A stretch of DNA of 64,000 nucleotides from Alphaproteobacteria bacterium (lineage in GTDB: Bacteria; Pseudomonadota; Alphaproteobacteria; UBA9219; RFNS01), in NCBI GenBank assembly GCA_016124955.1, contig WGMR01000006.1:1-64000 (forward strand). The letters are read 5' to 3'. The position numbers were made by a program, and so were the translations under genes. Of this stretch, positions 1-64,000 are shown one piece after another; position 1 is the stretch's first letter, and each line of letters opens with the position of its first letter. The notes beneath the pieces are model-generated. The model was given only the letters and a program-made list of their open reading frames with translations, was not told the origin of the DNA and did no database searches.

Positions 1-1
1 A

Positions 2-77
2 TGGCGTCCCCTACGGGATTCGAACCCGTGTTGTCGCCGTGAGAGGGCGATGTCCTGGGCCTCTAGACGAAGGGGAC
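2..77 (-). tRNA. tRNA-Glu (anticodon CTC)
   Basis: The reverse complement folds into a complete 76-nt cloverleaf. The acceptor stem GTCCCCT pairs with AGGGGAC, the T-arm carries GGTTCGAATCC, and the 3' CCA is encoded (positions 2-4). The seven-base anticodon loop CTCTCAC places CTC at positions 34-36, which reads GAG (Glu). The body is nearly identical to canonical bacterial tRNA-Glu. It is transcribed leftward out of the window, so its terminator is not visible. Confidence 0.95.
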
Positions 78-312
78 GAGGGGCCGGAAGGCGGTTGTTG
101 TAGCCACACTGCCCCCGGCTAGCAAGCGAGCATAAAATCGCGGCTGCGCGCCGTTCGGCCGGAAACGCGTTTCTCGGCGAATCCGCAATACATATAACTG
201 GTTGATGTATATATGAAAACATTGTTTTTTGTTAATTCTTTCCCAGTTTGTTGTATGGTACGGGCACAATAAGAACCCATATCGTTTTTTTCGGATTTTA
301 AGGCCCCATTTC

Positions 313-1623
313 ATGTCAGAGCCATCAGCCGCACTTGCCGCTCCCGCACCCGAACCGGTCGATAATTTTGACGATGCCGTTGCACGCGCACGGCTGAGAA
401 AAAGTGCGAACCAAGCGAACCTGAGCCAGATCAGAAAGCGGCGCGGCGGCATCAAGCAATTCAAAAAAGACATAGCCGTTGAACCGCTCGCTTCGGAACA
501 GGAGCGCGCGCTGTTTGAAAAACTATGGGCCCGCGTCCCGGCTGAAAAGTTTCAGGACGAAAATTATACCATCAGGGAAGCGCTGAGGGATTACGGCGAA
601 GACCTTGTTGACGAATTTCGCACCGCCGGCCTGATCATGAAGGATGGCGACCCCGTTGATCGCTTCGCGCGCCGGGTCGATGAATATCACGGCAAGATCG
701 CAAGCCTTTTCACCGACCCGGACGAGGTCGGCCCGGTCGATACATACTTCTCAATCCCCAGCAAAAGCAATTTCGACCGCGCGCTGATGGACGAAATCGG
801 CCCGTACCGCGATTATTCGATCATGCTGCGCCACCCGGAAACGGGCGAAATCATCGGCGGCGTGGATTTCGTGGTCTATGCCCACAAGGAAGGCGTACCG
901 ACCGTACACACCAACTTTATTTTCACGGACCCGAAATTCTCGGGCATCGGGCTGATGGATCAGCTGCTGAAGATTCAGGACGAAGCGGTGCTCAAGTTCC
1001 TCGAGGAAAAGCGGCCAGAAGCGCTTGAACAGCACGGCGGCTTCCTGCGCTTCGGCGAGGTTGACGAACCGCATCTGATGGACCCGTATTATTATGCGCA
1101 GAACATGGCCAGCCTGACCGACCCGCTCGACAGGCTCGCCGCGGTAGGCGCGCATGGCTATGCGCCGCTGCGTTTCAACTATACCCAGCCCGCCCTCGAT
1201 GAAGGCGGCGAACCGGTCACAAGCATGCGGTACCATGCCTCTTTCCGCAATGTGGTGAAGAAAAAGGGCGGCTTCACTCTCGGCGCCGAACAAACGCCCA
1301 AAGGCGTCATGGTCTCCGTTCTCATCAAGCATTTCAATGCGCTGTTCAAACAGAACATAGTCCCGGTCGAAGGCGACACAAGCGTCGATCAAATGATGAG
1401 TCAGCTGAAACCGCTGGCGGAAGAAAACAAGTATATACCGACCATATCCGCAGAAAACCGCAAGGATTATGTTAAAACGTGGCGGCAGCGCATCGGCACC
1501 ATCATTAAAAGAATGAAAGGCCGCGAACTTACGGAAAACCGCACGATCGGCGAGATCTGGCACAACCGCGGCAAACTCGGGCTCGGATGGATGCATCTGC
1601 ACCGTCCGCGCGGCCCGGTCTAG
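313..1623 (+). CDS. GNAT-fold acetyltransferase-like protein, unknown substrate
   Basis: 436 residues from ATG 313; an upstream in-frame start at 229 is poorer because it reads through the AT-rich promoter region. Residues about 145-300 look like a GNAT N-acetyltransferase core. A strand-rich segment ends in HTNFIFTDPKFSGIG, where FSGIGLMDQLL takes the place of the Q/RxxGxG acetyl-CoA loop. It is followed by a long helix and a late motif GYAPLRFNYTQPAL of the type seen at the C-terminal end of GNAT proteins. The N-terminus (first 45 residues) is Ala/Pro rich then basic; the last 100 residues are Lys/Arg rich. No signal peptide or membrane segment is visible. It stands alone between tRNA-Glu and ettA, with its own AT-rich upstream region that includes an inverted repeat ATACAT-N11-ATGTAT (188-210). 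Substrate is unknown. Confidence 0.6.
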   Translation: MSEPSAALAAPAPEPVDNFDDAVARARLRKSANQANLSQIRKRRGGIKQFKKDIAVEPLASEQERALFEKLWARVPAEKFQDENYTIREALRDYGEDLVDEFRTAGLIMKDGDPVDRFARRVDEYHGKIASLFTDPDEVGPVDTYFSIPSKSNFDRALMDEIGPYRDYSIMLRHPETGEIIGGVDFVVYAHKEGVPTVHTNFIFTDPKFSGIGLMDQLLKIQDEAVLKFLEEKRPEALEQHGGFLRFGEVDEPHLMDPYYYAQNMASLTDPLDRLAAVGAHGYAPLRFNYTQPALDEGGEPVTSMRYHASFRNVVKKKGGFTLGAEQTPKGVMVSVLIKHFNALFKQNIVPVEGDTSVDQMMSQLKPLAEENKYIPTISAENRKDYVKTWRQRIGTIIKRMKGRELTENRTIGEIWHNRGKLGLGWMHLHRPRGPV

Positions 1624-1705
1624 CGCACGAACCCCACCCCTTCGTTAGACAACACCCGCGCCATCTGCTAAACGGCTTCCATACGAAAACGAGGCGGAAC
1701 GGCAA

Positions 1706-3382
1706 ATGGCTGCGCAATATATCTATGTGATGAAGGGCCTGACCAAGGCCTTCCCCAACGGCAAAAAGGTGCTGGACGAAGTCTGGCTCTCTTTCTACCC
1801 CGGCGCCAAGATCGGCGTGCTCGGCCCCAACGGCGCGGGCAAATCTACGCTGATGAAAATCATGGCGGGGATGGATAAGGAATTTTCCGGCGAAGCATGG
1901 GTGGCCGACGGCGCCACGGTCGGTTACCTGGCGCAGGAACCGGAGCTCGATCCCAAATTGACGGTCGAGGAAAACGTGATGGCCGGCCTGGCCGAAACCA
2001 AGGGCCTGCTCGACCGGTTCGAGGATGTCAGCAACAAGCTGGGCGAGGTCACGGACCCGGACGAAATGCAAAAGCTGATTGATGAACAGGCCGCGCTGCA
2101 GGAAAAGATCGATGCCGCCGATGCGTGGGACCTTGGCCGCACGGTTGAAATCGCGCTCGATGCGCTGCGTTGCCCGCCGGGCGATGCCGATGTGACCAAG
2201 CTTTCGGGCGGTGAAAGGCGCCGTGTGGCGCTATGCCGCCTGCTTTTGCAGAAACCCGATTTGCTGCTGCTTGACGAACCGACCAACCACCTCGATGCCG
2301 AAAGCGTCGCATGGCTGCAAAAGCACATCTCGGAATATCCGGGTGCCGTCATCCTGGTCACGCATGACCGCTACTTCCTCGATCTCGTGACCAAATGGAT
2401 CCTCGAGCTTGATCGCGGCAAGGGCATCCCCTACGAAGGCAATTATTCGGCATGGCTGGAACAGAAGCAAAAGCGGCTGGAACAGGAATCGCGCGAGGAA
2501 ACCGGGCGTCAGAAAACGCTGGCGCGCGAGCTGGAATGGATCCGCTCTTCCCCCAAGGCGCGGCAGGCGAAAAGCAAGGCGCGTATCACCGCCTATGAAA
2601 ACCTCGTGGCGCAGAACCGCGACCGCGCGCCCGAAAACGCGCAAATCGTCATCCCCGCCCCGCCCAAGCTCGGCAATGTCGTGATCGAAGCCGAAGGACT
2701 GCGCAAGGGCTTCGGCGACCGGCTTTTGATCGATAACCTTTCCTTCCGCTTGCCGCCGGGCGGCATCGTCGGCATCGTCGGGCCCAACGGCGCGGGCAAA
2801 ACCACGCTGTTCCGCATGATCACGGAAACCGATAAACCCGATGGCGGCACGGTCAAGATCGGCGAAAGCGTCCAGCTCGGTTACATCGACCAGAACCGCG
2901 ACGCGCTGAACAAGGACAAAACGGTGTGGGAGGAAATTTCCGACGGGCTCGATATCATCGAGCTTGGCAAGAAGCAGATGCAAAGCCGCGCTTATGTTGG
3001 CTCCTTCAACTTCAAGGGGCCGGATCAGCAAAAGAAGGTCGGCACGCTTTCGGGCGGCGAACGCAACCGCGTGCATATGGCCAAAATGCTGAAATCGGGC
3101 GCGAACGTTCTCCTGCTCGACGAACCGAGCAACGATCTCGATGTCGAAACGCTGCGCGCGCTCGAAGATGCGTTGATGGAATTTGCAGGCTGCGCCGTGG
3201 TGATCAGCCACGATCGCTGGTTCCTCGATCGCATCGCCACGCACATTCTGGCGTTCGAAGGCGACAGCCATGTCGAATGGTTCGAAGGCAATTATCAGGA
3301 TTACGAACTTGACCGCCACCGCCGCCTCGGCACCGATGCCGACCAGCCGCATCGCATCAAATACAAGCCGCTGACGCGCTAA
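1706..3382 (+). CDS. ettA: Energy-dependent translational throttle protein EttA (ABC-F)
   Basis: 558 residues, essentially full length for EttA (about 555 in E. coli). It has two ABC ATPase domains: Walker [10 protein letters not shown] near residue 40 with signature LSGGERRRV near 167, then GPNGAGKTT near residue 360 with LSGGERNRV near 449. Each is followed by a LLLDEP Walker B and the H-loop (THDR, SHDR). The linker [19 protein letters not shown] matches the P-site tRNA interaction motif that defines ABC-F proteins. There are no membrane segments, so it is a soluble ribosome-binding factor that gates the first peptide bond according to ATP/ADP. Starts at ATG 1706 behind GAGGCGGAACGGCAA. 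Convergent with corA, 7 bp apart. Confidence 0.95.
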
Positions 3383-3389
3383 TTGCGTA

Positions 3390-4424
3390 TCAGAGCCAGC
3401 CGCGCCGCTTGAAATATATGAACGGGATGATCGCGGAAACGATGATCATGACCCACGCCAGCGCATAACCCCACGGTTCGTGCAATTCCGGCATATGGTC
3501 GAAATTCATGCCCCACACGCTGGCCAGCAGCGTGGGCGGCAGGAAGCCGACGGCGGTAACCGAGAAGATCTTGATGATGTTGTTCTGCTCGATATTGATC
3601 TGGCCGAGCGTGGCATCGAGCAAAAAGCCGGATTCGTGTGCCAAAAACTGCGCATGGTCGCTGAGCGAGCGCAAATCCCGGTCCAGAGTTTTAAAGCGCG
3701 TCAACTGCTCGCCGTGCAAGCGCGAAGTCACGATAGGCCCGAGGAACGCCATCATGCGCGTCAGGCCGGAAAGGCAATCGCGCACGCGGTGCACCATATC
3801 GCCCGATTGGCCGATGCCGCGTAAAATCTCGTTCAACCGTTCGGAATGATGCGGCCGTTCGCGGTCGGAACGGCGGCGGCGCACGCGCGGCGCGTGTTCG
3901 TCTTCCAGCAGATTGCTGCTGCCCGCCGGGTGGAACACCTTGCGCGAAAGATCATCAACATGCTTGCCGATCAGCTCGAGAATGTCGGCGGTGCGGTCGA
4001 TGATTGCATCGAGCAAGCTGAGCATGCCGTCATCCACGGTGGCGAGCAGATCGGGCTGCTTGCGCACGCGGTGCGCGAACACGTCGATCGAGCGCGGCTC
4101 GGCGAAACGCAGGGTCACGAGGCAATGCGGCGCGAGCACGATCGTAAGGTCACTCACGCCCGGGTTCGGGGTTTCGGCGCCGATCAGCACCGCCGTGGTC
4201 AGGTACACGGCATTGCCTTCGGTATAAAGACGGCTCGAAGCTTCGATCTCCTCCATCTCCGACATGGTCGGCAGATCGATGCCAAGCGCCTTCGAAACCG
4301 CTTCGCGCTCGGCTTCGCCCGGCGTCAAAAGATCGACCCAGCAAACATTGGCCGGCAACGGGTCATTGGCCGTCAAACGCGTATCGTGGATCTGGCCGCT
4401 TGCACGGTAATAAGCCGTAATCAT
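3390..4424 (-). CDS. corA: CorA-type magnesium/cobalt channel
   Basis: 344 residues. The N-terminal two thirds is a soluble acidic alpha/beta domain. The C-terminus carries two membrane helices with the diagnostic CorA GMN pore motif (SVWGMNFDHMPEL, about residue 303) between them, and ends in a short basic tail (KRRGWL). CorA forms a pentameric inner-membrane channel for Mg2+ and also passes Co2+. A charged stretch rich in Arg/His near residue 185 (PRVRRRRSDRERPHH) is longer than usual and may lie in the cytoplasmic stalk. Monocistronic; start ATG at 4424. No Mg-responsive riboswitch is recognisable in the 39 bp separating it from the end of folD. Confidence 0.92.
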   Translation of the reverse strand: MITAYYRASGQIHDTRLTANDPLPANVCWVDLLTPGEAEREAVSKALGIDLPTMSEMEEIEASSRLYTEGNAVYLTTAVLIGAETPNPGVSDLTIVLAPHCLVTLRFAEPRSIDVFAHRVRKQPDLLATVDDGMLSLLDAIIDRTADILELIGKHVDDLSRKVFHPAGSSNLLEDEHAPRVRRRRSDRERPHHSERLNEILRGIGQSGDMVHRVRDCLSGLTRMMAFLGPIVTSRLHGEQLTRFKTLDRDLRSLSDHAQFLAHESGFLLDATLGQINIEQNNIIKIFSVTAVGFLPPTLLASVWGMNFDHMPELHEPWGYALAWVMIIVSAIIPFIYFKRRGWL

Positions 4425-4462
4425 GCTTGCCTCCCGATCGTTTGTTGCTGGCTAGGGTTCAA

Positions 4463-5353
4463 TCAAAGCGTAATGTTATGCTGCGCGCATGCTGCTTGTA
4501 GCGTATTTCGCAGCAAACAGGCAATCGTCATCGGCCCGACCCCGCCCGGCACGGGCGTGATGGCCCCGGCCACCGCGGCGGCTTCGGTAAAGGCCACATC
4601 GCCCGCAAGCCTGTTTTTGCCGGTTTTGGGGTCTTCGATGCGGTTGATGCCCACATCAATCACCGTGGCGCCGGGCTTGATCCAGTCGCCCTTGATCATC
4701 TCGGCCCGCCCGGCGGCGGCAACCAGAATATCGGCCTGCCTGCAAACATCGGGCAGATTCTGCGTTTTGGAATGGGCGATGGTGACCGTGCAATCGGCCT
4801 GCAGCAGCAATTGCGCCACCGGCTTCCCGACGATGTTCGAGCGCCCGACCACGACCGCATGTTTCCCCGCCAGGTTTTCATGCACCTCGCGCAGCAGCAC
4901 AAGGCAACCCGTGGGCGTGCAGGCCACGAGCGCGGGCAAGCCGGTCGCCAGCCGCCCGGCATTGACGGGGTGAAACCCGTCCACATCCTTGGCGGGTTCG
5001 ATGGCTTCGATCACCGCCTGCGCATCCAGCCCCCCAGTTGTTGTTTGTGGCAAGGGCATTTGCACCAATATGCCGTGCACGGCGCTGTTTTCGTTCAGCC
5101 GGCGCACGAGCTGCATCAAATCGGCCTGCTTGGTATCGGCCGGAAGATGGTGGGGGAAAGAAGCCATGCCAACTTCGGCCACCGCCTTTTCCTTGTTGCC
5201 CACATAAACCTTGCTGGCCGGGTCTTCGCCCACCAGCACGACCGCGAGCCCCGGCTGCACGCCGTATTTTTCGCGCAACACCGCGACCTGCGCGCCCACC
5301 TCGCCGCGCAATTTTGCCGCCACCGCCTTGCCATCAATCACGCGCGCAGACAT
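4463..5353 (-). CDS. folD: Bifunctional methylenetetrahydrofolate dehydrogenase/cyclohydrolase FolD
   Basis: 296 residues. Catalyses the NADP-dependent oxidation of 5,10-methylene-THF and hydrolysis of the methenyl product, supplying one-carbon units for purines and formyl-Met. Seen directly: the catalytic region YVGNKEKA with the active-site lysine, the PLPQTT loop, [10 protein letters not shown], and the NADP-binding stretch [14 protein letters not shown], all in family order. I chose ATG 5353, giving [12 protein letters not shown], because AGGGGG lies just upstream; a TTG at 5377 would run into yggT. It follows yggT by 13 bp on the same strand and is probably co-transcribed with it. Confidence 0.95.
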
Positions 5354-5366
5354 GCCCAAGGGCCCC

Positions 5367-5678
5367 CTATACGCCAAGCGCGAATGCGAGGCGTTGAATG
5401 ACCATCCGCAAGAACATGATCCCGAAGATCACGATCAGCGGCGAAAGATCGACCCCGCCGATGGCGGGCAAAATGCCGCGCACGCGGCGCAGCACCGGTT
5501 CGGTCAAACGGTGCAGGAAATCCCCCACCGCATAAACGAAACGGTTGCTTGTGTTGACGATGTTGAAAGCGACAAGCCAGCTAAGAATGACCGAGGCGAT
5601 CAGCACCCACACGTAAAGATCGAGCACCATGTCGATCACCGTCAAAAGCGGCCCAAGAATGATATCGAAAAGCCCCAT
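5367..5678 (-). CDS. YggT-family integral membrane protein
   Basis: 103 residues with two clusters of hydrophobic helices: an N-terminal one ([20 protein letters not shown]...SVILSWL) and a C-terminal one ([16 protein letters not shown]). Between them is the conserved YggT element [18 protein letters not shown]. Members of this family are small inner-membrane proteins linked to osmotic tolerance or cell division in some bacteria; a biochemical role is not established. Start ATG 5678 is preceded by GGGGGA at good spacing. The frame stays open further upstream (to 5741), but that part is Ala/Arg rich and lacks a ribosome-binding site. Directly upstream of folD in the same direction. Confidence 0.88.
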
Positions 5679-5851
5679 GGCGTTCCCCCAAAGAAAAAGC
5701 GCGGTTGCAGGCAAGTTAGCCGCCCGCGCCCGCGCTGGCAAGTTAATTTATGCTTCTTTATCAATATGATAGCTATTTGTTCGAGCCGCTTCGTCCCCGC
5801 GCGACCGCTGCGGGGCGGAATCGGCGGGGAGCGGAAAAACCGCATCGGCGC

Positions 5852-5881
5852 TTGCACGGACGGCGCGAAAATGGCTATTAC
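5852..5881 (+). promoter_or_regulatory. Predicted sigma-70 promoter of tRNA-Ala
   Basis: TTGCAC (5852-5857) and TATTAC (5876-5881) are separated by 18 bp. A start near 5888 would give a 14-nt leader ahead of tRNA-Ala. The same N18 spacing is seen before tRNA-Arg and tRNA-Val in this window. Confidence 0.4.
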
Positions 5882-5901
5882 TGTCGTCCGTTTTCTGGAA
5901 C

Positions 5902-5977
<76 letters not shown>

Positions 5978-6015
5978 CCCTTCGCCTCCATGTGATAAAG
6001 TTACACAGGACCTTT

Positions 6016-6468
6016 ATGGCCATGGACATTTCCCAGATCATCTTTCCAGCAATACTTGGCGCATTAGGCTTTTTTATATCGCACTTCCTAGTTTACCCTA
6101 TCTTGGAACTTGAAAAACTCCGGCAGGAAATTCATCAAAAAATTATAGAATATGGAAATATTTGGGGACTCCCACAACAAAATCACCCTGAATTTAAATA
6201 CTTTATTGAGCGCATGAGAAATGCCGCCAACGACTATCGTGTCCTCGCATCCCGCTTGGAGGCATTTCAAGAGAATGTTGAGAATTATTGCCCAGCCAAG
6301 TATTTCCTAGTGGAACACAGGGGATATAATTTTACGGATGCATGTAAGGGGTTATGGGCTCTGGAATCTGATGCATTAGAACCAGAAAGTGAGTTTAGAA
6401 ATGAACAAATAGATAAAATTAGAAAAGCACTAAAAATTAGAAACGTCTCAGAGAAGACAAGACCATAA
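6016..6468 (+). CDS. AT-rich orphan membrane-anchored protein next to tRNA-Ala
   Basis: 150 residues from ATG 6016 (AGGA five bases upstream). The codons are conspicuously AT-rich (many AAA, ATA, TTA, AAT), unlike every neighbouring gene. The N-terminus has one long hydrophobic stretch (IIFPAILGALGFFISHFLVYPI, split by glycines), followed by a charged, probably helical cytoplasmic part (LEKLRQEIHQKIIEYGN) with aromatic and acidic residues. No conserved domain is recognised. The gene starts 38 bp after the 3' end of tRNA-Ala(CGC), a common site for integration, which together with base composition suggests horizontal acquisition. I do not see an integrase or a second copy of the tRNA 3' end on its far side, so any island has decayed or was very small. 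Confidence 0.7.
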   Translation: MAMDISQIIFPAILGALGFFISHFLVYPILELEKLRQEIHQKIIEYGNIWGLPQQNHPEFKYFIERMRNAANDYRVLASRLEAFQENVENYCPAKYFLVEHRGYNFTDACKGLWALESDALEPESEFRNEQIDKIRKALKIRNVSEKTRP

Positions 6469-6479
6469 ACAATATATAA

Positions 6480-7001
6480 TTATCTCCCCCTCCCCCTCTT
6501 CAAATCTTCGTCTGCGATACCGCCCGGCATGATCGGGCGGGGAGCGTGGCGGCCGAGCGTGATAAGCCGGTCATACATCACCATCGCGCCGGCGATCCCG
6601 ACATTCACGCAGAATTTGGTGGGGATCTTCACGATATGCGCGCAGCGCGCCACCATTTCAGGCGAAAGGCTGCCAAGTTCGGGCCCCAGAACATAGGCCG
6701 CCTGCTGCGGGTGGCGGAAGCTGGGCAAATCCACCGCCTCGCTCATCAATTCAATGCCAACAAGCTGGCAATCTTCCGGCAGGCGCATGCCCGCCACATC
6801 TCTGTACTTATAAAAAGGCAAATGCCCGCCTGCGTGGGATGTGTCGGTGGCGTTCAGCTCGGCTTCGCTCAGCGCGGCGTTGACGGTGAAGAAAAAGCTG
6901 GCGCCGAAGGCATGGGCCGAGCGCACGAGGTTGCCCACATTGCCCGCCTTGCTGATGCTTTCAACCCCGATCCCGAAATAACCGCGCATAAACGCCCCCA
7001 T
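6480..7001 (-). CDS. TrmH/SpoU-family (SPOUT) RNA 2'-O-methyltransferase
   Basis: 173 residues from ATG 7001 (GGAAAGG upstream); ATG 6989 (MRGYFGIG) is an equally possible start. The fold is recognisable from the SpoU motifs: motif 1 KAGNVGNLVRSAHAFGA near the N-terminus (N..N..R..A..FG), motif 2 YVLGPELGSLSPEM, and motif 3 KIPTKFCVNVGIAGAMVMYDR, which forms the trefoil-knot SAM site. It lacks the N-terminal substrate-binding domain of RlmB, so the RNA target (tRNA or rRNA) cannot be named. It is divergent from the thioesterase at 7078, with only 76 bp between starts. Confidence 0.85.
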   Translation of the reverse strand: MGAFMRGYFGIGVESISKAGNVGNLVRSAHAFGASFFFTVNAALSEAELNATDTSHAGGHLPFYKYRDVAGMRLPEDCQLVGIELMSEAVDLPSFRHPQQAAYVLGPELGSLSPEMVARCAHIVKIPTKFCVNVGIAGAMVMYDRLITLGRHAPRPIMPGGIADEDLKRGRGR

Positions 7002-7077
7002 AAGCGGCCTTTCCACGGCAGGCCCGAGCCGGTACACTTGCAATACATCATCCTAACGCAGCTTGCACGCGCCATCC

Positions 7078-7509
7078 ATGTCAAAGCTTGACCCCGCCTT
7101 TCTCGCCCGCGCCACCTATAAATTCTGGCATGACGACCAGGTGCGCTTCAGCGACCTTGATGCGCTTGGCCACGCCAACAACCTTTCGATCGCCCAGTAT
7201 TTCGAGAATATCCGCGTCAGCATGTTCATGAAGGCGATGCCGGAATGGCCGCATTGCAACGGCATTTTCGTGCTCGTGCACATCAGCGCCGATTATCTGA
7301 GCGAGCTGCATTATCCCGCGCTGGTGCAAACCGGGCTGAAGGTCACCGGCTTCGGCGCCAGTTCGATGAAGATGGCATCGGCCGTCTTCCGGGATGAAAC
7401 GGTGGTCGCTGCCTGCGAAACCGTTTCCGTCTTCATCGATGAAACCACGCGCAAGCCGGTCACAATACCACAGGATATGCGCGGCAAAATCCTCGCCATC
7501 GCGGGCTGA
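7078..7509 (+). CDS. Acyl-CoA thioesterase, 4HBT hotdog fold (YbgC-like)
   Basis: 143 residues, the normal size for a single-hotdog 4-hydroxybenzoyl-CoA thioesterase family member. The catalytic signature is DQVRFSDLDALGHANN (Asp and Gly-His-x-Asn), followed by the hotdog helix ISIAQYFENIR-type segment and the strands QTGLKVTGFGASSMKMA. Likely hydrolyses a fatty acyl or aromatic acyl-CoA in the cytoplasm; the substrate is not predictable. The start ATG 7078 has no clear Shine-Dalgarno. The stop codon is two bases before the downstream RNA methyltransferase start (7512), so the two are translationally close. Confidence 0.85.
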   Translation: MSKLDPAFLARATYKFWHDDQVRFSDLDALGHANNLSIAQYFENIRVSMFMKAMPEWPHCNGIFVLVHISADYLSELHYPALVQTGLKVTGFGASSMKMASAVFRDETVVAACETVSVFIDETTRKPVTIPQDMRGKILAIAG

Positions 7510-7511
7510 AG

Positions 7512-8582
7512 ATGACAAACGCGGTTTGCCGGCATTTTCCCGCCTGCGGCGGCTGCCGCCTGCAGGATATGGCGCCCGAAGCCTACCGTGCGCACAAGCT
7601 CGCGGGCGTGTGCGAACAGCTCGACCGCACCGGGCTTGCACATATTGCGCTTACGGGCCCGGAAAGCAGCCCGCCGCGCACAAGGCGGCGCGCGGCTTTT
7701 GCGCTGCGCCACACCTCTTCGGGCATCGTCGCCGGTTTCAACGGCTGGCGCAGCCATGACATTATCGATCTGCAGGAATGCCATATTCTGTGCCCCGCGC
7801 TGTTCGCGCTGCTCGAAAAACTGCGCGCGCATCTTGCCGCCTGGCTGCCCAAAGGTAAAACCTGCGATGCGCGCGCGACCTTGATCGGCGATGATATAGA
7901 CCTCGTGCTCGTCGGCGGCCCGCCGCTTGAACTGGAACAGCGCCGGCAACTCGCGGCGCTGGCCGAAAAACTGGGCGTCGCGCGGCTCGGCTGGCGCAAG
8001 TGGGATCGCGGCCCGACCGAGCCGGTCGCGCAGCTGCGTCCGCTCATGGTCACTTTTCCGCACGGCAGCGTGCGTTTCCCGCCCGGCGGTTTTTTGCAAG
8101 CGACGGCGGAGGGCGAACGCGCGCTGGCCAATATCGCCGTCGCGGCAACGGCAAAAGACCGGAAAATCGTTGATCTTTTCTGCGGCATCGGCACCTTCGC
8201 GCTTTCGCTTGAACCGGAAAAACAAATCTATGCGGTGGATGGCGACGAAGCCGCGGTCGCGGTTTTGCGCGAAGCCGCGCGCGCCAATCTGAAGGCGGAG
8301 GCACGCAATCTTTCCGGCAACCCGCTCGATGTGCTTGAGCTGAAAGGCTATGACGCGGCAATTATCGATCCGCCGCGCGATGGCGCGCGGGCGCAAATAC
8401 GGCAACTGGCGAAATCAGCCGTGCGGACCATCGTCAGCATAAGCTGCGATGCCGCCAGCTTCGCGCGCGATATGAAAATATTGCACGACGGCGGCTATCG
8501 TTGCGAAAGCGCGCATGTGGTTGACCAATTTTTGTGGTCAGCCCATATCGAATTGGCGGCCGTGGCCGAACGCGCAGGATAG
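7512..8582 (+). CDS. RumA/TrmA-type 5-methyluridine methyltransferase
   Basis: 356 residues. The N-terminus carries the Fe-S cysteine cluster CRHFPACGGC with a fourth Cys in CHILCP (about residue 95), typical of RlmC/RlmD. The SAM domain shows VDLFCGIGTFAL (motif I) and IDPPRDGA (motif IV). The catalytic cysteine lies in VSISCDAASFARD near the C-terminus. These enzymes methylate C5 of uridine in 23S rRNA. The N-terminal TRAM domain of classical RlmD is absent, so it resembles the shorter RlmC-like forms. Expressed behind the thioesterase. Confidence 0.88.
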   Translation: MTNAVCRHFPACGGCRLQDMAPEAYRAHKLAGVCEQLDRTGLAHIALTGPESSPPRTRRRAAFALRHTSSGIVAGFNGWRSHDIIDLQECHILCPALFALLEKLRAHLAAWLPKGKTCDARATLIGDDIDLVLVGGPPLELEQRRQLAALAEKLGVARLGWRKWDRGPTEPVAQLRPLMVTFPHGSVRFPPGGFLQATAEGERALANIAVAATAKDRKIVDLFCGIGTFALSLEPEKQIYAVDGDEAAVAVLREAARANLKAEARNLSGNPLDVLELKGYDAAIIDPPRDGARAQIRQLAKSAVRTIVSISCDAASFARDMKILHDGGYRCESAHVVDQFLWSAHIELAAVAERAG

Positions 8583-8590
8583 CCGGCGCG

Positions 8591-8935
8591 CTACTTCTTT
8601 TCTTCGGCCTTTTCGCCTTCGGCGGCTTCACCTTCGGCGGGCTTGGCCTTTTCCGGATTGATGGTGATTCCGGCCTTTTTCAGCTCCGTGACGATGCCTT
8701 GCGCGTGCTTGTTGCCCGCTTCCGCGAGATGCAGGGTGCCGACCGCCAGCGCATCGAGCTGGCCTTGCACCTTCGCGCCGCGTTCGACGGAAACCTGCTG
8801 GCCGTCGTAAACCTTTTTCAACGCAGCGCGGTCGATCAAAATCTGCTGCATCTGAAAGCCAACAAGAATAAAAAGCGAAAGCGCGAGCGCGGCAACAAGC
8901 CACAGCAAACGATCAAGCGTTACCTCGGTCTTCAT
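8591..8935 (-). CDS. Small single-pass membrane protein B of a paired operon
   Basis: 114 residues: a short cytoplasmic N-terminus (MKTEVTLDR), one membrane helix (LLWLVAALALSLFILVGFQM), a roughly 60-residue helical periplasmic part and a Lys/Glu/Ala-rich tail ending in EKAEEKK. No known domain recognised. The upstream partner (8938-9243) has the same architecture and ends two bases before this start, with GGAAAG at the end of the partner gene serving as ribosome-binding site. The soluble parts share a weak pattern (LxALA...LKxxGI/L), which suggests diverged duplicates. The tail overlooks the rRNA methyltransferase gene but reads in the opposite direction. Confidence 0.7.
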   Translation of the reverse strand: MKTEVTLDRLLWLVAALALSLFILVGFQMQQILIDRAALKKVYDGQQVSVERGAKVQGQLDALAVGTLHLAEAGNKHAQGIVTELKKAGITINPEKAKPAEGEAAEGEKAEEKK

Positions 8936-8937
8936 GG

Positions 8938-9243
8938 CTACTTTCCTTTCTTGGTATCGGGCGCGGGGGCGGCGGGCTGTTCATCCGCGAACTGAAGGCC
9001 CTGTTCCTTCAGGAACGCCCTGACCTGCGTGTCCTTTTCCTTCACGGCGGCATTGGCGAGCGCCTGCAGCAAGCTCTGATAGACCTGCGCGAAGGTGTTT
9101 GCGGCATTAATCTGCTGGCTGCGCTGGCTGATATCTGTCTGCAACGAACGGTTGCCGTTGACGAATATGACGTTGGCCAGAACCATCAGCAGCGTAAGTC
9201 CGCTGATGATTGCGGCGGCAAGAAACGTAACGCGGTTGTTCAT
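8938..9243 (-). CDS. Small single-pass membrane protein A of a paired operon
   Basis: 101 residues. N-terminal membrane helix FLAAAIISGLTLLMVLANVIF followed by a Gln-rich helical region (SLQTDISQRSQQINAANTFAQ), then a charged region and a Pro/Ala/Lys tail. ATG 9243 is chosen over ATG 9249 because GGAG sits seven bases upstream of it. First gene of a two-gene operon with the similar protein B. The layout (short N-terminus inside, helical domain outside, flexible charged tail) would suit a periplasmic scaffold or a chemoreceptor-like stub, but nothing in the sequence proves a function. Confidence 0.7.
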   Translation of the reverse strand: MNNRVTFLAAAIISGLTLLMVLANVIFVNGNRSLQTDISQRSQQINAANTFAQVYQSLLQALANAAVKEKDTQVRAFLKEQGLQFADEQPAAPAPDTKKGK

Positions 9244-9423
9244 GATCATGCTCCGGAAGGTCGATGGCCACCACAGGGCGACACATGGAAGAAACTAGCG
9301 GTATCATTTAACATCTTGATTCGCAACGCAATGGGCATTATTGGGACATATTCACACCCCATTATTGCCATCTTGGCGGGCTAACGTAGCATGTTTTATT
9401 ATTGTCACTTCGTAGGTTAGGGC

Positions 9424-9987
9424 ATGAGCTTGCCGCCATTCCGCATTGTTGCCTCCACCCTGTTCACAAGCCTCCTGCTCGCTGCCGTGCCATTCCTGCC
9501 ACAGGCCCGCGCGCAAGAAGGCGTGGAGCCGGTCGATCAAACCACGGCGGCGTTCGCTGAAATCACCGGCATGTGGTTGACCGAAGGCGGCGAAGGCGGC
9601 GTGGAATTGTACCGCTGCGAGGAAAAACTGTGCGGCCGTTTTGTTTGGCTCGGACCCGACGATCCCGACCCGGCCAGCGATGAAGGCCGCGACAACCGCA
9701 ACCCGGATCCGACCAAGCGCAAGCGCCCGCTTTGTGGTATGCAGTTCATGGGCGGGTTCGAATTTTCATCCTACGGCACTTTTGATAATGGCTGGATCTA
9801 CAGCCCGCGCCACGGCAACAATTTCAGCGCGCGCATCGTTCCCGTCGATCACGACCACATCAAGCTACGCGGCTACTTCCTGATGCCCATGCTGGGGCAA
9901 GACCAAATCTGGACCCGCAAGAACGACATGCCGCGCTGCCGCACTTCCGAAGACGCTGCTCAACCACCGCCAGAAGAAGGTATATAA
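9424..9987 (+). CDS. Secreted DUF2147-family protein, copy 1
   Basis: 187 residues with a signal peptide (STLFTSLLLAAVPFLPQARA, cut before QEG). The mature protein shows the DUF2147 pattern: GMWLTEGGEGGVELYRCEEKLCGRFVWL, then RPLCGMQFMGGF, GWIYSPRHGNNF and IKLRGYFLMPMLGQDQIWTR. This family folds as a small periplasmic beta barrel; function is unknown. Cys residues in LYRC, LCG and PLCG may form a disulfide. Tandem duplicate of the next gene (9991-10470), three bases apart, so co-transcribed. Copy 1 has a longer acidic C-terminal tail. Confidence 0.85.
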   Translation: MSLPPFRIVASTLFTSLLLAAVPFLPQARAQEGVEPVDQTTAAFAEITGMWLTEGGEGGVELYRCEEKLCGRFVWLGPDDPDPASDEGRDNRNPDPTKRKRPLCGMQFMGGFEFSSYGTFDNGWIYSPRHGNNFSARIVPVDHDHIKLRGYFLMPMLGQDQIWTRKNDMPRCRTSEDAAQPPPEEGI

Positions 9988-9990
9988 ACC

Positions 9991-10470
9991 ATGATGAAAT
10001 TTCCTGCCGCCATGCTCGCCCTTGCTGTCTTCGCCGCGCCCGCTTTCGCGGCGCCACCGGATATCGCTGCGGTCGAAGGGTTGTGGCTCACGGGCAAAAA
10101 GGATGCGGGGGTCGAGCTCTACCGCTGCGAAAACCACCCGGAAGAATTATGCGGCCGCCTGCACTGGCTCGGCATCAAGGATCCGTCCCCGAATGAAGAA
10201 AAGGGCCAGGACATAAAAAATCCGGACAAGAAAAAGCGCGGCCAGCCTTTGTGCGGCATGCAATTTGTCGGCGGGTTCGAACCCGATGAAGACGGCAGCT
10301 TTTCCAGCGGCTGGCTCTACAATCCGCGTAACGGCTTTAAATACAGCGGCCGCATCACACCGCAGGGCAAGGATAAACTGCTGCTGCGCGGCTATATCAT
10401 CATCTCCGCCATAGGCGAGGAAGAAGTCTGGACCCGCGAACCGCGCCTGCCGGAATGCCGGAAGAAATAG
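9991..10470 (+). CDS. Secreted DUF2147-family protein, copy 2
   Basis: 159 residues with a signal peptide (FPAAMLALAVFAAPAFA). The same ordered motifs as copy 1 are present: GLWLTGKKDAGVELYRC, LCGRLHWLG, NPDKKKRGQPLCGMQFVGGF, GWLYNPRNGFKYSGRI and LLLRGYIIISAIGEEEVWTR. Residues line up over the whole mature length, so this is a clear tandem duplication, but divergence is high enough to be old. Starts at ATG 9991 (or the next codon, ATG 9994) behind AAGGTATATAAACC. Function unknown. Confidence 0.85.
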   Translation: MMKFPAAMLALAVFAAPAFAAPPDIAAVEGLWLTGKKDAGVELYRCENHPEELCGRLHWLGIKDPSPNEEKGQDIKNPDKKKRGQPLCGMQFVGGFEPDEDGSFSSGWLYNPRNGFKYSGRITPQGKDKLLLRGYIIISAIGEEEVWTREPRLPECRKK

Positions 10471-10549
10471 CGGCACAAGCCGGTTGACTCATCCAGCCGC
10501 AGCAACCATGATCCGCACGTCCGATCAACCCCATGGATGAGGGGGACGC

Positions 10550-11167
10550 ATGCCGAACCTTCTGCCGCGTCAGGAACAATTTTTTGAACTTTTTCTCGAA
10601 CAGGCGGGCCTGATAGTCGCCGCTGCCGAAAAACTGGCGCAAGGCGTGCAAGGCAAGCCGCCCGGGCTGGCCGTTACAGCCAGCGAGATAGCGGAGCTTG
10701 AAAGCGCGGGCGATGCTGCCGTGGCCGCCTTGAACGAAAGGCTGGGCAGCAGCTTTTTCACCCCGCTCGATCCCGAAGATATCCTTGCGCTCACCCATGC
10801 GCTCGATGACATCATCGATGGCATCGAGGATACTGCACACCGCCTCGCCGCCTATCATATTGACCCGGTGCCAAAGCCGGTGATCCGGTTGTGCGAGGTT
10901 GTAGAAAGCTGCGCCGGGCATTTGCACGCCGCATTGATCGCACTCAAAGGCAAGCAACCGACCGCAAACCACTGCGCCGGAATGTTCGCGCTCGATAAAA
11001 CCGCGAAGGATATCAACCGCGGCGCGGTCGCGGAACTTCTGAACAGCGAGGGGAATCCGATGCTGGCCATGAAGCTGCGCGAGATATACGGTTTTCTCAA
11101 TCGCACGATGGATGCGTGCGAAGCGGCGGCGGCCACGCTGCAGCATGTGCATGTGAAGAACGGCTAA
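10550..11167 (+). CDS. DUF47 (PhoU-like) accessory protein of phosphate transporter
   Basis: 205 residues, almost entirely helical. The DUF47 hallmark is seen in PLDPEDILALTHALDDIIDGIEDTAHRL (acidic, metal-binding helix) and the earlier EIAELESAGDAAVAALNERL. DUF47 proteins are PhoU relatives that sit next to Pit phosphate transporters and are thought to regulate them. Here the pit gene follows after four bases. The start codon has an excellent ribosome-binding site (GAGGGGG). Confidence 0.9.
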   Translation: MPNLLPRQEQFFELFLEQAGLIVAAAEKLAQGVQGKPPGLAVTASEIAELESAGDAAVAALNERLGSSFFTPLDPEDILALTHALDDIIDGIEDTAHRLAAYHIDPVPKPVIRLCEVVESCAGHLHAALIALKGKQPTANHCAGMFALDKTAKDINRGAVAELLNSEGNPMLAMKLREIYGFLNRTMDACEAAAATLQHVHVKNG

Positions 11168-11171
11168 AGGC

Positions 11172-12191
11172 ATGGACGGCGCCCTCGTCCTGACCATCGC
11201 GATCGTCATCGTCGCGCTCGCGTTCGATTTCATCAACGGCTTTCACGATGCCGCCAACTCCATCGCCACCGTCGTCGCCACCCGCGTGCTTTCGCCGTTC
11301 AAGGCCGTGCTGTGGGCCGCCTGCTTCAATTTTGCCGCGCTGTTCGTGTTCGATACCGGGGTGGCGAAAACCGTCGGCAGCGGCATGGTCGATCTTAATT
11401 TCGTCACGCCCTATGTCATCCTCGCGGGGCTGCTCGGCGCCATCGCATGGGATCTGCTCACCTGGTGGTGGAAGCTGCCCAGCAGTTCGTCGCACGCGCT
11501 GATCGGCGGCTATGCCGGTTCGGCCATGGCCAACGCGGCGGCGGTGGGCGGTATCGGCCAGAGCCTCGATGTCATCATCGCCTCGGGCTGGACCAAAACG
11601 CTTATGTTCATCGTGCTGGCGCCCACCATCGGCATGTTGCTGGCGCACATACTTATGCTTGCCGTCGTCTGGCTGTTCCATCGTGTGGGCCGCCGTTTCG
11701 CAGGCAAGCTGTTCGGCAAACTGCAACTGCTTTCCTCGGCGCTGCTCAGCCTCAGCCACGGCGGCAACGATGCACAAAAAACCGCCGGCATTATCGCCGG
11801 CGCGCTATTCGCCTCCGGCTACATGACGGAATTTCATATCCCCTATTGGGTTCTGATCTGCGCCTACAGCGCCATCGCGCTCGGCACCGCCGCAGGCGGC
11901 TGGCGCATTGTTCACACCATGGGCACGCGGCTCACGCGGCTGCAGCCGCATAGCGGCTTCTGCGCCGAAACTGCGGCGGCGCTTTCGATCATGCTGGCGA
12001 CCTCGCTGAAGCTGCCAATCTCGACCACCCACACCATCACGGGCGCGATTGTCGGCGTCGGCTCGATGCAGCGCGTAAAGGCGGTGCGCTGGGGCGTCGC
12101 GGTTAACATATTGTGGGCATGGATATTAACGATCCCGATGGCGGGCCTGATCGGCTGGCTTTCGATGTGGGCAATACATTTCTTCCTTTAG
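11172..12191 (+). CDS. pit: Low-affinity inorganic phosphate transporter (PiT family)
   Basis: 339 residues with about ten hydrophobic helices. The two PiT signature repeats are visible: [22 protein letters not shown] near the N-terminus and [15 protein letters not shown] near residue 200. [17 protein letters not shown] is the second-half counterpart of [12 protein letters not shown]. PiT carriers import metal-phosphate with a proton or cation across the inner membrane. Shorter than E. coli PitA (499) because the central cytoplasmic loop is missing, as is common in alphaproteobacteria. Operon with the DUF47 gene upstream; folE starts 26 bp downstream. Confidence 0.93.
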
Positions 12192-12217
12192 TGGCCCGTT
12201 TGCTGTATGAAAATGTG

Positions 12218-12829
12218 ATGAAGAAAGCTTTCTCTATCGTCAATGAAAACACCCCGCCCGGCGCGCGCCCTTCGCGCACCGAGGCGATGGATGCCGTGAA
12301 AACGCTGATCGCGTGGGCGGGCGATGACCCCGCGCGCGAAGGTTTGCGCGATACCCCGCGCCGCGTCGTCGATGCCTATCTGGAATTTTTTGCGGGCTAC
12401 GATATGGACCCGGATGAAATCCTTTCCCGCACCTTCGAAGAAGTGGGCGGCTATGACGGCATCGTGCTCGTCAAGGATATCGAGTTGCACTCGCACTGCG
12501 AACATCACATGGTGCCGTTCATCGGCCGGGCACATATCGGCTATTTGCCCGACAAGCGCGTCGTCGGCATCAGCAAGCTCGCGCGGCTGGTCGAGGTTTA
12601 TGCAAGGCGGCTGCAAATCCAGGAAGCCATGACGGCGCAAATCGCCGACACCATCCAGCGCGTGCTGCAGCCGCGCGGCGTCGCCGTTGTGATCGAAGCT
12701 TCGCACCAGTGCATGACCACGCGCGGCGCCCGCAAGGCCGAAGCCAGCACGGTGACCAGCCACATGCGCGGCGCCTTCCGCCGCGACCCGCGCGCACGGG
12801 CCGAATTCATGGATTTGATAAGGCAGTAA
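12218..12829 (+). CDS. folE: GTP cyclohydrolase I (type IA)
   Basis: 203 residues. Converts GTP to dihydroneopterin triphosphate, the first step of folate synthesis. The Zn-binding and active-site set is complete: [10 protein letters not shown] (Cys and His ligands), [18 protein letters not shown], and [12 protein letters not shown] with the second Cys ligand. Start ATG 12218 ([11 protein letters not shown]) lies 26 bp past the pit stop codon; in-frame codons further upstream would place the start inside pit. The Shine-Dalgarno is weak, which suggests translational dependence on pit or a poorly expressed gene. Confidence 0.95.
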
Positions 12830-12837
12830 CCGAAGGG

Positions 12838-13413
12838 CTAGCCGCCTCTTTCGCCCGGCCTAGGTTCAGGCACCGATGCCTTGTTGATGGCCTCCGGCCT
12901 TACGGGGCCGGATGAGAAAACAAGGTAGCCGTGGCGATCAACCTCGCCCGTATGAACGAAACCGTTGCGCTCAGCGGCCTTGATCGAGGCATGGTTGTCG
13001 CTCTTGATGGTTGTAATAATATCGCCGTTAAAATCCTCCAGATATTTCATTCTGGCCTGATAAAATTTATCCACCAGCCCATGCCCCCTGTATTGCGGGG
13101 CAATTTCGGAACCCGCCAGAAGCGCGGTAACGCGGCCATCGTTGTCGACGGTAAAATCTATCGAACTCTGGCCGACCAGCTTGTCCCCGTCCCAAAGACC
13201 GAACATGACGAAGGGCGGAGATTGCCTGCCGATGGTTTGCTGAAAAAGGTCTTTCCAGGTTTGCTCGTCGTCCAGGTTCTTGCCTTGCAAAAAACCTTTG
13301 AACATATGGGGATCGTCAAGGCCTTTGTAAAAATCCCTATAGGCGCGCCAATCGTCAAATGTAATCGGCCGGACAGTTAGATGCGTATGTTTGCCTGAAG
13401 CGTGATTGCTCAT
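12838..13413 (-). CDS. GNAT-family N-acetyltransferase (RimJ/RimL-like)
   Basis: 191 residues. The GNAT motifs are clear: strand LVGQSSIDFTVDNDGRVTALLAGSEIAPQYRGHGLV, in which the acetyl-CoA loop is QYRGHG, and the late helix SIKAAERNGFVHTGEVDRHGY. Family members acetylate protein N-termini, amines or small molecules; the target here is unknown. It is the only gene in the neighbourhood with a long AT-rich upstream region, and that region contains a full TTAA-N7-TTAA site (13485-13499), so cell-cycle control by CtrA is possible. Convergent with folE. Confidence 0.88.
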   Translation of the reverse strand: MSNHASGKHTHLTVRPITFDDWRAYRDFYKGLDDPHMFKGFLQGKNLDDEQTWKDLFQQTIGRQSPPFVMFGLWDGDKLVGQSSIDFTVDNDGRVTALLAGSEIAPQYRGHGLVDKFYQARMKYLEDFNGDIITTIKSDNHASIKAAERNGFVHTGEVDRHGYLVFSSGPVRPEAINKASVPEPRPGERGG

Positions 13414-13484
13414 AATCTTTTTTCATCTTAAAAATCTTCAAATATTCTAGAAATGCATGATTAAGGAAAAAATAATTTTCATGG

Positions 13485-13499
13485 TTAATGGCCGGTTAA
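13485..13499. promoter_or_regulatory. CtrA-type binding site TTAA-N7-TTAA
   Basis: TTAA (13485-13488), seven bases, TTAA (13496-13499): an exact match to the alphaproteobacterial CtrA full site, and the minus strand reads TTAACC at both halves. It sits 72 bp upstream of the GNAT gene start in an otherwise AT-rich stretch (13414-13510). The match is direct; binding is inference. Confidence 0.5.
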
Positions 13500-13603
13500 A
13501 AAAACCGCGCCACACATATCGCGCATTTTTTGAAAGCAAAAGATCGTCTGCCTGAAATATTTCGCAGCCACATGCCGTGCGCCAACGTGTCGTGATGGAA
13601 AAA

Positions 13604-13680
13604 TGGCGCACCCGAAGAGATTCGAACTCCTAACCCCCAGATTCGTAGTCTGGTGCTCTATCCAGTTGAGCTACGGGTGC
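13604..13680 (-). tRNA. tRNA-Arg (anticodon ACG)
   Basis: 77-nt cloverleaf read on the minus strand, with encoded CCA (13604-13606). Acceptor stem GCACCCG pairs with CGGGTGC. The anticodon stem CCAGA/TCTGG holds the loop CTACGAA, giving ACG (inosine-modified, reads CGU/CGC/CGA). D- and T-arms are intact. Confidence 0.95.
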
Positions 13681-13724
13681 TTGCGCTAGCGGGCGCCGGC
13701 AAGCCGGCCCCCCCGAGGCGGCGC

Positions 13725-13754
13725 ACCATAGCCAAAAGCGGGGCCGGGCGTCAA
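13725..13754 (-). promoter_or_regulatory. Predicted sigma-70 promoter of tRNA-Arg
   Basis: On the minus strand TTGACG (13749-13754) and TATGGT (13725-13730) are 18 bp apart, placing a start near 13717 and leaving a GC-rich leader of about 37 nt before the tRNA. Confidence 0.45.
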
Positions 13755-13792
13755 TCGAATAGCCCAAAAGCGTCACTATTTACCTGTTTTCC

Positions 13793-13820
13793 TTGCCTTG
13801 GCCGCTTCCGGCATTATAAC
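13793..13820 (+). promoter_or_regulatory. Leaderless-type promoter of the GT2 gene
   Basis: TTGCCT (13793-13798), 16 bp, TATAAC (13815-13820). The expected start point, about seven bases later, falls on the A of the ATG at 13828. There is no Shine-Dalgarno before that ATG, so a leaderless mRNA is the simplest reading. Confidence 0.4.
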
Positions 13821-13827
13821 CGCTGTC

Positions 13828-14577
13828 ATGCCCGAAGCCCCGCCCCTGCTCTCCGTCGTCATCGCCGTGCATAACGAAGCCGGCAACGTCATGCCGCTGG
13901 CGGGCGAGGTGGCGCGCGCGCTCGAAGGCGCGCCGCAGATCGCGGAGCAATATGAAATCGTTTTCGTCGATGACGGCTGCACCGACAGCACCGCGCTGGA
14001 AATCCGCCACCTTATGACAGCCGATGCGCGCATACGCCTTGTAGTACACGAACACCGCACGGGCCTCAGCGCCGCCATTCGCAGCGGCGTGCGCCACGCA
14101 AGCGCGCCCTGGATCATGACCTGCGACGGTGACGGGCAGAACGACCCGGCCGATATGCCGCGCCTTGCCGCGCGCGCATGGGAAGGCGGACAGGATGCCG
14201 GCGTCATCGTTTGCGGCTGGCGCACGAACCGGCAGGATAGCTGGCGCAAACGCATGGCCAGCCGTTTCGCCAACGCGGTGCGGAAGGCTGTGTTGCACGA
14301 TGGCTGCCCCGATACGGGTTGCAGACTGAAGCTGTTCCGGCGCGATACCTATCTTATGCTGCCGTTTTTCAACGGGCTGCACCGCTTCATGCCCGCCTTG
14401 TTCCGGCACTACGGGCATACGGTCATCAACATGCCGGTCAATGACCGGCCGCGGCGGCTTGGTGTTTCCAAATCCGATATCGTCGGGCGCGGGCTTAAGG
14501 GGCTCGCGGATCTGCTGGGCGTTTACTGGCTGCTACGGCGCACACCCAAAGCCCACAAGGCGACTGAAACGCACTAG
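13828..14577 (+). CDS. Family 2 glycosyltransferase (DPM/polyprenyl-phosphate type)
   Basis: 249 residues with a GT-A fold: LSVVIAVHNEAGNV at the N-terminus, FVDDGCTDST (nucleotide-sugar Asp), and DGDGQNDP as the DxD metal site. The rest resembles dolichyl/undecaprenyl-phosphate mannosyl- or glucosyltransferases (VNDRPRRLGVSKS close to the end). There is no C-terminal membrane anchor, so it would act at the cytoplasmic face. The product is probably a lipid-linked sugar for envelope glycans. The next gene (14733) is a DegT-type aminotransferase in the same direction, hinting at a small sugar-modification unit. The start has no ribosome-binding site but a promoter ends right on it. Confidence 0.85.
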   Translation: MPEAPPLLSVVIAVHNEAGNVMPLAGEVARALEGAPQIAEQYEIVFVDDGCTDSTALEIRHLMTADARIRLVVHEHRTGLSAAIRSGVRHASAPWIMTCDGDGQNDPADMPRLAARAWEGGQDAGVIVCGWRTNRQDSWRKRMASRFANAVRKAVLHDGCPDTGCRLKLFRRDTYLMLPFFNGLHRFMPALFRHYGHTVINMPVNDRPRRLGVSKSDIVGRGLKGLADLLGVYWLLRRTPKAHKATETH

Positions 14578-14732
14578 CGTCCTCCCGCTTTGCCGGGCCC
14601 GCGCGATCATGCTAAACCTGAAACGCCTTACGAATCCCCCTATTACGGAGCACCGCTCTGCTAAGCAGCAGCCCAAAAAAACGCCCAGCGAAGCAACCCG
14701 CCGTAAAACGGAAAGCGGCGGGCAAAAGCCCT

Positions 14733-15830
14733 ATGGTGCCGCTTCTGCGCCCGGCACTCCCGACCGCAACACAACTCAGCCCCTATCTGCGCCGCATCGA
14801 TAAGGCCCGGTGGTACAGCAATTTCGGCGAGCTGCAGGGCGAACTTGAAACACGGCTCGCGCGCCATTTTAACGTTTTGCGCGAAAATATCGCGCTGTTC
14901 GCAAACGGCACGCTTGCGCTTACCTGCGCGCTGCAGGCCATGAACCGCGGCAGCGGCACATGCCTGATGCCGTCATGGACCTTCGCCGCAACGCCCGGCG
15001 CCGCCATCGCGGCCGGCATGAAAGTGCATTTCGCGGACGTGCACGCCGATACCTGGGCGCTTGATCCCGATACGACGGCGCAACGCACCGACCTGCACAA
15101 ATTCTCCGCCATCGTCGCAGTGTCGCCGTTCGGCGCCGCGCTCGATCATGTGGCATGGGAAAAATTCACGGCCAAGACAGGCCTTCCGGTTTTAATCGAC
15201 GGCGCGGCGGCCTTCGATAGCGTCGCGACCAAGAAAAACGCGGCCATCGGCAACACACCGGTTATGATCAGCCTGCACGCGACCAAATGCTTCGGCATCG
15301 GCGAAGGCGGGTTGCTGCTTTCCCGGAACCCCGAATTTATCGCGCGCGCACGGCAATGGGGCAATTTCGGTTTTCTCGGCGCGCCGGTGGCCGATCTTCC
15401 CGGCGGCAACGCCAAGCTTTCCGAATATGGCGCCGCGATCGGCCTTGCCGCGCTCGATAACTGGGGCTGGCGCCGCCGCCAGCTGGCGCAGGCGGCAGCG
15501 GCCTATGCCGGGAAAATCGCGAAGGTCCCGGGCATCAAAACCGCGCCCGGTTTCAACGATGGTTCGGTTTCCAATTCCTGCAACGTCCTGACCCCGATGC
15601 CGGCTCCCAAGCTGGCCGAACAGTTGGCGGCGGCCGGGATCAGCACCCGGCGCTGGTGGGGCGATGGATGCCATGCCCACCCCGCATACAAAAACCTAAT
15701 GCGCGACCCCATGCCGGTAACCGACAAATTGGCCCGCCACACCATCGGGCTGCCCTTTTTCCACGATCTCGACCGCGCGGGCATGCAGCAAGTGGTTAAC
15801 GCGTTAACCACTGCCCTCGAAAGCCAATAA
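14733..15830 (+). CDS. DegT/DnrJ/EryC1/StrS-family PLP aminotransferase
   Basis: 365 residues. The Schiff-base lysine lies in ISLHATKCFGIGEGGLLL (about residue 185), the typical HxTK context of sugar aminotransferases. NGTLALTCAL and MPSWTFAATPGA are the phosphate and ring-binding segments. Such enzymes transaminate nucleotide-linked keto-sugars for O-antigen, capsule or glycoprotein glycans. The gene is unusual in carrying a perfect 22-bp palindrome (15791-15812) within its last codons. The 155 bp separating it from the GT2 gene show no obvious promoter. Confidence 0.88.
   Translation: MVPLLRPALPTATQLSPYLRRIDKARWYSNFGELQGELETRLARHFNVLRENIALFANGTLALTCALQAMNRGSGTCLMPSWTFAATPGAAIAAGMKVHFADVHADTWALDPDTTAQRTDLHKFSAIVAVSPFGAALDHVAWEKFTAKTGLPVLIDGAAAFDSVATKKNAAIGNTPVMISLHATKCFGIGEGGLLLSRNPEFIARARQWGNFGFLGAPVADLPGGNAKLSEYGAAIGLAALDNWGWRRRQLAQAAAAYAGKIAKVPGIKTAPGFNDGSVSNSCNVLTPMPAPKLAEQLAAAGISTRRWWGDGCHAHPAYKNLMRDPMPVTDKLARHTIGLPFFHDLDRAGMQQVVNALTTALESQ
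15791..15812. repeat. Perfect 22-bp palindrome inside the aminotransferase 3' end
   Basis: AGTGGTTAACG followed directly by its own reverse complement CGTTAACCACT. The sequence codes for VVNALTT, so it is embedded in coding DNA. Its centre is TTAACGCGTTAA. As RNA it could form a nine-pair stem with a CGCG loop, but no U-run follows. Confidence 0.75.
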
Positions 15831-15873
15831 ACCTGATTTATCCTGCATTTTTGGCCCCGGCCCCTGCTTTATA

Positions 15874-15908
15874 TTGACAAGGGCGCTTTATTTCGGCATT
15901 TAAGCGCC
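15874..15908 (+). promoter_or_regulatory. rplU promoter region with inverted repeat
   Basis: A perfect -35 hexamer TTGACA (15874-15879) precedes rplU by 125 bp; the matching -10 (about 15897-15902) is weak. Overlapping it is a perfect inverted repeat GGCGCTT (15882-15888) and AAGCGCC (15902-15908) with a 13-nt loop. The arrangement could be an operator or the start of a leader hairpin for autoregulation by L21; neither can be shown from sequence. Confidence 0.4.
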
Positions 15909-16003
15909 TCTTGCGGCCTTGGGCGCTTTGGCGGCCCTGTGCCCGCATAAACAATCAGACAATCCCGGTTGCCCAAAGGCTTTCCGGGGCTTGGGTGGAT
16001 AAA

Positions 16004-16318
16004 ATGTTCGCAGTGGTGAAGGCCGGCGGCAAGCAATTCAAAGTTGCCGAAGGCGATGTGATTGAAGTTGACAGCCAGCTCGATGGCGAAATCGGCAGCA
16101 AGCTTGAACTTGCCGACGTGCTGATGGTCTATGCCGACGGCAAAGCCAAGCTCGGCAGCCCCACCGTTGCGGGCGCCAAGGTGACGGCCGAGGTCGTGAG
16201 CCGTGGCCGCAGCCGCAAGGTTATCGTTTTCAAGAAGAAGCGTCGGCAGAACTACCGCCGCAAGAACACCCACCGTCAGGATCTGACCGTTATCCGCATC
16301 ACCGGCATCGCTGCCTGA
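16004..16318 (+). CDS. rplU: 50S ribosomal protein bL21
   Basis: 104 residues, the standard length. The N-terminus [20 protein letters not shown] and the basic rRNA-binding tail [18 protein letters not shown] are diagnostic of bL21, which contacts 23S rRNA domain I. ATG 16004 is preceded by GGTGGA. It is the first gene of the conserved rplU-rpmA pair, 27 bp upstream of rpmA. Confidence 0.98.
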
Positions 16319-16345
16319 TCGAACGGCCAAGCAGAGGATTAAACC

Positions 16346-16615
16346 ATGGCACATAAGAAAGCAGGCGGCAGCTCATCCAACGGTCGCGATACCGCAGGCC
16401 GGCGCCTTGGCGTCAAATTGTTCGGCGGCCAGACGGCGCAGCCCGGCGCGATCATCATCCGCCAGCGCGGCACCAAGTTCCACCCCGGCACCAACGTTGG
16501 CATTGGCCGCGATCACACGATCTTCGCCAAGGTCGAAGGCCGCGTGAAGTTCCGCATTTCCTCCGGCGGGCGCACTTACGTGTCGGTTGAAACCAAGGCC
16601 GCTGCAGCCAAGTAA
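16346..16615 (+). CDS. rpmA: 50S ribosomal protein bL27
   Basis: 89 residues beginning [15 protein letters not shown], the conserved N-terminal extension that reaches the peptidyl-transferase centre, followed by [11 protein letters not shown] and [17 protein letters not shown]. Good ribosome-binding site (AGAGGA). In many alphaproteobacteria rplU-rpmA is followed by obg; here obg lies at 49-50 kb and the next gene is a convergent transpeptidase. Confidence 0.98.
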
Positions 16616-16652
16616 CCTCCGGGCTGCTTTCCATCGTAACTTTTTTGTCTCG

Positions 16653-17174
16653 TTAAGCCGGCGGCATAACCGTCAACCGGCTGCCGGGCGCGCACGACTT
16701 CAATAGCGCCAGTAAATCTTCGCGCCTCAGCGCCACGCATCCCTGCGTGGGCGTAAAATCCGGCCGCGCGACATGCATGAAAATCGCGCTGCCTTTGCCC
16801 GGCACCACCGGGCTGTCGTTGTAGCCCAGAACAACCAGCACATCGTAAATTTCATCCTCGCGCCAAAGCTTTTCATGGCTTGCGGTGAAGGGCAGCTTCA
16901 CGGGGCCGTTGTATTGCGCATGGTCCGGCGCGTCGCACCAGCCGTCGTCATGCGCGATAGCGCGCAAAGGCAAAGCCGTTTCCGGTTTTGGTAAACGGTC
17001 CGCGCGGTACAATACTTCGCGCAGCAAAAACGTTCCCGTCGGCGTTCCGCCGTCGCCTTCGCATTTCTTATCCACAATGCCGGCCGGGCCCAAGGCGCAA
17101 GGAAATTCGGCGCTGCCGCATTTCAGCGTACCGGTGGTGACGCCCCTGCCTTGTGCTGCTACAACTATATCCAT
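16653..17174 (-). CDS. L,D-transpeptidase (YkuD domain) without signal peptide
   Basis: 173 residues. The YkuD catalytic motif is complete at the C-terminal half: FMHVARPDFTPTQGCVALRR, in which His and the Thr-x-Gly-Cys-Val nucleophile occur at family spacing. GDGGTPTGTF is the usual upstream loop. YkuD enzymes make 3-3 peptidoglycan cross-links or attach proteins to peptidoglycan. The start ATG 17174 (MDIVVAAQ) gives no export signal; extending to 17252 does not add a convincing one either. Either the protein leaves by another route or it belongs to the cytoplasmic-looking YkuD subgroup. Divergent from ribF. Confidence 0.85.
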   Translation of the reverse strand: MDIVVAAQGRGVTTGTLKCGSAEFPCALGPAGIVDKKCEGDGGTPTGTFLLREVLYRADRLPKPETALPLRAIAHDDGWCDAPDHAQYNGPVKLPFTASHEKLWREDEIYDVLVVLGYNDSPVVPGKGSAIFMHVARPDFTPTQGCVALRREDLLALLKSCAPGSRLTVMPPA

Positions 17175-17266
17175 GAAGTGATTCTTACATCCTGTTTCAC
17201 CGGAACTATTTTTGCGCAGCCAGGCTGTCTTTGCAATGTCTGCTGCAACCAAAGAGCAACCAGGTC

Positions 17267-18187
17267 ATGCCTACAACATCTCTTAGCGGCGTTTACGCAC
17301 TTGGCAATTTCGATGGCCTGCATCGCGGGCATCAGGCCGTGCTGCGCACGGCGATCGAAAAGGCGCGCGCGCTGAACACCTTCCCCGCCGGCATGACGTT
17401 CGAACCGCACCCCCGCCGCCTGTTCAAACCCGAACAGCCGCATTTCCGCCTCACGCCCGCTTCGGTCAAACACAATCTTTTGCTCAATTACGGCATGCAG
17501 CAGGTTCATGTCATTCCCTTCACGCCCGATTTTGCGGCACGTACAGCCGAACAGTTCGCGCGCGAAACCCTGTTCGAAGAATACCGCGTGCGGCATATCG
17601 TTACCGGTTCCGATTTCGTTTTCGGCAAGGATCGCGGCGGCAACGCAGCGCTGCTGCGCTCGTGGCTCGAACCGTTCGGGATAGGCGTCACGGCGGTTGA
17701 ACCCGTGCTCGATCCCGGCGGCGAACGCTACGCCGCCACCCGCATACGCGAATGTTTGCAGCAAGGCGATGCGCGCGCGGCTGCCGCCATGCTCGGCCGC
17801 GCATGGTCGATCATGGGCGAAGTCGTACATCATGACGGGCGCGGCGGCAGCATGGGCTTTCCCACCGCCAACATATCGCTCGGCGATTACCTGCGCCCGA
17901 AACGCGGCGTCTATGCCGTGATGGCCTGCAAGGAAGACTGCACCTATCGCTTTCCCGGCGTTGCCAACATCGGCGTGCGCCCGACAGTGGACGGCACGAC
18001 CGAATTGCTGGAATTCCACCTGTTCGATTTTTCCGACGATTTATACGGCCAGACCTGGTGGGTTGAGCTGATCGATTTCCTGCGCCCGGAGGAGAAGTTC
18101 CCCTCCCTCGCCGCATTAAAGGCCCAGATTTCAAAGGATTGCGGCACCGCACGGCAAGCCCTGCAGCAGCCGCTGAGGCTGGCCTGA
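17267..18187 (+). CDS. ribF: Bifunctional riboflavin kinase/FMN adenylyltransferase
   Basis: 306 residues in two domains. The N-terminal FAD synthetase nucleotidyltransferase shows YALGNFDGLHRGHQAVL (the [T/N]xGxFDGxHxGH motif) and VTGSDFVFGKDRGGN. The C-terminal riboflavin kinase shows GFPTANISLGDYLRPKRGVYAV and VANIGVRPTV. The enzyme makes FMN and FAD. Start ATG 17267 gives MPTTSLSGVYALGNFDG. The gene directly precedes ileS (42 bp), as in E. coli, where ribF-ileS-lspA form an operon; the order is preserved here. Confidence 0.96.
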   Translation: MPTTSLSGVYALGNFDGLHRGHQAVLRTAIEKARALNTFPAGMTFEPHPRRLFKPEQPHFRLTPASVKHNLLLNYGMQQVHVIPFTPDFAARTAEQFARETLFEEYRVRHIVTGSDFVFGKDRGGNAALLRSWLEPFGIGVTAVEPVLDPGGERYAATRIRECLQQGDARAAAAMLGRAWSIMGEVVHHDGRGGSMGFPTANISLGDYLRPKRGVYAVMACKEDCTYRFPGVANIGVRPTVDGTTELLEFHLFDFSDDLYGQTWWVELIDFLRPEEKFPSLAALKAQISKDCGTARQALQQPLRLA

Positions 18188-18229
18188 TAGCTTTGATTTT
18201 CGCGGCGGATTGTGGTCTAAACAGGCCCC

Positions 18230-21126
<2,897 letters not shown>

Positions 21127-21127
<1 letters not shown>

Positions 21128-21621
21128 TGCGCGCGCGCCCGGCCCGGCCCCGCCTTTTTACGCATGCGCTTCTGCTGGCGTTCGTTATTCTTTCAAGCGA
21201 CCTCGCAACCAAATGGTACGTAGAACATCTGTTGGCAGAGACCGGGCCGATGATCGAGATCGCGCCGTTCTTCAACCTCGTGCTGAACTGGAACCGTGGC
21301 GTCAGCTTCGGGCTTTTGTATAACCACCACGACATGATGCCGGCGGCGCTGACCGCCGTGGCGGGCTTGATCACATGCGCGCTGTTGGCATGGCTGTGGC
21401 GCGCGGAGCAGCGATTGCTCGCCTTCGGGCTCGGGCTTACGGTCGGCGGCGCGCTTGGAAACATCGCGGACCGGGTACGCTTCGGCGCGGTGCGCGATTT
21501 CCTTGATTTTCATGCTTTTGGCTGGCACTGGCCGGCCTTCAACGTGGCTGACAGCGCCGTTGTGATAGGCGTATGCCTGATTTTGCTGGACGGTCTGGCC
21601 AGAAGGCCGGACAATCGCTAG
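21127..21621 (+). CDS. lspA: Prolipoprotein signal peptidase (signal peptidase II)
   Basis: 164 residues with four membrane helices. The two catalytic aspartates are in GNIADRVRFGAVRDFLDF and FNVADSAVVIG; NLVLNWNRGVSFGLL is the conserved substrate-binding stretch. Cleaves signal peptides of diacylglyceryl-prolipoproteins in the inner membrane. Start ATG 21127 shares its A with the ileS stop. A likely client, the lipoprotein at 21699, follows directly. Confidence 0.96.
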
Positions 21622-21698
21622 AATCGCCTTTAACCGCAATCTTTGCCCGGCCTATCGCCAGCACAAGATTGCCTTAATTTCATGGCATGAGCAGGTAA

Positions 21699-22244
21699 AT
21701 GATGACACGTTTGCTTCTTCTTTCCGTCCTTCTTGCCCCGCTGGCGCTGACCGGTTGCGGCGGCGCGCGCGAAGCGCTCGGGCTCGGCCGCGTACAGCCG
21801 GATGAATTTGCGGTGGTCGATCGGCCGCCGCTCGCGATCCCGCCCGATTTCACACTCAAGCCCCCCTCCCCCGGAACGCCGCGCCCGCAGGAAATTGACA
21901 TGACGCGCCGCGCCGAGCAGGTCGTGTTCAACAGCGACACCGCCGGCGGCAAGGGCGAGCCGGGCAGCGCCGAGCAGGCGCTTTTGCAACAAGCGGGTGC
22001 CGACAAGGTCGAACCCGATATCAGGAAAACCATAGACCGCGAGGCGCAAGACCTTGTTGTCAGCAACCGCCGCTACATCGATTATCTGTTGTGGTGGCGC
22101 AAGGATCAGGAATCGCCCGCCGCCGTCGTTGACGCGCCCGCCGAACTTGAACGGCTGAAGGACAACAAGAACGAAGGCAAGGACGCGGTTGAAGGCGCGA
22201 CGCCGATGATCGAGCGCAGCAAATCGGGCTTTCTGGGCCTGTGA
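21699..22244 (+). CDS. DUF3035 lipoprotein (BamF-like)
   Basis: 181 residues (start 21699; ATG 21702 has the better-spaced AGG). Lipoprotein signal peptide LLLLSVLLAPLALTGC with lipobox LTGC, so the mature protein begins with an acylated Cys. The conserved segment is PDEFAVVDRPPLAIPPDFTLKPPSPGTPRPQE, the DUF3035 hallmark, found in the alphaproteobacterial BAM-associated lipoprotein BamF. It probably sits in the outer membrane and assists beta-barrel assembly. The C-terminus contains a Trp-rich stretch (DYLLWWRKDQE). Its stop overlaps the next start (TGATG). Confidence 0.8.
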   Translation: MMTRLLLLSVLLAPLALTGCGGAREALGLGRVQPDEFAVVDRPPLAIPPDFTLKPPSPGTPRPQEIDMTRRAEQVVFNSDTAGGKGEPGSAEQALLQQAGADKVEPDIRKTIDREAQDLVVSNRRYIDYLLWWRKDQESPAAVVDAPAELERLKDNKNEGKDAVEGATPMIERSKSGFLGL

Positions 22245-23635
22245 TGACACCCGCCCTTCGCTGCGCCGCGACGCTGCTGTTGCTTGCGCTGCTGCCGGGC
22301 GCCGCGCACGCCAAGGTTTTCTCCCCCGCTACATTCACGCTTAAGAACGGGCTGCAGGTCGTGGTCGTCAGCAACCGCCGCGCGCCCATCGTCAGCCAGA
22401 TGTTGTGGTACAAGGCCGGCGCAGCCGACGAACCGGCCGGCAAATCGGGTATTGCGCACTATCTGGAACATCTGATGTTCAAGGGCACGCTTGCCGTCGG
22501 TCCGGGCGAGTTCAGCAAGCGCATCGCCGCCGAAGGCGGCGAGGACAACGCCTTCACATCGTGGGATTACACCGCCTATTACCAGGCCGTCGCCGCCGAC
22601 CGCTTGCAGCTTGTGATGCAAATGGAAGCCGACCGCATGGCCAACCTTTTGCTGCGCGAACAGGAAGCGAAGCCCGAGCTTGAAGTTGTGCTGGCGGAAC
22701 GCGGCCAGCGCACCGAAAACGACCCGGATGGCAGGTTTTCCGAAGCCATGGTTTCAGCGATCTTCACGCACCACCCCTATGGCACGCCGGTAATCGGCTG
22801 GCGCAAGGAAATCGAAAAGCTGAATGCCGAGGATGCGCGCACCTTTTACCGCACCTGGTACACGCCGGGCAACGCCGTGCTGATCATCAGCGGCGATGTG
22901 ACGGCGGACAAGGTGCGACGACTGGCGGAAGAAACATACGGCCAGATCCCCGCGCGCGCGGTGCCCGCGCGCGCGCGGCTTGCGGAACCCAAAATAGACG
23001 CCGAAAAGCGCGTGATTTTGCGTGACTCCGAGGTTTTGCAGCCAACGGTGCAACGCGTTTATACCGCGCCTTCGTGGCACGACAGCAAGGAAGATTCGAT
23101 CGCGCTTGAAGTGCTTGAAAACATCCTTGCCGACGGCGAGGTCGGCAGGTTTTACAAAAACCTTGTCGTCAATCTGAAGCTGGCAGCCGGGGTGGATGCC
23201 CGCTATCAGGGCAGCATGGTCGATCACGGCACCTTCACGATCGCGGCCACGCCGCAGGGCGAAACGCCGCCGGAAAAGCTCGAGCAGGCGTTGAATGCCG
23301 AGATCAAGGCGCTGACCGACAACGGCGTGAGCGACGCCGAGGTGGCGGATGCGAAATTGCGGCTGCAGCGCAGCGCGATGTTCGCGCGCGACAGCCTGAC
23401 CGCGCCGGGCTACAGCTTCGGGATCGCGCTTACGACCGGGCGCACGGTTGAAGACGTTGAAAACTGGCCCGCCATGATCGGCGCCGTAACGGCCGCGCAG
23501 GTAAACAAGAGCTTGCGCGCGCTGTTCGCGCAAACCGGCTTCACGACCGGCTTCCTGCTGCCAGACCCCAACGCAAAACACGAAACGGCCGCCGCCAGCG
23601 GCGTTTCAATGCCCGCGCAAGGAGCCATTCGATGA
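22244..23635 (+). CDS. M16-family zinc peptidase, catalytic subunit
   Basis: 463 residues with a signal peptide (LLLLALLPGAAHA). The inverted zinc-binding motif HYLEHLMFKG (HxxEH) appears at about residue 75, with the distal Glu in the helix about 75 residues later. Two M16 half-domains follow, the second carrying TVQRVYTAPSWHDSKED. M16 proteases of this kind act in the periplasm as dimers of an active and an inactive subunit. Here the inactive partner is the next gene, overlapping by four bases (ATGA). Substrates are unknown; they are often unfolded or short peptides. Confidence 0.93.
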   Translation: MTPALRCAATLLLLALLPGAAHAKVFSPATFTLKNGLQVVVVSNRRAPIVSQMLWYKAGAADEPAGKSGIAHYLEHLMFKGTLAVGPGEFSKRIAAEGGEDNAFTSWDYTAYYQAVAADRLQLVMQMEADRMANLLLREQEAKPELEVVLAERGQRTENDPDGRFSEAMVSAIFTHHPYGTPVIGWRKEIEKLNAEDARTFYRTWYTPGNAVLIISGDVTADKVRRLAEETYGQIPARAVPARARLAEPKIDAEKRVILRDSEVLQPTVQRVYTAPSWHDSKEDSIALEVLENILADGEVGRFYKNLVVNLKLAAGVDARYQGSMVDHGTFTIAATPQGETPPEKLEQALNAEIKALTDNGVSDAEVADAKLRLQRSAMFARDSLTAPGYSFGIALTTGRTVEDVENWPAMIGAVTAAQVNKSLRALFAQTGFTTGFLLPDPNAKHETAAASGVSMPAQGAIR

Positions 23636-24978
23636 AGCGCGCCGCCTTCATACCACTTCTGGCGCTGATGCTGCTTTGCATTTTGCCTGCGCCCGCGCGT
23701 GCGCTTGATATCAAGGAAGTCACGAGCCCGGCGGGGCTGAAGGCCTGGCTGGTGGAAGATCACAGCGTGCCCGTTGTATCGCTGCAATTTTCGTTCCGCG
23801 GCGGGGTCGAGCAGGATACGGAAGACAAGCAAGGCCTTAGCGTGCTGGCCGCCAACCTGCTTGAACAGGGCGCAGGCAAGCTGGATAGCGAAGCGTTCCA
23901 AAAAGCGCTGGCGGACGATGCAATCAGCTTCGGCATTTCCGCTTCGCGCGATACGATCGGCGGCGGCATCAAGGCGTTGACCGACAAATTCGCGCGTGCA
24001 TCGGAACTCGCGCGCATGGCGCTGGCGCAGCCGCGTTTCGACGAAGCCGCGATCGAGCGCACGCGCAAGCAGCAAATCGCCGGTATCAGGCAGCAACTGG
24101 GCGACCCGGAATGGCAGGCGCGGCGCACGCTGTTCGCGCAGCTTTTCCCCGGCCACCCCTATGCCATGCGCTCGCAGGGCAGTGAAAAGACGCTCTCCGC
24201 GATCACACCCGAAGATTTGCGCGCATTTGCGAGCACGCGCATGGCGCGCGATAATTTGCTGATCGCCGCCACCGGCGATATTACGCCCGAAAAACTTGGC
24301 GCGGCGATCGACGCCATTTTCGGCAAGCTGCCGGACCATGCGGCGCTGGCGGCGATACCGGCCACCGAGCCGAAGCTGGACGGCACGCTGACACTGCTTG
24401 AGCGCAAGGGCGCGCAAAGCATTATTCTGTTCGCCGCGCCCGGCATCGCCCGCGACGACCCGGATTGGTACGCCGCGAGCATTTTGAACTATGTGCTGGG
24501 CGGCGGCGGGTTCGAATCGCGCCTGATGACCGAAGTGCGTGAAAAGCGCGGGCTGACATACGGTATCGGCACCGGTCTGGCGCCCATGGATCATGCGGCC
24601 GTGCTGCTTGGACAGGCGCAGGCCGATACCGCCAAGGCGGCCGAAGCGCTGGCGGTGACGCGCGCCGAATGGGAAAAAGCCTACAAGGGCGGTATCACGG
24701 CGGACGAGCTGAAGAAGGCGCAAAGCTACATCACCGGTTCGCTGCCGCTGGCTTTTTCATCGACCAGTGCGATCGCCGGCGTTCTGCTTGGCGTACAACA
24801 GGACAAGCTGGGGATCGATTACCTCGATCGCCGCGCGGGGTTGGTCAACGCCGTGACCTTGAACGACATCAAGCGGGTGGCTGCCCGCCTGCTCGACCCC
24901 GCCAAGCTTACGCTGGTGGTGGTTGGCGAAAGCGGTGCTATAAAGGCCGACAAGACCGCGCCGATGGCAAAGGAATAA
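23632..24978 (+). CDS. M16-family peptidase, non-catalytic subunit
   Basis: 448 residues with a signal peptide (LLALMLLCILPAPARA). The fold matches M16 (VPVVSLQFSFRGGVEQD, TYGIGTGLAPMDHAAVL, YITGSLPLAFSSTSAIAGVLL), but the position that should hold HxxEH reads AANLLEQGAGK, so zinc binding and catalysis are lost. The intact R/Y-type C-terminal segment (VREKRGLTYGIG) is kept, as expected for the substrate-clamping subunit. Overlaps the catalytic gene by four bases; pgi starts 20 bp downstream. Confidence 0.93.
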   Translation: MKRAAFIPLLALMLLCILPAPARALDIKEVTSPAGLKAWLVEDHSVPVVSLQFSFRGGVEQDTEDKQGLSVLAANLLEQGAGKLDSEAFQKALADDAISFGISASRDTIGGGIKALTDKFARASELARMALAQPRFDEAAIERTRKQQIAGIRQQLGDPEWQARRTLFAQLFPGHPYAMRSQGSEKTLSAITPEDLRAFASTRMARDNLLIAATGDITPEKLGAAIDAIFGKLPDHAALAAIPATEPKLDGTLTLLERKGAQSIILFAAPGIARDDPDWYAASILNYVLGGGGFESRLMTEVREKRGLTYGIGTGLAPMDHAAVLLGQAQADTAKAAEALAVTRAEWEKAYKGGITADELKKAQSYITGSLPLAFSSTSAIAGVLLGVQQDKLGIDYLDRRAGLVNAVTLNDIKRVAARLLDPAKLTLVVVGESGAIKADKTAPMAKE

Positions 24979-24998
24979 CCCGGGAAGCACAGGAAAAG

Positions 24999-26597
24999 AT
25001 GGCCTCCGCCCTTACACAATCCGCCGCATGGAAGGCGTTGCAGCAGGAACGGCAGCGCATGGCCGCTTTCAAGCTGAAGCAGGCCTTCGCGGGCGACCCC
25101 GGACGCTATGACCGCATGCGGCTCGCGGCGGCGGGCCTGACGCTCGATTTTTCCAAAAACCTTGTCGAAGACGGCACCATGTTGTTACTCCATGATCTTG
25201 CGGAACAACAGCGGATGATTACGCACCGCGCCGCCATGTTCGCAGGCGAAAAGATCAACAATACCGAAGGCCGCGCGGCATTGCATATCGCGCTGCGCAA
25301 CATCAGCAACCGCGCGGTCACGCAGGACGGGCATGACATCATGCCCGAAATACGTGCCTGCTGGAAACGCATGGAAGAATTCAGCGAAGCTGTGCGCGGC
25401 GGCAAATGGCTGGGCGCGACCGGCGAGCCGATCACCGATATCGTCAACATTGGTATTGGCGGTTCCGATCTCGGCCCCCGGCTGGTGATCGACGCGCTGC
25501 AGGAACCGGGCGCGGCCCCGCACCTGCATTTCGTCGCCAATGTCGATCCGCTTGAATTGCAGCGGGTGTTCGCAAACTGCAACCCCGCGACCACGCTTTT
25601 TGTCGTCACATCCAAAACCTTCACGACACAGGAAACCATCGCCAACGCCGCATCGGCCCGCGCATGGCTGCAACGCAAGATCAGCGGCAACCCCAAGGCG
25701 GTGCGGCAGCATATGGTTGCGGTCACCGCAAACCGGCAGGCAGCCGGGGTTTTCGGGATCGAGAGCGACAATGTGTTCGATTTCTGGGAGTGGGTCGGCG
25801 GACGTTACAGCCTTTGGTCGGCTGTCGGGCTTTCGATCGCGCTGGCGCTTGGTTTCGGAAAATTCCGCGCGCTGCTGGCTGGCGCGCACGCGATGGACGA
25901 ACATTTCCGCACCGCACCGCTGACGCAGAACATGCCCGTGATCCTCGCGCTGCTCGGTGTCTGGTATCGCAATTTCCACGATACCTCGGCGCTGGCAGTT
26001 TTGCCTTACGCGCAGGCGCTGAACCTTTTGCCCGCATGGCTGCAGCAGCTGGAGATGGAGAGCAACGGCAAATCCGTCAGCCGCGACGGCAAGGAAATTG
26101 ATTACCAGACTGCGCCGGTAATCTTCGGCGCCGCCGGCACCACAGGCCAGCACAGTTTTTACCAATTGCTGCATCAGGGCACGGCGATGATCCCCGTGCA
26201 TTTCATCGGCGTTGCCGAAGATGCCCACGGTATGCCCGCGCACCACAAGGCCTTGCTCGCGAACCTCGTGGCGCAGGGTGAAGCCTTGTTGACCGGGCGC
26301 ATCACGGCGGGTTCACCGCACCGCGCCATCCCCGGCAACCGCCCGAGCAGCCTGATCATGCTCGAACGGCTGGATGCCGAAAAACTTGGCGCGCTGCTGG
26401 CGCTCTATGAGCACAAGGTGTTCGTGGAAGGCATGATCTGGGATATCAACCCATTCGACCAATGGGGTGTGGAGCTTGGCAAGCAACTGGCCGGGCCGGT
26501 GCTGGACGCGCTGAAGGGCCACCCGGGCGGCGGGCAGCATGATGCATCCACGCAGGGTTTGATTGATTATTTACGTGGCCGGATTAACCGCAGCTAG
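24999..26597 (+). CDS. pgi: Glucose-6-phosphate isomerase
   Basis: 532 residues, near the usual 550. Interconverts glucose-6-phosphate and fructose-6-phosphate. Seen: IGIGGSDLGPRLV, the phosphate-binding VVTSKTFTTQET, FWEWVGGRYSLWSAVGL, and GMIWDINPFDQWGVELGK near the C-terminus containing the catalytic Lys/Glu region. Start ATG 24999 sits behind AGGAAAAG; a longer in-frame reading to 24669 would overlap the M16 gene and is rejected. Ends with an Arg-rich tail. In the same run as the M16 pair, though no functional link is evident. Confidence 0.97.
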   Translation: MASALTQSAAWKALQQERQRMAAFKLKQAFAGDPGRYDRMRLAAAGLTLDFSKNLVEDGTMLLLHDLAEQQRMITHRAAMFAGEKINNTEGRAALHIALRNISNRAVTQDGHDIMPEIRACWKRMEEFSEAVRGGKWLGATGEPITDIVNIGIGGSDLGPRLVIDALQEPGAAPHLHFVANVDPLELQRVFANCNPATTLFVVTSKTFTTQETIANAASARAWLQRKISGNPKAVRQHMVAVTANRQAAGVFGIESDNVFDFWEWVGGRYSLWSAVGLSIALALGFGKFRALLAGAHAMDEHFRTAPLTQNMPVILALLGVWYRNFHDTSALAVLPYAQALNLLPAWLQQLEMESNGKSVSRDGKEIDYQTAPVIFGAAGTTGQHSFYQLLHQGTAMIPVHFIGVAEDAHGMPAHHKALLANLVAQGEALLTGRITAGSPHRAIPGNRPSSLIMLERLDAEKLGALLALYEHKVFVEGMIWDINPFDQWGVELGKQLAGPVLDALKGHPGGGQHDASTQGLIDYLRGRINRS

Positions 26598-26689
26598 CGG
26601 CCAGATTTCGCTGTATGCCGCATTCATAGCCTGTTAAGGTTTGACCGTGCAAAATTGCAAGTCTGCCCGCAAAACAGCAGCCATCCGCC

Positions 26690-27958
26690 ATGACCGAATC
26701 GCGCCAGCTCACGCGTATTGACCAAGAAGGGCTCAACGCCATCATCCGCAAGCATGCGATGTTCCGCAATGCCAAGGTCGGCGGCGCGCGCGCCGTGCTC
26801 GCCAACCACGATCTTTCGCTGCTTTCCTTTCGCGGACACGATATGTCGCACGCGGACTTCACCGGCTCGGTGCTCTATCACGTCGATTTCACGGAAGTGA
26901 AGGCGGATTATTGCTGCTTCTTCGCGTGCGACCTGCGCGACGCCAACTTCACCAAGGCCAGCCTCGTGCGCGCCGACATGCGCGGCACCTGCCTGCGCGG
27001 CGCGGTTCTGATCGGTGCCGATCTTACCGGCGTGGATTTGCGCGAAGGGTCTATCGTTACGCGCGACCGCGAAGGCAATGTCAGCACCATGAGCGGCGGC
27101 GGCATCGTCAACAACGCCGACGGCGGCAGCGCCGACATGCGCGGCGCCAACCTGACCGGCGCGAAGCTTTCCGGCGCGATCGCCATGAACACGAACTTCG
27201 AAGACGCGATGATGCGCCATTGCACGATCGTGCGCGGCAACCTGCGCAACTGCAACCTTTCGGGCGCCAACCTCGAAAAGGCAGATCTGAGCATGTGCGA
27301 CATGCGCGACGCCAACCTGAAGGATTCCGTGCTCTGCGGCGCCACGCTTGGCGCAGCCGATCTTACCGGCGCGAACATGGCCGAAGCGCTGACCGACGCG
27401 CCGATCGGCCCGACGGTCGAAAACCTTCCGCTGCCGTTCGAAGAATTGCTGCGCCAGCACACCGATTGGGTCGGCAGCGGCGGCGCGACCGGCACCCGCA
27501 TGGATGTGAGCAAATACGATTTGCGCAGCGCACCGCCGCTGAAACGGTCATGCCTGACCATGATGCGCGCGGTCGGCGTTATGTTGTACGGACAGGATCT
27601 TTCCGGCGCACAAATGCAGGCCGCCGACATGCGCGAAGCCGACATGCGCCAAACCAACCTGCTGGAAGCCGACATGCGCGGCACCAATTTCGAGAAAGCG
27701 CGGCTGCACGGCGCGGCGATGCGCGGCGCACGGCTGGAGCCGCTTGTTCTGAGCGACGGCAAATCGATGAAGACCGATATGAAGAAGGCAACCTTGCGCT
27801 ATGCCGATCTTTCCGACAGCGATCTGCGCGAGGTTGATTTCACCGGCGCTGATCTTACTTATGCCAATTTCCGCGGCTGCGACATGCGCGGCGCGATCTT
27901 CAAGGACGCCGATACCAAGGGCGCGCTGTTCGATAACGCCGCCGACGTGGCCCGGTAA
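26690..27958 (+). CDS. Pentapeptide-repeat protein with split solenoid
   Basis: 422 residues made largely of A(D/N)LxX five-residue repeats, which form a right-handed quadrilateral beta helix. Two solenoid blocks (about residues 45-240 and 300-420) are separated by a non-repeat region with a segment of the type FEELLRQHTDWVGSGGATGTR, which recurs in alphaproteobacterial members. Many repeats are MR/MC-type (ADMRGTC, CDMRDAN). There is no signal peptide, so it is probably cytoplasmic. Some members bind gyrase, but nothing here identifies the partner. The sense strand is extremely rich in GACATGCGC-like units, which creates low-complexity DNA. Confidence 0.88.
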   Translation: MTESRQLTRIDQEGLNAIIRKHAMFRNAKVGGARAVLANHDLSLLSFRGHDMSHADFTGSVLYHVDFTEVKADYCCFFACDLRDANFTKASLVRADMRGTCLRGAVLIGADLTGVDLREGSIVTRDREGNVSTMSGGGIVNNADGGSADMRGANLTGAKLSGAIAMNTNFEDAMMRHCTIVRGNLRNCNLSGANLEKADLSMCDMRDANLKDSVLCGATLGAADLTGANMAEALTDAPIGPTVENLPLPFEELLRQHTDWVGSGGATGTRMDVSKYDLRSAPPLKRSCLTMMRAVGVMLYGQDLSGAQMQAADMREADMRQTNLLEADMRGTNFEKARLHGAAMRGARLEPLVLSDGKSMKTDMKKATLRYADLSDSDLREVDFTGADLTYANFRGCDMRGAIFKDADTKGALFDNAADVAR

Positions 27959-28031
27959 ATACTTACAAATAAAGGACATTTTTAGCGCTCCCGGCCTTGG
28001 ATTCCCGGTATGGCTGGGGCATTCTGGCGGC

Positions 28032-29825
28032 ATGACGATACGCCGCCTGCCCGAAACGCTTGTGAACCAGATCGCCGCCGGCGAAGTGATCGAACGCCCC
28101 GCCGCCGCCGTGAAGGAATTGGTTGAAAACGCGCTTGATGCCGGGGCGCGCGCCATCGATATCACGCTGCGCGACGGCGGGCAGGCCCTGATCGCGATCA
28201 GCGACGACGGTTGCGGCATGAACGCAAACGAATTACCGCTCGCGATCGAACGGCACGCGACGTCAAAGCTACAAGGCGACGACTTGTTCAACATCGGCAC
28301 GCTTGGTTTCCGGGGCGAAGCATTGCCATCCATCGGCGCGGTCGCGCGGCTCGCGATCACCAGCCGCGCCGCGGGCGCGCGCGAAGGTTTCGGCATCGCG
28401 GTCGAGGGCGGCGCCGTGGGCGCTGTCAAACCGGCGGCGATCCAGAAGGGCACGCGCATCGAGGTGCGCGATCTGTTTTTCGCCACGCCCGCGCGGCTGA
28501 AATTCATGAAGACCGTGCGCGGCGAAGGCGATGCCGTGCGCGAAGCGGTTGACCGGCTCGCGCTGGCACACCCGGATGTGGCTTTTACGTTAAACGAGGA
28601 AGGCCGCCGCCCCGTGCGCTATGAAGCAGCACCCGGCCTTTTGCCCGATGCGCGGCGGGCGCGCTTCGCCGCCGTATTGGGGGATGATTTTGCCGCCAAC
28701 GCCGTGCCGCTTGCGTATGACCGCGAAGGCTTGCGGCTGGAGGGGTTGATCGGCCTGCCGACGCTGAACCGCCCGACGCCGCGCGACCAGTATCTTTTCG
28801 TCAACAACCGGCCGGTACGCGATAAATTGCTGCTTTCCGCCGTGCGCGCGGGCTACGGCGATTTATTGCCGCGTGGCCGCTCGCCCATGCTCGCGCTGTT
28901 CGTCACGCTGCCCGCGCGGGACGTTGATGTAAACGTTCACCCGGCCAAGGCCGAAGTGCGCTTCCGTGATGCCGCAAAGATACGCGCCATGGTGGTTTCC
29001 GCGTTGCGTCGCGCGCTGCACGATTATGCGCAAACGACCGCCAATACGCTCGCGCCCGCCGCGTTTGAAGCCATGCGCGCGCCGCAAGCGGTTGGCTATG
29101 GCGGGCACGGTTTTGCCGAAAGCCAGCAGCACGGCTTTGCCCCGCCAGGCGGCGGGAACGGCTTTGCACAAACGCTTTCGCTGGTGCGGGGCGATGCGCC
29201 GCAAGCGCGGGTGGAAGAAACCGGCGGGGATGAAGACACGCAGCGGCACAGGCTGGGCGCGGCGCGCGCGCAGGTGCATGCCACCTATATCATCGCGCAG
29301 ACGCAAAACGGGCTCGTGATCGTCGATCAGCATGCGGCGCATGAACGCATTGTGTACGAACGCATGAAGGCCGCGCTGGATACCGGCGGAGTCGCGCGGC
29401 AGGCGCTTTTGATCCCCGAACCCGTCGAGCTGGGCGAAGCGCTGGCGGCGCAGCTTGTTGCGCGCGCGCAGGAGCTTGCCGAGCTGGGGCTCGTGATCGA
29501 AGCGTTCGGGCCCGGCACCGTGCTGGTGCGCGAAGCGCCCGCGCTGCTCGGCGCGGGAGACGTGCGCGGCCTTGTGCGCGACCTTGCCGAGGAAATCGCC
29601 GAATATGGCGCGGCACACAGCCTGCGCGAGAAGCTCGAGCATATTTGCGCGACCATGGCCTGTTATGGCTCCGTCCGCGCCGGGCGGCAGTTGAACGGCG
29701 ACGAGATGAATGCGCTGCTGCGCCAAATGGAAGCGGTGCCCAACAGCGGGCAATGCAACCACGGGCGGCCCACTTATGTGGAACTAAAGCTGGCGGACCT
29801 GGAAAAATTGTTCGAGCGACGCTGA
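28032..29825 (+). CDS. mutL: DNA mismatch repair protein MutL (endonuclease type)
   Basis: 597 residues. The GHKL ATPase motifs are ordered: QIAAGEVIERPAAAVKELVENALDAGA, DDGCGM and LGFRGEALPSI. After a Gln/Gly-rich linker comes the dimerisation/endonuclease domain, with VDQHAAHERIVYER (motif DQHAx2Ex4E), CYGSVRAGR, and the C-terminal CNHGRPT. The presence of these metal-binding motifs means MutL itself nicks DNA, as in methyl-independent mismatch repair, without MutH. ATG 28032 begins the conserved MTIRRLPETLVNQIAAG. Only 73 bp separate it from the pentapeptide gene. Confidence 0.97.
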   Translation: MTIRRLPETLVNQIAAGEVIERPAAAVKELVENALDAGARAIDITLRDGGQALIAISDDGCGMNANELPLAIERHATSKLQGDDLFNIGTLGFRGEALPSIGAVARLAITSRAAGAREGFGIAVEGGAVGAVKPAAIQKGTRIEVRDLFFATPARLKFMKTVRGEGDAVREAVDRLALAHPDVAFTLNEEGRRPVRYEAAPGLLPDARRARFAAVLGDDFAANAVPLAYDREGLRLEGLIGLPTLNRPTPRDQYLFVNNRPVRDKLLLSAVRAGYGDLLPRGRSPMLALFVTLPARDVDVNVHPAKAEVRFRDAAKIRAMVVSALRRALHDYAQTTANTLAPAAFEAMRAPQAVGYGGHGFAESQQHGFAPPGGGNGFAQTLSLVRGDAPQARVEETGGDEDTQRHRLGAARAQVHATYIIAQTQNGLVIVDQHAAHERIVYERMKAALDTGGVARQALLIPEPVELGEALAAQLVARAQELAELGLVIEAFGPGTVLVREAPALLGAGDVRGLVRDLAEEIAEYGAAHSLREKLEHICATMACYGSVRAGRQLNGDEMNALLRQMEAVPNSGQCNHGRPTYVELKLADLEKLFERR

Positions 29826-29828
29826 CCG

Positions 29829-30374
29829 TTAAACCGCGCGCAGGAAATGCACCGCCGTATCGCCATAGCGACGGCCGAGCAGCGTTTCACACCCGTCCAC
29901 CGCCAACGCCTCGTTCGCCGCGGCTTCCGCCACAACAAGCGCGCCCGGCGCCACCCAGCCCGCGGCGCGCAGGGCGGCGAAGGAAAGCGGCACGAGATCT
30001 TGCCGGTAGGGCGGATCGAGGAACAAAAGGCTGCACGGCTTTTCGGCACGCGGCGGACGCAGCGCATCGGCCCGTTGCACCGTGCATTGTTCTTGCAGCC
30101 CAAGCTTGGCGGTATTTTGTTGCAGCGTTTTCAGCGCGGGCACGGATTTTTCAAACAGCCAGGCATGCGCCGCACCGCGCGAAAGCGCTTCGAGCGCCAG
30201 CGCGCCGGAGCCCGCGAAAGCATCGCAAACCAGCGCGCCATCAAGATCAGCCCAGTCATTATGGGCGATGACGTTAAAAACCGCTTCACGCACGCGGTCC
30301 GCCGTGGGGCGGGTTTCCGGCCCCGGCGGGGCTGCTATCACGCGGCGCGCAAGGCTGCCGCCGACGATACGCAT
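29829..30374 (-). CDS. rsmD: 16S rRNA (guanine-966-N2)-methyltransferase RsmD
   Basis: 181 residues. N-terminus MRIVGGSLARRVIAAPPGPETRPTAD matches the RsmD signature (RIxxG..G..L..P.....RPT.DR.REA.FN). CDAFAGSGALALEALSRGA is SAM motif I and LLFLDPPYRQ is the NPPY-like catalytic motif IV. Methylates G966 in the P-site loop of 16S rRNA. Its start overlaps the rluB stop (TAATG). Convergent with mutL, 3 bp apart. Confidence 0.95.
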   Translation of the reverse strand: MRIVGGSLARRVIAAPPGPETRPTADRVREAVFNVIAHNDWADLDGALVCDAFAGSGALALEALSRGAAHAWLFEKSVPALKTLQQNTAKLGLQEQCTVQRADALRPPRAEKPCSLLFLDPPYRQDLVPLSFAALRAAGWVAPGALVVAEAAANEALAVDGCETLLGRRYGDTAVHFLRAV

Positions 30375-31165
30375 TACCGGCCCTTATCCTTGAAAAAGTT
30401 CGCGAGCTGTTCTTTCAGCACCCGGCGCGGCACTTCTTCCACTTCGCCGCGCGGCAATTTGGCAAGCTGGAACGGGCCGAAGGATGTGCGGATCAACCGC
30501 GTGACCTTGAGGCCGAGATATTCCATCACCTTGCGAACCTCGCGGTTCTTGCCTTCGGTAATACTAACGGAAATCCACGAGTTCGCGCCGTCGGCAATTT
30601 TATCTTCCAGCTCCGCGCGGATCGGCCCGTAGCGCATACCGGCGATGCGAACGCCCTTGCCCAGCAGCCTGAGCCGCTTTTCATCGACCCGGCCGAACAC
30701 GCGCACGCGATAATGGCGCAGCCACGCGTTTTGCGGCAATTCAAGGTGGCGCGCCAGCTCGCCATCGTTCGTGAGCAGCAAAAGCCCTTCGGTCGTGAGA
30801 TCGAGCCGCCCGACGCTGACGACGCGCGGCAGCCCATGGGGCAGTTTATCGAACACCGTCGGCCGGCCCTTGGGATCGCGCGAGGTGGTAACGAGCCCGG
30901 CGGGCTTGTGATAGCGCCAGACGCGCGTAACTTCCGGATCCCCCACCGCATTGCCATCGACCGTGACCTTGTTTTGCGCCGTAATGTTTTGCGCCGGGCT
31001 TTTGAGCGCAATGCCGTCAACCGCGACCCGGCCCGCGAGGATCAGCTTTTCCGCATCGCGCCGCGAACACACGCCCGCGCGCGCCAGGAACTTGGCGACG
31101 CGTTCGCCTTCAAACTTCTTTTCCGCCGGTTCTTTCGCCACGTGTTTCTTTGCCCCGTTTTTCAT
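30374..31165 (-). CDS. rluB: 23S rRNA pseudouridine synthase RluB-type
   Basis: 263 residues. The S4 RNA-binding domain RVAKFLARAGVCSRRDAEKLILAGRVAVDG is followed by the RsuA/RluB catalytic domain with the nucleophile Asp in VGRLDLTTEGLLLLTNDGE, then EGKNREVRKVMEYLGLKV. Isomerises a uridine near the 23S rRNA peptidyl-transferase centre (U2605 in E. coli). I start at ATG 31165 (MKNGAKKHV); ATG 31177 is possible and would almost touch the divergent tadA start at 31179. Operon with rsmD. Confidence 0.93.
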   Translation of the reverse strand: MKNGAKKHVAKEPAEKKFEGERVAKFLARAGVCSRRDAEKLILAGRVAVDGIALKSPAQNITAQNKVTVDGNAVGDPEVTRVWRYHKPAGLVTTSRDPKGRPTVFDKLPHGLPRVVSVGRLDLTTEGLLLLTNDGELARHLELPQNAWLRHYRVRVFGRVDEKRLRLLGKGVRIAGMRYGPIRAELEDKIADGANSWISVSITEGKNREVRKVMEYLGLKVTRLIRTSFGPFQLAKLPRGEVEEVPRRVLKEQLANFFKDKGR

Positions 31166-31178
31166 GCTAGGCAGCATA

Positions 31179-31655
31179 ATGAATAAGACGAACGAGGTCG
31201 AGCGAACCCTTATGACCGGTTTCATGCAACGGGCGCTGGCGCTGGCCGGGGCTGCCGCAGCGGCGGGGGAAGTGCCTGTGGGCGCCGTTCTGGTGGATGC
31301 GGACGGCCATGTTCTGGCCGAGGCCGCCAACGGCACCGAAGCGGGCAACGACCCCACGGCGCACGCAGAAATGCTTGTTTTGCGGGCGGGCGGGGCCAAA
31401 CTGGGCAGCCCGCGGCTTACGGCGTGCGACCTTTACGTGACGCTTGAGCCATGCGCCATGTGCGCTGCCGCCATATCGTTCGCGCGCATACGCAGGCTTT
31501 ATTACGGCGCGTACGACCCGAAGGGCGGCGCAGTCGATCACGGGCCGAAATTCTTCGCCCAGCCCACTTGCCACCACGCGCCCGAAGTTTATGGCGGCGT
31601 GGAAGAACAGAAGGCCGCAGAATTGCTGAAGGGATTTTTCAAGGAAAGGCGTTAG
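31179..31655 (+). CDS. tadA: tRNA-specific adenosine deaminase
   Basis: 158 residues from ATG 31179; ATG 31212 ([12 protein letters not shown]) matches family N-termini better and would give 147. The deaminase zinc site is complete: [10 protein letters not shown] (HAE) and EPCAMCAAA (PCxxC). Converts A34 to inosine in tRNA-Arg(ACG), and the substrate tRNA is encoded in this window (13604-13680). Divergent from rluB, with starts only 2-50 bp apart, so each promoter must lie inside the other's 5' region. Convergent with purD. Confidence 0.95.
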
Positions 31656-32932
31656 GCCGCTTTTCCGACCGCGCGCCAGCCGATATCGCGGCGGCAAAAA
31701 CCTTCCGGCCACTGCACCCTGTCCACCGCTTCATAGGCGCGCGCCTGCGCGGCGCGTATATCGGGCCCCGTGGCGGTAACGCCAAGCACGCGCCCGCCCG
31801 TGGCCACGACCGCGCCCGCATCGTTGCGCGCCGTGCCCGCATGGAACACCACCGTGCCCGGCACCCGCCCGGCGTTTTCAAGCCCGCCGATCACCGTGTT
31901 TTTGCGGTATTTCCCGGGATAGCCTTCGGCCGCCATCACGACGCAAAGCGCCGCATGATCGTGCCATTCGAGTTTCACACTGCCCAATTTGCCGGTCGCG
32001 GCCGCGAACAGAACCTGCAGCAAATCGCTTTTGAGGCGCGGCAGCATCGCCTGCGTTTCCGGATCGCCGAAGCGCACGTTGTATTCAAGCAATTTCGGCC
32101 CGCTTTTCGTAAGCATGAGCCCGGCGAACAACACTCCGCAATATGGCCGCCCCGCCGCCGCCATGGCGCGCATGGTAGGCATGATCATTTCCGCCATCAC
32201 GCGTTCCTGCAGCGCCCGCGTCATGGCGGGCGCGGGCGAATAGGCGCCCATGCCGCCGGTGTTGGGGCCTTTATCGCCATCGAACACCGCCTTATGATCC
32301 TGCGCGGACGCGAAAGGCACGGCGTTTTCACCATCACACAAGGCAAAGAAGCTTACTTCTTCCCCTTCCATAAATTCTTCGATCACCAGCTCGCCGCCCG
32401 CATCGCCGAAGACCTTGTCTTCCATCGCGTCCGTCACCGCCTGCAGCGCTTCATCGAGCGTGCGTGCGACCGTAACGCCCTTGCCAGCCGCAAGCCCATC
32501 GGTTTTTACAACGATGGGCGCACCGCGTTCGCGGATATAGGCGCGGGCCGCCTCGGCTTCGGTAAAACGGCCATAGGCGGCGGTGGGTACGCCCGCACGC
32601 GCCACGATGTCTTTCATAAAACCTTTCGATCCTTCCATTTCAGCCGCGCCCTTGCCCGGGCCAAAACAGGCGAAGCCCGCTTCACGCATGGCATCAGCCA
32701 CCCCGTTCACGAGCGGACCTTCGGGCCCGACCACGACCAGATCGATTTTATGTTCCTTCGCGGCTGCGACCAGCGCGGCGTTATCTTCGGCGCTGACGGG
32801 CAGGCAGGTCGCGATGCCGGCGATGCCCGCATTCCCGGGCGCGCAGAACAGCGCTTCACATTGCGGCGATTGCCCGATAGCCCAGCAGAGCGCATGTTCG
32901 CGCCCGCCCGCGCCGATAACCAGAACCTTCAT
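31652..32932 (-). CDS. purD: Phosphoribosylamine-glycine ligase
   Basis: 426 residues, standard length. N-terminus [22 protein letters not shown]-grasp segments [16 protein letters not shown] and [18 protein letters not shown]; then [12 protein letters not shown] and [20 protein letters not shown]. Catalyses step two of purine synthesis (GAR synthetase). The open frame continues far upstream across xseA, but ATG 32932 is the only start that gives the family N-terminus. Its last bases overlap the tadA stop region by 4 bp. Divergent from xseA, 45 bp apart. Confidence 0.97.
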
Positions 32933-32977
32933 ATCCGCCCCGCTTCCATATCCGTTTAATCCGGCTACAATAGTGGC

Positions 32978-34393
32978 ATGCCCAAAAACGCAACACCCAG
33001 CCTGATCGACCAGCCGCGCCCCGGCAGCAACCTGCCGAAATTTACCGTTTCGGAGCTTTCGGGGCAACTTAAACGCACGGTCGAGGACCGTTTCGGCCAG
33101 ATTCGCGTGCGCGGCGAGATCAGCGAGTGCAAATTCCACAGCAACGGGCATGTTTACCTGACCTTGAAGGAAGATAAAGCCATTCTGGCGGGCGTTATCT
33201 GGCACGGCGCAACGGGCCGCGCCGGGATGCGCCCCGAAGTGGGGATGGAGGTTATCTGCACCGGGCGGCTGACGATTTATGCCGGGCAATCGAAATACCA
33301 GCTGGTGGTCGAGCAAATGGCGCTGGCGGGCGAAGGCGCCTTGCTCAAGCTGATTGAAGACAGAAAGAAAAAGCTGGCCGCCGAAGGGCTGTTCGACGAG
33401 GACCGCAAAAAACCGCTGCCTTCCCTGCCGCGCGTGATCGGGGTCGTGACCTCCCCCACCGGCGCGGTGATACGCGATATTCTGCACCGGCTGCGCAACC
33501 GCTTTCCCTGCCATGTGATCGTCTGGCCCGTGGCGGTGCAGGGCGAGGGCGCGGCGGCGCAAATCGCGGCCGGGATCGAAGGTTTCAACCGGCTTGGCGC
33601 AAACGATGGCGCGGCACGGCCCGATTTGCTGATTGTCGCGCGCGGCGGCGGTTCGATCGAAGATCTGATGCCGTTCAACGAAGAAATTGTGGTGCGCGCG
33701 GCGGCCGCGAGCAAAATTCCGCTTATTTCCGCCGTCGGGCACGAAACCGATACTACGCTGATTGATTTTGCTTCCGATGTGCGCGCGCCGACGCCGACGG
33801 CGGCAGCCGAAATGGCGGTGCCCGTACGCGCGGACTTGATCGATGCGCTGGAAAACGCCGGCGCGCGCCTGCGCGGCGCGCTGAAACGCGAATTGCAGGG
33901 CCGGACCGAGCGGCTGGCGGCGCTGGCGCGCACGCTTGGCGACCCGCGCAGGATGCTGGAGCCGCTTTTGCAAAGGCTCGACGACCGGGGCGAAAGGCTG
34001 GCCGCGGCGGTGCGCGGCACGATGCAGGCCCGTGCCGATACGCTCGCGCGCATCGCAGCGAAGCTGCGCCACCCGCGCGAAATTCTGGCGCAGGCGGAAA
34101 CGCGGCTGGCGGCGGATGCGCGCGCGATGGGGCTTGCCATGCGCCGCGTGTACGAACAACGTGAAGCGCTGCTGGCCCGCACCGCGCCGCTTCTGGAAAG
34201 CCTTTCGCCGAAAAAAGTTTTGCAGCGCGGCTATACGCTTGTGCGCGACGGCGCTGGCCATGCGATAACGGCGGCGGCGATGGCACAAAGCGGCAGCGCG
34301 GTCGATATCATATTCCACGACGGCGAGCGCAAGGCCGTGATTGACGGCGAGGCCGGGAGCAAAAAACAGAAACAGGGCAAGCTGTTCGATTAA
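32978..34393 (+). CDS. xseA: Exodeoxyribonuclease VII large subunit
   Basis: 471 residues. N-terminal OB fold ([26 protein letters not shown]), catalytic core with [13 protein letters not shown] and [18 protein letters not shown], then [28 protein letters not shown]-type region, a long coiled-coil-like helical part (420 Leu/Arg/Ala-rich) and the C-terminal [13 protein letters not shown]. Degrades single-stranded DNA in repair with XseB (not in this window). Its TAA stop overlaps the stop of convergent lpxK (34390-34393). Confidence 0.96.
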
Positions 34394-35364
34394 TTCCTGA
34401 TCGAGCGGTGCAGCAGATGCAGCATCTGCGGCCCGTTATCGAACACAAGCTCGACCGGCACAACATTCACCTGCGCCCTCCATTCCGGCATAAGCCGCAC
34501 GGCATCCTTGGCCGTGGTGACGAGCCGCGCGCTGTGGCGCTGCGCCACTTCCGCCAGTTGCTGCCAATCGCCCGCGCTATAGGGATGATGATCGGGAAAT
34601 TCATAGGCCGCGCTGAGATGCAGGCCCACATCGCGGCAGGTCGTGAAAAACTTGTCCGGGTTGCCGATGCCGGAAAAAGCCACGAAATTCCCGGCTTTAT
34701 TGAAGCCTTCGGGCAATGCCGGTTCCAGCCGCGCGGTCAACACCGGCACGGCGTGCGAGAATTGTTCCGCCGTCGCGTGCCTGTCGGGGCCCACGATCAC
34801 GGCCGCCTGTATGCGGGAAAGCGCGGCGCGCAGCGATTCCCGTAGCGGCCCGGCGGGCAAAACCCGGCCATTACCCAGCCCGCGCATGCCATCGACCACG
34901 AGAAAGGCAAGGTCATGATAAACGGTGGGGTTTTGCAAACCGTCATCGAGGATAACCTGCGTCGCGTCTTCGGCGGCGATGGAAACGCCCTTCGCCTTGT
35001 TCTTGGATATCCATGTGGGCGCCGCCTGCGCCAGCAAAAGCGGCTCATCGCCCACCTCCGCCGCACTATGTTTGCCGGGATCGACCAGCAGCGGGCCTTG
35101 CGCGCTGCCGCCATAGCCGCGCGAAACGAAGGCGGGCCTTTGCCCCATTTCCTGCAGCATGCGCGCGGTCGCAAGCGCGACCGGCGTTTTGCCCGCACCG
35201 CCCACAACAAGGTTGCCGATGCAGATCACCGGCTGCGGCGCGCGGTAGGGCCGCGCAGCAACGCGGTGCAGCGTGCCGCCCGCCTGATAGACCATGGAAA
35301 CGGGTTCGAGCGCGTAGGAAGGCGCGCTGGGCAACCCATACCAGAAAGCCGGCGTCTTCCTCAT
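34390..35364 (-). CDS. lpxK: Tetraacyldisaccharide 4'-kinase
   Basis: 324 residues. Phosphorylates the 4' position of the lipid A precursor at the inner membrane. Seen: the conserved N-terminus PAFWYGLP and [21 protein letters not shown] (P-loop), [36 protein letters not shown]-type catalytic segment and [11 protein letters not shown]. Start ATG 35364 has GGGAGG upstream and overlaps the waaA stop by four bases (ATGA), so the pair is translationally coupled. Last gene of the long minus-strand run that begins at 43962. Confidence 0.95.
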
Positions 35365-36644
35365 ACGCCCCTCCCCGCTTCGGGCAAAACGGGCCGCAGC
35401 ATTTCGATCACGCGATCGAGCACATCCTGATTGTTTTGCGCAACCCGTAGCGCGCCTTGCGCCATTTGCGCGCGCTTTTCCCCATCGCTCAGCAAATGTT
35501 GTAACGCGCGATGCAGCGCTTCCGGGGCTTCGATCTGCAGCGCGGCGCCGGCATGCTTCATTTGCGCAATCACTTCGCTGAAGTTCGTCATATCGGGCCC
35601 GCAAATGATCGCGCTTTCGAGCCAGGCGGGCTCGATCGGGTTATGGCCGCCCACTTGCGCAAAGGTGCCGCCGATGAACACCACCGGCACGAGGCGGTAG
35701 AACAGCCCCAACTCGCCCAATGTATCGGCCAGATAAACGCCGGTTTCCCGGCCGGGCAAGGCGCCCGCGCTCCGCCGCGCGAACGGCAACCCGTTTTGCG
35801 CGAGCAACGCGGCGATGGCTTCGCCGCGCGCCGGGTGGCGCGGCACGATGATGGTGAGCAGATCCGGGAATTTAGCGGCAAGCGCCTTATGCGCGGCAAT
35901 GGCGGTTTCTTCTTCTCCGGGATGGCTTGAAGCCATAAGCCAAACAGGGCGCGGGCCAACCTGTTCGCGCAACAATTCGAGCTTCCCTTCATCATAGGGC
36001 AGCGGGATGGTGGCGTATTTCAGGTTGCCGCCATATTGCACACGCGGCGCGCCAAGCTCTTCGAAGGCGGCTACGGCGGCTTCGGTTTGCGTCAGGCACA
36101 GGCGGAAAGTGGAAAGCAGCTGTGCGATCCAGCCGCGCATAGCGCCCCAACGCCGCAGCGAACGCGCCGACATGCGCGCGTTGATCAGGGCCGCCGGAAT
36201 TTCGCGCGCGCGTGCCTCGGCCAAAAGGTTGGGCCACAGTTCGCTTTCGACCCACAGCGCAGCATCGGGCTTCCAGTGATCGAGGAAGCGGCGCACAAAA
36301 GCGATACGATCGACCGGGATATATTGGTGCACGGTGCGCGGCGGCAGACGCCCGGCCACGACGGCAGCCGAAGTTACGGTGCCGGTTGTGAGCAGGAAAT
36401 GCGCTTCGGGCAAATCTTCCCCCAGCTTTTCAAGCAAAAGCAACACCGACATCATCTCGCCCACGCTGGCGGCGTGGCACCAGACCAGCGCGCCGGGCGG
36501 GCGCGGGGCGCTTGCTTGCCCGCGCCGTTCGGCCACGCGCGCAGGGTCTTCCCGGCCGCGGCGCAGGCGTTGCTGCAACAACAGGGAAACAAGGGGCGCG
36601 CCCGCCCCGGTGCCGAGGCGGTAAAGGGACTGCCAGATGCTCAT
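35361..36644 (-). CDS. waaA: 3-deoxy-D-manno-octulosonic acid (Kdo) transferase
   Basis: 427 residues, GT30 family. N-terminal anchor-like segment SLYRLGTGAGAPLVSLLLQ, GALVWCHAASVGEMMSVLLL with the conserved HAASVGE, then TTGTVTSAAV, QYIPVD and, in the second Rossmann domain, WLMASSHPGEEE, VIGGTFAQVGGHNPIEPA-type motif and GPDMTNF. Transfers Kdo to lipid IVA on the cytoplasmic face. Downstream of a GT4 glycosyltransferase by 22 bp and overlapping lpxK. An alphaproteobacterial Kdo-lipid A pathway is thus clustered here. Confidence 0.95.
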   Translation of the reverse strand: MSIWQSLYRLGTGAGAPLVSLLLQQRLRRGREDPARVAERRGQASAPRPPGALVWCHAASVGEMMSVLLLLEKLGEDLPEAHFLLTTGTVTSAAVVAGRLPPRTVHQYIPVDRIAFVRRFLDHWKPDAALWVESELWPNLLAEARAREIPAALINARMSARSLRRWGAMRGWIAQLLSTFRLCLTQTEAAVAAFEELGAPRVQYGGNLKYATIPLPYDEGKLELLREQVGPRPVWLMASSHPGEEETAIAAHKALAAKFPDLLTIIVPRHPARGEAIAALLAQNGLPFARRSAGALPGRETGVYLADTLGELGLFYRLVPVVFIGGTFAQVGGHNPIEPAWLESAIICGPDMTNFSEVIAQMKHAGAALQIEAPEALHRALQHLLSDGEKRAQMAQGALRVAQNNQDVLDRVIEMLRPVLPEAGRGV

Positions 36645-36666
36645 GGAAATCTAGTATATAGATACC

Positions 36667-37803
36667 TTAGAGGGGCGCACCGAAAAAACGCCGCCGCAAG
36701 GATTGCAGAAAATCGATCGCCCGGCGAATACGCCGGGTTCTGCGCTTGCCGAACTGCGTTTCGGCCTGCAGGTTCTGCAGGAACTGGCCCGTGCAGCTTG
36801 CCCACGAATAGCGCGAGGCAAAGGCACGCGCCGCTTCCGGATCGGGCGGCGCGGCCAGAACATCGCGCACGGCGCGGCCCAGATCTTCATCAAGCCGGGC
36901 AAAGCTTTTGACCTCCTCCGCGTCGGCAAAAATATCGCGGGGGCCGGGGGCAGGATAGGCCGCAACCGGCAGGCCACACGCCATGCCTTCCAGCAGCACC
37001 AGCCCGAACGTATCGGTGCGGGACGGAAACACGAACACATCGGCGCCGGCATAGTGGCGCGCAAGGTCTTCGCCGGTTTTCTTGCCGAGGAAATGCGCCT
37101 TCGGGTATTTTGCCTTCAGCATGTCGAAATCCGGCCCGTCGCCGATGATCACTTTGCTACCGGGCATATCGAGCGACAAAAGATCATCAAGATTTTTTTC
37201 GACCGCCACGCGACCCACATAAACCGCGATCGGCCGAGGCAAATCGCGGTAGGCCGGGACATCCTTGCCATAGGGCTTAAACACCGTGGTATCGACGCCG
37301 CGCGACCACGGCCTGATACGATGGAAGCGCCGGGTTGAAAGTTCGCGCGTGATCGAAGGCGTGGCCACCATCAGCGCGCCCGAAGGAGCATGGAAACGGC
37401 GCATCAGCATATAGGTGAGCCGCTTCATCAGCCGCCGGATCCCGCGCGGCGAGCGTTTGGCGACATATTCGGGAAACGCGGTGTGATAGGCGGTGGAGAA
37501 AGGCCGGTCCTGCATCAGGCAAACGCGGCGCGCCGCCCAGCCAAGCGGCCCTTCGGTGGCGATATGGATATAATCGGGGTTGAAGGCGCGGTAGATTTTG
37601 CGAATGCGCCCATAGGCGAACATTTCCAGCTTGATTTCGGGGTATGTGGGCAGCGGGAAGGTCAGGCTTCCATCAATATCCGGGCCCACCATTTCGACCG
37701 TGTGGCCCATTTTCGCAAGCTCGGCGCTTGTATGTTCAAGCGTGCGGACAACGCCGTTGGTTTGCGGGTGCCACGCATCTGATACGATTAAAATACGGCT
37801 CAT
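36667..37803 (-). CDS. GT4-family glycosyltransferase, partner of PlcP-like gene
   Basis: 378 residues, GT-B fold. N-terminus RILIVSDAWHPQTNGVVRTLEH; sugar-nucleotide site VGRVAVEKNLDDLL, VIIGDGP, and the GT4 E-x7-E motif in TFGLVLLEGMACGLPV. A basic C-terminus (RRTRRIRRAID) suggests membrane association. The gene overlaps the upstream metallophosphoesterase by four bases. In several alphaproteobacteria a PlcP-type phospholipase C is paired with a glycosyltransferase (Agt) that makes glycosyl-diacylglycerol from the released diacylglycerol; this pair resembles that arrangement. The position before waaA/lpxK leaves an LPS role open. Confidence 0.85.
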   Translation of the reverse strand: MSRILIVSDAWHPQTNGVVRTLEHTSAELAKMGHTVEMVGPDIDGSLTFPLPTYPEIKLEMFAYGRIRKIYRAFNPDYIHIATEGPLGWAARRVCLMQDRPFSTAYHTAFPEYVAKRSPRGIRRLMKRLTYMLMRRFHAPSGALMVATPSITRELSTRRFHRIRPWSRGVDTTVFKPYGKDVPAYRDLPRPIAVYVGRVAVEKNLDDLLSLDMPGSKVIIGDGPDFDMLKAKYPKAHFLGKKTGEDLARHYAGADVFVFPSRTDTFGLVLLEGMACGLPVAAYPAPGPRDIFADAEEVKSFARLDEDLGRAVRDVLAAPPDPEAARAFASRYSWASCTGQFLQNLQAETQFGKRRTRRIRRAIDFLQSLRRRFFGAPL

Positions 37804-38663
37804 GCAGGGGCCAGCTCTCCGGCCCTTTCGGACGGCGCCATCTGAAGCAGCGCATCGCGCTGCTTGGTCCAGTGGATGATTTCCAGCCGCCCGTCCATAT
37901 GTTCGACCATCGCGGTGCAGGATTCCACCCAATCGCCATCGTTGCAGTACAGCACCTTGCCGATCATGCGCATTTCGGCATGATGGATATGGCCGCACAC
38001 GACGCCATCGACATTCTGCCGCCGCGCTTCTTCGGCGATGAAGGTTTCGAACGCGCCGATATGCTCAACCGCGTTCTTGACCTTGTGCTTGAGATAGGCG
38101 GAAAGCGACCAGTAACTGAAGCCCAGCTTGCGCCGCACATAGTTGAAGACCGTGTTGATGCCGAGCGCGAGCGTGTAGGCGGCATCGCCGAGATGCGCAA
38201 GCCATTTGGCGCAGCCCATCACCGCATCGAACTGATCGCCATGCAGAATATAGAGGCGCTTGCCGTCGGCCGTGGTGTGGATGATGCTGTCCTTGACCTG
38301 CACGCCGCCGAAATTGAGCCCGAGATAATCGCGCGCCATTTCATCGTGGTTGCCGGGCAGGAACACGACCTGCGCGCCCTTGCGCGCGCGGCGCATAACT
38401 TTCTGGATCACATCGTTGTGCGCCTGCGGCCAGTACCAGCGCTTGCGCAGCTGCCAGCCATCGACGACATCGCCGACCAGATACAGGTAATCGGATTCCG
38501 TGTGCTTCAGGAAATCCAGCAACGTTTCAGCCTGACACCCGCGGGTGCCGAGATGAATATCGGATATCCAGATTGTTCGATAACGAAGCTGCGGAGGATT
38601 ACCTGGATCCTGAGAAACAAACGGCGGCGTAGCGGGGGTTAGCCTACGCGTATCGTCTGGCAT
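37800..38663 (-). CDS. PlcP-like metallophosphoesterase (UDP-2,3-diacylglucosamine hydrolase family)
   Basis: 287 residues. All calcineurin-type metal motifs are in place: ISDIHLGTRG (D.H), VGDVVDGW (GD), LPGNHDEM (GNHD), ILHGDQF and CGHIHHAEM (GH.H). The WYWPQAHNDVIQK and YWSLSAYLKHKVKNAV segments are those of the PlcP-like branch rather than E. coli LpxH. PlcP in Sinorhizobium hydrolyses phospholipids under phosphate stress to release diacylglycerol. The first 25 residues are a disordered Pro/Thr-rich leader. It heads the GT4-waaA-lpxK run, 44 bp after pmbA; no convincing Pho box is visible in that gap. Confidence 0.85.
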   Translation of the reverse strand: MPDDTRRLTPATPPFVSQDPGNPPQLRYRTIWISDIHLGTRGCQAETLLDFLKHTESDYLYLVGDVVDGWQLRKRWYWPQAHNDVIQKVMRRARKGAQVVFLPGNHDEMARDYLGLNFGGVQVKDSIIHTTADGKRLYILHGDQFDAVMGCAKWLAHLGDAAYTLALGINTVFNYVRRKLGFSYWSLSAYLKHKVKNAVEHIGAFETFIAEEARRQNVDGVVCGHIHHAEMRMIGKVLYCNDGDWVESCTAMVEHMDGRLEIIHWTKQRDALLQMAPSERAGELAPA

Positions 38664-38707
38664 TTGCGGCCTCTAATATTGGGCGAATCAGGCATAAACA
38701 AAATAAC

Positions 38708-40045
38708 TCAAACGCCGGCGACTGTCATGCCTTCAATACGCACGCTCGGCGCTTCAATCTCGTTTCTTAACCGTAAATCGTTGGCGGGAACGAGGTGCCG
38801 GAACATCTCTTTCAAATTTCCGGCGATCGTCATCTCGTTGACCGGAAAGGCAATCTGCCCCTTTTCGATCCAGAAGCCGCTGGCGCCGCGGCTGTAGTCA
38901 CCTGTTACTCCATTGACTCCCATTCCCATCATATCCGTGACGAAAAAGCCACGCTCGATGTCGGCAATTAGTTCCGCGAACGAAACTTTTCCTGCGGCCA
39001 TGTACACGTTGGTGGCCGAAGGACCGGGCGGGCCGCCGGGCGAACGCGCGGCATGCCCGGTGCTTTGCATCTTCAGCTGCCGCGACGAACGCAGATCGAG
39101 CAGCCATGTCGTCAGCACGCCGCTATCGACCAGGTTACGGGTTTGCGTCTTTATCCCTTCCGCATCGAACGGGCGCGAACGCAGACCACGCGCACGCAGC
39201 GGATCATCGGTGATCGTGATGCCGGCCGGGAACACCTGCTTACCAAGGCTGTCTTTCAAAAAACTGGTGCCGCGGGCAATCGCGGCGCCGCTGATAGCGC
39301 CAAGAAGATGCCCGACAAGGCTTCCGGCCACGCGCGGTTCGAACACAACGGGGACCTTGCCGCTCGGCATTTTGCGGCCGCCAAGCCGCTTGACCGCGCG
39401 TTCGCCGGCGCGCCTGCCTACGTCATCCGCCGCGCGCTGATCAGTGAAGAAAGTGGCTGAGGAATAATCGTAATCGCGTTCCATGGCGGTGCCTTCGCCC
39501 GCCAGCACCGCCACCGCGACATCGTGCCGCGTGCGCCGGTAGCTGCCCGCGAAACCATTGCTGCCGGCCAGCGTGACGGCGGCGGCGGCCCAGCTTGCCT
39601 CCCCGCCCGAAGAATTGGTGACCCCCGGCACGGCCAGCGCGGCCGCTTCGGTATCTTTTGCGAGCTGCAATATCTTTTCCGCCGCAGGTTCGCTGCCGTC
39701 ATCGGTATCGAGCGCGGGCAGCGCACCCGCCAGTTGCCCCGGTTCGGCAAGGCCGCAAAATTCGTCTTCGGGCGCAAGTTTTGCCATCGCGGCGGCGCGT
39801 TGCGCCAGTTCATCAAGCGTGGCGGGCGAAAAATCGGTCGATGACACGATCGCCTGCCGTTTGCCGATCAGCACGCGCAAGCCAAGATCGGCGCTTTCGG
39901 CGCGATCGAGCACTTCGGTTTTTCCAAGGCGGACCATGGCGGATTGCGATTGCGTATCCACCATCATGGCATCGGCGGCATCGGCGCCCGCACGGCGCGC
40001 ACGGGCAAGCAGATCGGTGAGAAGGTCGCGGCGGTCTTCGGTCAT
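38708..40045 (-). CDS. pmbA: TldE/PmbA-family metalloprotease regulator
   Basis: 445 residues. The TldD/PmbA pattern is seen across the length: N-terminal LLARARRAGADAADAMMVDTQSQSA, central DYDYSSATFF and AGERAVKRLGGRKMPSGKVPVVFEP, and C-terminal NVYMAAGKVSFAELIADIERGFFV, GVNGVTGDYSRGASGFWIEKGQI. TldD and TldE form a protease that processes peptide modifications such as microcin B17 and clears some antitoxins. Like PmbA generally, it lacks the HExxxH motif found in TldD, so it is the non-metal-binding partner. 6 bp downstream of the EAL regulator gene. Confidence 0.92.
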   Translation of the reverse strand: MTEDRRDLLTDLLARARRAGADAADAMMVDTQSQSAMVRLGKTEVLDRAESADLGLRVLIGKRQAIVSSTDFSPATLDELAQRAAAMAKLAPEDEFCGLAEPGQLAGALPALDTDDGSEPAAEKILQLAKDTEAAALAVPGVTNSSGGEASWAAAAVTLAGSNGFAGSYRRTRHDVAVAVLAGEGTAMERDYDYSSATFFTDQRAADDVGRRAGERAVKRLGGRKMPSGKVPVVFEPRVAGSLVGHLLGAISGAAIARGTSFLKDSLGKQVFPAGITITDDPLRARGLRSRPFDAEGIKTQTRNLVDSGVLTTWLLDLRSSRQLKMQSTGHAARSPGGPPGPSATNVYMAAGKVSFAELIADIERGFFVTDMMGMGVNGVTGDYSRGASGFWIEKGQIAFPVNEMTIAGNLKEMFRHLVPANDLRLRNEIEAPSVRIEGMTVAGV

Positions 40046-40051
40046 GGGCTT

Positions 40052-41212
40052 CTAAACCGGCGGCTTTTCGCGCCAGCCCTTGAGCCAGCCGGGAATATCG
40101 GTCGCCGCCATGGGACGGCCGATCAGGAAGCCTTGCGCCATATCGCAGTTTTTTTCCGCAAGCAGCCGCCATGCGCGCGCGTCTTCGACGCCTTCGGCCA
40201 CCGTCTTGAGACCGAGATTGTGACCGAGATCGATGATGGAATTGACGATTACCTGGCAATCCTTGTTGCCGGCCATGTCCATCACGAAGCTTTTGTCGAT
40301 CTTCATTTCGCTGAAGGGCATGCGCTGCAGTTCGCGCAGGGATGAATGGCCGGTGCCGAAATCGTCGATTGCGACGCCGATATTGCGCAGCCGGGTCCGG
40401 AGCAGCACGTCCATCGTACGTTTTGCATCCTTCATCGCCTCGTTTTCCGTTACTTCAAGGATAACAAGGCCGGTTGGAAGCTTGTGCTGGCCGCACAGAT
40501 CGTTGATGCGGTCGGGCAACGATAGATCGAGCAAGGAGCCGGCCGTGATATTCATGGAAACCGTCAGCTCCTCGCCGCCCGATTGCCATTTGGCCGCTTC
40601 CTTGACGCCGGCCTGAATGACAAAATCGGCGATCGGCTCCATCATGCCGTCTTGCGCCGCAGTATCGAGAAAATCCGACGGCTGCAAGATGCCGCGCACC
40701 GGATGGTTCCAGCGCACCAGCGCTTCAAACCCGAATACCTTGCGGGTCGCGATCTCGACGATCGGTTGATAATACATCACGATTTGCCCGCTCGAGATCG
40801 CCTGCGCGATATCGGCGGCATTCATGCCCTGATCGCCGCCCTGCGCGAGCTGATCGAGCGCGCCGCGCAGCGTGCCTATATCGATGGGTTTTTCGAAAAC
40901 ACCGAACACATCGAGCCCGTGCGCGCTGCCGAGACGGCGCGCGCTGTTGAGCACGCGGCTATCGGAACCGCTCATGAGGCATATCTTGGCCTGCTTGGCC
41001 TTATCGGCCAGCACGCGCAGCAGTTCGACCCCGTCCGTTCCCGGCATCATGAGATCAAGCATAATCACGTCGGGCGTGAATTTTTCTAGTTTGACGACGA
41101 CCTGTTCGGCATCGGTGACGATGGCGACTTCATAGCCCCGCCCTTCCGCGACGTCCGCGATGATCTCGCAGATGTCTTCCTCGTCGTCCACCACCATAAG
41201 GCGTTTTGTCAT
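40052..41212 (-). CDS. Response regulator with EAL c-di-GMP phosphodiesterase output
   Basis: 386 residues. REC domain (residues 1-120): MVVDDEEDICEI acidic pair, phospho-acceptor Asp in VIMLDLMMPGTDG, conserved Lys in FEKP. EAL domain (about 135-380): FGFEALVRWNHP, MNITAGSLL (Asn), VTENEAM (Glu), IDDFGTGHSSL (DDFG), MKIDKSFV (Lys), VAEGVED (Glu) and AQGFLIGRP (Gln). All residues needed for c-di-GMP hydrolysis are kept, so an active phosphodiesterase is likely. It lies 32 bp after the hybrid histidine kinase on the same strand and is probably its cognate partner. Confidence 0.93.
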   Translation of the reverse strand: MTKRLMVVDDEEDICEIIADVAEGRGYEVAIVTDAEQVVVKLEKFTPDVIMLDLMMPGTDGVELLRVLADKAKQAKICLMSGSDSRVLNSARRLGSAHGLDVFGVFEKPIDIGTLRGALDQLAQGGDQGMNAADIAQAISSGQIVMYYQPIVEIATRKVFGFEALVRWNHPVRGILQPSDFLDTAAQDGMMEPIADFVIQAGVKEAAKWQSGGEELTVSMNITAGSLLDLSLPDRINDLCGQHKLPTGLVILEVTENEAMKDAKRTMDVLLRTRLRNIGVAIDDFGTGHSSLRELQRMPFSEMKIDKSFVMDMAGNKDCQVIVNSIIDLGHNLGLKTVAEGVEDARAWRLLAEKNCDMAQGFLIGRPMAATDIPGWLKGWREKPPV

Positions 41213-41244
41213 GCCGATTCATTCCTTTCCGGCATCCTGCCCGC

Positions 41245-43962
41245 TCAGGCTGTCTTCCGCAACTGCTGTTCAAGGGCGCGGCGGATATCGTTAAGGGTGT
41301 AAGGCTTTTCGACTACGGCGACGGGGTTCTGTTCGAGAAAATCGCGCACGTTTTCGGTCAGCGTATCGCCCGTGACGAAAATGATGTTGCCGGCGAAATC
41401 CGGTTTCGCTTCGCACAGTTTCTGGTACATGGTCGGGCCGTCCATCACCGGCATGCGAAGGTCGCTGATGACAAAATCATACTTGCCCGCGAGCATCTTT
41501 TCGAGCCCGACCTGGCCATTGACCGCAAAATCGAAGCTGTGCCCGTCGGGCTGCAGCATATCGGCCAGCGTTTGCGCCAACTCAATTTCGTCGTCCACCA
41601 AAAGCAGCCGCAGCCCCTTGACCGGCTGCACCACTTGCGCCTGCGTGTCGTCCGCAATCCCTGCGCCCGTATCCGGCACAGGCATGGTGATGTGGAAGGT
41701 GGCGCCGCCGCCTTCGGTTTCACGCAGCTCGAGCCGGCCGCCATGCGCTTCGACGATATTGAGGCACAGCGAAAGCCCGACCCCGGTGCCCGCGCCCGGC
41801 GCCTTGGTCGTGAAGAACGGTTCGAACACGCGCGTGCGAATTTCATCCGGCACGCCCGGACCGGTATCGCTGACATCGAGGCTCACCGTTTTTTGCGCGG
41901 CATCGTGCGCGGTCTTGATGGTGATGATGCGCTTGCCATCCCAGCCCTGCATCGCTTGCGCCGCATTGAGCACAAGATTGGTCACGACCTGCGTGAGCTG
42001 ATCGCGGTCGCCCACGATCGGCGGCAGCCCTTCGAACAGCTCGAGCTTGAGCTCGACATTCTCGTTGCGCAGCTGATAGGCCAGCAATTCCAGCCCGGCG
42101 GCAACAGTGCTATTGAGCTGCATTTCCCGCCGTTCGGGCGGCTTGCGGCGCGCGATGGCAAGGAAGCTTCTGACGATACGGCTGCAACGTTCGGCCGCCT
42201 TGAATATTTTGTCGGCGCGGCTGACGGTTTTTTCTTCCTTCGAGCCTTCGCCCAAAAGCGTTGCCTGCCCCACGATGACGGAAAGCGGATTGTTCAGCTC
42301 GTGCGCCACGCCGGCGAGCAAGCCGCCGAGCGCCGCCATTTTCTCGCTTTGCTGCAGCGCATCCTGTTGCTTGGCGATTTGCGCTTCCGCGCGCTTGCGT
42401 TCGCTCAGGTCATAAAGGCCGATCACGGCCGCGGGTTCGTGATCGTAATCGATCAGCCGCGCCGAAACCGCCACCGGCAGCGCGGTGCCATCGGCGCGGC
42501 GCATCGCGAATTCTTCCATATTGGCCTGCTTGTCCTTTTCCAGCCGCGCGAACAGCTTCTGGGCATCGTCGGGCCTTGCGAAAAAATTGGCGAGGTTGCG
42601 GCCCATCACATCGGCCTGCGTCACCGCCAGCATCGGTTCCGCGCCGGGGCTAACGTATGCAAGCGCGCCATCGCGCGCGCGCGCGATCAACACAGGAACC
42701 GGATGCGCTTCCGTGATGCTACGGAATCGCGCTTCGCTGTCCTTCAGCGCGAATTCGCCCGCCTTCTTGGCGGTGATGTCGCCGAGCGAACCGACAAGCC
42801 GCACGACCTTGCCCGAAGCGGGGTCGCGCGTGGCCACGCCGGTCGAATAAAGCCAGCGCCGCTTGTTATCGGGCCGCAGCAGGCGGTATTCGAAATCGAT
42901 GGTTTCGTCCTTGCTGCGCCGGAACTGGCGCAACGCCTGCCGTACGCGCAGCCGGTCGGGCGCGTGGATCAGCCGCATCCAGTCTTTGATGCCTTGCGCG
43001 CTGTCGCGCAGGTTTTTGCCAACGATTTTTTTGAAACGGTCGGAAAAATAGACCGTATTGTTGACGAGATCCCAGTCATACAAACCTTCGTTTGCGCCCA
43101 GTGCGGCGAGCGAGAACCGCTCGTTGCTTTTTGCCAGCGCGCGGGCCGAGGTTTCCTGCTGCGCCGTGAACTGGCCCGCGATCACCACCGCGAACAGGAT
43201 CGCCGAAGTGGCCGAAGCGAAGTACATAAGGTTGTTGATGCCGAAGCTGGCGCCGAACACCCCAAGATCGTGCAACGGCGAAGCCATACCGCCGATCAGG
43301 TAAATCGAGAAGGCGAGCAGATGGATCGCGCTGCCCGATACCTGGCGGTACATGCCAAGCAGGCCGGTGAACAGGATCAGGCCGATGGTGAGCGAGCCGA
43401 TCGTGGGCATAAAAAAGTGCACGAGCTTGCGGTCAACCACGGCCGCGAAAACCAGCAGCAGAACCTGCATCCCGATCGCAATATAAAGCGCGCCGCCCAT
43501 ACCCGGCATGTGCGAGCCGACATCAAGGAAAGTCAGCGTGAAAAACAGGCTGGCTATATAGAAGCCGATCAGCGCGAAGTTCTGGAGATATTGCAGCGTG
43601 ACAAGATCGCCAATGCCGAAAGTTTGCACCACAAGATCGTTCGACATCGAAAGATGGGTGACAAGGAACAGCAGCATCAGGATCAGCAGCATCTGGCTGA
43701 GATCGCGGAACACCGTCCAGATAAAGAACAGGTAGAAGCAGGCGGTCAGCAGCACGCCGACCAGAAGGCCGAACACAAGGCTTGACCGCTCTCCGCCCAT
43801 CGCGAGATCGCTCGCGCCGGTTTGCGCAAAGGCAGGCATAGTGATAAAAGCCCACGCCAGAAAAGCCAGTAACAAGGACAAGCCGTGCCGCGACACATCT
43901 TTGCTGCATAGCAGCAAAGATTTCATCGTGCGGCTGGCAGGCTGGCCCTGAGCAAAGAACAT
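41245..43962 (-). CDS. Hybrid sensor histidine kinase: 7TM-PAS-PAS-HisKA-HATPase-REC
   Basis: 905 residues from ATG 43962; ATG 43926 (MKSLLLCSKD) is an alternative with a cleaner signal peptide and neither has a good Shine-Dalgarno. Domains in order: signal peptide, seven hydrophobic helices (about 60-290) like a 7TMR-DISM sensor, PAS with PAC (about 310-430), second PAS (about 440-550), HisKA with H-box AGVAHELNNPLSV, HATPase_c with N-box NLVLNAAQAM, G1 DTGPGV, F-box FEPFFTT and G2 GTGVGLSL, then a C-terminal REC with DD, VISDLRMPVMDG and EKPY. The internal REC suggests a phosphorelay or self-control. The neighbour is the REC-EAL protein, linking an unknown signal to c-di-GMP. Confidence 0.93.
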   Translation of the reverse strand: MFFAQGQPASRTMKSLLLCSKDVSRHGLSLLLAFLAWAFITMPAFAQTGASDLAMGGERSSLVFGLLVGVLLTACFYLFFIWTVFRDLSQMLLILMLLFLVTHLSMSNDLVVQTFGIGDLVTLQYLQNFALIGFYIASLFFTLTFLDVGSHMPGMGGALYIAIGMQVLLLVFAAVVDRKLVHFFMPTIGSLTIGLILFTGLLGMYRQVSGSAIHLLAFSIYLIGGMASPLHDLGVFGASFGINNLMYFASATSAILFAVVIAGQFTAQQETSARALAKSNERFSLAALGANEGLYDWDLVNNTVYFSDRFKKIVGKNLRDSAQGIKDWMRLIHAPDRLRVRQALRQFRRSKDETIDFEYRLLRPDNKRRWLYSTGVATRDPASGKVVRLVGSLGDITAKKAGEFALKDSEARFRSITEAHPVPVLIARARDGALAYVSPGAEPMLAVTQADVMGRNLANFFARPDDAQKLFARLEKDKQANMEEFAMRRADGTALPVAVSARLIDYDHEPAAVIGLYDLSERKRAEAQIAKQQDALQQSEKMAALGGLLAGVAHELNNPLSVIVGQATLLGEGSKEEKTVSRADKIFKAAERCSRIVRSFLAIARRKPPERREMQLNSTVAAGLELLAYQLRNENVELKLELFEGLPPIVGDRDQLTQVVTNLVLNAAQAMQGWDGKRIITIKTAHDAAQKTVSLDVSDTGPGVPDEIRTRVFEPFFTTKAPGAGTGVGLSLCLNIVEAHGGRLELRETEGGGATFHITMPVPDTGAGIADDTQAQVVQPVKGLRLLLVDDEIELAQTLADMLQPDGHSFDFAVNGQVGLEKMLAGKYDFVISDLRMPVMDGPTMYQKLCEAKPDFAGNIIFVTGDTLTENVRDFLEQNPVAVVEKPYTLNDIRRALEQQLRKTA

Positions 43963-44000
43963 GGAAGACTGTATGCTTGGAAATTGCTAACCAATGATTG

Positions 44001-44023
44001 ATTTTACGGTTAAGCTGTAAAAT
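44001..44023. promoter_or_regulatory. Inverted repeat ATTTTAC-N9-GTAAAAT
   Basis: Perfect seven-base arms (44001-44007 and 44017-44023) in the 115-bp gap between the hybrid kinase gene and divergent maeB. Position and symmetry suit an operator; the regulator is not identifiable. Confidence 0.45.
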
Positions 44024-44077
44024 ATGGCAAATCCCGTGCTACAACCCCCGCAATAAAGCAATAAACCAGGATCGAAA

Positions 44078-46342
44078 ATGTCAGAATCAGGAAAGCTTGT
44101 CACCGACGAAGAAGCCCTTGCGATGCACGCCAGCGGGCGCCCGGGCAAGCTTGAGATCAAGGCCACCAAGCCGCTGACCACGCAACGCGATCTTGCGCTC
44201 GCTTATTCGCCCGGCGTGGCCGCGCCGTGCCTGCGCATCAATGCCGACCCCGCCACCGCCTATGATTATACCGCGCGCGGCAACATCGTCGCCGTGATAT
44301 CGAACGGCACCGCCGTGCTCGGGCTCGGCGACCTGGGTGCGCTTGCTTCCAAACCGGTGATGGAAGGCAAGGCGGTTCTGTTCAAACGCTTTGCCGACGT
44401 GGATGGCATTGATATCGAGGTTGATACCCGCGACGTAGAGGAATTTATCAACTGCGTGCGCTATCTCGGCCCTTCGTTCGGCGGCATCAATCTTGAAGAT
44501 ATCAAGGCGCCCGATTGTTTCATCATCGAACAGCGCTTGCGCGAAATCATGGACATCCCGGTGTTCCATGACGACCAGCACGGCACCGCCATCATCGCCG
44601 GCGCGGGGCTGATCAACGCGCTCGATGTCACGGGCAGAACCATGAAGAACACGCGCATGGTCGTGAACGGCGCCGGCGCATCGGCCATCGCCTGCGTCGA
44701 ACTTTTCAAGACGCTCGGCATCCCGCACGAAAACGTGATCATGTGCGACACCAAGGGCGTGATCTATCAAGGCCGCACCGAGGGCATGAATCAGTGGAAA
44801 TCGGCGCACGCCGTACCCACCAAGCTGCGCACACTGGAAGAGGCGTTGAAGGGCGCCGATGTGTTTGTGGGGCTTTCGGTCAAAGGCGCGGTGACGAAGG
44901 AAATGGTCAAGGGCATGGCCAAGAAGCCGATCATCTTCGCCATGGCCAACCCGGACCCCGAAATCACGCCCGAACAGGTGCGCGAAGTGCGCAATGACGC
45001 GATTGTCGCGACCGGCCGTTCGGACTACCCCAACCAGATCAACAACGTGCTTGGCTTCCCCTATATCTTCCGCGGCGCGCTGGACGTGCGCGCCAGCACG
45101 ATCAACGATGCGATGAAGACCGCCGCTTCGAAAGCGCTTGCGGCACTCGCGCGCGAAGATATCCCGGACGAGGTTTCAGCCGCCTATGGCGGTCGCAAAT
45201 TGCGCTACGGGCCGGAATACCTGATCCCCGTGCCGTTCGATCCGCGCCTTGTTTCGCGCATCCCTTCGGCCGTGGCCGAAGCGGCGATGAAGAGCGGCGT
45301 GGCCCGCAAGCCCGTTGTGCTTGAAGAATACCAGCGCGAGCTGCGGCTACGGCTTGACCCGACTGCCGACAGCCTCGAGCTGATTTTCGAGCGCGTGCGC
45401 AAGAACCCGGGCCGCGTGGTGTTCGCCGAAGGCGAAGACGAGCGCGCGATCCGTGCCGCCATCCAGTACCGCGATTCCGGCTACGGCACGCCCGTGCTGA
45501 TCGGACGCGAAGAAGTCATCCGCGAACAGCTTGCAACGCTGAACATCGCGATCGATACACCGCTCGAGATTCATAATGCCCGGCTTTCCAAGCTTAACCA
45601 GCGCTTCACCGATTACGTGTATGAACGGCTGCGCCGCCGCGGCTACCTGTTGCGCGATTGCCAGCGCATGATCAACCAGAACCGGAACGTCTTCGCCGCC
45701 GTGATGGTTGCGACGGGCGAAGCGGACGCGGTGGTGACCGGCCTGACGCGCAATTTCGCCGTTTGCTACGACGATATCCGCAACGCGATCGATACCGCGC
45801 CTGCCGCCTGCGCCTTTGGGCTTTCGATCGCGCTCATGCCATCGCACACCGTCTTTATTGCCGACACGGTCGTGAACGCGGAACCGGACGGCGCATTGCT
45901 GGCCGATATCGCGGTACAATCCGCCACATGGGCCAAGCGCATGGGTCATGAACCGCGCGTTGCTTTTCTTTCGTACGGCAATTTCGGCCAACCCAAGCGC
46001 AAGGTACCCGAAGCGATTGGCGCCGCACTGAGCTTGCTGGACGAACGCAAGGTGGATTTTGAATATGAGGGCGAATTCTCTGCCGATGTCGCGCTCGATC
46101 ATGCCCTGATGCAGCGTTTGTACCCGTTCAGCCGCCTTTCCGGCCCCGCCAACATCCTGATCATGCCCGATCTGGTTTCAGCCAGCATCAGTTCGCGCAT
46201 GCTGCGCAAGCTGGGCGGCGGCACCATGATCGGCCCCGTGCTGAACGGGCTGGAAAAACCCGCGCAGGTTGTGCCCATGGGCGCGACGGTTTCCGATATC
46301 GTGACCGCCGCCGTTCTGGCCGCTTATCAATCCGTAAAGTAA
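44078..46342 (+). CDS. maeB: NADP-dependent malic enzyme with phosphotransacetylase-like domain
   Basis: 754 residues, the size of the hybrid MaeB proteins. N-terminal malic enzyme domain: [34 protein letters not shown] and [16 protein letters not shown] (NADP site). The C-terminal 330 residues resemble phosphate acetyltransferase ([45 protein letters not shown]); in characterised hybrids it has lost Pta activity and serves regulation. Makes pyruvate and NADPH from malate. Good Shine-Dalgarno (AGGA). Downstream hairpin at 46353-46368. Confidence 0.96.
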
Positions 46343-46352
46343 CTTTCCGTGC

Positions 46353-46368
46353 GCCGTTGGTTAACGGC
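46353..46368 (+). terminator. Hairpin after maeB
   Basis: GCCGTT, loop GGTT, AACGGC, beginning 10 bp after the maeB stop codon. Only a weak T-rich stretch follows, so intrinsic termination is uncertain. Confidence 0.3.
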
Positions 46369-46471
46369 ACCTTGTAATCATTGGGCTTTGTTGCAAAATG
46401 GTTGTCTATTGGCTATGCTGGTTATTACTATTTTTATTTAACTAGTTGATGAATAGTGGTACTTTTAACGA

Positions 46472-47302
46472 ATGGGCACGGGTGCAGAGGCTTATGGCGA
46501 TCTCATGCACGCTTCTCTAGCGGGAGGCAAAACAGACGCACACCCATATTCAAACACAGCCCCATGCCATCCGAACATCACAAGCCATCTGCGCCGCACG
46601 CGCGAGGCAATTACCGGACGCGAGGAGCTTACGGTCGGCAGCCTGTTCGACATACTGCCGCTGCAAACCGGGATCCAGCTTCTGACCATTATCCTCGGCA
46701 CTATCGCTTTCTTCGTGCAATTCCCGGGCGTGGGCCAATTAGCCGGCGGCATTTTGCTGGCGCTTTTCTGGGCAGCCTTCAGGGGGCAGAAAGGTTTGCC
46801 GAAATCCATCAGGAACAAAAAATTGCCGGTGGAAACCACTGTTGCCGTTCTGCAAAAACTGGAAGACTTTTTCTCGATTTTCGAAAAAGGGCCGGGCGAA
46901 GAGCGCGCCGGACCCGGCAAACGCGTTTTTTATAATGACAAGCTGCTTGATGCGTTCTCAATCCTCATGGCGGCGGGCATCCTTGTGCCTGTTCCCGGCA
47001 CGGCGCTCGCCTGTTCGCTGCCGCTCGTGCTGGTGGCGACCGGCCGTTTGTGGAAAAACAACGCGCTTATAACTGTCGGGCTCGCCAGCCTGCCTTTCAC
47101 GGGCTTTGCCGCCTATCACCTGACCAGTATGCTGTTCGCCGCAGCGACCGGCCCGGCCGGAATGTTCTTTGCCGCCGCAGCAGCCGGCCTGACGGGCTAT
47201 TACTTATGGAACCGAAGCCGCAAGCAAACCGCACCCACAGCGCCACGCAGCGGCAGGCGCCCGGCAGCCACAAGCACACTTGCAGTTGCCGCGCTTTCGT
47301 AA
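46472..47302 (+). CDS. Divergent ExoD-like integral membrane protein
   Basis: 276 residues from ATG 46472; ATG 46505 (MHASLAGGK) is a possible shorter start. The ExoD signature appears in weakened form: ITGREELTVGSLFDILPLQTGIQLLTIILG, a region where RGxGxxLLxxAL is replaced, then LLDAFSILMAAGILVPVPGTALACSLPLVLVATGRL, equivalent to the second half of the family. About five membrane helices. ExoD in Sinorhizobium affects exopolysaccharide; its biochemical role is unsettled. A more typical ExoD is at 62251-62886. The upstream 128 bp are AT-rich with no clear ribosome-binding site. Confidence 0.65.
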   Translation: MGTGAEAYGDLMHASLAGGKTDAHPYSNTAPCHPNITSHLRRTREAITGREELTVGSLFDILPLQTGIQLLTIILGTIAFFVQFPGVGQLAGGILLALFWAAFRGQKGLPKSIRNKKLPVETTVAVLQKLEDFFSIFEKGPGEERAGPGKRVFYNDKLLDAFSILMAAGILVPVPGTALACSLPLVLVATGRLWKNNALITVGLASLPFTGFAAYHLTSMLFAAATGPAGMFFAAAAAGLTGYYLWNRSRKQTAPTAPRSGRRPAATSTLAVAALS

Positions 47303-47344
47303 CGGCGGCTGACCCGGCTATATTCCTGTGATAGGCTTGCGCCC

Positions 47345-47695
47345 ATGACCCGCCAGACAGCGCGGCACGCGACGCGCCGCATAATCATCCTGATCCTGCT
47401 TGCACTGAGCGCGCCGCCTGCCCGCGCCGACGTGCCGGGCATGACGATCGCGCTGCGCAACCACGAATTCGTGCCCGCCGTGATCGAAGTGCCCGCGGGC
47501 GTGGCTATCGCCTTGCATATCGTGAACGAAGACACGCTGCCGGAAAAATTCCGCAGCCATGAAATGGACCGCGAGCTTGTCGTGCCCGGCAACAGTGTCG
47601 GCACACTGGTGATCGGGCCATTGCGGCGAGGGGTTTATATGTTTTTCGGCGAATATCACGCCAAGACCGCGCAGGGTAAAATATTCGCGCGCTAA
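47345..47695 (+). CDS. Periplasmic cupredoxin-domain protein 1 (FtrB-like)
   Basis: 116 residues with a signal peptide (IIILILLALSAPPARA). The mature part is a small cupredoxin: MTIALRNHEFVPAVIEVPAGVAI, IVNEDTLPEKFRSHEMDRE and VVPGNSVGTLVIGPLRRG. The blue-copper Cys ligand is missing, as in the EfeO/FtrB group, where His and acidic/Met residues may bind iron or copper instead. Homologous to the next gene but upstream of the iron-type operators, so it may have a separate promoter. Likely works with the FTR1 permease at 48213. Confidence 0.8.
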   Translation: MTRQTARHATRRIIILILLALSAPPARADVPGMTIALRNHEFVPAVIEVPAGVAIALHIVNEDTLPEKFRSHEMDRELVVPGNSVGTLVIGPLRRGVYMFFGEYHAKTAQGKIFAR

Positions 47696-47762
47696 TAACC
47701 GCGCATCAGAATAAAATTCATATTTTTCAATATATTAGACGGCAACATCCTAATATTGATAT

Positions 47763-47777
47763 TAAGAACAATTCTCA
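47763..47777. promoter_or_regulatory. Operator O1, TAAGAA-N3-TTCTCA
   Basis: Near-perfect inverted repeat (one mismatch) centred 30 bp upstream of the perfect copy O2. On the minus strand the region reads ATAATGAGAATTGTTCTT, which matches the Fur consensus in most positions. The GAA-N3-TTC core also fits the alphaproteobacterial Irr box. Confidence 0.5.
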
Positions 47778-47785
47778 TTATTTGC

Positions 47786-47814
47786 TTGCCGCTAAGAATA
47801 GTTCTTATTATATT
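47786..47814 (+). promoter_or_regulatory. Predicted promoter of cupredoxin 2-FTR1
   Basis: TTGCCG (47786-47791), 17 bp, TATATT (47809-47814). The spacer contains operator O2. Start expected near 47821, 31 nt before the cupredoxin ATG at 47852. Confidence 0.5.
47793..47807. promoter_or_regulatory. Operator O2, TAAGAA-N3-TTCTTA, in promoter spacer
   Basis: Perfect inverted repeat lying entirely between the -35 and -10 hexamers, so an occupied site would block RNA polymerase. Its centre is 30 bp, about three helix turns, from O1, placing both on the same DNA face. An iron-responsive repressor (Fur or Irr type) is the likely reader given the iron permease downstream. Confidence 0.55.
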
Positions 47815-47851
47815 CACGGCCTGCTCTCATCTGCTGGGAAAGAACACATCC

Positions 47852-48187
47852 ATGACACGCTTTGCTTCCGCTTTTCTGCTTGGCCTTTTCGCGCTTGCTG
47901 CACCGGCCGCGCATGCCGAAACGCCGACCTTCACCCTCACCATCAAGGACCATAAGTTCGAGCCAGCCACGCCTGAAGTTCCGGCTGGCGAAAAGGTCAA
48001 ACTCAGCATCGTCAACAACGACCCGACGGCCGAGGAATTCGAAAGCCACAAGCTGAACCGCGAGAAGGTCATCCCCGGCAACAGCACGGGCACGGTTTTT
48101 ATCGGCCCGCTCGAGCCCGGCAGCTATCCTTTCGTTGGCGAGTTCAACGAAGATACGGCCAAGGGCACGATTATTGCAAAACAATAA
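47852..48187 (+). CDS. Periplasmic cupredoxin-domain protein 2 (FtrB-like)
   Basis: 111 residues with a signal peptide (AFLLGLFALAAPAAHA). Cupredoxin core: FTLTIKDHKFEPATPEVPAGEKV, IVNNDPTAEEFESHKLNRE, VIPGNSTGTVFIGPLEPGSYPF and VGEFNEDTAKG. It aligns with protein 1 along its whole length, with no Cys copper ligand. In FtrABCD systems of Bordetella and Brucella a cupredoxin (FtrB) hands oxidised iron to the FTR1 permease (FtrC). The promoter and paired operators directly precede this gene, and the FTR1 gene follows 25 bp downstream. Confidence 0.85.
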   Translation: MTRFASAFLLGLFALAAPAAHAETPTFTLTIKDHKFEPATPEVPAGEKVKLSIVNNDPTAEEFESHKLNREKVIPGNSTGTVFIGPLEPGSYPFVGEFNEDTAKGTIIAKQ

Positions 48188-48212
48188 AAACCGTTCGGGG
48201 AGTTCTTGAAGA

Positions 48213-49043
48213 ATGTTTGCTGCGGGCCTGATTGTTTTTCGCGAAGTGCTTGAAGCTGCGCTGATCATCAGCGTGGTGATGGCGGCGACGCGTGGCGTGG
48301 CCATGCGCGGGCGCTGGGTGCTTGGCGGCATATGCGGCGGCGTGGCGGGCGCCGGGCTGGTCGCATTGCTGGCGCGCGCCATCGCGGGCATGGCCGAAGG
48401 CACCGGGCAGGAGCTTATGAACGCCGGCATCCTGTTCACCGCCGTCGGGCTTTTGACATGGCATATCGTATGGATGAACAGCCACGGGCGCGAGCTTGCG
48501 GCAAAGATCAAATCCATCGGCCACGAGGTAAGCATCGGCACGCGGCATCTTTCGGTGCTGGCTGTCGTGGTCGGGCTTGCGCTGATGCGCGAGGGGGCCG
48601 AGATCGTGTTGCTGCTGCAAGGTCTTGCGTTTAACAGCACACCGCTTGAGATTGCCGGCAGCCTTGCGGGCGGCATCGTCGCCGGTTCGGCGGCGGGCTG
48701 GATGATATATGCGGGCTTCAGCCTGATCCCCACGGGGCGCATGTTCACCATGACAAATTGGCTTTTGCTGCTTATCGCGGCCGGCATGGCGGCGCGCGGC
48801 GCTAATTTCCTCGTGCAGGCGGATGTTCTGCCGGCGCTCGGCGATACCGTTTGGGATACGAGCCATATTCTGGCCGAGAACAGCGCACTGGGCGAATTGC
48901 TGGCCACGCTGGTAGGCTATATCGCGCGCCCGAGCGGCATCCAGATCCTGTTTTATGCGATGACGGTTGGCGTGATTATCGCGCTTGCGCGCGGCGTTCG
49001 CCGCAAAATCGCCGGTACAGCCAGTTTGATAGCCGCCGAATAG
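48213..49043 (+). CDS. FTR1-family high-affinity iron permease
   Basis: 276 residues with seven hydrophobic helices. The two REXXE iron-exchange motifs are visible: IVFREVLEAALI in helix 1 and LALMREGAEIVLLL in helix 4. FTR1 permeases carry Fe3+ through the inner membrane, coupled to oxidation by a periplasmic partner. Here the partner role probably falls to the cupredoxins, since no EfeB peroxidase, P19 protein or polyferredoxin (FtrD) is present nearby. Ends with a basic cytoplasmic tail. Convergent with obg, 3 bp apart. Confidence 0.93.
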   Translation: MFAAGLIVFREVLEAALIISVVMAATRGVAMRGRWVLGGICGGVAGAGLVALLARAIAGMAEGTGQELMNAGILFTAVGLLTWHIVWMNSHGRELAAKIKSIGHEVSIGTRHLSVLAVVVGLALMREGAEIVLLLQGLAFNSTPLEIAGSLAGGIVAGSAAGWMIYAGFSLIPTGRMFTMTNWLLLLIAAGMAARGANFLVQADVLPALGDTVWDTSHILAENSALGELLATLVGYIARPSGIQILFYAMTVGVIIALARGVRRKIAGTASLIAAE

Positions 49044-49046
49044 CCC

Positions 49047-50186
49047 CTAGTTTTTTTTACGCCGCACGACAGGCTTCTTTTTCGTTCTTCCTGCCACTTT
49101 GCGCGGCTTGGCCCCGGCAAGCTTTGGTTTGGGCGCCTTCGTCTTACCCGCCTTCATCTTCACTGCGCGACGGCGCGGCGTTCCTTCCGGCTTGCGGATC
49201 AGGTTCCACAGCACGCGCAGCAATTCCGGCACGCCGGTGCGCGCGACCGCCGAAATGTCATAAACCCTTTTCTTGCTCGCGCGCGCCAGCGCAGCTTTTT
49301 TCTTTTTTATTTCGGCTGGCGTCAGCGCATCGCACTTATTGAGCGCGATTATTTCCCGCTTCGCCGCAAGCCCGTGGCCGTAGGCCTTGAGTTCGCGCCG
49401 GATCACGCGGTAAGCATCCGCAACATCATCGGCCGTGCCATCAACCAGGTGCAGCAGCACGCGCGTACGTTCGACATGGCCAAGGAAACGATCGCCAAGC
49501 CCCTGCCCCGCATGCGCGCCTTCGATCAGGCCGGGAATGTCGGCGAGCACAAATTCGAGCGCGTCATCGCCTTGCCCGGTACGCACGACGCCCAGATTGG
49601 GCGCAAGCGTTGTAAAGGGGTAATCGGCGATCTTCGGCCGCGCGGCGGTGCAAGACGCGAGGAAGGTGGATTTGCCGGCGTTGGGAAGCCCCACAAGCCC
49701 GGCATCGGCGATCAGCTTGAGCCGCAGCCAGATCGTTGCCGCCGTGCCCGGCCAGCCGGGGGTAAATTTGCGCGGCGCCTGATTGGTGGCGGATTTGTAA
49801 TGCATGTTGCCGAAACCGCCGTCGCCGCCCTTGTACAGGATAAGGCGCTGGCCCACCTCCGTCATGTCGGCGATCACGGTTTCCTGGTCTTCTTCGAGTA
49901 CCTGCGTGCCAACCGGCACACGCAGCACCAGATCAGCACCATCCTGCCCGGTGCGGTGACGGCCCATGCCGTGCAGGCCATTCTTGGCTTCGAAATGCTG
50001 TTTGTAGCGATAATCGATCAACGTGTTCAGGTTATTGGCGGCTTCCACCACCACATCGCCGCCACGACCGCCATTGCCGCCATCGGGCCCGCCGAAGGCA
50101 ACGAACTTTTCACGGCGGAAGCTGACGCTACCGGGACCGCCATTGCCGCTTCTGACATGGATGCGCGCGAGATCAAGGAATTTCAT
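49047..50186 (-). CDS. obg: GTPase ObgE/CgtA
   Basis: 379 residues. Glycine-rich Obg fold ([31 protein letters not shown]), then G domain: G1 GLPNAGKST, switch and G3 [13 protein letters not shown]4 ALNKCD. The C-terminal 50 residues are a Lys/Pro/Ala tail ([20 protein letters not shown]) instead of the acidic OCT domain of some species. Assists 50S assembly and links growth to ppGpp. Usually near rplU-rpmA in alphaproteobacteria, but 33 kb away here. Start ATG 50186; the next gene upstream is 37 bp away. Confidence 0.96.
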
Positions 50187-50223
50187 GGGCCAGCTTCTAC
50201 CACGGGGCCGGGCGACGAGTAAG

Positions 50224-51177
50224 CTATTTCCGCATTGCGTAGAAGCGATAGAATTTCATGCCCTTTTCAAAGGCCATATAGCGGGTGGCCCACATATCAA
50301 CCTCGGCGACGATCAGTTTCTTGGTTTCCATCTCTATTTCCTTCTTCTTGGTCACAAAGCGAAGGAAATAGGCAAGCGACTTCTTGATCGTCTTCATATA
50401 TTCGCGGGTGCGGTCATCGTTTACACGTACATCGAACCCGGCCTTGGCCCAGAAGTTTTGCAAACCGTCATAGGAAAGCGGCTGCGGCTTTTGCGGATCG
50501 CGCGCGAGCCAATCAGCCACCGCCGGCCTTTCGCGGATCGAATCTTCGACAACGTAATCGGTCCAGGAAAGCTGGCCGCGCGGTTTCATGCTGTCGCGCA
50601 GGGCTTGCGCGAAGGCTTGCTTGTCGGGCAGCGCGAAGAACAATTCGCGCATCACCACGCAATCATAGGAAAGTTTGGTGGGCGTGAATTCGTTCGGGTT
50701 ATAAACGGAAACCGGCGCATAATTCCGCATCCCCATCATGCGCGATATTTCCATGCCGGCTTCCGCCAGTTTTTCGTCAGGCTCCAGCCCATCGGAATAG
50801 CCTTTGAACTCGGCCGATATAAGACGCCCCGTACCGCCGAAACCGGCATGGAGATCGAGCACGTTCATTTCCCGGTCGAGCGCGAAGGGGCGGGTAAGCG
50901 TGACCGCAAGGTTCTTGCCTTCGGGCAAATGCCAATCATTGCCCCAAAGCTGCTGGACGATGCTGACGCGGTCCGCCTGCCACGCGGTTGTGCTGGGCGC
51001 CGGCGCGGTGCCGCCCTGGGCACGCATTTCGGCCCGGCGCTGCGCCAGCCTTTTTTGTATCTCGGACTGATTGTTTTGCTTGGCCGCCGGCTTCTTGGCA
51101 GCAGACTGCTTGGCAGCAGGTTTGGCCGGCGCTTTGTTGCCGCCGCCAAAAAGCAAGGACGTAAGTTTACCTATCAT
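50224..51177 (-). CDS. SAM-dependent methyltransferase-like protein with Lys/Ala linker
   Basis: 317 residues from ATG 51177. N-terminal [11 protein letters not shown], a Lys/Ala/Pro-rich low-complexity linker (about residues 15-35), then a Rossmann-type methyltransferase core: [17 protein letters not shown] (motif I), [14 protein letters not shown], and [10 protein letters not shown] (post-motif II strands). Residues 225-300 are rich in basic and charged helices ([16 protein letters not shown]). The substrate cannot be named. It may be co-transcribed with obg (37 bp gap), which would suggest a translation-related target, but that is only context. Confidence 0.75.
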
Positions 51178-51396
51178 GCCGTAATCGCTCTGAGCCTTGA
51201 TGCGGAATGCGCGGCTTGTCGGATGAGTCAACCCCCCGGCAGGCATGAAGAAAACCTGCAGCGGCCTATGGCCTTTATACTGCCCTCTGGGCCAATGAAT
51301 GCAAGATTTTTTTCAAGACTGCCAAGGGGCTAGGCCCTTCGCGCCGCGGCCCCATAAGCCACGTAACGCGCGACAAAAATCATGCGGCTGGAAAGA

Positions 51397-51471
51397 TGGT
51401 GGGTGTAACAGGGATTGAACCTGTGACCCCTACCATGTCAAGGTAGTGCTCTCCCGCTGAGCTATACACCC
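51397..51471 (-). tRNA. tRNA-Val (anticodon GAC)
   Basis: 75-nt cloverleaf on the minus strand with encoded CCA (51397-51399). Acceptor stem GGGTGTA/TACACCC, D-arm GCTC/GAGC, anticodon loop TTGACAT giving GAC, T-loop TTCAATC. Confidence 0.95.
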
Positions 51472-51491
51472 ATCTTCATCACAGAGGCAGC

Positions 51492-51521
51492 GATCTACCA
51501 TCTTGCGGGCCTGTCTTGCAA
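51492..51521 (-). promoter_or_regulatory. Predicted sigma-70 promoter of tRNA-Val
   Basis: On the minus strand TTGCAA (51516-51521) and TAGATC (51492-51497) are 18 bp apart, giving a start near 51485 and a leader of about 14 nt. Confidence 0.35.
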
Positions 51522-51563
51522 CCCGGCTTGATAGGCTTCACAGTGATTGCGCCCCGCAGGCCG

Positions 51564-51592
51564 AAAAAAAGCCGCGCCCGTAAGGGCGCGGC
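51564..51592 (-). terminator. Intrinsic terminator of the candidate sRNA
   Basis: Minus-strand stem GCCGCGCCC (51584-51592), loop TTAC, GGGCGCGGC (51571-51579), followed by a run of seven Ts (51564-51570). All nine pairs are Watson-Crick. Confidence 0.85.
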
Positions 51593-51660
51593 CAGGTTCA
51601 GGGAGAAAACGCCTGCAAACAGGCATTTACGGATACAATCAGGGACGATATGTGCCCGTA
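51564..51660 (-). ncRNA. Candidate trans-acting small RNA
   Basis: About 97 nt, read on the minus strand in the 348-bp gap between tRNA-Val and the UDG gene. It has its own promoter (51667-51695) and a strong terminator (51564-51592). Predicted folds: a 5' domain closed by TTACGG (51656-51661) and CCGTAA (51627-51632); a hairpin GCCTG-TTTG-CAGGC (51611-51624); an unpaired stretch TTTTCTCCCTGAACC; then the terminator. CTCCC is complementary to Shine-Dalgarno sequences, as in AbcR-type alphaproteobacterial sRNAs, though I see no sequence identity to AbcR. A 66-codon frame crosses the terminator and is not considered coding. Confidence 0.55.
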
Positions 51661-51666
51661 ACTTGA

Positions 51667-51695
51667 ATCTTAGGTGCAATGCAGCATGTTGGCAA
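51667..51695 (-). promoter_or_regulatory. Predicted promoter of the candidate sRNA
   Basis: Minus strand TTGCCA (51690-51695), exactly 17 bp, TAAGAT (51667-51672). Start expected at about 51659-51662. Confidence 0.5.
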
Positions 51696-51819
51696 GTCTG
51701 ATATATAAGCTTATGAAATACATGGAAACTTCAATAGAAATACTGCTTTCTTGTCTATGCGAGACTCGGGAATTTATTGCAGCGCAAAAGATTTGCCCCG
51801 CGCCGGTGTTACCCAGCCC

Positions 51820-52449
51820 ATGAAAACAGCCGCCCTGCGCCTTTTCGAAACGCCTGAAAGCCCGGAACAGGCCACCAGCCTGCCCTTTGCCGACTATGCT
51901 TACCCGCAAAACAAGGCGCTATGGTCCGGGCTCGTGCTGGTCGGTGAAGCGCCGGGCGCGGAAGAAGCGCGCACGGGCCGGCCGTTTGTCGGTCGCAGCG
52001 GACAATTGCTGGACAAAGCCTTGCACGAAGCCGGGATCGACCGCGCGCGCGCCATCATCGCCAATGTTTTTCGCCGTCAGCCGCCGGGCAACAAGATCGA
52101 TCATTTTTTTGCGTCACGCCGCGCCGCGTTGCGGGGCGGCGTGACGCTCGCGGAAGAATATGGAAAGTTCGCGGGGAAGTTTTGCCGCGCGGATTTTGCG
52201 GCAGATATCGCGCATCTGCAATCCATGTTGCGGCAATGGAAGCCGCGCGCGATTATCGCGCTCGGCCGCACGCCGTTATGGGCGCTGACGGGACTGGACG
52301 GGTTGATGCAGCATGCCGGCACGGCGCACCCATGCAGGCTTTACGACGGCGCGGAGGTAACACCAACTTTCCACCCCAGCTTCATTTTGCGCGGCAACTG
52401 GAAGCTACAAGGTGATTGGGTTGCCCATATGCGAAGGGCGCAGGCCTGA
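51820..52449 (+). CDS. Uracil-DNA glycosylase superfamily protein lacking Fe-S cysteines
   Basis: 209 residues from ATG 51820; an upstream start at 51751 is possible. Family 4 UDG motifs are clear: LVGEAPGAEEARTGRPFVG and SGQLLDKAL (active-site motif 1), and TPTFHPSFILRGN (motif 2). IIANVFRRQPPGNK corresponds to the ITNVVKCRPPGNR element, but the Cys is replaced and the N-terminal CxxC pair and distal Cys are also missing, so the [4Fe-4S] cluster typical of the family cannot form. It may still excise uracil, or may have a changed specificity. A terminator hairpin overlaps its stop codon. Confidence 0.8.
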   Translation: MKTAALRLFETPESPEQATSLPFADYAYPQNKALWSGLVLVGEAPGAEEARTGRPFVGRSGQLLDKALHEAGIDRARAIIANVFRRQPPGNKIDHFFASRRAALRGGVTLAEEYGKFAGKFCRADFAADIAHLQSMLRQWKPRAIIALGRTPLWALTGLDGLMQHAGTAHPCRLYDGAEVTPTFHPSFILRGNWKLQGDWVAHMRRAQA

Positions 52450-52462
52450 GGCCCGCGCCCTT
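52434..52462 (+). terminator. Hairpin terminator spanning the UDG stop codon
   Basis: Stem AAGGGCGC (52434-52441) with GCGCCCTT (52455-52462) and an inner stem GGCC/GGCC. The three-base loop is the TGA stop codon itself. GCTTTAGTTT follows as a modest T-rich tail. Confidence 0.5.
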
Positions 52463-52484
52463 GCTTTAGTTTATCAGCGAACCG

Positions 52485-53819
52485 CTAGTCTTCGCAGCTG
52501 ACCTCGACCGAGGTGCCCGTGCCCCAGCGGTGCATATTCTCGTTCGCGAAATGCCGCACGCTTTGCGGGAACACCGATTGCAGCGGGATGCTTGTTCCCT
52601 TAAACAGGCCGGTAAAGTTCTTGCTGATCGCAGAATCGACCAGCGCGCCGCTATATGTACGCATACCGCGCCATATCGGGTTGTTGATCAAAGCCGGGCC
52701 CTTCATGTTCACTATAAGGCCGCCCTTATAGTTGTTGCTGGCCCAGATTTTCAACCGCGCCTTCGGCCCGATGGCAATGCCGTCGAACGTGTACGCGGTG
52801 GCGTTGGCGAAGAAGCTGTAGGATAGCGCCGTGGTGCCTTCGCCCACCATGTTATCGGCCGCAAGGCCGAGATGCGGCGAGGGATCATAGGCGCGCTGGA
52901 ACCAGTACGGATCGACGTAATCCGACATCAGCAGGCCCGACACGTGCACGAAGCAATCCGTTGTCGGCGGCTTGAAGCCTTCACACTGGCCGACCAGATG
53001 CTTGTCCGCCACGCGGGTCTGGCCGGTGGGCTTGGTCTTGCCGTCCCAGCACAGCATTTCGTTTTCCTGAGTGCCTTCGTAATGGCAGCTCTGCGATGTG
53101 CCGGCTTCGTAGTAGCTGCCCGCACCGGCCCACCACTTGGTGCCGTGCGGCTTGTCGGGCGGGCACGGCTTGGGGGCGATGTAATCCGGCGCCTTACACT
53201 GCGAATCATCGCCCTTCTGGTCCAGGCTGGTTGCCCACACGCCGTTGGTGCAGTTCGCACTCAGCGTCAGCGTCTCGGTCCAGCTGCAATTGTTGCAGGT
53301 CGTGGTGCCGTCCCAGTGCGTGGTGCACAGGGTTTTGTGCATCACATAATCTTTTTGCAGACCTTGCCCCGAAGACACGCTCTGCTGCAGTTGGTTGGCG
53401 CCGCTGCTGCGGCCGAACCCGAGATTGGCCACGACCGTGCGGCCATCCGACAGCGTGCCCATGGTCACGGTTTGCGACGGGCAGCATTTGTTGGCGATGA
53501 CGCCGGGCGGCAGATGTTCGAGGAAGGCGTGCCATTCATCGACCGTTTTATAGGGCACGAAGTATTCTTTATCAGACCCGTTATCGAGCCAGTAACATTC
53601 GCCATGCGGCTGCAAGACCGTGTTGGCGGACTTTTGGTTCAGCCGGGCGCAGGCGGAATTGAGCATGCTGACGCCGCAGACATTCGGAATATCGGGGTTT
53701 TCATAGGGAACCGGGGGCACATCGACTGTTTCCGTGCCGCCAATCGCGAAGACCGGGGCGGCCCAGAGCGCAAGCAACGCCGCACAACAGATGGTCAGGA
53801 CATGTTTCATAGCCTTCAC
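52485..53819 (-). CDS. Cys-rich secreted protein of unknown function
   Basis: 444 residues. Signal peptide KHVLTICCAALLALWAAPVFA, then a mature protein with 16 cysteines. Fifteen of them fall in the first 300 residues and one is near the C-terminus (VSCED), an even number that fits disulfide pairing. Short motifs include NKCCPSQTVTMG, TTCNNCSWTETL and KPCPPDKPHGTKWWAGAG. The C-terminal 130 residues have almost no Cys and look beta-rich (AYTFDGIAIGPKARLKIWASNN). No known domain recognised. It stands alone and is convergent with the UDG gene. Its 5' flank holds a CtrA-like half-site pair (53877-53891) and a GATAAT -10-like hexamer (53847-53852). Confidence 0.7.
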   Translation of the reverse strand: MKAMKHVLTICCAALLALWAAPVFAIGGTETVDVPPVPYENPDIPNVCGVSMLNSACARLNQKSANTVLQPHGECYWLDNGSDKEYFVPYKTVDEWHAFLEHLPPGVIANKCCPSQTVTMGTLSDGRTVVANLGFGRSSGANQLQQSVSSGQGLQKDYVMHKTLCTTHWDGTTTCNNCSWTETLTLSANCTNGVWATSLDQKGDDSQCKAPDYIAPKPCPPDKPHGTKWWAGAGSYYEAGTSQSCHYEGTQENEMLCWDGKTKPTGQTRVADKHLVGQCEGFKPPTTDCFVHVSGLLMSDYVDPYWFQRAYDPSPHLGLAADNMVGEGTTALSYSFFANATAYTFDGIAIGPKARLKIWASNNYKGGLIVNMKGPALINNPIWRGMRTYSGALVDSAISKNFTGLFKGTSIPLQSVFPQSVRHFANENMHRWGTGTSVEVSCED

Positions 53820-53876
53820 GCCCCAATAAATTGGTCTTATCGCGTAATTATCTCCCTACAAATTATGGGATTCCGG

Positions 53877-53891
53877 TTAAGAAACGCCTAA
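53877..53891. promoter_or_regulatory. Near-consensus CtrA-like site TTAA-N7-CTAA
   Basis: One mismatch from TTAA-N7-TTAA; the minus strand reads TTAG-N7-TTAACC, with one perfect TTAACC half. It lies 58 bp upstream of the secreted Cys-rich protein. Confidence 0.3.
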
Positions 53892-54006
53892 TTCTGGTCA
53901 CCACAATCAATTATTAACTAACCAAATCCTTAACCGGCCATTCAAACATTAAGATTGGTCAATTTAGCCCTATAGCCATGATGAGTTCTTTTGTTTTCAA
54001 TGCCTT

Positions 54007-54200
54007 TGCCCGGTTACCGGGCATGCAGGGCAGTTAACCAAAACAATGATTTTTCAATGCAACAACCGGGCATTTTCTTAGTCGCAACTATTTCATTTGC
54101 TTGCTTTTTGGCCTCCGAAACGGGTATTCATTTCGGTTCATGCCGATGGGTTAAGAACTGTTAGCCGACAACCCGGAGGCGATAAAAAATTCCTAAAAGA
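54007..54200 (+). promoter_or_regulatory. Structured leader region upstream of dxs
   Basis: Part of a 396-bp non-coding gap (53820-54215). It contains a hairpin TGCCCGG-TTA-CCGGGCA (54007-54023), and a second CCGGGCA at 54066-54072 followed by TTTTCTT, which competes for the same TGCCCGG arm. Further on are CCGAAA-N10-TTTCGG (54115-54136) and a long-range pair GCCTCCG (54111-54117) with CGGAGGC (54174-54180). Mutually exclusive pairings ahead of a T-run are the layout of an attenuator. No known riboswitch class is recognised. Confidence 0.4.
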
Positions 54201-54215
54201 TCAGGGAGCAGCCGC

Positions 54216-56243
54216 GTGACCACAGCACCACGTTCCAACCGCGATGAAGTTACCGCAGTCAAAACCGCGTGCGAAGTCGAAGCCGCTGACGTGAAGACGC
54301 AAGGCACCGGCCGCCCGGCGACCCCCCTGCTTGATACCGTCCCGACCCCCGACAAGCTGCGCAAGCTCAAGCCGGAACAGATGCGCCAGATCGCCGACGA
54401 AGTCCGGCTCGAGACCATTGATGCCGTCTCCCATACGGGCGGCCATTTGGGCGCGGGGCTCGGCGTTGTCGAATTGACGGTCGCACTGCATTACTGCTTC
54501 GACACGCCCGAAGATATCGTTATCTGGGACGTCGGGCATCAGGCCTACCCGCATAAGATTTTGACCGGCCGCCGCGACCGGATCCGCACCCTGCGTCAGG
54601 GCGGCGGGCTGAGCGGCTTCACCAAGCGCAGCGAAAGCGAATACGATCCGTTCGGCGCCGCGCACAGCTCAACCTCCATTTCCTCCGCACTCGGCTTTGC
54701 GGTCGGCCGCGACTTCAGCAAGAAGAAAAACAACGTGATCGCGGTGATCGGCGATGGTTCGATCAGCGCCGGCATGGCCTATGAGGCGCTGAACAACGCG
54801 GGCGACATGAATTCGCGCCTCATCGTCATCCTTAACGACAATAACATGTCGATCGCGCCGCCGACGGGCGCCATGAGCGGCTATCTTTCCCGCCTCGTGT
54901 CATCGAAGGAATATCGCAACATCCGCCATATGGCGAAGGAGTTTGCGGGCCTGTTCCCGCGCCCGCTGCGCGAAGCCGCGCGCAAGGCGGAACACTATGC
55001 CCGCGGCATGGTGACGGGCGGCACATTGTTCGAAGAGCTCGGGTTCTATTATGTCGGCCCGATCGACGGCCACAATCTTGATCACCTGCTGCCGGTTCTG
55101 GAAAACGTTCGCGACGATCCGCAGGGCGGCCCGGTTCTGATCCATGTTGTGACGGAAAAGGGCCACGGCTATGCGCCGGCCGAAAGTTCCGCCGACAAGC
55201 TGCATGCCGTGACCAAGGGCTTCAACATCGTCACCGGCAAGAACCCGAAGCCGAGCAAGCCTTCGGCGCCGACCTACACCAAGATCTTCGCGAACGCGCT
55301 GATCAAGGAAGCGGAAAAGGACAAACGCGTTTGCGCGATCACCGCCGCCATGCCTTCGGGCACCGGCATCGATATTTTCGGTGAACGCTTCCCCGAACGC
55401 ACGTTCGATGTGGGCATTGCCGAACAGCATGCGGTGACGTTCGCCGCCGGGCTTGCCTGCGAAGGCTATAAGCCGTTCGCGACCATCTATTCCACCTTCC
55501 TGCAACGCGCCTACGACCAGGTCGTGCACGACGTTGCAATCCAGAAGTTGCCGGTCCGCTTCATGATGGATCGCGCAGGCCTGGTCGGCAATGACGGCCA
55601 GACCCATGCGGGTTCGTTCGATCTCGCCTATCTTGGCTGTCTGCCGGGCATGGTAATCATGGCGGCGGGCGACGAAGCCGAGCTGGTTCATATGGTGGCC
55701 ACCGCCACCGCGATCGACGATGCGCCTTCGGCCGTGCGCTACCCGCGCGGCGAAGGCCTTGGCGTCGCCATCCCCGAAGAAGGACAGGTTCTGCCGATCG
55801 GCAAGGGCCGCATTCTGCGCGAAGGCAGCAAGATCGCGATCCTGAACCTTGGCGCGCGCCTTGGCGAATGCATCAAGGCGGCGGACGAGCTTGAGGCGCG
55901 CGGGCTCAGCACCACGCTGGCCGATGCGCGTTTTGCCAAGCCGCTTGATCTCGATCTCGTCAAACGCCTTGCGCTCGAACATGAAGTGCTGATCACGATC
56001 GAGGAAGGCTCGATCGGCGGTTTCGGCGCACATGTGTTGCACCACCTTGCGGTGATGGGCGTGCTCGATCACGGCATCAAGATCCGGCCCATGGTCCTGC
56101 CCGACATCTTCCAGAACCATGATTCGCCGATCAAGCAGTATGATGAAGCGAAGCTGAACGCGCCGCACATCGTCGCCACGGCCATGGATGCACTTGGCAT
56201 GCAAAAGGAAGCCGCAACGCTTTTGGCGACGGCGACGGCCTAA
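54216..56243 (+). CDS. dxs: 1-deoxy-D-xylulose-5-phosphate synthase
   Basis: 675 residues, starting at GTG 54216 behind AGGGAG. First step of the MEP isoprenoid pathway: pyruvate plus glyceraldehyde-3-phosphate with thiamine diphosphate. Seen: [34 protein letters not shown], the TPP motif [18 protein letters not shown]...NDNNMSIA, the transketolase Pyr domain [13 protein letters not shown] and [11 protein letters not shown]. About 30 residues at the N-terminus exceed the usual length; a GTG at 54291 would remove them but has no ribosome-binding site. Isoprenoids feed quinones, the undecaprenyl carrier and possibly hopanoids, and the MlaC/HpnM-like gene follows. Confidence 0.96.
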
Positions 56244-56348
56244 GCCCCGTGGGCGTAACAAAACGTAATATCTGCGGCACAGTTTTGCCGCAATCGACTG
56301 GCATTTAATGGGACGGGGAAGACCCCCGGCCATGAGGGAGCGTACATA

Positions 56349-57041
56349 ATGAGCAAACTGTTCACAGTCATCCTTGCAACCATGCTGCTGGCAACGTTGC
56401 CGGCCATGGCCGCGACCGAAATGAACGGCAAGGACGACAAGACCGCCGGCATCACCACGCCGCGCGCCGACAAGGCTGCGCCGGCGGCCGACAAGAAATC
56501 CGCCACGGAAGCGAGCGCGATCGTCAGCGCATTCTATGAGAAGTTGCAGGCCGTCATGGAACAGGGCGACAAGCTCGGTTTCGAAGGCCGCTATGAACAG
56601 TTGAAGCCTGTGGTCGAGAAAGCGTTCGACCTTCAGCAGATGACCCGCTTCGCCGTCGGCCCTTCATGGAACAAGGTCACGGCCGAGGAACAGGGCAAGC
56701 TGGTCGATGCCTTTTCCGCTTTCAGCGTGGCCAATTACGCAACCCGCTTCAAGGCCTATCATGGCGAACAGTTTCTTGTGGGCGGCGAACATGAAGCCCA
56801 TGGCGGCGGCCTGATTGTGCAAACCACCCTGCTGCCCAAGAATGACGGCCCCGTGATGTTGAACTACCTGATGCGCAAGGACGAAAAGGGCAAATGGCGT
56901 ATCACCGACGTTTACCTTGACGCCACCATCAGCGAGCTGGCGACGCGCCGCGCCGAGTTCAGCTCGATCGTCAGCCGCGAGGGCGTTGATACGCTGATCA
57001 GCACGCTGGGCAAGAAAACCCAGGCGATGCGCGAGTCATAA
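56349..57041 (+). CDS. MlaC/HpnM-like periplasmic lipid-binding protein
   Basis: 230 residues with a signal peptide (VILATMLLATLPAMAA). The MlaC/Ttg2D pattern is visible: ASAIVSAFYEKLQAVMEQ, VEKAFDLQQMTRFAVGPSWNKVTAEEQGKLVDAFSAFSVANYATRF and WRITDVYLDATISELATRRAEFSSIV. MlaC shuttles phospholipids between the outer and inner membrane; HpnM is its homologue in hopanoid clusters. Position after dxs makes the hopanoid reading attractive, but no squalene-hopene cyclase or other hpn gene is in the window. Good ribosome-binding site (GGGAGCGTACATA). Confidence 0.85.
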   Translation: MSKLFTVILATMLLATLPAMAATEMNGKDDKTAGITTPRADKAAPAADKKSATEASAIVSAFYEKLQAVMEQGDKLGFEGRYEQLKPVVEKAFDLQQMTRFAVGPSWNKVTAEEQGKLVDAFSAFSVANYATRFKAYHGEQFLVGGEHEAHGGGLIVQTTLLPKNDGPVMLNYLMRKDEKGKWRITDVYLDATISELATRRAEFSSIVSREGVDTLISTLGKKTQAMRES

Positions 57042-57128
57042 GGCCGCCGCCGCGCTTTTGCCACTTTCCTGATGCATGGCTGGCCGGCACGCTATAATGC
57101 TGCACCGCTCAATGCATCCTGATTTTCC

Positions 57129-59723
57129 ATGACCTTCCGCATCGCCGCCATCACGGCACTTGTTGTGCTTGTAAATTTCGCGCTCTGGTCGCTGGTGAAC
57201 CCCGGCACGCCCGAACGGCCATGGGCCGGGCAGATCAACGGGCTTTCCTATAACCCGTACCGCGACGGCGGCAACCCGCAAAACGGCGATTGGGCCGGCG
57301 CGAGCCAGATCGACCGGGATATGCAGATCCTTGCCGGCCATGTGGGAAGCGTACGCACATACAGCAGCACGCAGGGCATGGAAGCCGTGCCGGTGCTGGC
57401 GACCAAATATAACATTGATGTCGTGATGGGCGCGTGGGTCGATAGCATCCCGGCAACCAACGAACGCGAAATCGCGAACCTTATCAACGCCGTCCACAAT
57501 AACGCCAACATCAAGCGCGCGATCGTCGGCAACGAAGCGGTTCTGCGCGACGATATCGGCATCGAAGACCTGATCGGCCTGATCGAGCGCGTCAAGCGGC
57601 AAGTTAGCATCCCGGTTTCAACCGCCGAGCCGTGGCATGTGTGGTTAAAACACCCGGAGCTTGCCGATGCGGTCGATTACATCGTGATCCATACACTGCC
57701 TTACTGGGAAGGCATCAATATCGACGAAGCCGTGCCTTACGTAATGGCGCGCTACGAAGATGTGCAGCAGGCTTTTCCGGGCAAGCATGTCGTGATCGGC
57801 GAAGTCGGCTGGCCGAGCGAAGGGCAATGGGTCAAGGCGGCCGAACCTTCGCGCATCAATCAGGCCAAGTTCATCCGCACTTTCTTGAACACCGCCACCG
57901 AAAAGCAGATCGATTATTCGGTTGTCGAAGCCTTCGACCAGCCGTGGAAGCGCCGGATCGAAGGCACGGTCGGATCGCATTGGGGTATTTGGGACCGCAA
58001 CGGCCACACCAAGTTTCCCATGAGCGGCGAGATCGTGGAGGAGAGCAACTGGCAGTTTTCCTGCCTGATCGCGACCCTGCTCGCGCTCGGCCCCATGCTG
58101 TGGTTTTTGCGCCGCCAAAGGGCGCTTAAACCCGCCGGGCAGGCTTTTTATGCCGGGCTGATCATGGCGGTCGCGTCCGTGCTTGTGTGGGCGGCGCAGG
58201 CGGCAATGGCCGAACACATCATCAGCGCCAATTCGCTTGCGTGGGTCGGACTGGTGGCGGCGCAGATCGTGCTGCTCGCGGTTCTGCTGGTGGACGGTTT
58301 CGAGCTGACCGAAGTTGTGTGGTCGAACCGCTGGCGGCGGCATTTCGAACCGCACGACTGGCAGCCGCCGCCGGACGCGCCCAAGGTTTCGATCCATGTG
58401 CCTTGCTACAACGAGCCGCCGCAAATGGTCATTGAGACGCTGAATGCGCTTGCGGCGCTCGATTATCCGAATTTCGAGGTTCTGGTGATCGACAACAACA
58501 CCCGCGACGAGGCGATCTGGAAACCGCTGGAAGACCATTGCGCCGCGCTTGGGCCGCGTTTCCGTTTCTTCCATTTGCCGCAATGGCCGGGCTATAAGGC
58601 GGGCGCGCTGAACTTCGCGCTTTCGCAAACGGCGGATGATGCCGCCATCATCGGCGTGATCGACAGCGATTACATCGTTTCGCCCGATTGGCTGCGCGCC
58701 ACCGTGCCGTATTTCGAGAAGCCCGATGTGGGATTTGTCCAAGCGCCGCAGGATTACCGCGACTGGCCGGGCGACCGTTTCAAAACCATGTGCCATTGGG
58801 AATATGCGGGCTTCTTCCATATCGGCATGGTGCAACGGAACGAACGCAACGCCATCATCCAGCACGGCACCATGACACTTATCCGCCGCGCCGCGCTGCT
58901 GCAGGTAGGCGGCTGGGCCGAATGGTGCATTTGCGAGGACGCCGAGCTTGGCCTGCGTATGTTCGAGGCCGGGCATGAGGCCGTTTATCTCAATCATTCC
59001 TTCGGCAAAGGGCTGATCCCTGATGGCTTTGCCGCCTATAAAACCCAGCGTTTCCGCTGGGCCTACGGGGCCGTGCAAATCGTGAAGCGGCATATGCGCA
59101 GCCTTATGCCGGGCGGGCAAGAGCTTACCACCGGCCAGCGCTATCACTTCGTTTCCGGCTGGCTGCCGTGGTTCGCCGACGCTGCGCACATTGTCTTCGC
59201 GGTGGCGGCGGTTTTCTGGTCGGCGCTTCTGATGCTCGGCTGGGTTGAATTTCCGCCTTCGGTGTTTCTTGTGCCGACGCTGAGCGTGTTTTTGTTCAAG
59301 GTTGTCGCGGGTCTCTGGCTATACAGCGAGCGCATAAAATGCCCTTGGAAAGACAGGCTCGGCGCCGCAATCGCCGGCATGGCGCTGACCCACGCGGTCG
59401 GCCGCGCCGTATGGCAAGGGCTTTTCACATCGAACAAACCGTTCTTCCGCACACCGAAATGCCGGGACAAACCCGCGATCATGCAGGGCCTTTTGATGGC
59501 GCGCGAGGAAATCATCCTGCTCGCACTGCTGCTAAGCGGGATCACGGCCGTGCTGGCCGGCTATGGGTTGCAAAATCACAGCGCCGTGCTGTGGGCATGC
59601 ATGATGCTCGTGCAATCACTGCCTTACTGGGCGGCGCTGTACACATCGATGGTCAACGCGCTGCCGCATTTCCGCGCGACAACGCCGCCGGGCGGTGATA
59701 CGCTTGCGACGCATGCCGCCTGA
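57129..59723 (+). CDS. GH17-GT2 fusion glucan synthase (NdvB-like)
   Basis: 864 residues. N-terminal membrane anchor, then a GH17 glucanase/transglucosylase domain (about residues 35-300) with acid/base in IVGNEAVLR and nucleophile in VIGEVGWPSEG. Several membrane helices (about 310-400) follow. The GT2 domain has PKVSIHVPCYNEPP, DNNTRDEA, IDSDYIVSPDW, CEDAELGLRMF and the processive motif QRFRWAYGA, followed by C-terminal membrane helices. The same architecture and length occur in Pseudomonas aeruginosa NdvB, which makes cyclic beta-glucans involved in biofilm drug tolerance. Probably makes a beta-1,3/1,6-glucan and cyclises or trims it. The cytochrome b561 gene overlaps its end by 11 bp. Confidence 0.88.
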   Translation: MTFRIAAITALVVLVNFALWSLVNPGTPERPWAGQINGLSYNPYRDGGNPQNGDWAGASQIDRDMQILAGHVGSVRTYSSTQGMEAVPVLATKYNIDVVMGAWVDSIPATNEREIANLINAVHNNANIKRAIVGNEAVLRDDIGIEDLIGLIERVKRQVSIPVSTAEPWHVWLKHPELADAVDYIVIHTLPYWEGINIDEAVPYVMARYEDVQQAFPGKHVVIGEVGWPSEGQWVKAAEPSRINQAKFIRTFLNTATEKQIDYSVVEAFDQPWKRRIEGTVGSHWGIWDRNGHTKFPMSGEIVEESNWQFSCLIATLLALGPMLWFLRRQRALKPAGQAFYAGLIMAVASVLVWAAQAAMAEHIISANSLAWVGLVAAQIVLLAVLLVDGFELTEVVWSNRWRRHFEPHDWQPPPDAPKVSIHVPCYNEPPQMVIETLNALAALDYPNFEVLVIDNNTRDEAIWKPLEDHCAALGPRFRFFHLPQWPGYKAGALNFALSQTADDAAIIGVIDSDYIVSPDWLRATVPYFEKPDVGFVQAPQDYRDWPGDRFKTMCHWEYAGFFHIGMVQRNERNAIIQHGTMTLIRRAALLQVGGWAEWCICEDAELGLRMFEAGHEAVYLNHSFGKGLIPDGFAAYKTQRFRWAYGAVQIVKRHMRSLMPGGQELTTGQRYHFVSGWLPWFADAAHIVFAVAAVFWSALLMLGWVEFPPSVFLVPTLSVFLFKVVAGLWLYSERIKCPWKDRLGAAIAGMALTHAVGRAVWQGLFTSNKPFFRTPKCRDKPAIMQGLLMAREEIILLALLLSGITAVLAGYGLQNHSAVLWACMMLVQSLPYWAALYTSMVNALPHFRATTPPGGDTLATHAA

Positions 59724-60381
59724 AAAACAAATATCCCAACTGTGGGACCTGCCGCTGCGCCTGTTTCACTGGCTGCTTGTCGCGCTTGTGATCGCCGCTT
59801 ATGTCACCGCGCTTCTGGAAATGACGGGCTTGCACATGGCGCTTGGACAGATCACGCTTGCGCTGCTTCTATTCCGTATTTTGTGGGGTTTTTTCGGCAG
59901 CGAGACCGCACGTTTTTCCGGTTTCGTGCGCGGCTGGCGTGCCGTTCTGGCCTATGCTTCCGGGCTTTTTTCGCGCCGCGCAACGCCGCACCGCGGCCAC
60001 AACCCCATGGGTGGCTGGGCCGTGCTGGCCATGCTGTTGGCGTTGTTTGCGCAAACGGGATCGGGCCTTTTCAGCAACGACGACATATTTTCGGAAGGGC
60101 CGCTTGCGCATCTTGTGAGCAAGGAAGCGAGCCACACGGCCACCGGCGTGCACGAATTCAACTTCTATTTTATTCTGCTGCCGCTTCTGGGCCTGCATAT
60201 CGCGGCGGTGCTTTTCTATCTATTGTGGAAAAAGCACAATCTGATCACGCCGATGATCACGGGACGCGATAAAGCCTTGAGCGGCACGGTCGGGCAGATG
60301 TCGCGCGGGCGCATAATGGCGCGCGCAGCCTTGTGCCTCGCGGTTGCCGCAGGCACGGTTATCGCGCTTACGAAACTCTAG
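59713..60381 (+). CDS. Cytochrome b561-type membrane protein
   Basis: 222 residues with about four to five membrane helices. Haem-ligand histidines are in LRLFHWLLVALV (first helix), HEFNFYFILLPLLGLHIAAVLFY and the intermediate loop (HNPMGGWAVL). The family shuttles electrons from cytosolic donors or quinols to periplasmic acceptors. A cytochrome c' gene lies tail-to-tail immediately downstream. ATG 59713 overlaps the glucan synthase stop by 11 bp; this start has no strong Shine-Dalgarno and may depend on translational coupling. Confidence 0.85.
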   Translation: MPPEKQISQLWDLPLRLFHWLLVALVIAAYVTALLEMTGLHMALGQITLALLLFRILWGFFGSETARFSGFVRGWRAVLAYASGLFSRRATPHRGHNPMGGWAVLAMLLALFAQTGSGLFSNDDIFSEGPLAHLVSKEASHTATGVHEFNFYFILLPLLGLHIAAVLFYLLWKKHNLITPMITGRDKALSGTVGQMSRGRIMARAALCLAVAAGTVIALTKL

Positions 60382-60834
60382 TCAATCTCTGTATGTCTGG
60401 TGGCAAGCCTTGCAGGTCGCGACCGTAGCTTTGATCTGATCAGGCAGCGCCTTGATATCATTCGCATCCGCTATTGCCTGTATTTTGGCAACTTCGGCTT
60501 TGAACGCATTCTGCGCCTTTACGAAGCCTTCCGGATCTTCCCAGACTTTCTTGCTCGCGGTCGTGCGCTCGGCGCCCTGATCGGTACCTGCACCGAAGGC
60601 CTGCCAGGGCATATCGGCCAGCGCCGTCATGGCGCCGGCGTGGAAGGTAAGGTCTTGGTCGTACACGCCGGGGTTTTGGGCAATCACACTAAGTGCGCCA
60701 AAATGGGCACCGATGGCGCTGAGCACCTGTTTGCGGTAGCGGATCGCAACATCCGGGCTGATTTGCGCAGCCACGCCGCCGGCCACCATGACGACGGCCA
60801 TCACGACACCTGTCATAAGAAGAAAACGCCGCAT
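60382..60834 (-). CDS. Cytochrome c' (c-556 family)
   Basis: 150 residues with a signal peptide (LLMTGVVMAVVMVAGGVAA). A four-helix bundle protein in which the haem site CKACHQTYRD lies close to the C-terminus, as in all cytochromes c'. The N-terminal helix carries RYRKQVLSAIGAHFGALS, matching the conserved R.....M/IGAHF pattern. These proteins bind NO or CO or act as minor electron carriers. Start ATG 60834 has an excellent GGGAGG. Convergent with cytochrome b561, with no gap. Confidence 0.9.
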   Translation of the reverse strand: MRRFLLMTGVVMAVVMVAGGVAAQISPDVAIRYRKQVLSAIGAHFGALSVIAQNPGVYDQDLTFHAGAMTALADMPWQAFGAGTDQGAERTTASKKVWEDPEGFVKAQNAFKAEVAKIQAIADANDIKALPDQIKATVATCKACHQTYRD

Positions 60835-60915
60835 GCAGAACCTCCCTTTACCCGGTAGCCTATCAGCATAACCGATCATAGTGGCGGAAAAATGGTAAAA
60901 TAATCCGGCCCGCCC

Positions 60916-62232
60916 TTATTTGCCCGGCCCGTCTTCCGGCAAGGACGGAGCGGGTACAATCAGCACCTTATCGACACGGCGGTTGTCCATATCCATAACC
61001 TCGAACCGCGCGCCCTGCCATTCAAAATGGTCGCCTTCCGTGGGGATACGCCCCAGCTGCGCCAGCATAAAGCCGGCGAGCGTATGGTAATCACCCCCGG
61101 CGATCATCAGCCCGCGCAGGCCGGTGCCGGACTCCACTTCGTCGATCGGCATCAGGCCGTCTATCAGCCAGCTGCCATCTTCGCGCTGCACAGGCTTGGT
61201 ATCGTCATTCTGTTGCCCGGTTTCCGGCATTTCACCGGCGATGCCGGAGAGAATATCGGTCACCGTCACCATACCTTCGACCGTGCCGTATTCGTCGATC
61301 ACGATTGCCTGATGCTGGCCGGATTTCTTGAACTGATCGAGCAGATCCATCACCGGCGTGGTATCGGGCACGATCAGCGCCTTGCGCTGCACCGCCGCGA
61401 TATCGAGTGGCTTGCCCGCTAGCATAAGATTGAGCAGATCCTTGGTATAGACGACGCCCGTGACTTCCTTCAGATCCCCGCGCGCGACCGGGAAACGGCT
61501 ATAACCGCTGCCGGAGACCAGCTTGCGTACTTCTTCGGGCGATTCGTCGATGCCGAGCCAGACCATATCGATGCGCGGGGTCATAACGCTGCGCACCGAA
61601 CGGTCGGCAAGCCGCATCACGCCTTCGAGCATCTGTTTTTCGGCCTGCGCGAACACGCCAAGCTGTGCGCCTTCGGTGATCAGTTGCTTGACCTCTTCTT
61701 CCGTGACCGCCCTTGTCTGGTCACCGCCAAGGCCGATCAGATGCAAGCACCAATCGGTCGAGGCCTTGAGCAGCCAGACCACCGGCCGCGTCACGGTCGC
61801 GAACACCAGAAGGAAGGGCGCGAGCCGCGCCGCGATAATTTCGGCCCGTGCGACGCCAATACGCTTGGGCACCAGCTCACCGATAAACAGTGTGAAATAG
61901 GAAACGCAGGCAACCACGATTGTCATGGCCAAGGAGCCGCCGTTTGGCGCGATCCAGGCAAAGCCATCGAGCCAGATGCCAAGCTCTTCCGCAAAGGTCG
62001 CGCCGCTGAAGGTGCCGGTCCCTATGCTAACGACCGTCATCGCCGTCTGGATGGTGGAAAGAAACAGGCTTGGATCCTGCAGCAGCTTCAGCGCCTGCCG
62101 GGCGCCGGGATAGCGGTCATCCGCCATTTGCTGCAGCAAGGCGCGGCGCGATGTAAAAACCGCCAGTTCCGCCATGGCAAAGAAGCCGTTCAACAGAATC
62201 AGCAACCCGACAATGATGTATTCCCAATGCAC
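60916..62232 (-). CDS. CNNM/CorC-HlyC family membrane protein
   Basis: 438 residues. N-terminal DUF21 domain with three to four helices (IIVGLLILLNGFFAMAELAVFTSRRALLQ), then two CBS domains (SVMTPRIDMVWLGIDESPEEV and LMDLLDQFKKSGQHQAIVIDEYGTVEGMVTVTDIL), then the CorC/HlyC C-terminal domain (SWLIDGLMPIDEVE). Such proteins regulate Mg2+/Co2+ efflux; a link to haemolysis is historical. ATG 62232. exoD lies 18 bp upstream on the same strand. Confidence 0.93.
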   Translation of the reverse strand: MHWEYIIVGLLILLNGFFAMAELAVFTSRRALLQQMADDRYPGARQALKLLQDPSLFLSTIQTAMTVVSIGTGTFSGATFAEELGIWLDGFAWIAPNGGSLAMTIVVACVSYFTLFIGELVPKRIGVARAEIIAARLAPFLLVFATVTRPVVWLLKASTDWCLHLIGLGGDQTRAVTEEEVKQLITEGAQLGVFAQAEKQMLEGVMRLADRSVRSVMTPRIDMVWLGIDESPEEVRKLVSGSGYSRFPVARGDLKEVTGVVYTKDLLNLMLAGKPLDIAAVQRKALIVPDTTPVMDLLDQFKKSGQHQAIVIDEYGTVEGMVTVTDILSGIAGEMPETGQQNDDTKPVQREDGSWLIDGLMPIDEVESGTGLRGLMIAGGDYHTLAGFMLAQLGRIPTEGDHFEWQGARFEVMDMDNRRVDKVLIVPAPSLPEDGPGK

Positions 62233-62250
62233 GCAGCGCTTATCCTTCGG

Positions 62251-62886
62251 TCAGGGCATGAAGTACAGCAAGGCCTTCATGATAGAGCCATAGAACAACG
62301 TAGCATAGACCATAGAAGCAATGCCCGCCAGCAGCCCGCCGATGATGCAGAAGCCGTCACGTTCAATGAGGCCGATCCCGATCAGGGTCAGCCCCAGCGC
62401 GGGCATGAAATTGCCGAACAAAACGGGCAACATAAGCACCAGCGTGACAATGATGCACAGCGCGCCAAGGAAATGCTTGGCATAACGCCCCGTCAGCAAC
62501 ATCCAGCGCGGACGGAACAACCGTTCGACCTTGTTCAGATAGGGCGCCGCCTTGCCCACCACAGTCTGGAAGCTGCTGCGCTTGAATTCAATGCGGCCAA
62601 GAAACTTCGGCACCCACGGGCGATTGAAGCCGAGCATCATCTGCATCGCCAGCAAAAAAATGGGAAACCCGAGCACGGTCGAAACGCCGGGTATGCCGCC
62701 GAGGATCAGGTTCGGCAGCGCAAAAATGATGATCGTGACGCCGTGCGCGCGCGGCCCGAGCGCGGAGAGAAATTCAGCCAGCGTGAAGCGTTCGTTCTTC
62801 ACTTCGGCGATATAGTCTTCCAGCAACGCCGAAATAGTGCGTCGGTGCCGCGGCCTTATCTCTATAGGCAAGTTGCTCTGATTCAT
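62251..62886 (-). CDS. ExoD-family exopolysaccharide-related membrane protein
   Basis: 211 residues with four to five hydrophobic helices. ExoD hallmarks: FTLAEFLSALGPRAHGVTIIIFALPNLI, a PGVSTVLGFPIFLLAMQMMLG segment, then ALCIIVTLVLMLPVLFGNFMPALGLTLIGIGLIERDGFCIIGG. In Sinorhizobium exoD affects exopolysaccharide production and nodule invasion; mechanism unknown. ATG 62886 (MNQSNLPIEI) has no clear Shine-Dalgarno. Divergent from the TPR-OGT gene, 91 bp between starts. Confidence 0.85.
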   Translation of the reverse strand: MNQSNLPIEIRPRHRRTISALLEDYIAEVKNERFTLAEFLSALGPRAHGVTIIIFALPNLILGGIPGVSTVLGFPIFLLAMQMMLGFNRPWVPKFLGRIEFKRSSFQTVVGKAAPYLNKVERLFRPRWMLLTGRYAKHFLGALCIIVTLVLMLPVLFGNFMPALGLTLIGIGLIERDGFCIIGGLLAGIASMVYATLFYGSIMKALLYFMP

Positions 62887-62977
62887 TGTATGTATAAGAT
62901 CACCATGCTTTGTGACAGGGGTATGGCATGCAATGAGGTAAAAATCCAGTTGGTTAAGAGCCTGTTTGTTGGGAATG

Positions 62978-64000
62978 ATGGCCGAGCCAAAGCGCGAACG
63001 ATTTAACGAGATCATGCAGCATTACCGCGCCGGGGCGCTGCCCGAGGCGGCCGAGGCGGTAAGGCAGGCGCTTACGGTTTCGCCAAGCGATCTCAATTTC
63101 CTTCATCTTGACGGCATGATCGCGGCCGCGCGCGGCGACCACGGCCGGGCGGTCATGCAGTACCGGCTGGCGCTGGCGCAGCGCGGCGATTGGGCCGAGG
63201 CACGTTTCAATCTTGCGCTCAGCCTCATTGCCCAAAAACAGTATGACGAGGCCGAACGGACGCTCTCGGCCCTGACCAAGCTGCAACCGCAGATTGCGCA
63301 GTTCCACGAAACGCTGGCGCGCACGCAGCAAATGAGGGGCGACATACCCGCCGCCATCGCAGCGCTTACAGAAGCCGTAAAACTTGTGCCCGCCAACAAC
63401 GAATGGCAGGGCTGGCTCGCGCTATTGCGCCGCCAGATATGCGATTTCACTGAGCCGCCCGAAACCGTGCAGCTTCCGCCCGCCGCCGCGATCGTGCTGT
63501 GCGACGACCCGGATGCACAGCGCGCAGGCGCCGAGAATTACGCGGCACAAAAATTTTCATCCATCAAGCCGATGCCGCCACGCAGCCCCGCGGCGGGGGA
63601 ACGCATCCGCATAGGCTATATTTCTTCCGACCTGCATGCGCACGCAACTTCCTACCTTCTGGCCGGGCTGTTTGCGTTGCACGACCGCAGCAAGTTCGAG
63701 GTTTTCGTTTATAGCTACGGCATTGATGACGGTTCCGATATCCGCCAGCGCATCAAAGATACGACCGAACATTTCACCGATGTAAGCGCCCTGCGCGCCG
63801 CGCAAGTGGCGACGCAGATCAGGAAAGACGGGATCGATATTTTGATCGACCTGAAAGGCTATACGCGCGGCGGGCGGCTCGATATCCTCGCCTGCCGTCC
63901 CGCGCCGGTACAGATGCACTGGCTTGGCTTCCCCGGCACGCTGGGCGCAGGGTTTATCGATTATTTTATAGCCGACGCCGTGACGATCCCGCCCGAAAAC
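62978..64000 (+). CDS. TPR plus O-GlcNAc transferase-like (GT41) protein, cut by window end
   Basis: 341 codons visible; the gene continues past 64000. The N-terminal 150 residues contain TPR-like helices (ALPEAAEAVRQALTVSPSD, WAEARFNLALSLIAQKQYDEAE, IPAAIAALTEAVKLVPANNE). From about residue 205 the SPINDLY/OGT catalytic part begins: RIGYISSDLHAHATSYLL (first His-containing motif), VFVYSYG, then DILIDLKGYTRGGRLDIL and APVQMHWLGFPGTLGAGFIDYF. These match the bacterial OGT homologues, which glycosylate proteins, often flagellins, in the cytoplasm. Start ATG 62978 (or 62975 in another frame); in-frame start gives MAEPKRERFNEI. Confidence 0.9.
   Translation, partial: MAEPKRERFNEIMQHYRAGALPEAAEAVRQALTVSPSDLNFLHLDGMIAAARGDHGRAVMQYRLALAQRGDWAEARFNLALSLIAQKQYDEAERTLSALTKLQPQIAQFHETLARTQQMRGDIPAAIAALTEAVKLVPANNEWQGWLALLRRQICDFTEPPETVQLPPAAAIVLCDDPDAQRAGAENYAAQKFSSIKPMPPRSPAAGERIRIGYISSDLHAHATSYLLAGLFALHDRSKFEVFVYSYGIDDGSDIRQRIKDTTEHFTDVSALRAAQVATQIRKDGIDILIDLKGYTRGGRLDILACRPAPVQMHWLGFPGTLGAGFIDYFIADAVTIPPEN

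Follow-up and report, generated by a model that had tools for sequence, protein, structure and literature searches.

A double Fur-type operator on the predicted promoter of a cupredoxin-FTR1 iron-permease operon in a small-genome alphaproteobacterium

A 64,000-nucleotide stretch of an alphaproteobacterial genome (hereafter the window) carries two nearly identical inverted repeats, O1 and O2, ahead of a cupredoxin gene and an FTR1 iron-permease gene, and the question raised by this locus is which regulator reads them. The bases and positions given in an earlier note for the two operators and for the two promoter hexamers are correct base for base (Table 1), and so is its description of O1 as a copy of O2 with one mismatch, placed 30 bp upstream (centres at 47770 and 47800). 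As the note also had it, O2 lies wholly within the 17-bp spacer of the TTGCCG/TATATT promoter (47786-47814). The further claim that both operators share the same helical face holds roughly but not exactly, because 30 bp corresponds to approximately 2.9 helical turns and would place two dimers on nearly the same face. TTGCCG/TATATT is the sole sigma-70-like promoter in positions 47200-49200, where shuffling predicts 0.5 such pairs, and the promoter by itself is therefore weak evidence; its -35 hexamer is a poor match.

Table 1. Operators, promoter elements and genes of the locus, in window coordinates
Feature	Position	Strand	Details
O1, upstream Fur box TAAGAACAATTCTCA	47763-47777	.	7-1-7; Fur matrix 22.7 bits, Irr matrix 13.2
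-35-like hexamer TTGCCG	47786-47791	+	4/6 to consensus
O2, Fur box TAAGAATAGTTCTTA	47793-47807	.	Fur matrix 22.2 bits, Irr matrix 13.2
-10-like hexamer TATATT	47809-47814	+	5/6 to consensus; spacer 17 bp
EfeO/FtrB-type periplasmic cupredoxin, operon gene 1	47852-48187	+	PF13473 Cupredoxin_1 9e-33; Brucella FtrB 8VUK 6.6e-14
FTR1/EfeU/FtrC-type iron permease, operon gene 2	48213-49043	+	PF03239 FTR1 5e-28; both REXXE motifs

The identity of the downstream genes, a cupredoxin and an FTR1 permease, is confirmed by their Pfam matches. In the permease, the REXXE residues R10, E11 and E14 and R126, E127 and E130 are invariant, as expected of an FTR1 family member. The operon resembles the EfeUOB, FtrABCD and cupredoxin-EfeU importers, in which an FTR1 permease is co-encoded with an EfeO/FtrB-type cupredoxin (e.g., Brucella FtrB-FtrC, PMC11966278; Leptospirillum cupredoxin-EfeU, PMC2631029), but it consists of two genes only, and no FtrA/P19 partner turned up in the whole genome. 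Just upstream on the same strand (47345-47695), outside the Fur promoter, lies the gene of another cupredoxin of this type, which shares 49% identity with that of the operon. A genome search with the FeoB_N model alone returned only apparent generic GTPases; FeoB is thus probably absent from the genome, and FTR1 may rank among the main routes of ferrous-iron import in the host.

In a scan of the 64-kb window with a Fur matrix derived from boxes at FTR1 promoters of other genomes, O1 and O2 are the two best Fur-type sites and the third scores 5.7 bits, which gives the pair a lead of 16 bits over the rest of the window, a margin to be read with the caveat that the training sites had been selected on a core which is present in O1 and O2 as well. 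No further Fur-type site above 6 bits was found in the window with this matrix. Moreover, when the AT-rich promoter stretch (47700-47850) was resampled 20,000 times with a Markov model, a single site of this quality arose in 0.055% of the resamples and two never did, which excludes a chance origin of O1 and O2. The earlier reading of two iron-type operators at the promoter of a cupredoxin-FTR1 iron-uptake operon is thus supported, and they probably serve a repressor.

Both operators qualify as Fur boxes, with two mismatches in O1 and three in O2 to the 7-1-7 inverted repeat TGAKAATNATTMTCA. With the proteobacterial Fur box (GATAATGATAATCATTATC; in 7-1-7 form, TGATAATNATTATCA), whose repressor is Fur, they share symmetry and core, the ATTCTCA half-site, overlap with a promoter, an iron-uptake target and the presence of Fur in the genome. 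The ATTCTCA half-site is the right half of O1 and equals the Fur consensus, and TTATT continues from it; the overlap consists of O2 in the -35/-10 spacer with the cupredoxin and FTR1 genes downstream. The differences are that the left halves of O1 and O2 carry A instead of G at position 2 and that the right half of O2 ends in TTA, and both variants are common at FTR1 promoters. In fact, Fur boxes with the TAAGAA half-site are common at cupredoxin-FTR1 promoters across proteobacteria (TAAGAATGATTATCA, TAAGAATCATTCTCA, TAAGAACAATTATCA), and this half-site occurs in 6 of 19 FTR1 sites matched by core, which leaves the earlier suggestion of a distinct regulator or a variant site unsupported. A new regulator with TAAGAA-N3-TTCTTA as its own consensus (or RirA) could draw on the exact 12-base motif being unique in the genome, with O2 as its only perfect match. 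Nevertheless, a regulon of a single site is implausible, the nearest other matches are Fur boxes and related FTR1 promoters carry plain Fur boxes, so that a distinct regulator was rejected and is scarcely conceivable here. RirA itself was not found in the genome: the one Rrf2 protein encoded there classifies as a SUF regulator (132 bits, cut-off 110.65) and reaches 62.9 with the RirA model, whose cut-off is 193, and a RirA operator was rejected on this ground.

The earlier note had let its reading depend on conservation of the inverted repeats in related genomes, and the Fur box does recur at the cupredoxin-FTR1 operon. Of 74 FTR1 loci whose upstream DNA was long enough, 32 carry a Fur box with at most two mismatches ahead of FTR1, against 0.45 expected from shuffling, and more than half have none at this threshold. 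Several genomes of the same order also have a Fur box there (L025, L029, L034, L036). Most of these boxes lie 360-490 bp before FTR1, i.e., near the start of the cupredoxin gene. Four loci have paired boxes 24-28 bp apart (L046, 27 bp; L092 and L116, 28 bp; L106, 24 bp). Also, 8 of 19 boxes have a hexamer with at least 5/6 identity to TTGACA 6-17 bp upstream, which places the box in the spacer, against 1.3 expected. A Fur box between -35 and -10 has been described for tonB of Gluconacetobacter diazotrophicus (PMC9368920). Some FTR1 loci that lack a Fur box, in Rhizobiales and elsewhere (L085, L086, L096, L101, L115), instead have Irr-like palindromes, for example TTGGAATAATTCAAG or ATGGAATTATTCTAT, most of them some 400 bp ahead of FTR1, and Irr has possibly replaced Fur there.

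The host genome (1.93 Mb in 11 contigs) encodes three Fur-family proteins. The first, Fur (G000:C10, L016), has as its nearest match the Fur of Magnetospirillum gryphiswaldense MSR-1 (4RAY/4RAZ, 5e-56). It keeps K15, Y56 and R57, residues that contact DNA in the MSR-1 Fur structure (PMC4506495), so that a Fur that should be able to read the site is present. The second is a true IrrA (183.8 bits against an NCBIfam cut-off of 150), and the third is Zur-like and adjoins genes resembling a znu-type zinc-uptake system.

Since an IrrA is encoded and O1 and O2 contain the GAA-N3-TTC core of the Irr box, or ICE (TTAGAAN3TTCTAA in the host order), IrrA might bind both operators and repress or activate the operon at low iron. 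The two sites are also the top two of the window for an Irr matrix, but at 13.2 bits they stand against 27.5-29.6 for the Irr boxes of the genome itself. The perfect TTAGAAN3TTCTAA occurs twice in this genome, before ahpC (beside irr) and before dps, and it also precedes ahpC or dps in several relatives; O1 and O2 differ from these boxes both in target and at positions 2 and 14. To discriminate between the classes, upstream regions were searched by the shared core with positions 1, 2, 14 and 15 left free. The 87 FTR1 regions yielded 19 sites, all of them with a purine (G or A) at position 2 and a pyrimidine (C or T) at position 14, although not all are independent (L025 and L042 have the same flanking DNA; L106 and L109 are nearly alike). 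In contrast, all nine Irr boxes found before ahpC and dps carry T at position 2 and A at position 14; a tenth match to the core there (L170) belongs to neither class. O1 (A/C) and O2 (A/T), which have neither T at 2 nor A at 14, belong with the FTR1 class. Moreover, FTR1 promoters seldom contain an ICE match with at most two mismatches (6 of 74 loci, 1.45 expected), several of these matches double as Fur boxes, and Irr is reported to repress at low iron (PMC3413700), the wrong direction for an importer. On positions 2 and 14 Irr was rejected as the regulator of O1 and O2, its control of the operon being very unlikely overall, and the link to the Irr box drawn in the earlier note finds no support in this comparison.

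The same positions bear on a dual control in which Fur represses at high iron and Irr weakly binds the shared GAA-N3-TTC core, resulting in antagonism. Both proteins are encoded, their cores overlap and the sites score positively with both matrices; however, the objections to Irr alone apply here too, and the FTR1 boxes of relatives have no Irr-specific bases, which makes this arrangement highly improbable. It is just as doubtful that the box with A at position 2 is a compromise of Fur and Irr half-sites for which both regulators compete as one operator; if it were, it would integrate free iron with haem-linked iron status.

Genome-wide pattern searches brought up further Fur-type sites outside the reach of the matrix scan, which covered the window. 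O1 and O2 score about 2-4 bits lower than four other scored Fur-type sites of the same genome. A perfect Fur box, TGATAATTATTATCA, lies between sdhE-like and recG-like genes (L019, G000:C3:247368-247382), where iron control would not be expected. At L020 (G000:C2:2910-2987), a pair of Fur boxes 63 bp apart encloses a stretch resembling a promoter, ahead of a gene for a porin-like outer-membrane protein that has no match in Pfam or NCBIfam. Overlapping Fur boxes with an offset of 6 precede the gene of a 639-residue protein (L022, G000:C5:135797-135817), likewise with no match in Pfam or NCBIfam, and this gene is flanked by two small genes that seem related to each other.

Judged from its sequence, the O1/O2 region is very probably a standard Fur-repressed promoter that serves the cupredoxin-FTR1 operon. 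Both boxes, hexamers resembling a promoter, a Fur gene with the DNA-contact residues and the recurrence of Fur boxes ahead of this operon in other genomes are seen directly, and we infer Fur binding, repression, cooperation between O1 and O2 and the way in which expression follows iron. With iron in sufficient supply, metal-loaded Fur (L016) would bind O2, between the -35 and -10 hexamers, and Fur on O1, just upstream, would extend the complex in the upstream direction. Fur on O2 would cover the promoter and keep RNA polymerase off, and when iron becomes scarce Fur would leave and the ferrous-iron importer would be made. Two boxes about three turns apart would probably make repression steeper.

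Because many other bacteria carry such a site ahead of this operon, the find, though real, is ordinary, and O1/O2 is a fine example of a familiar mode of control. In all, the comparison of sites indicates that the Fur and Irr boxes of the host order can be cleanly told apart by two positions despite their common core, and it would make Fur the regulator of a simple ferrous-iron importer, made up of two genes, in an alphaproteobacterium with a small genome.
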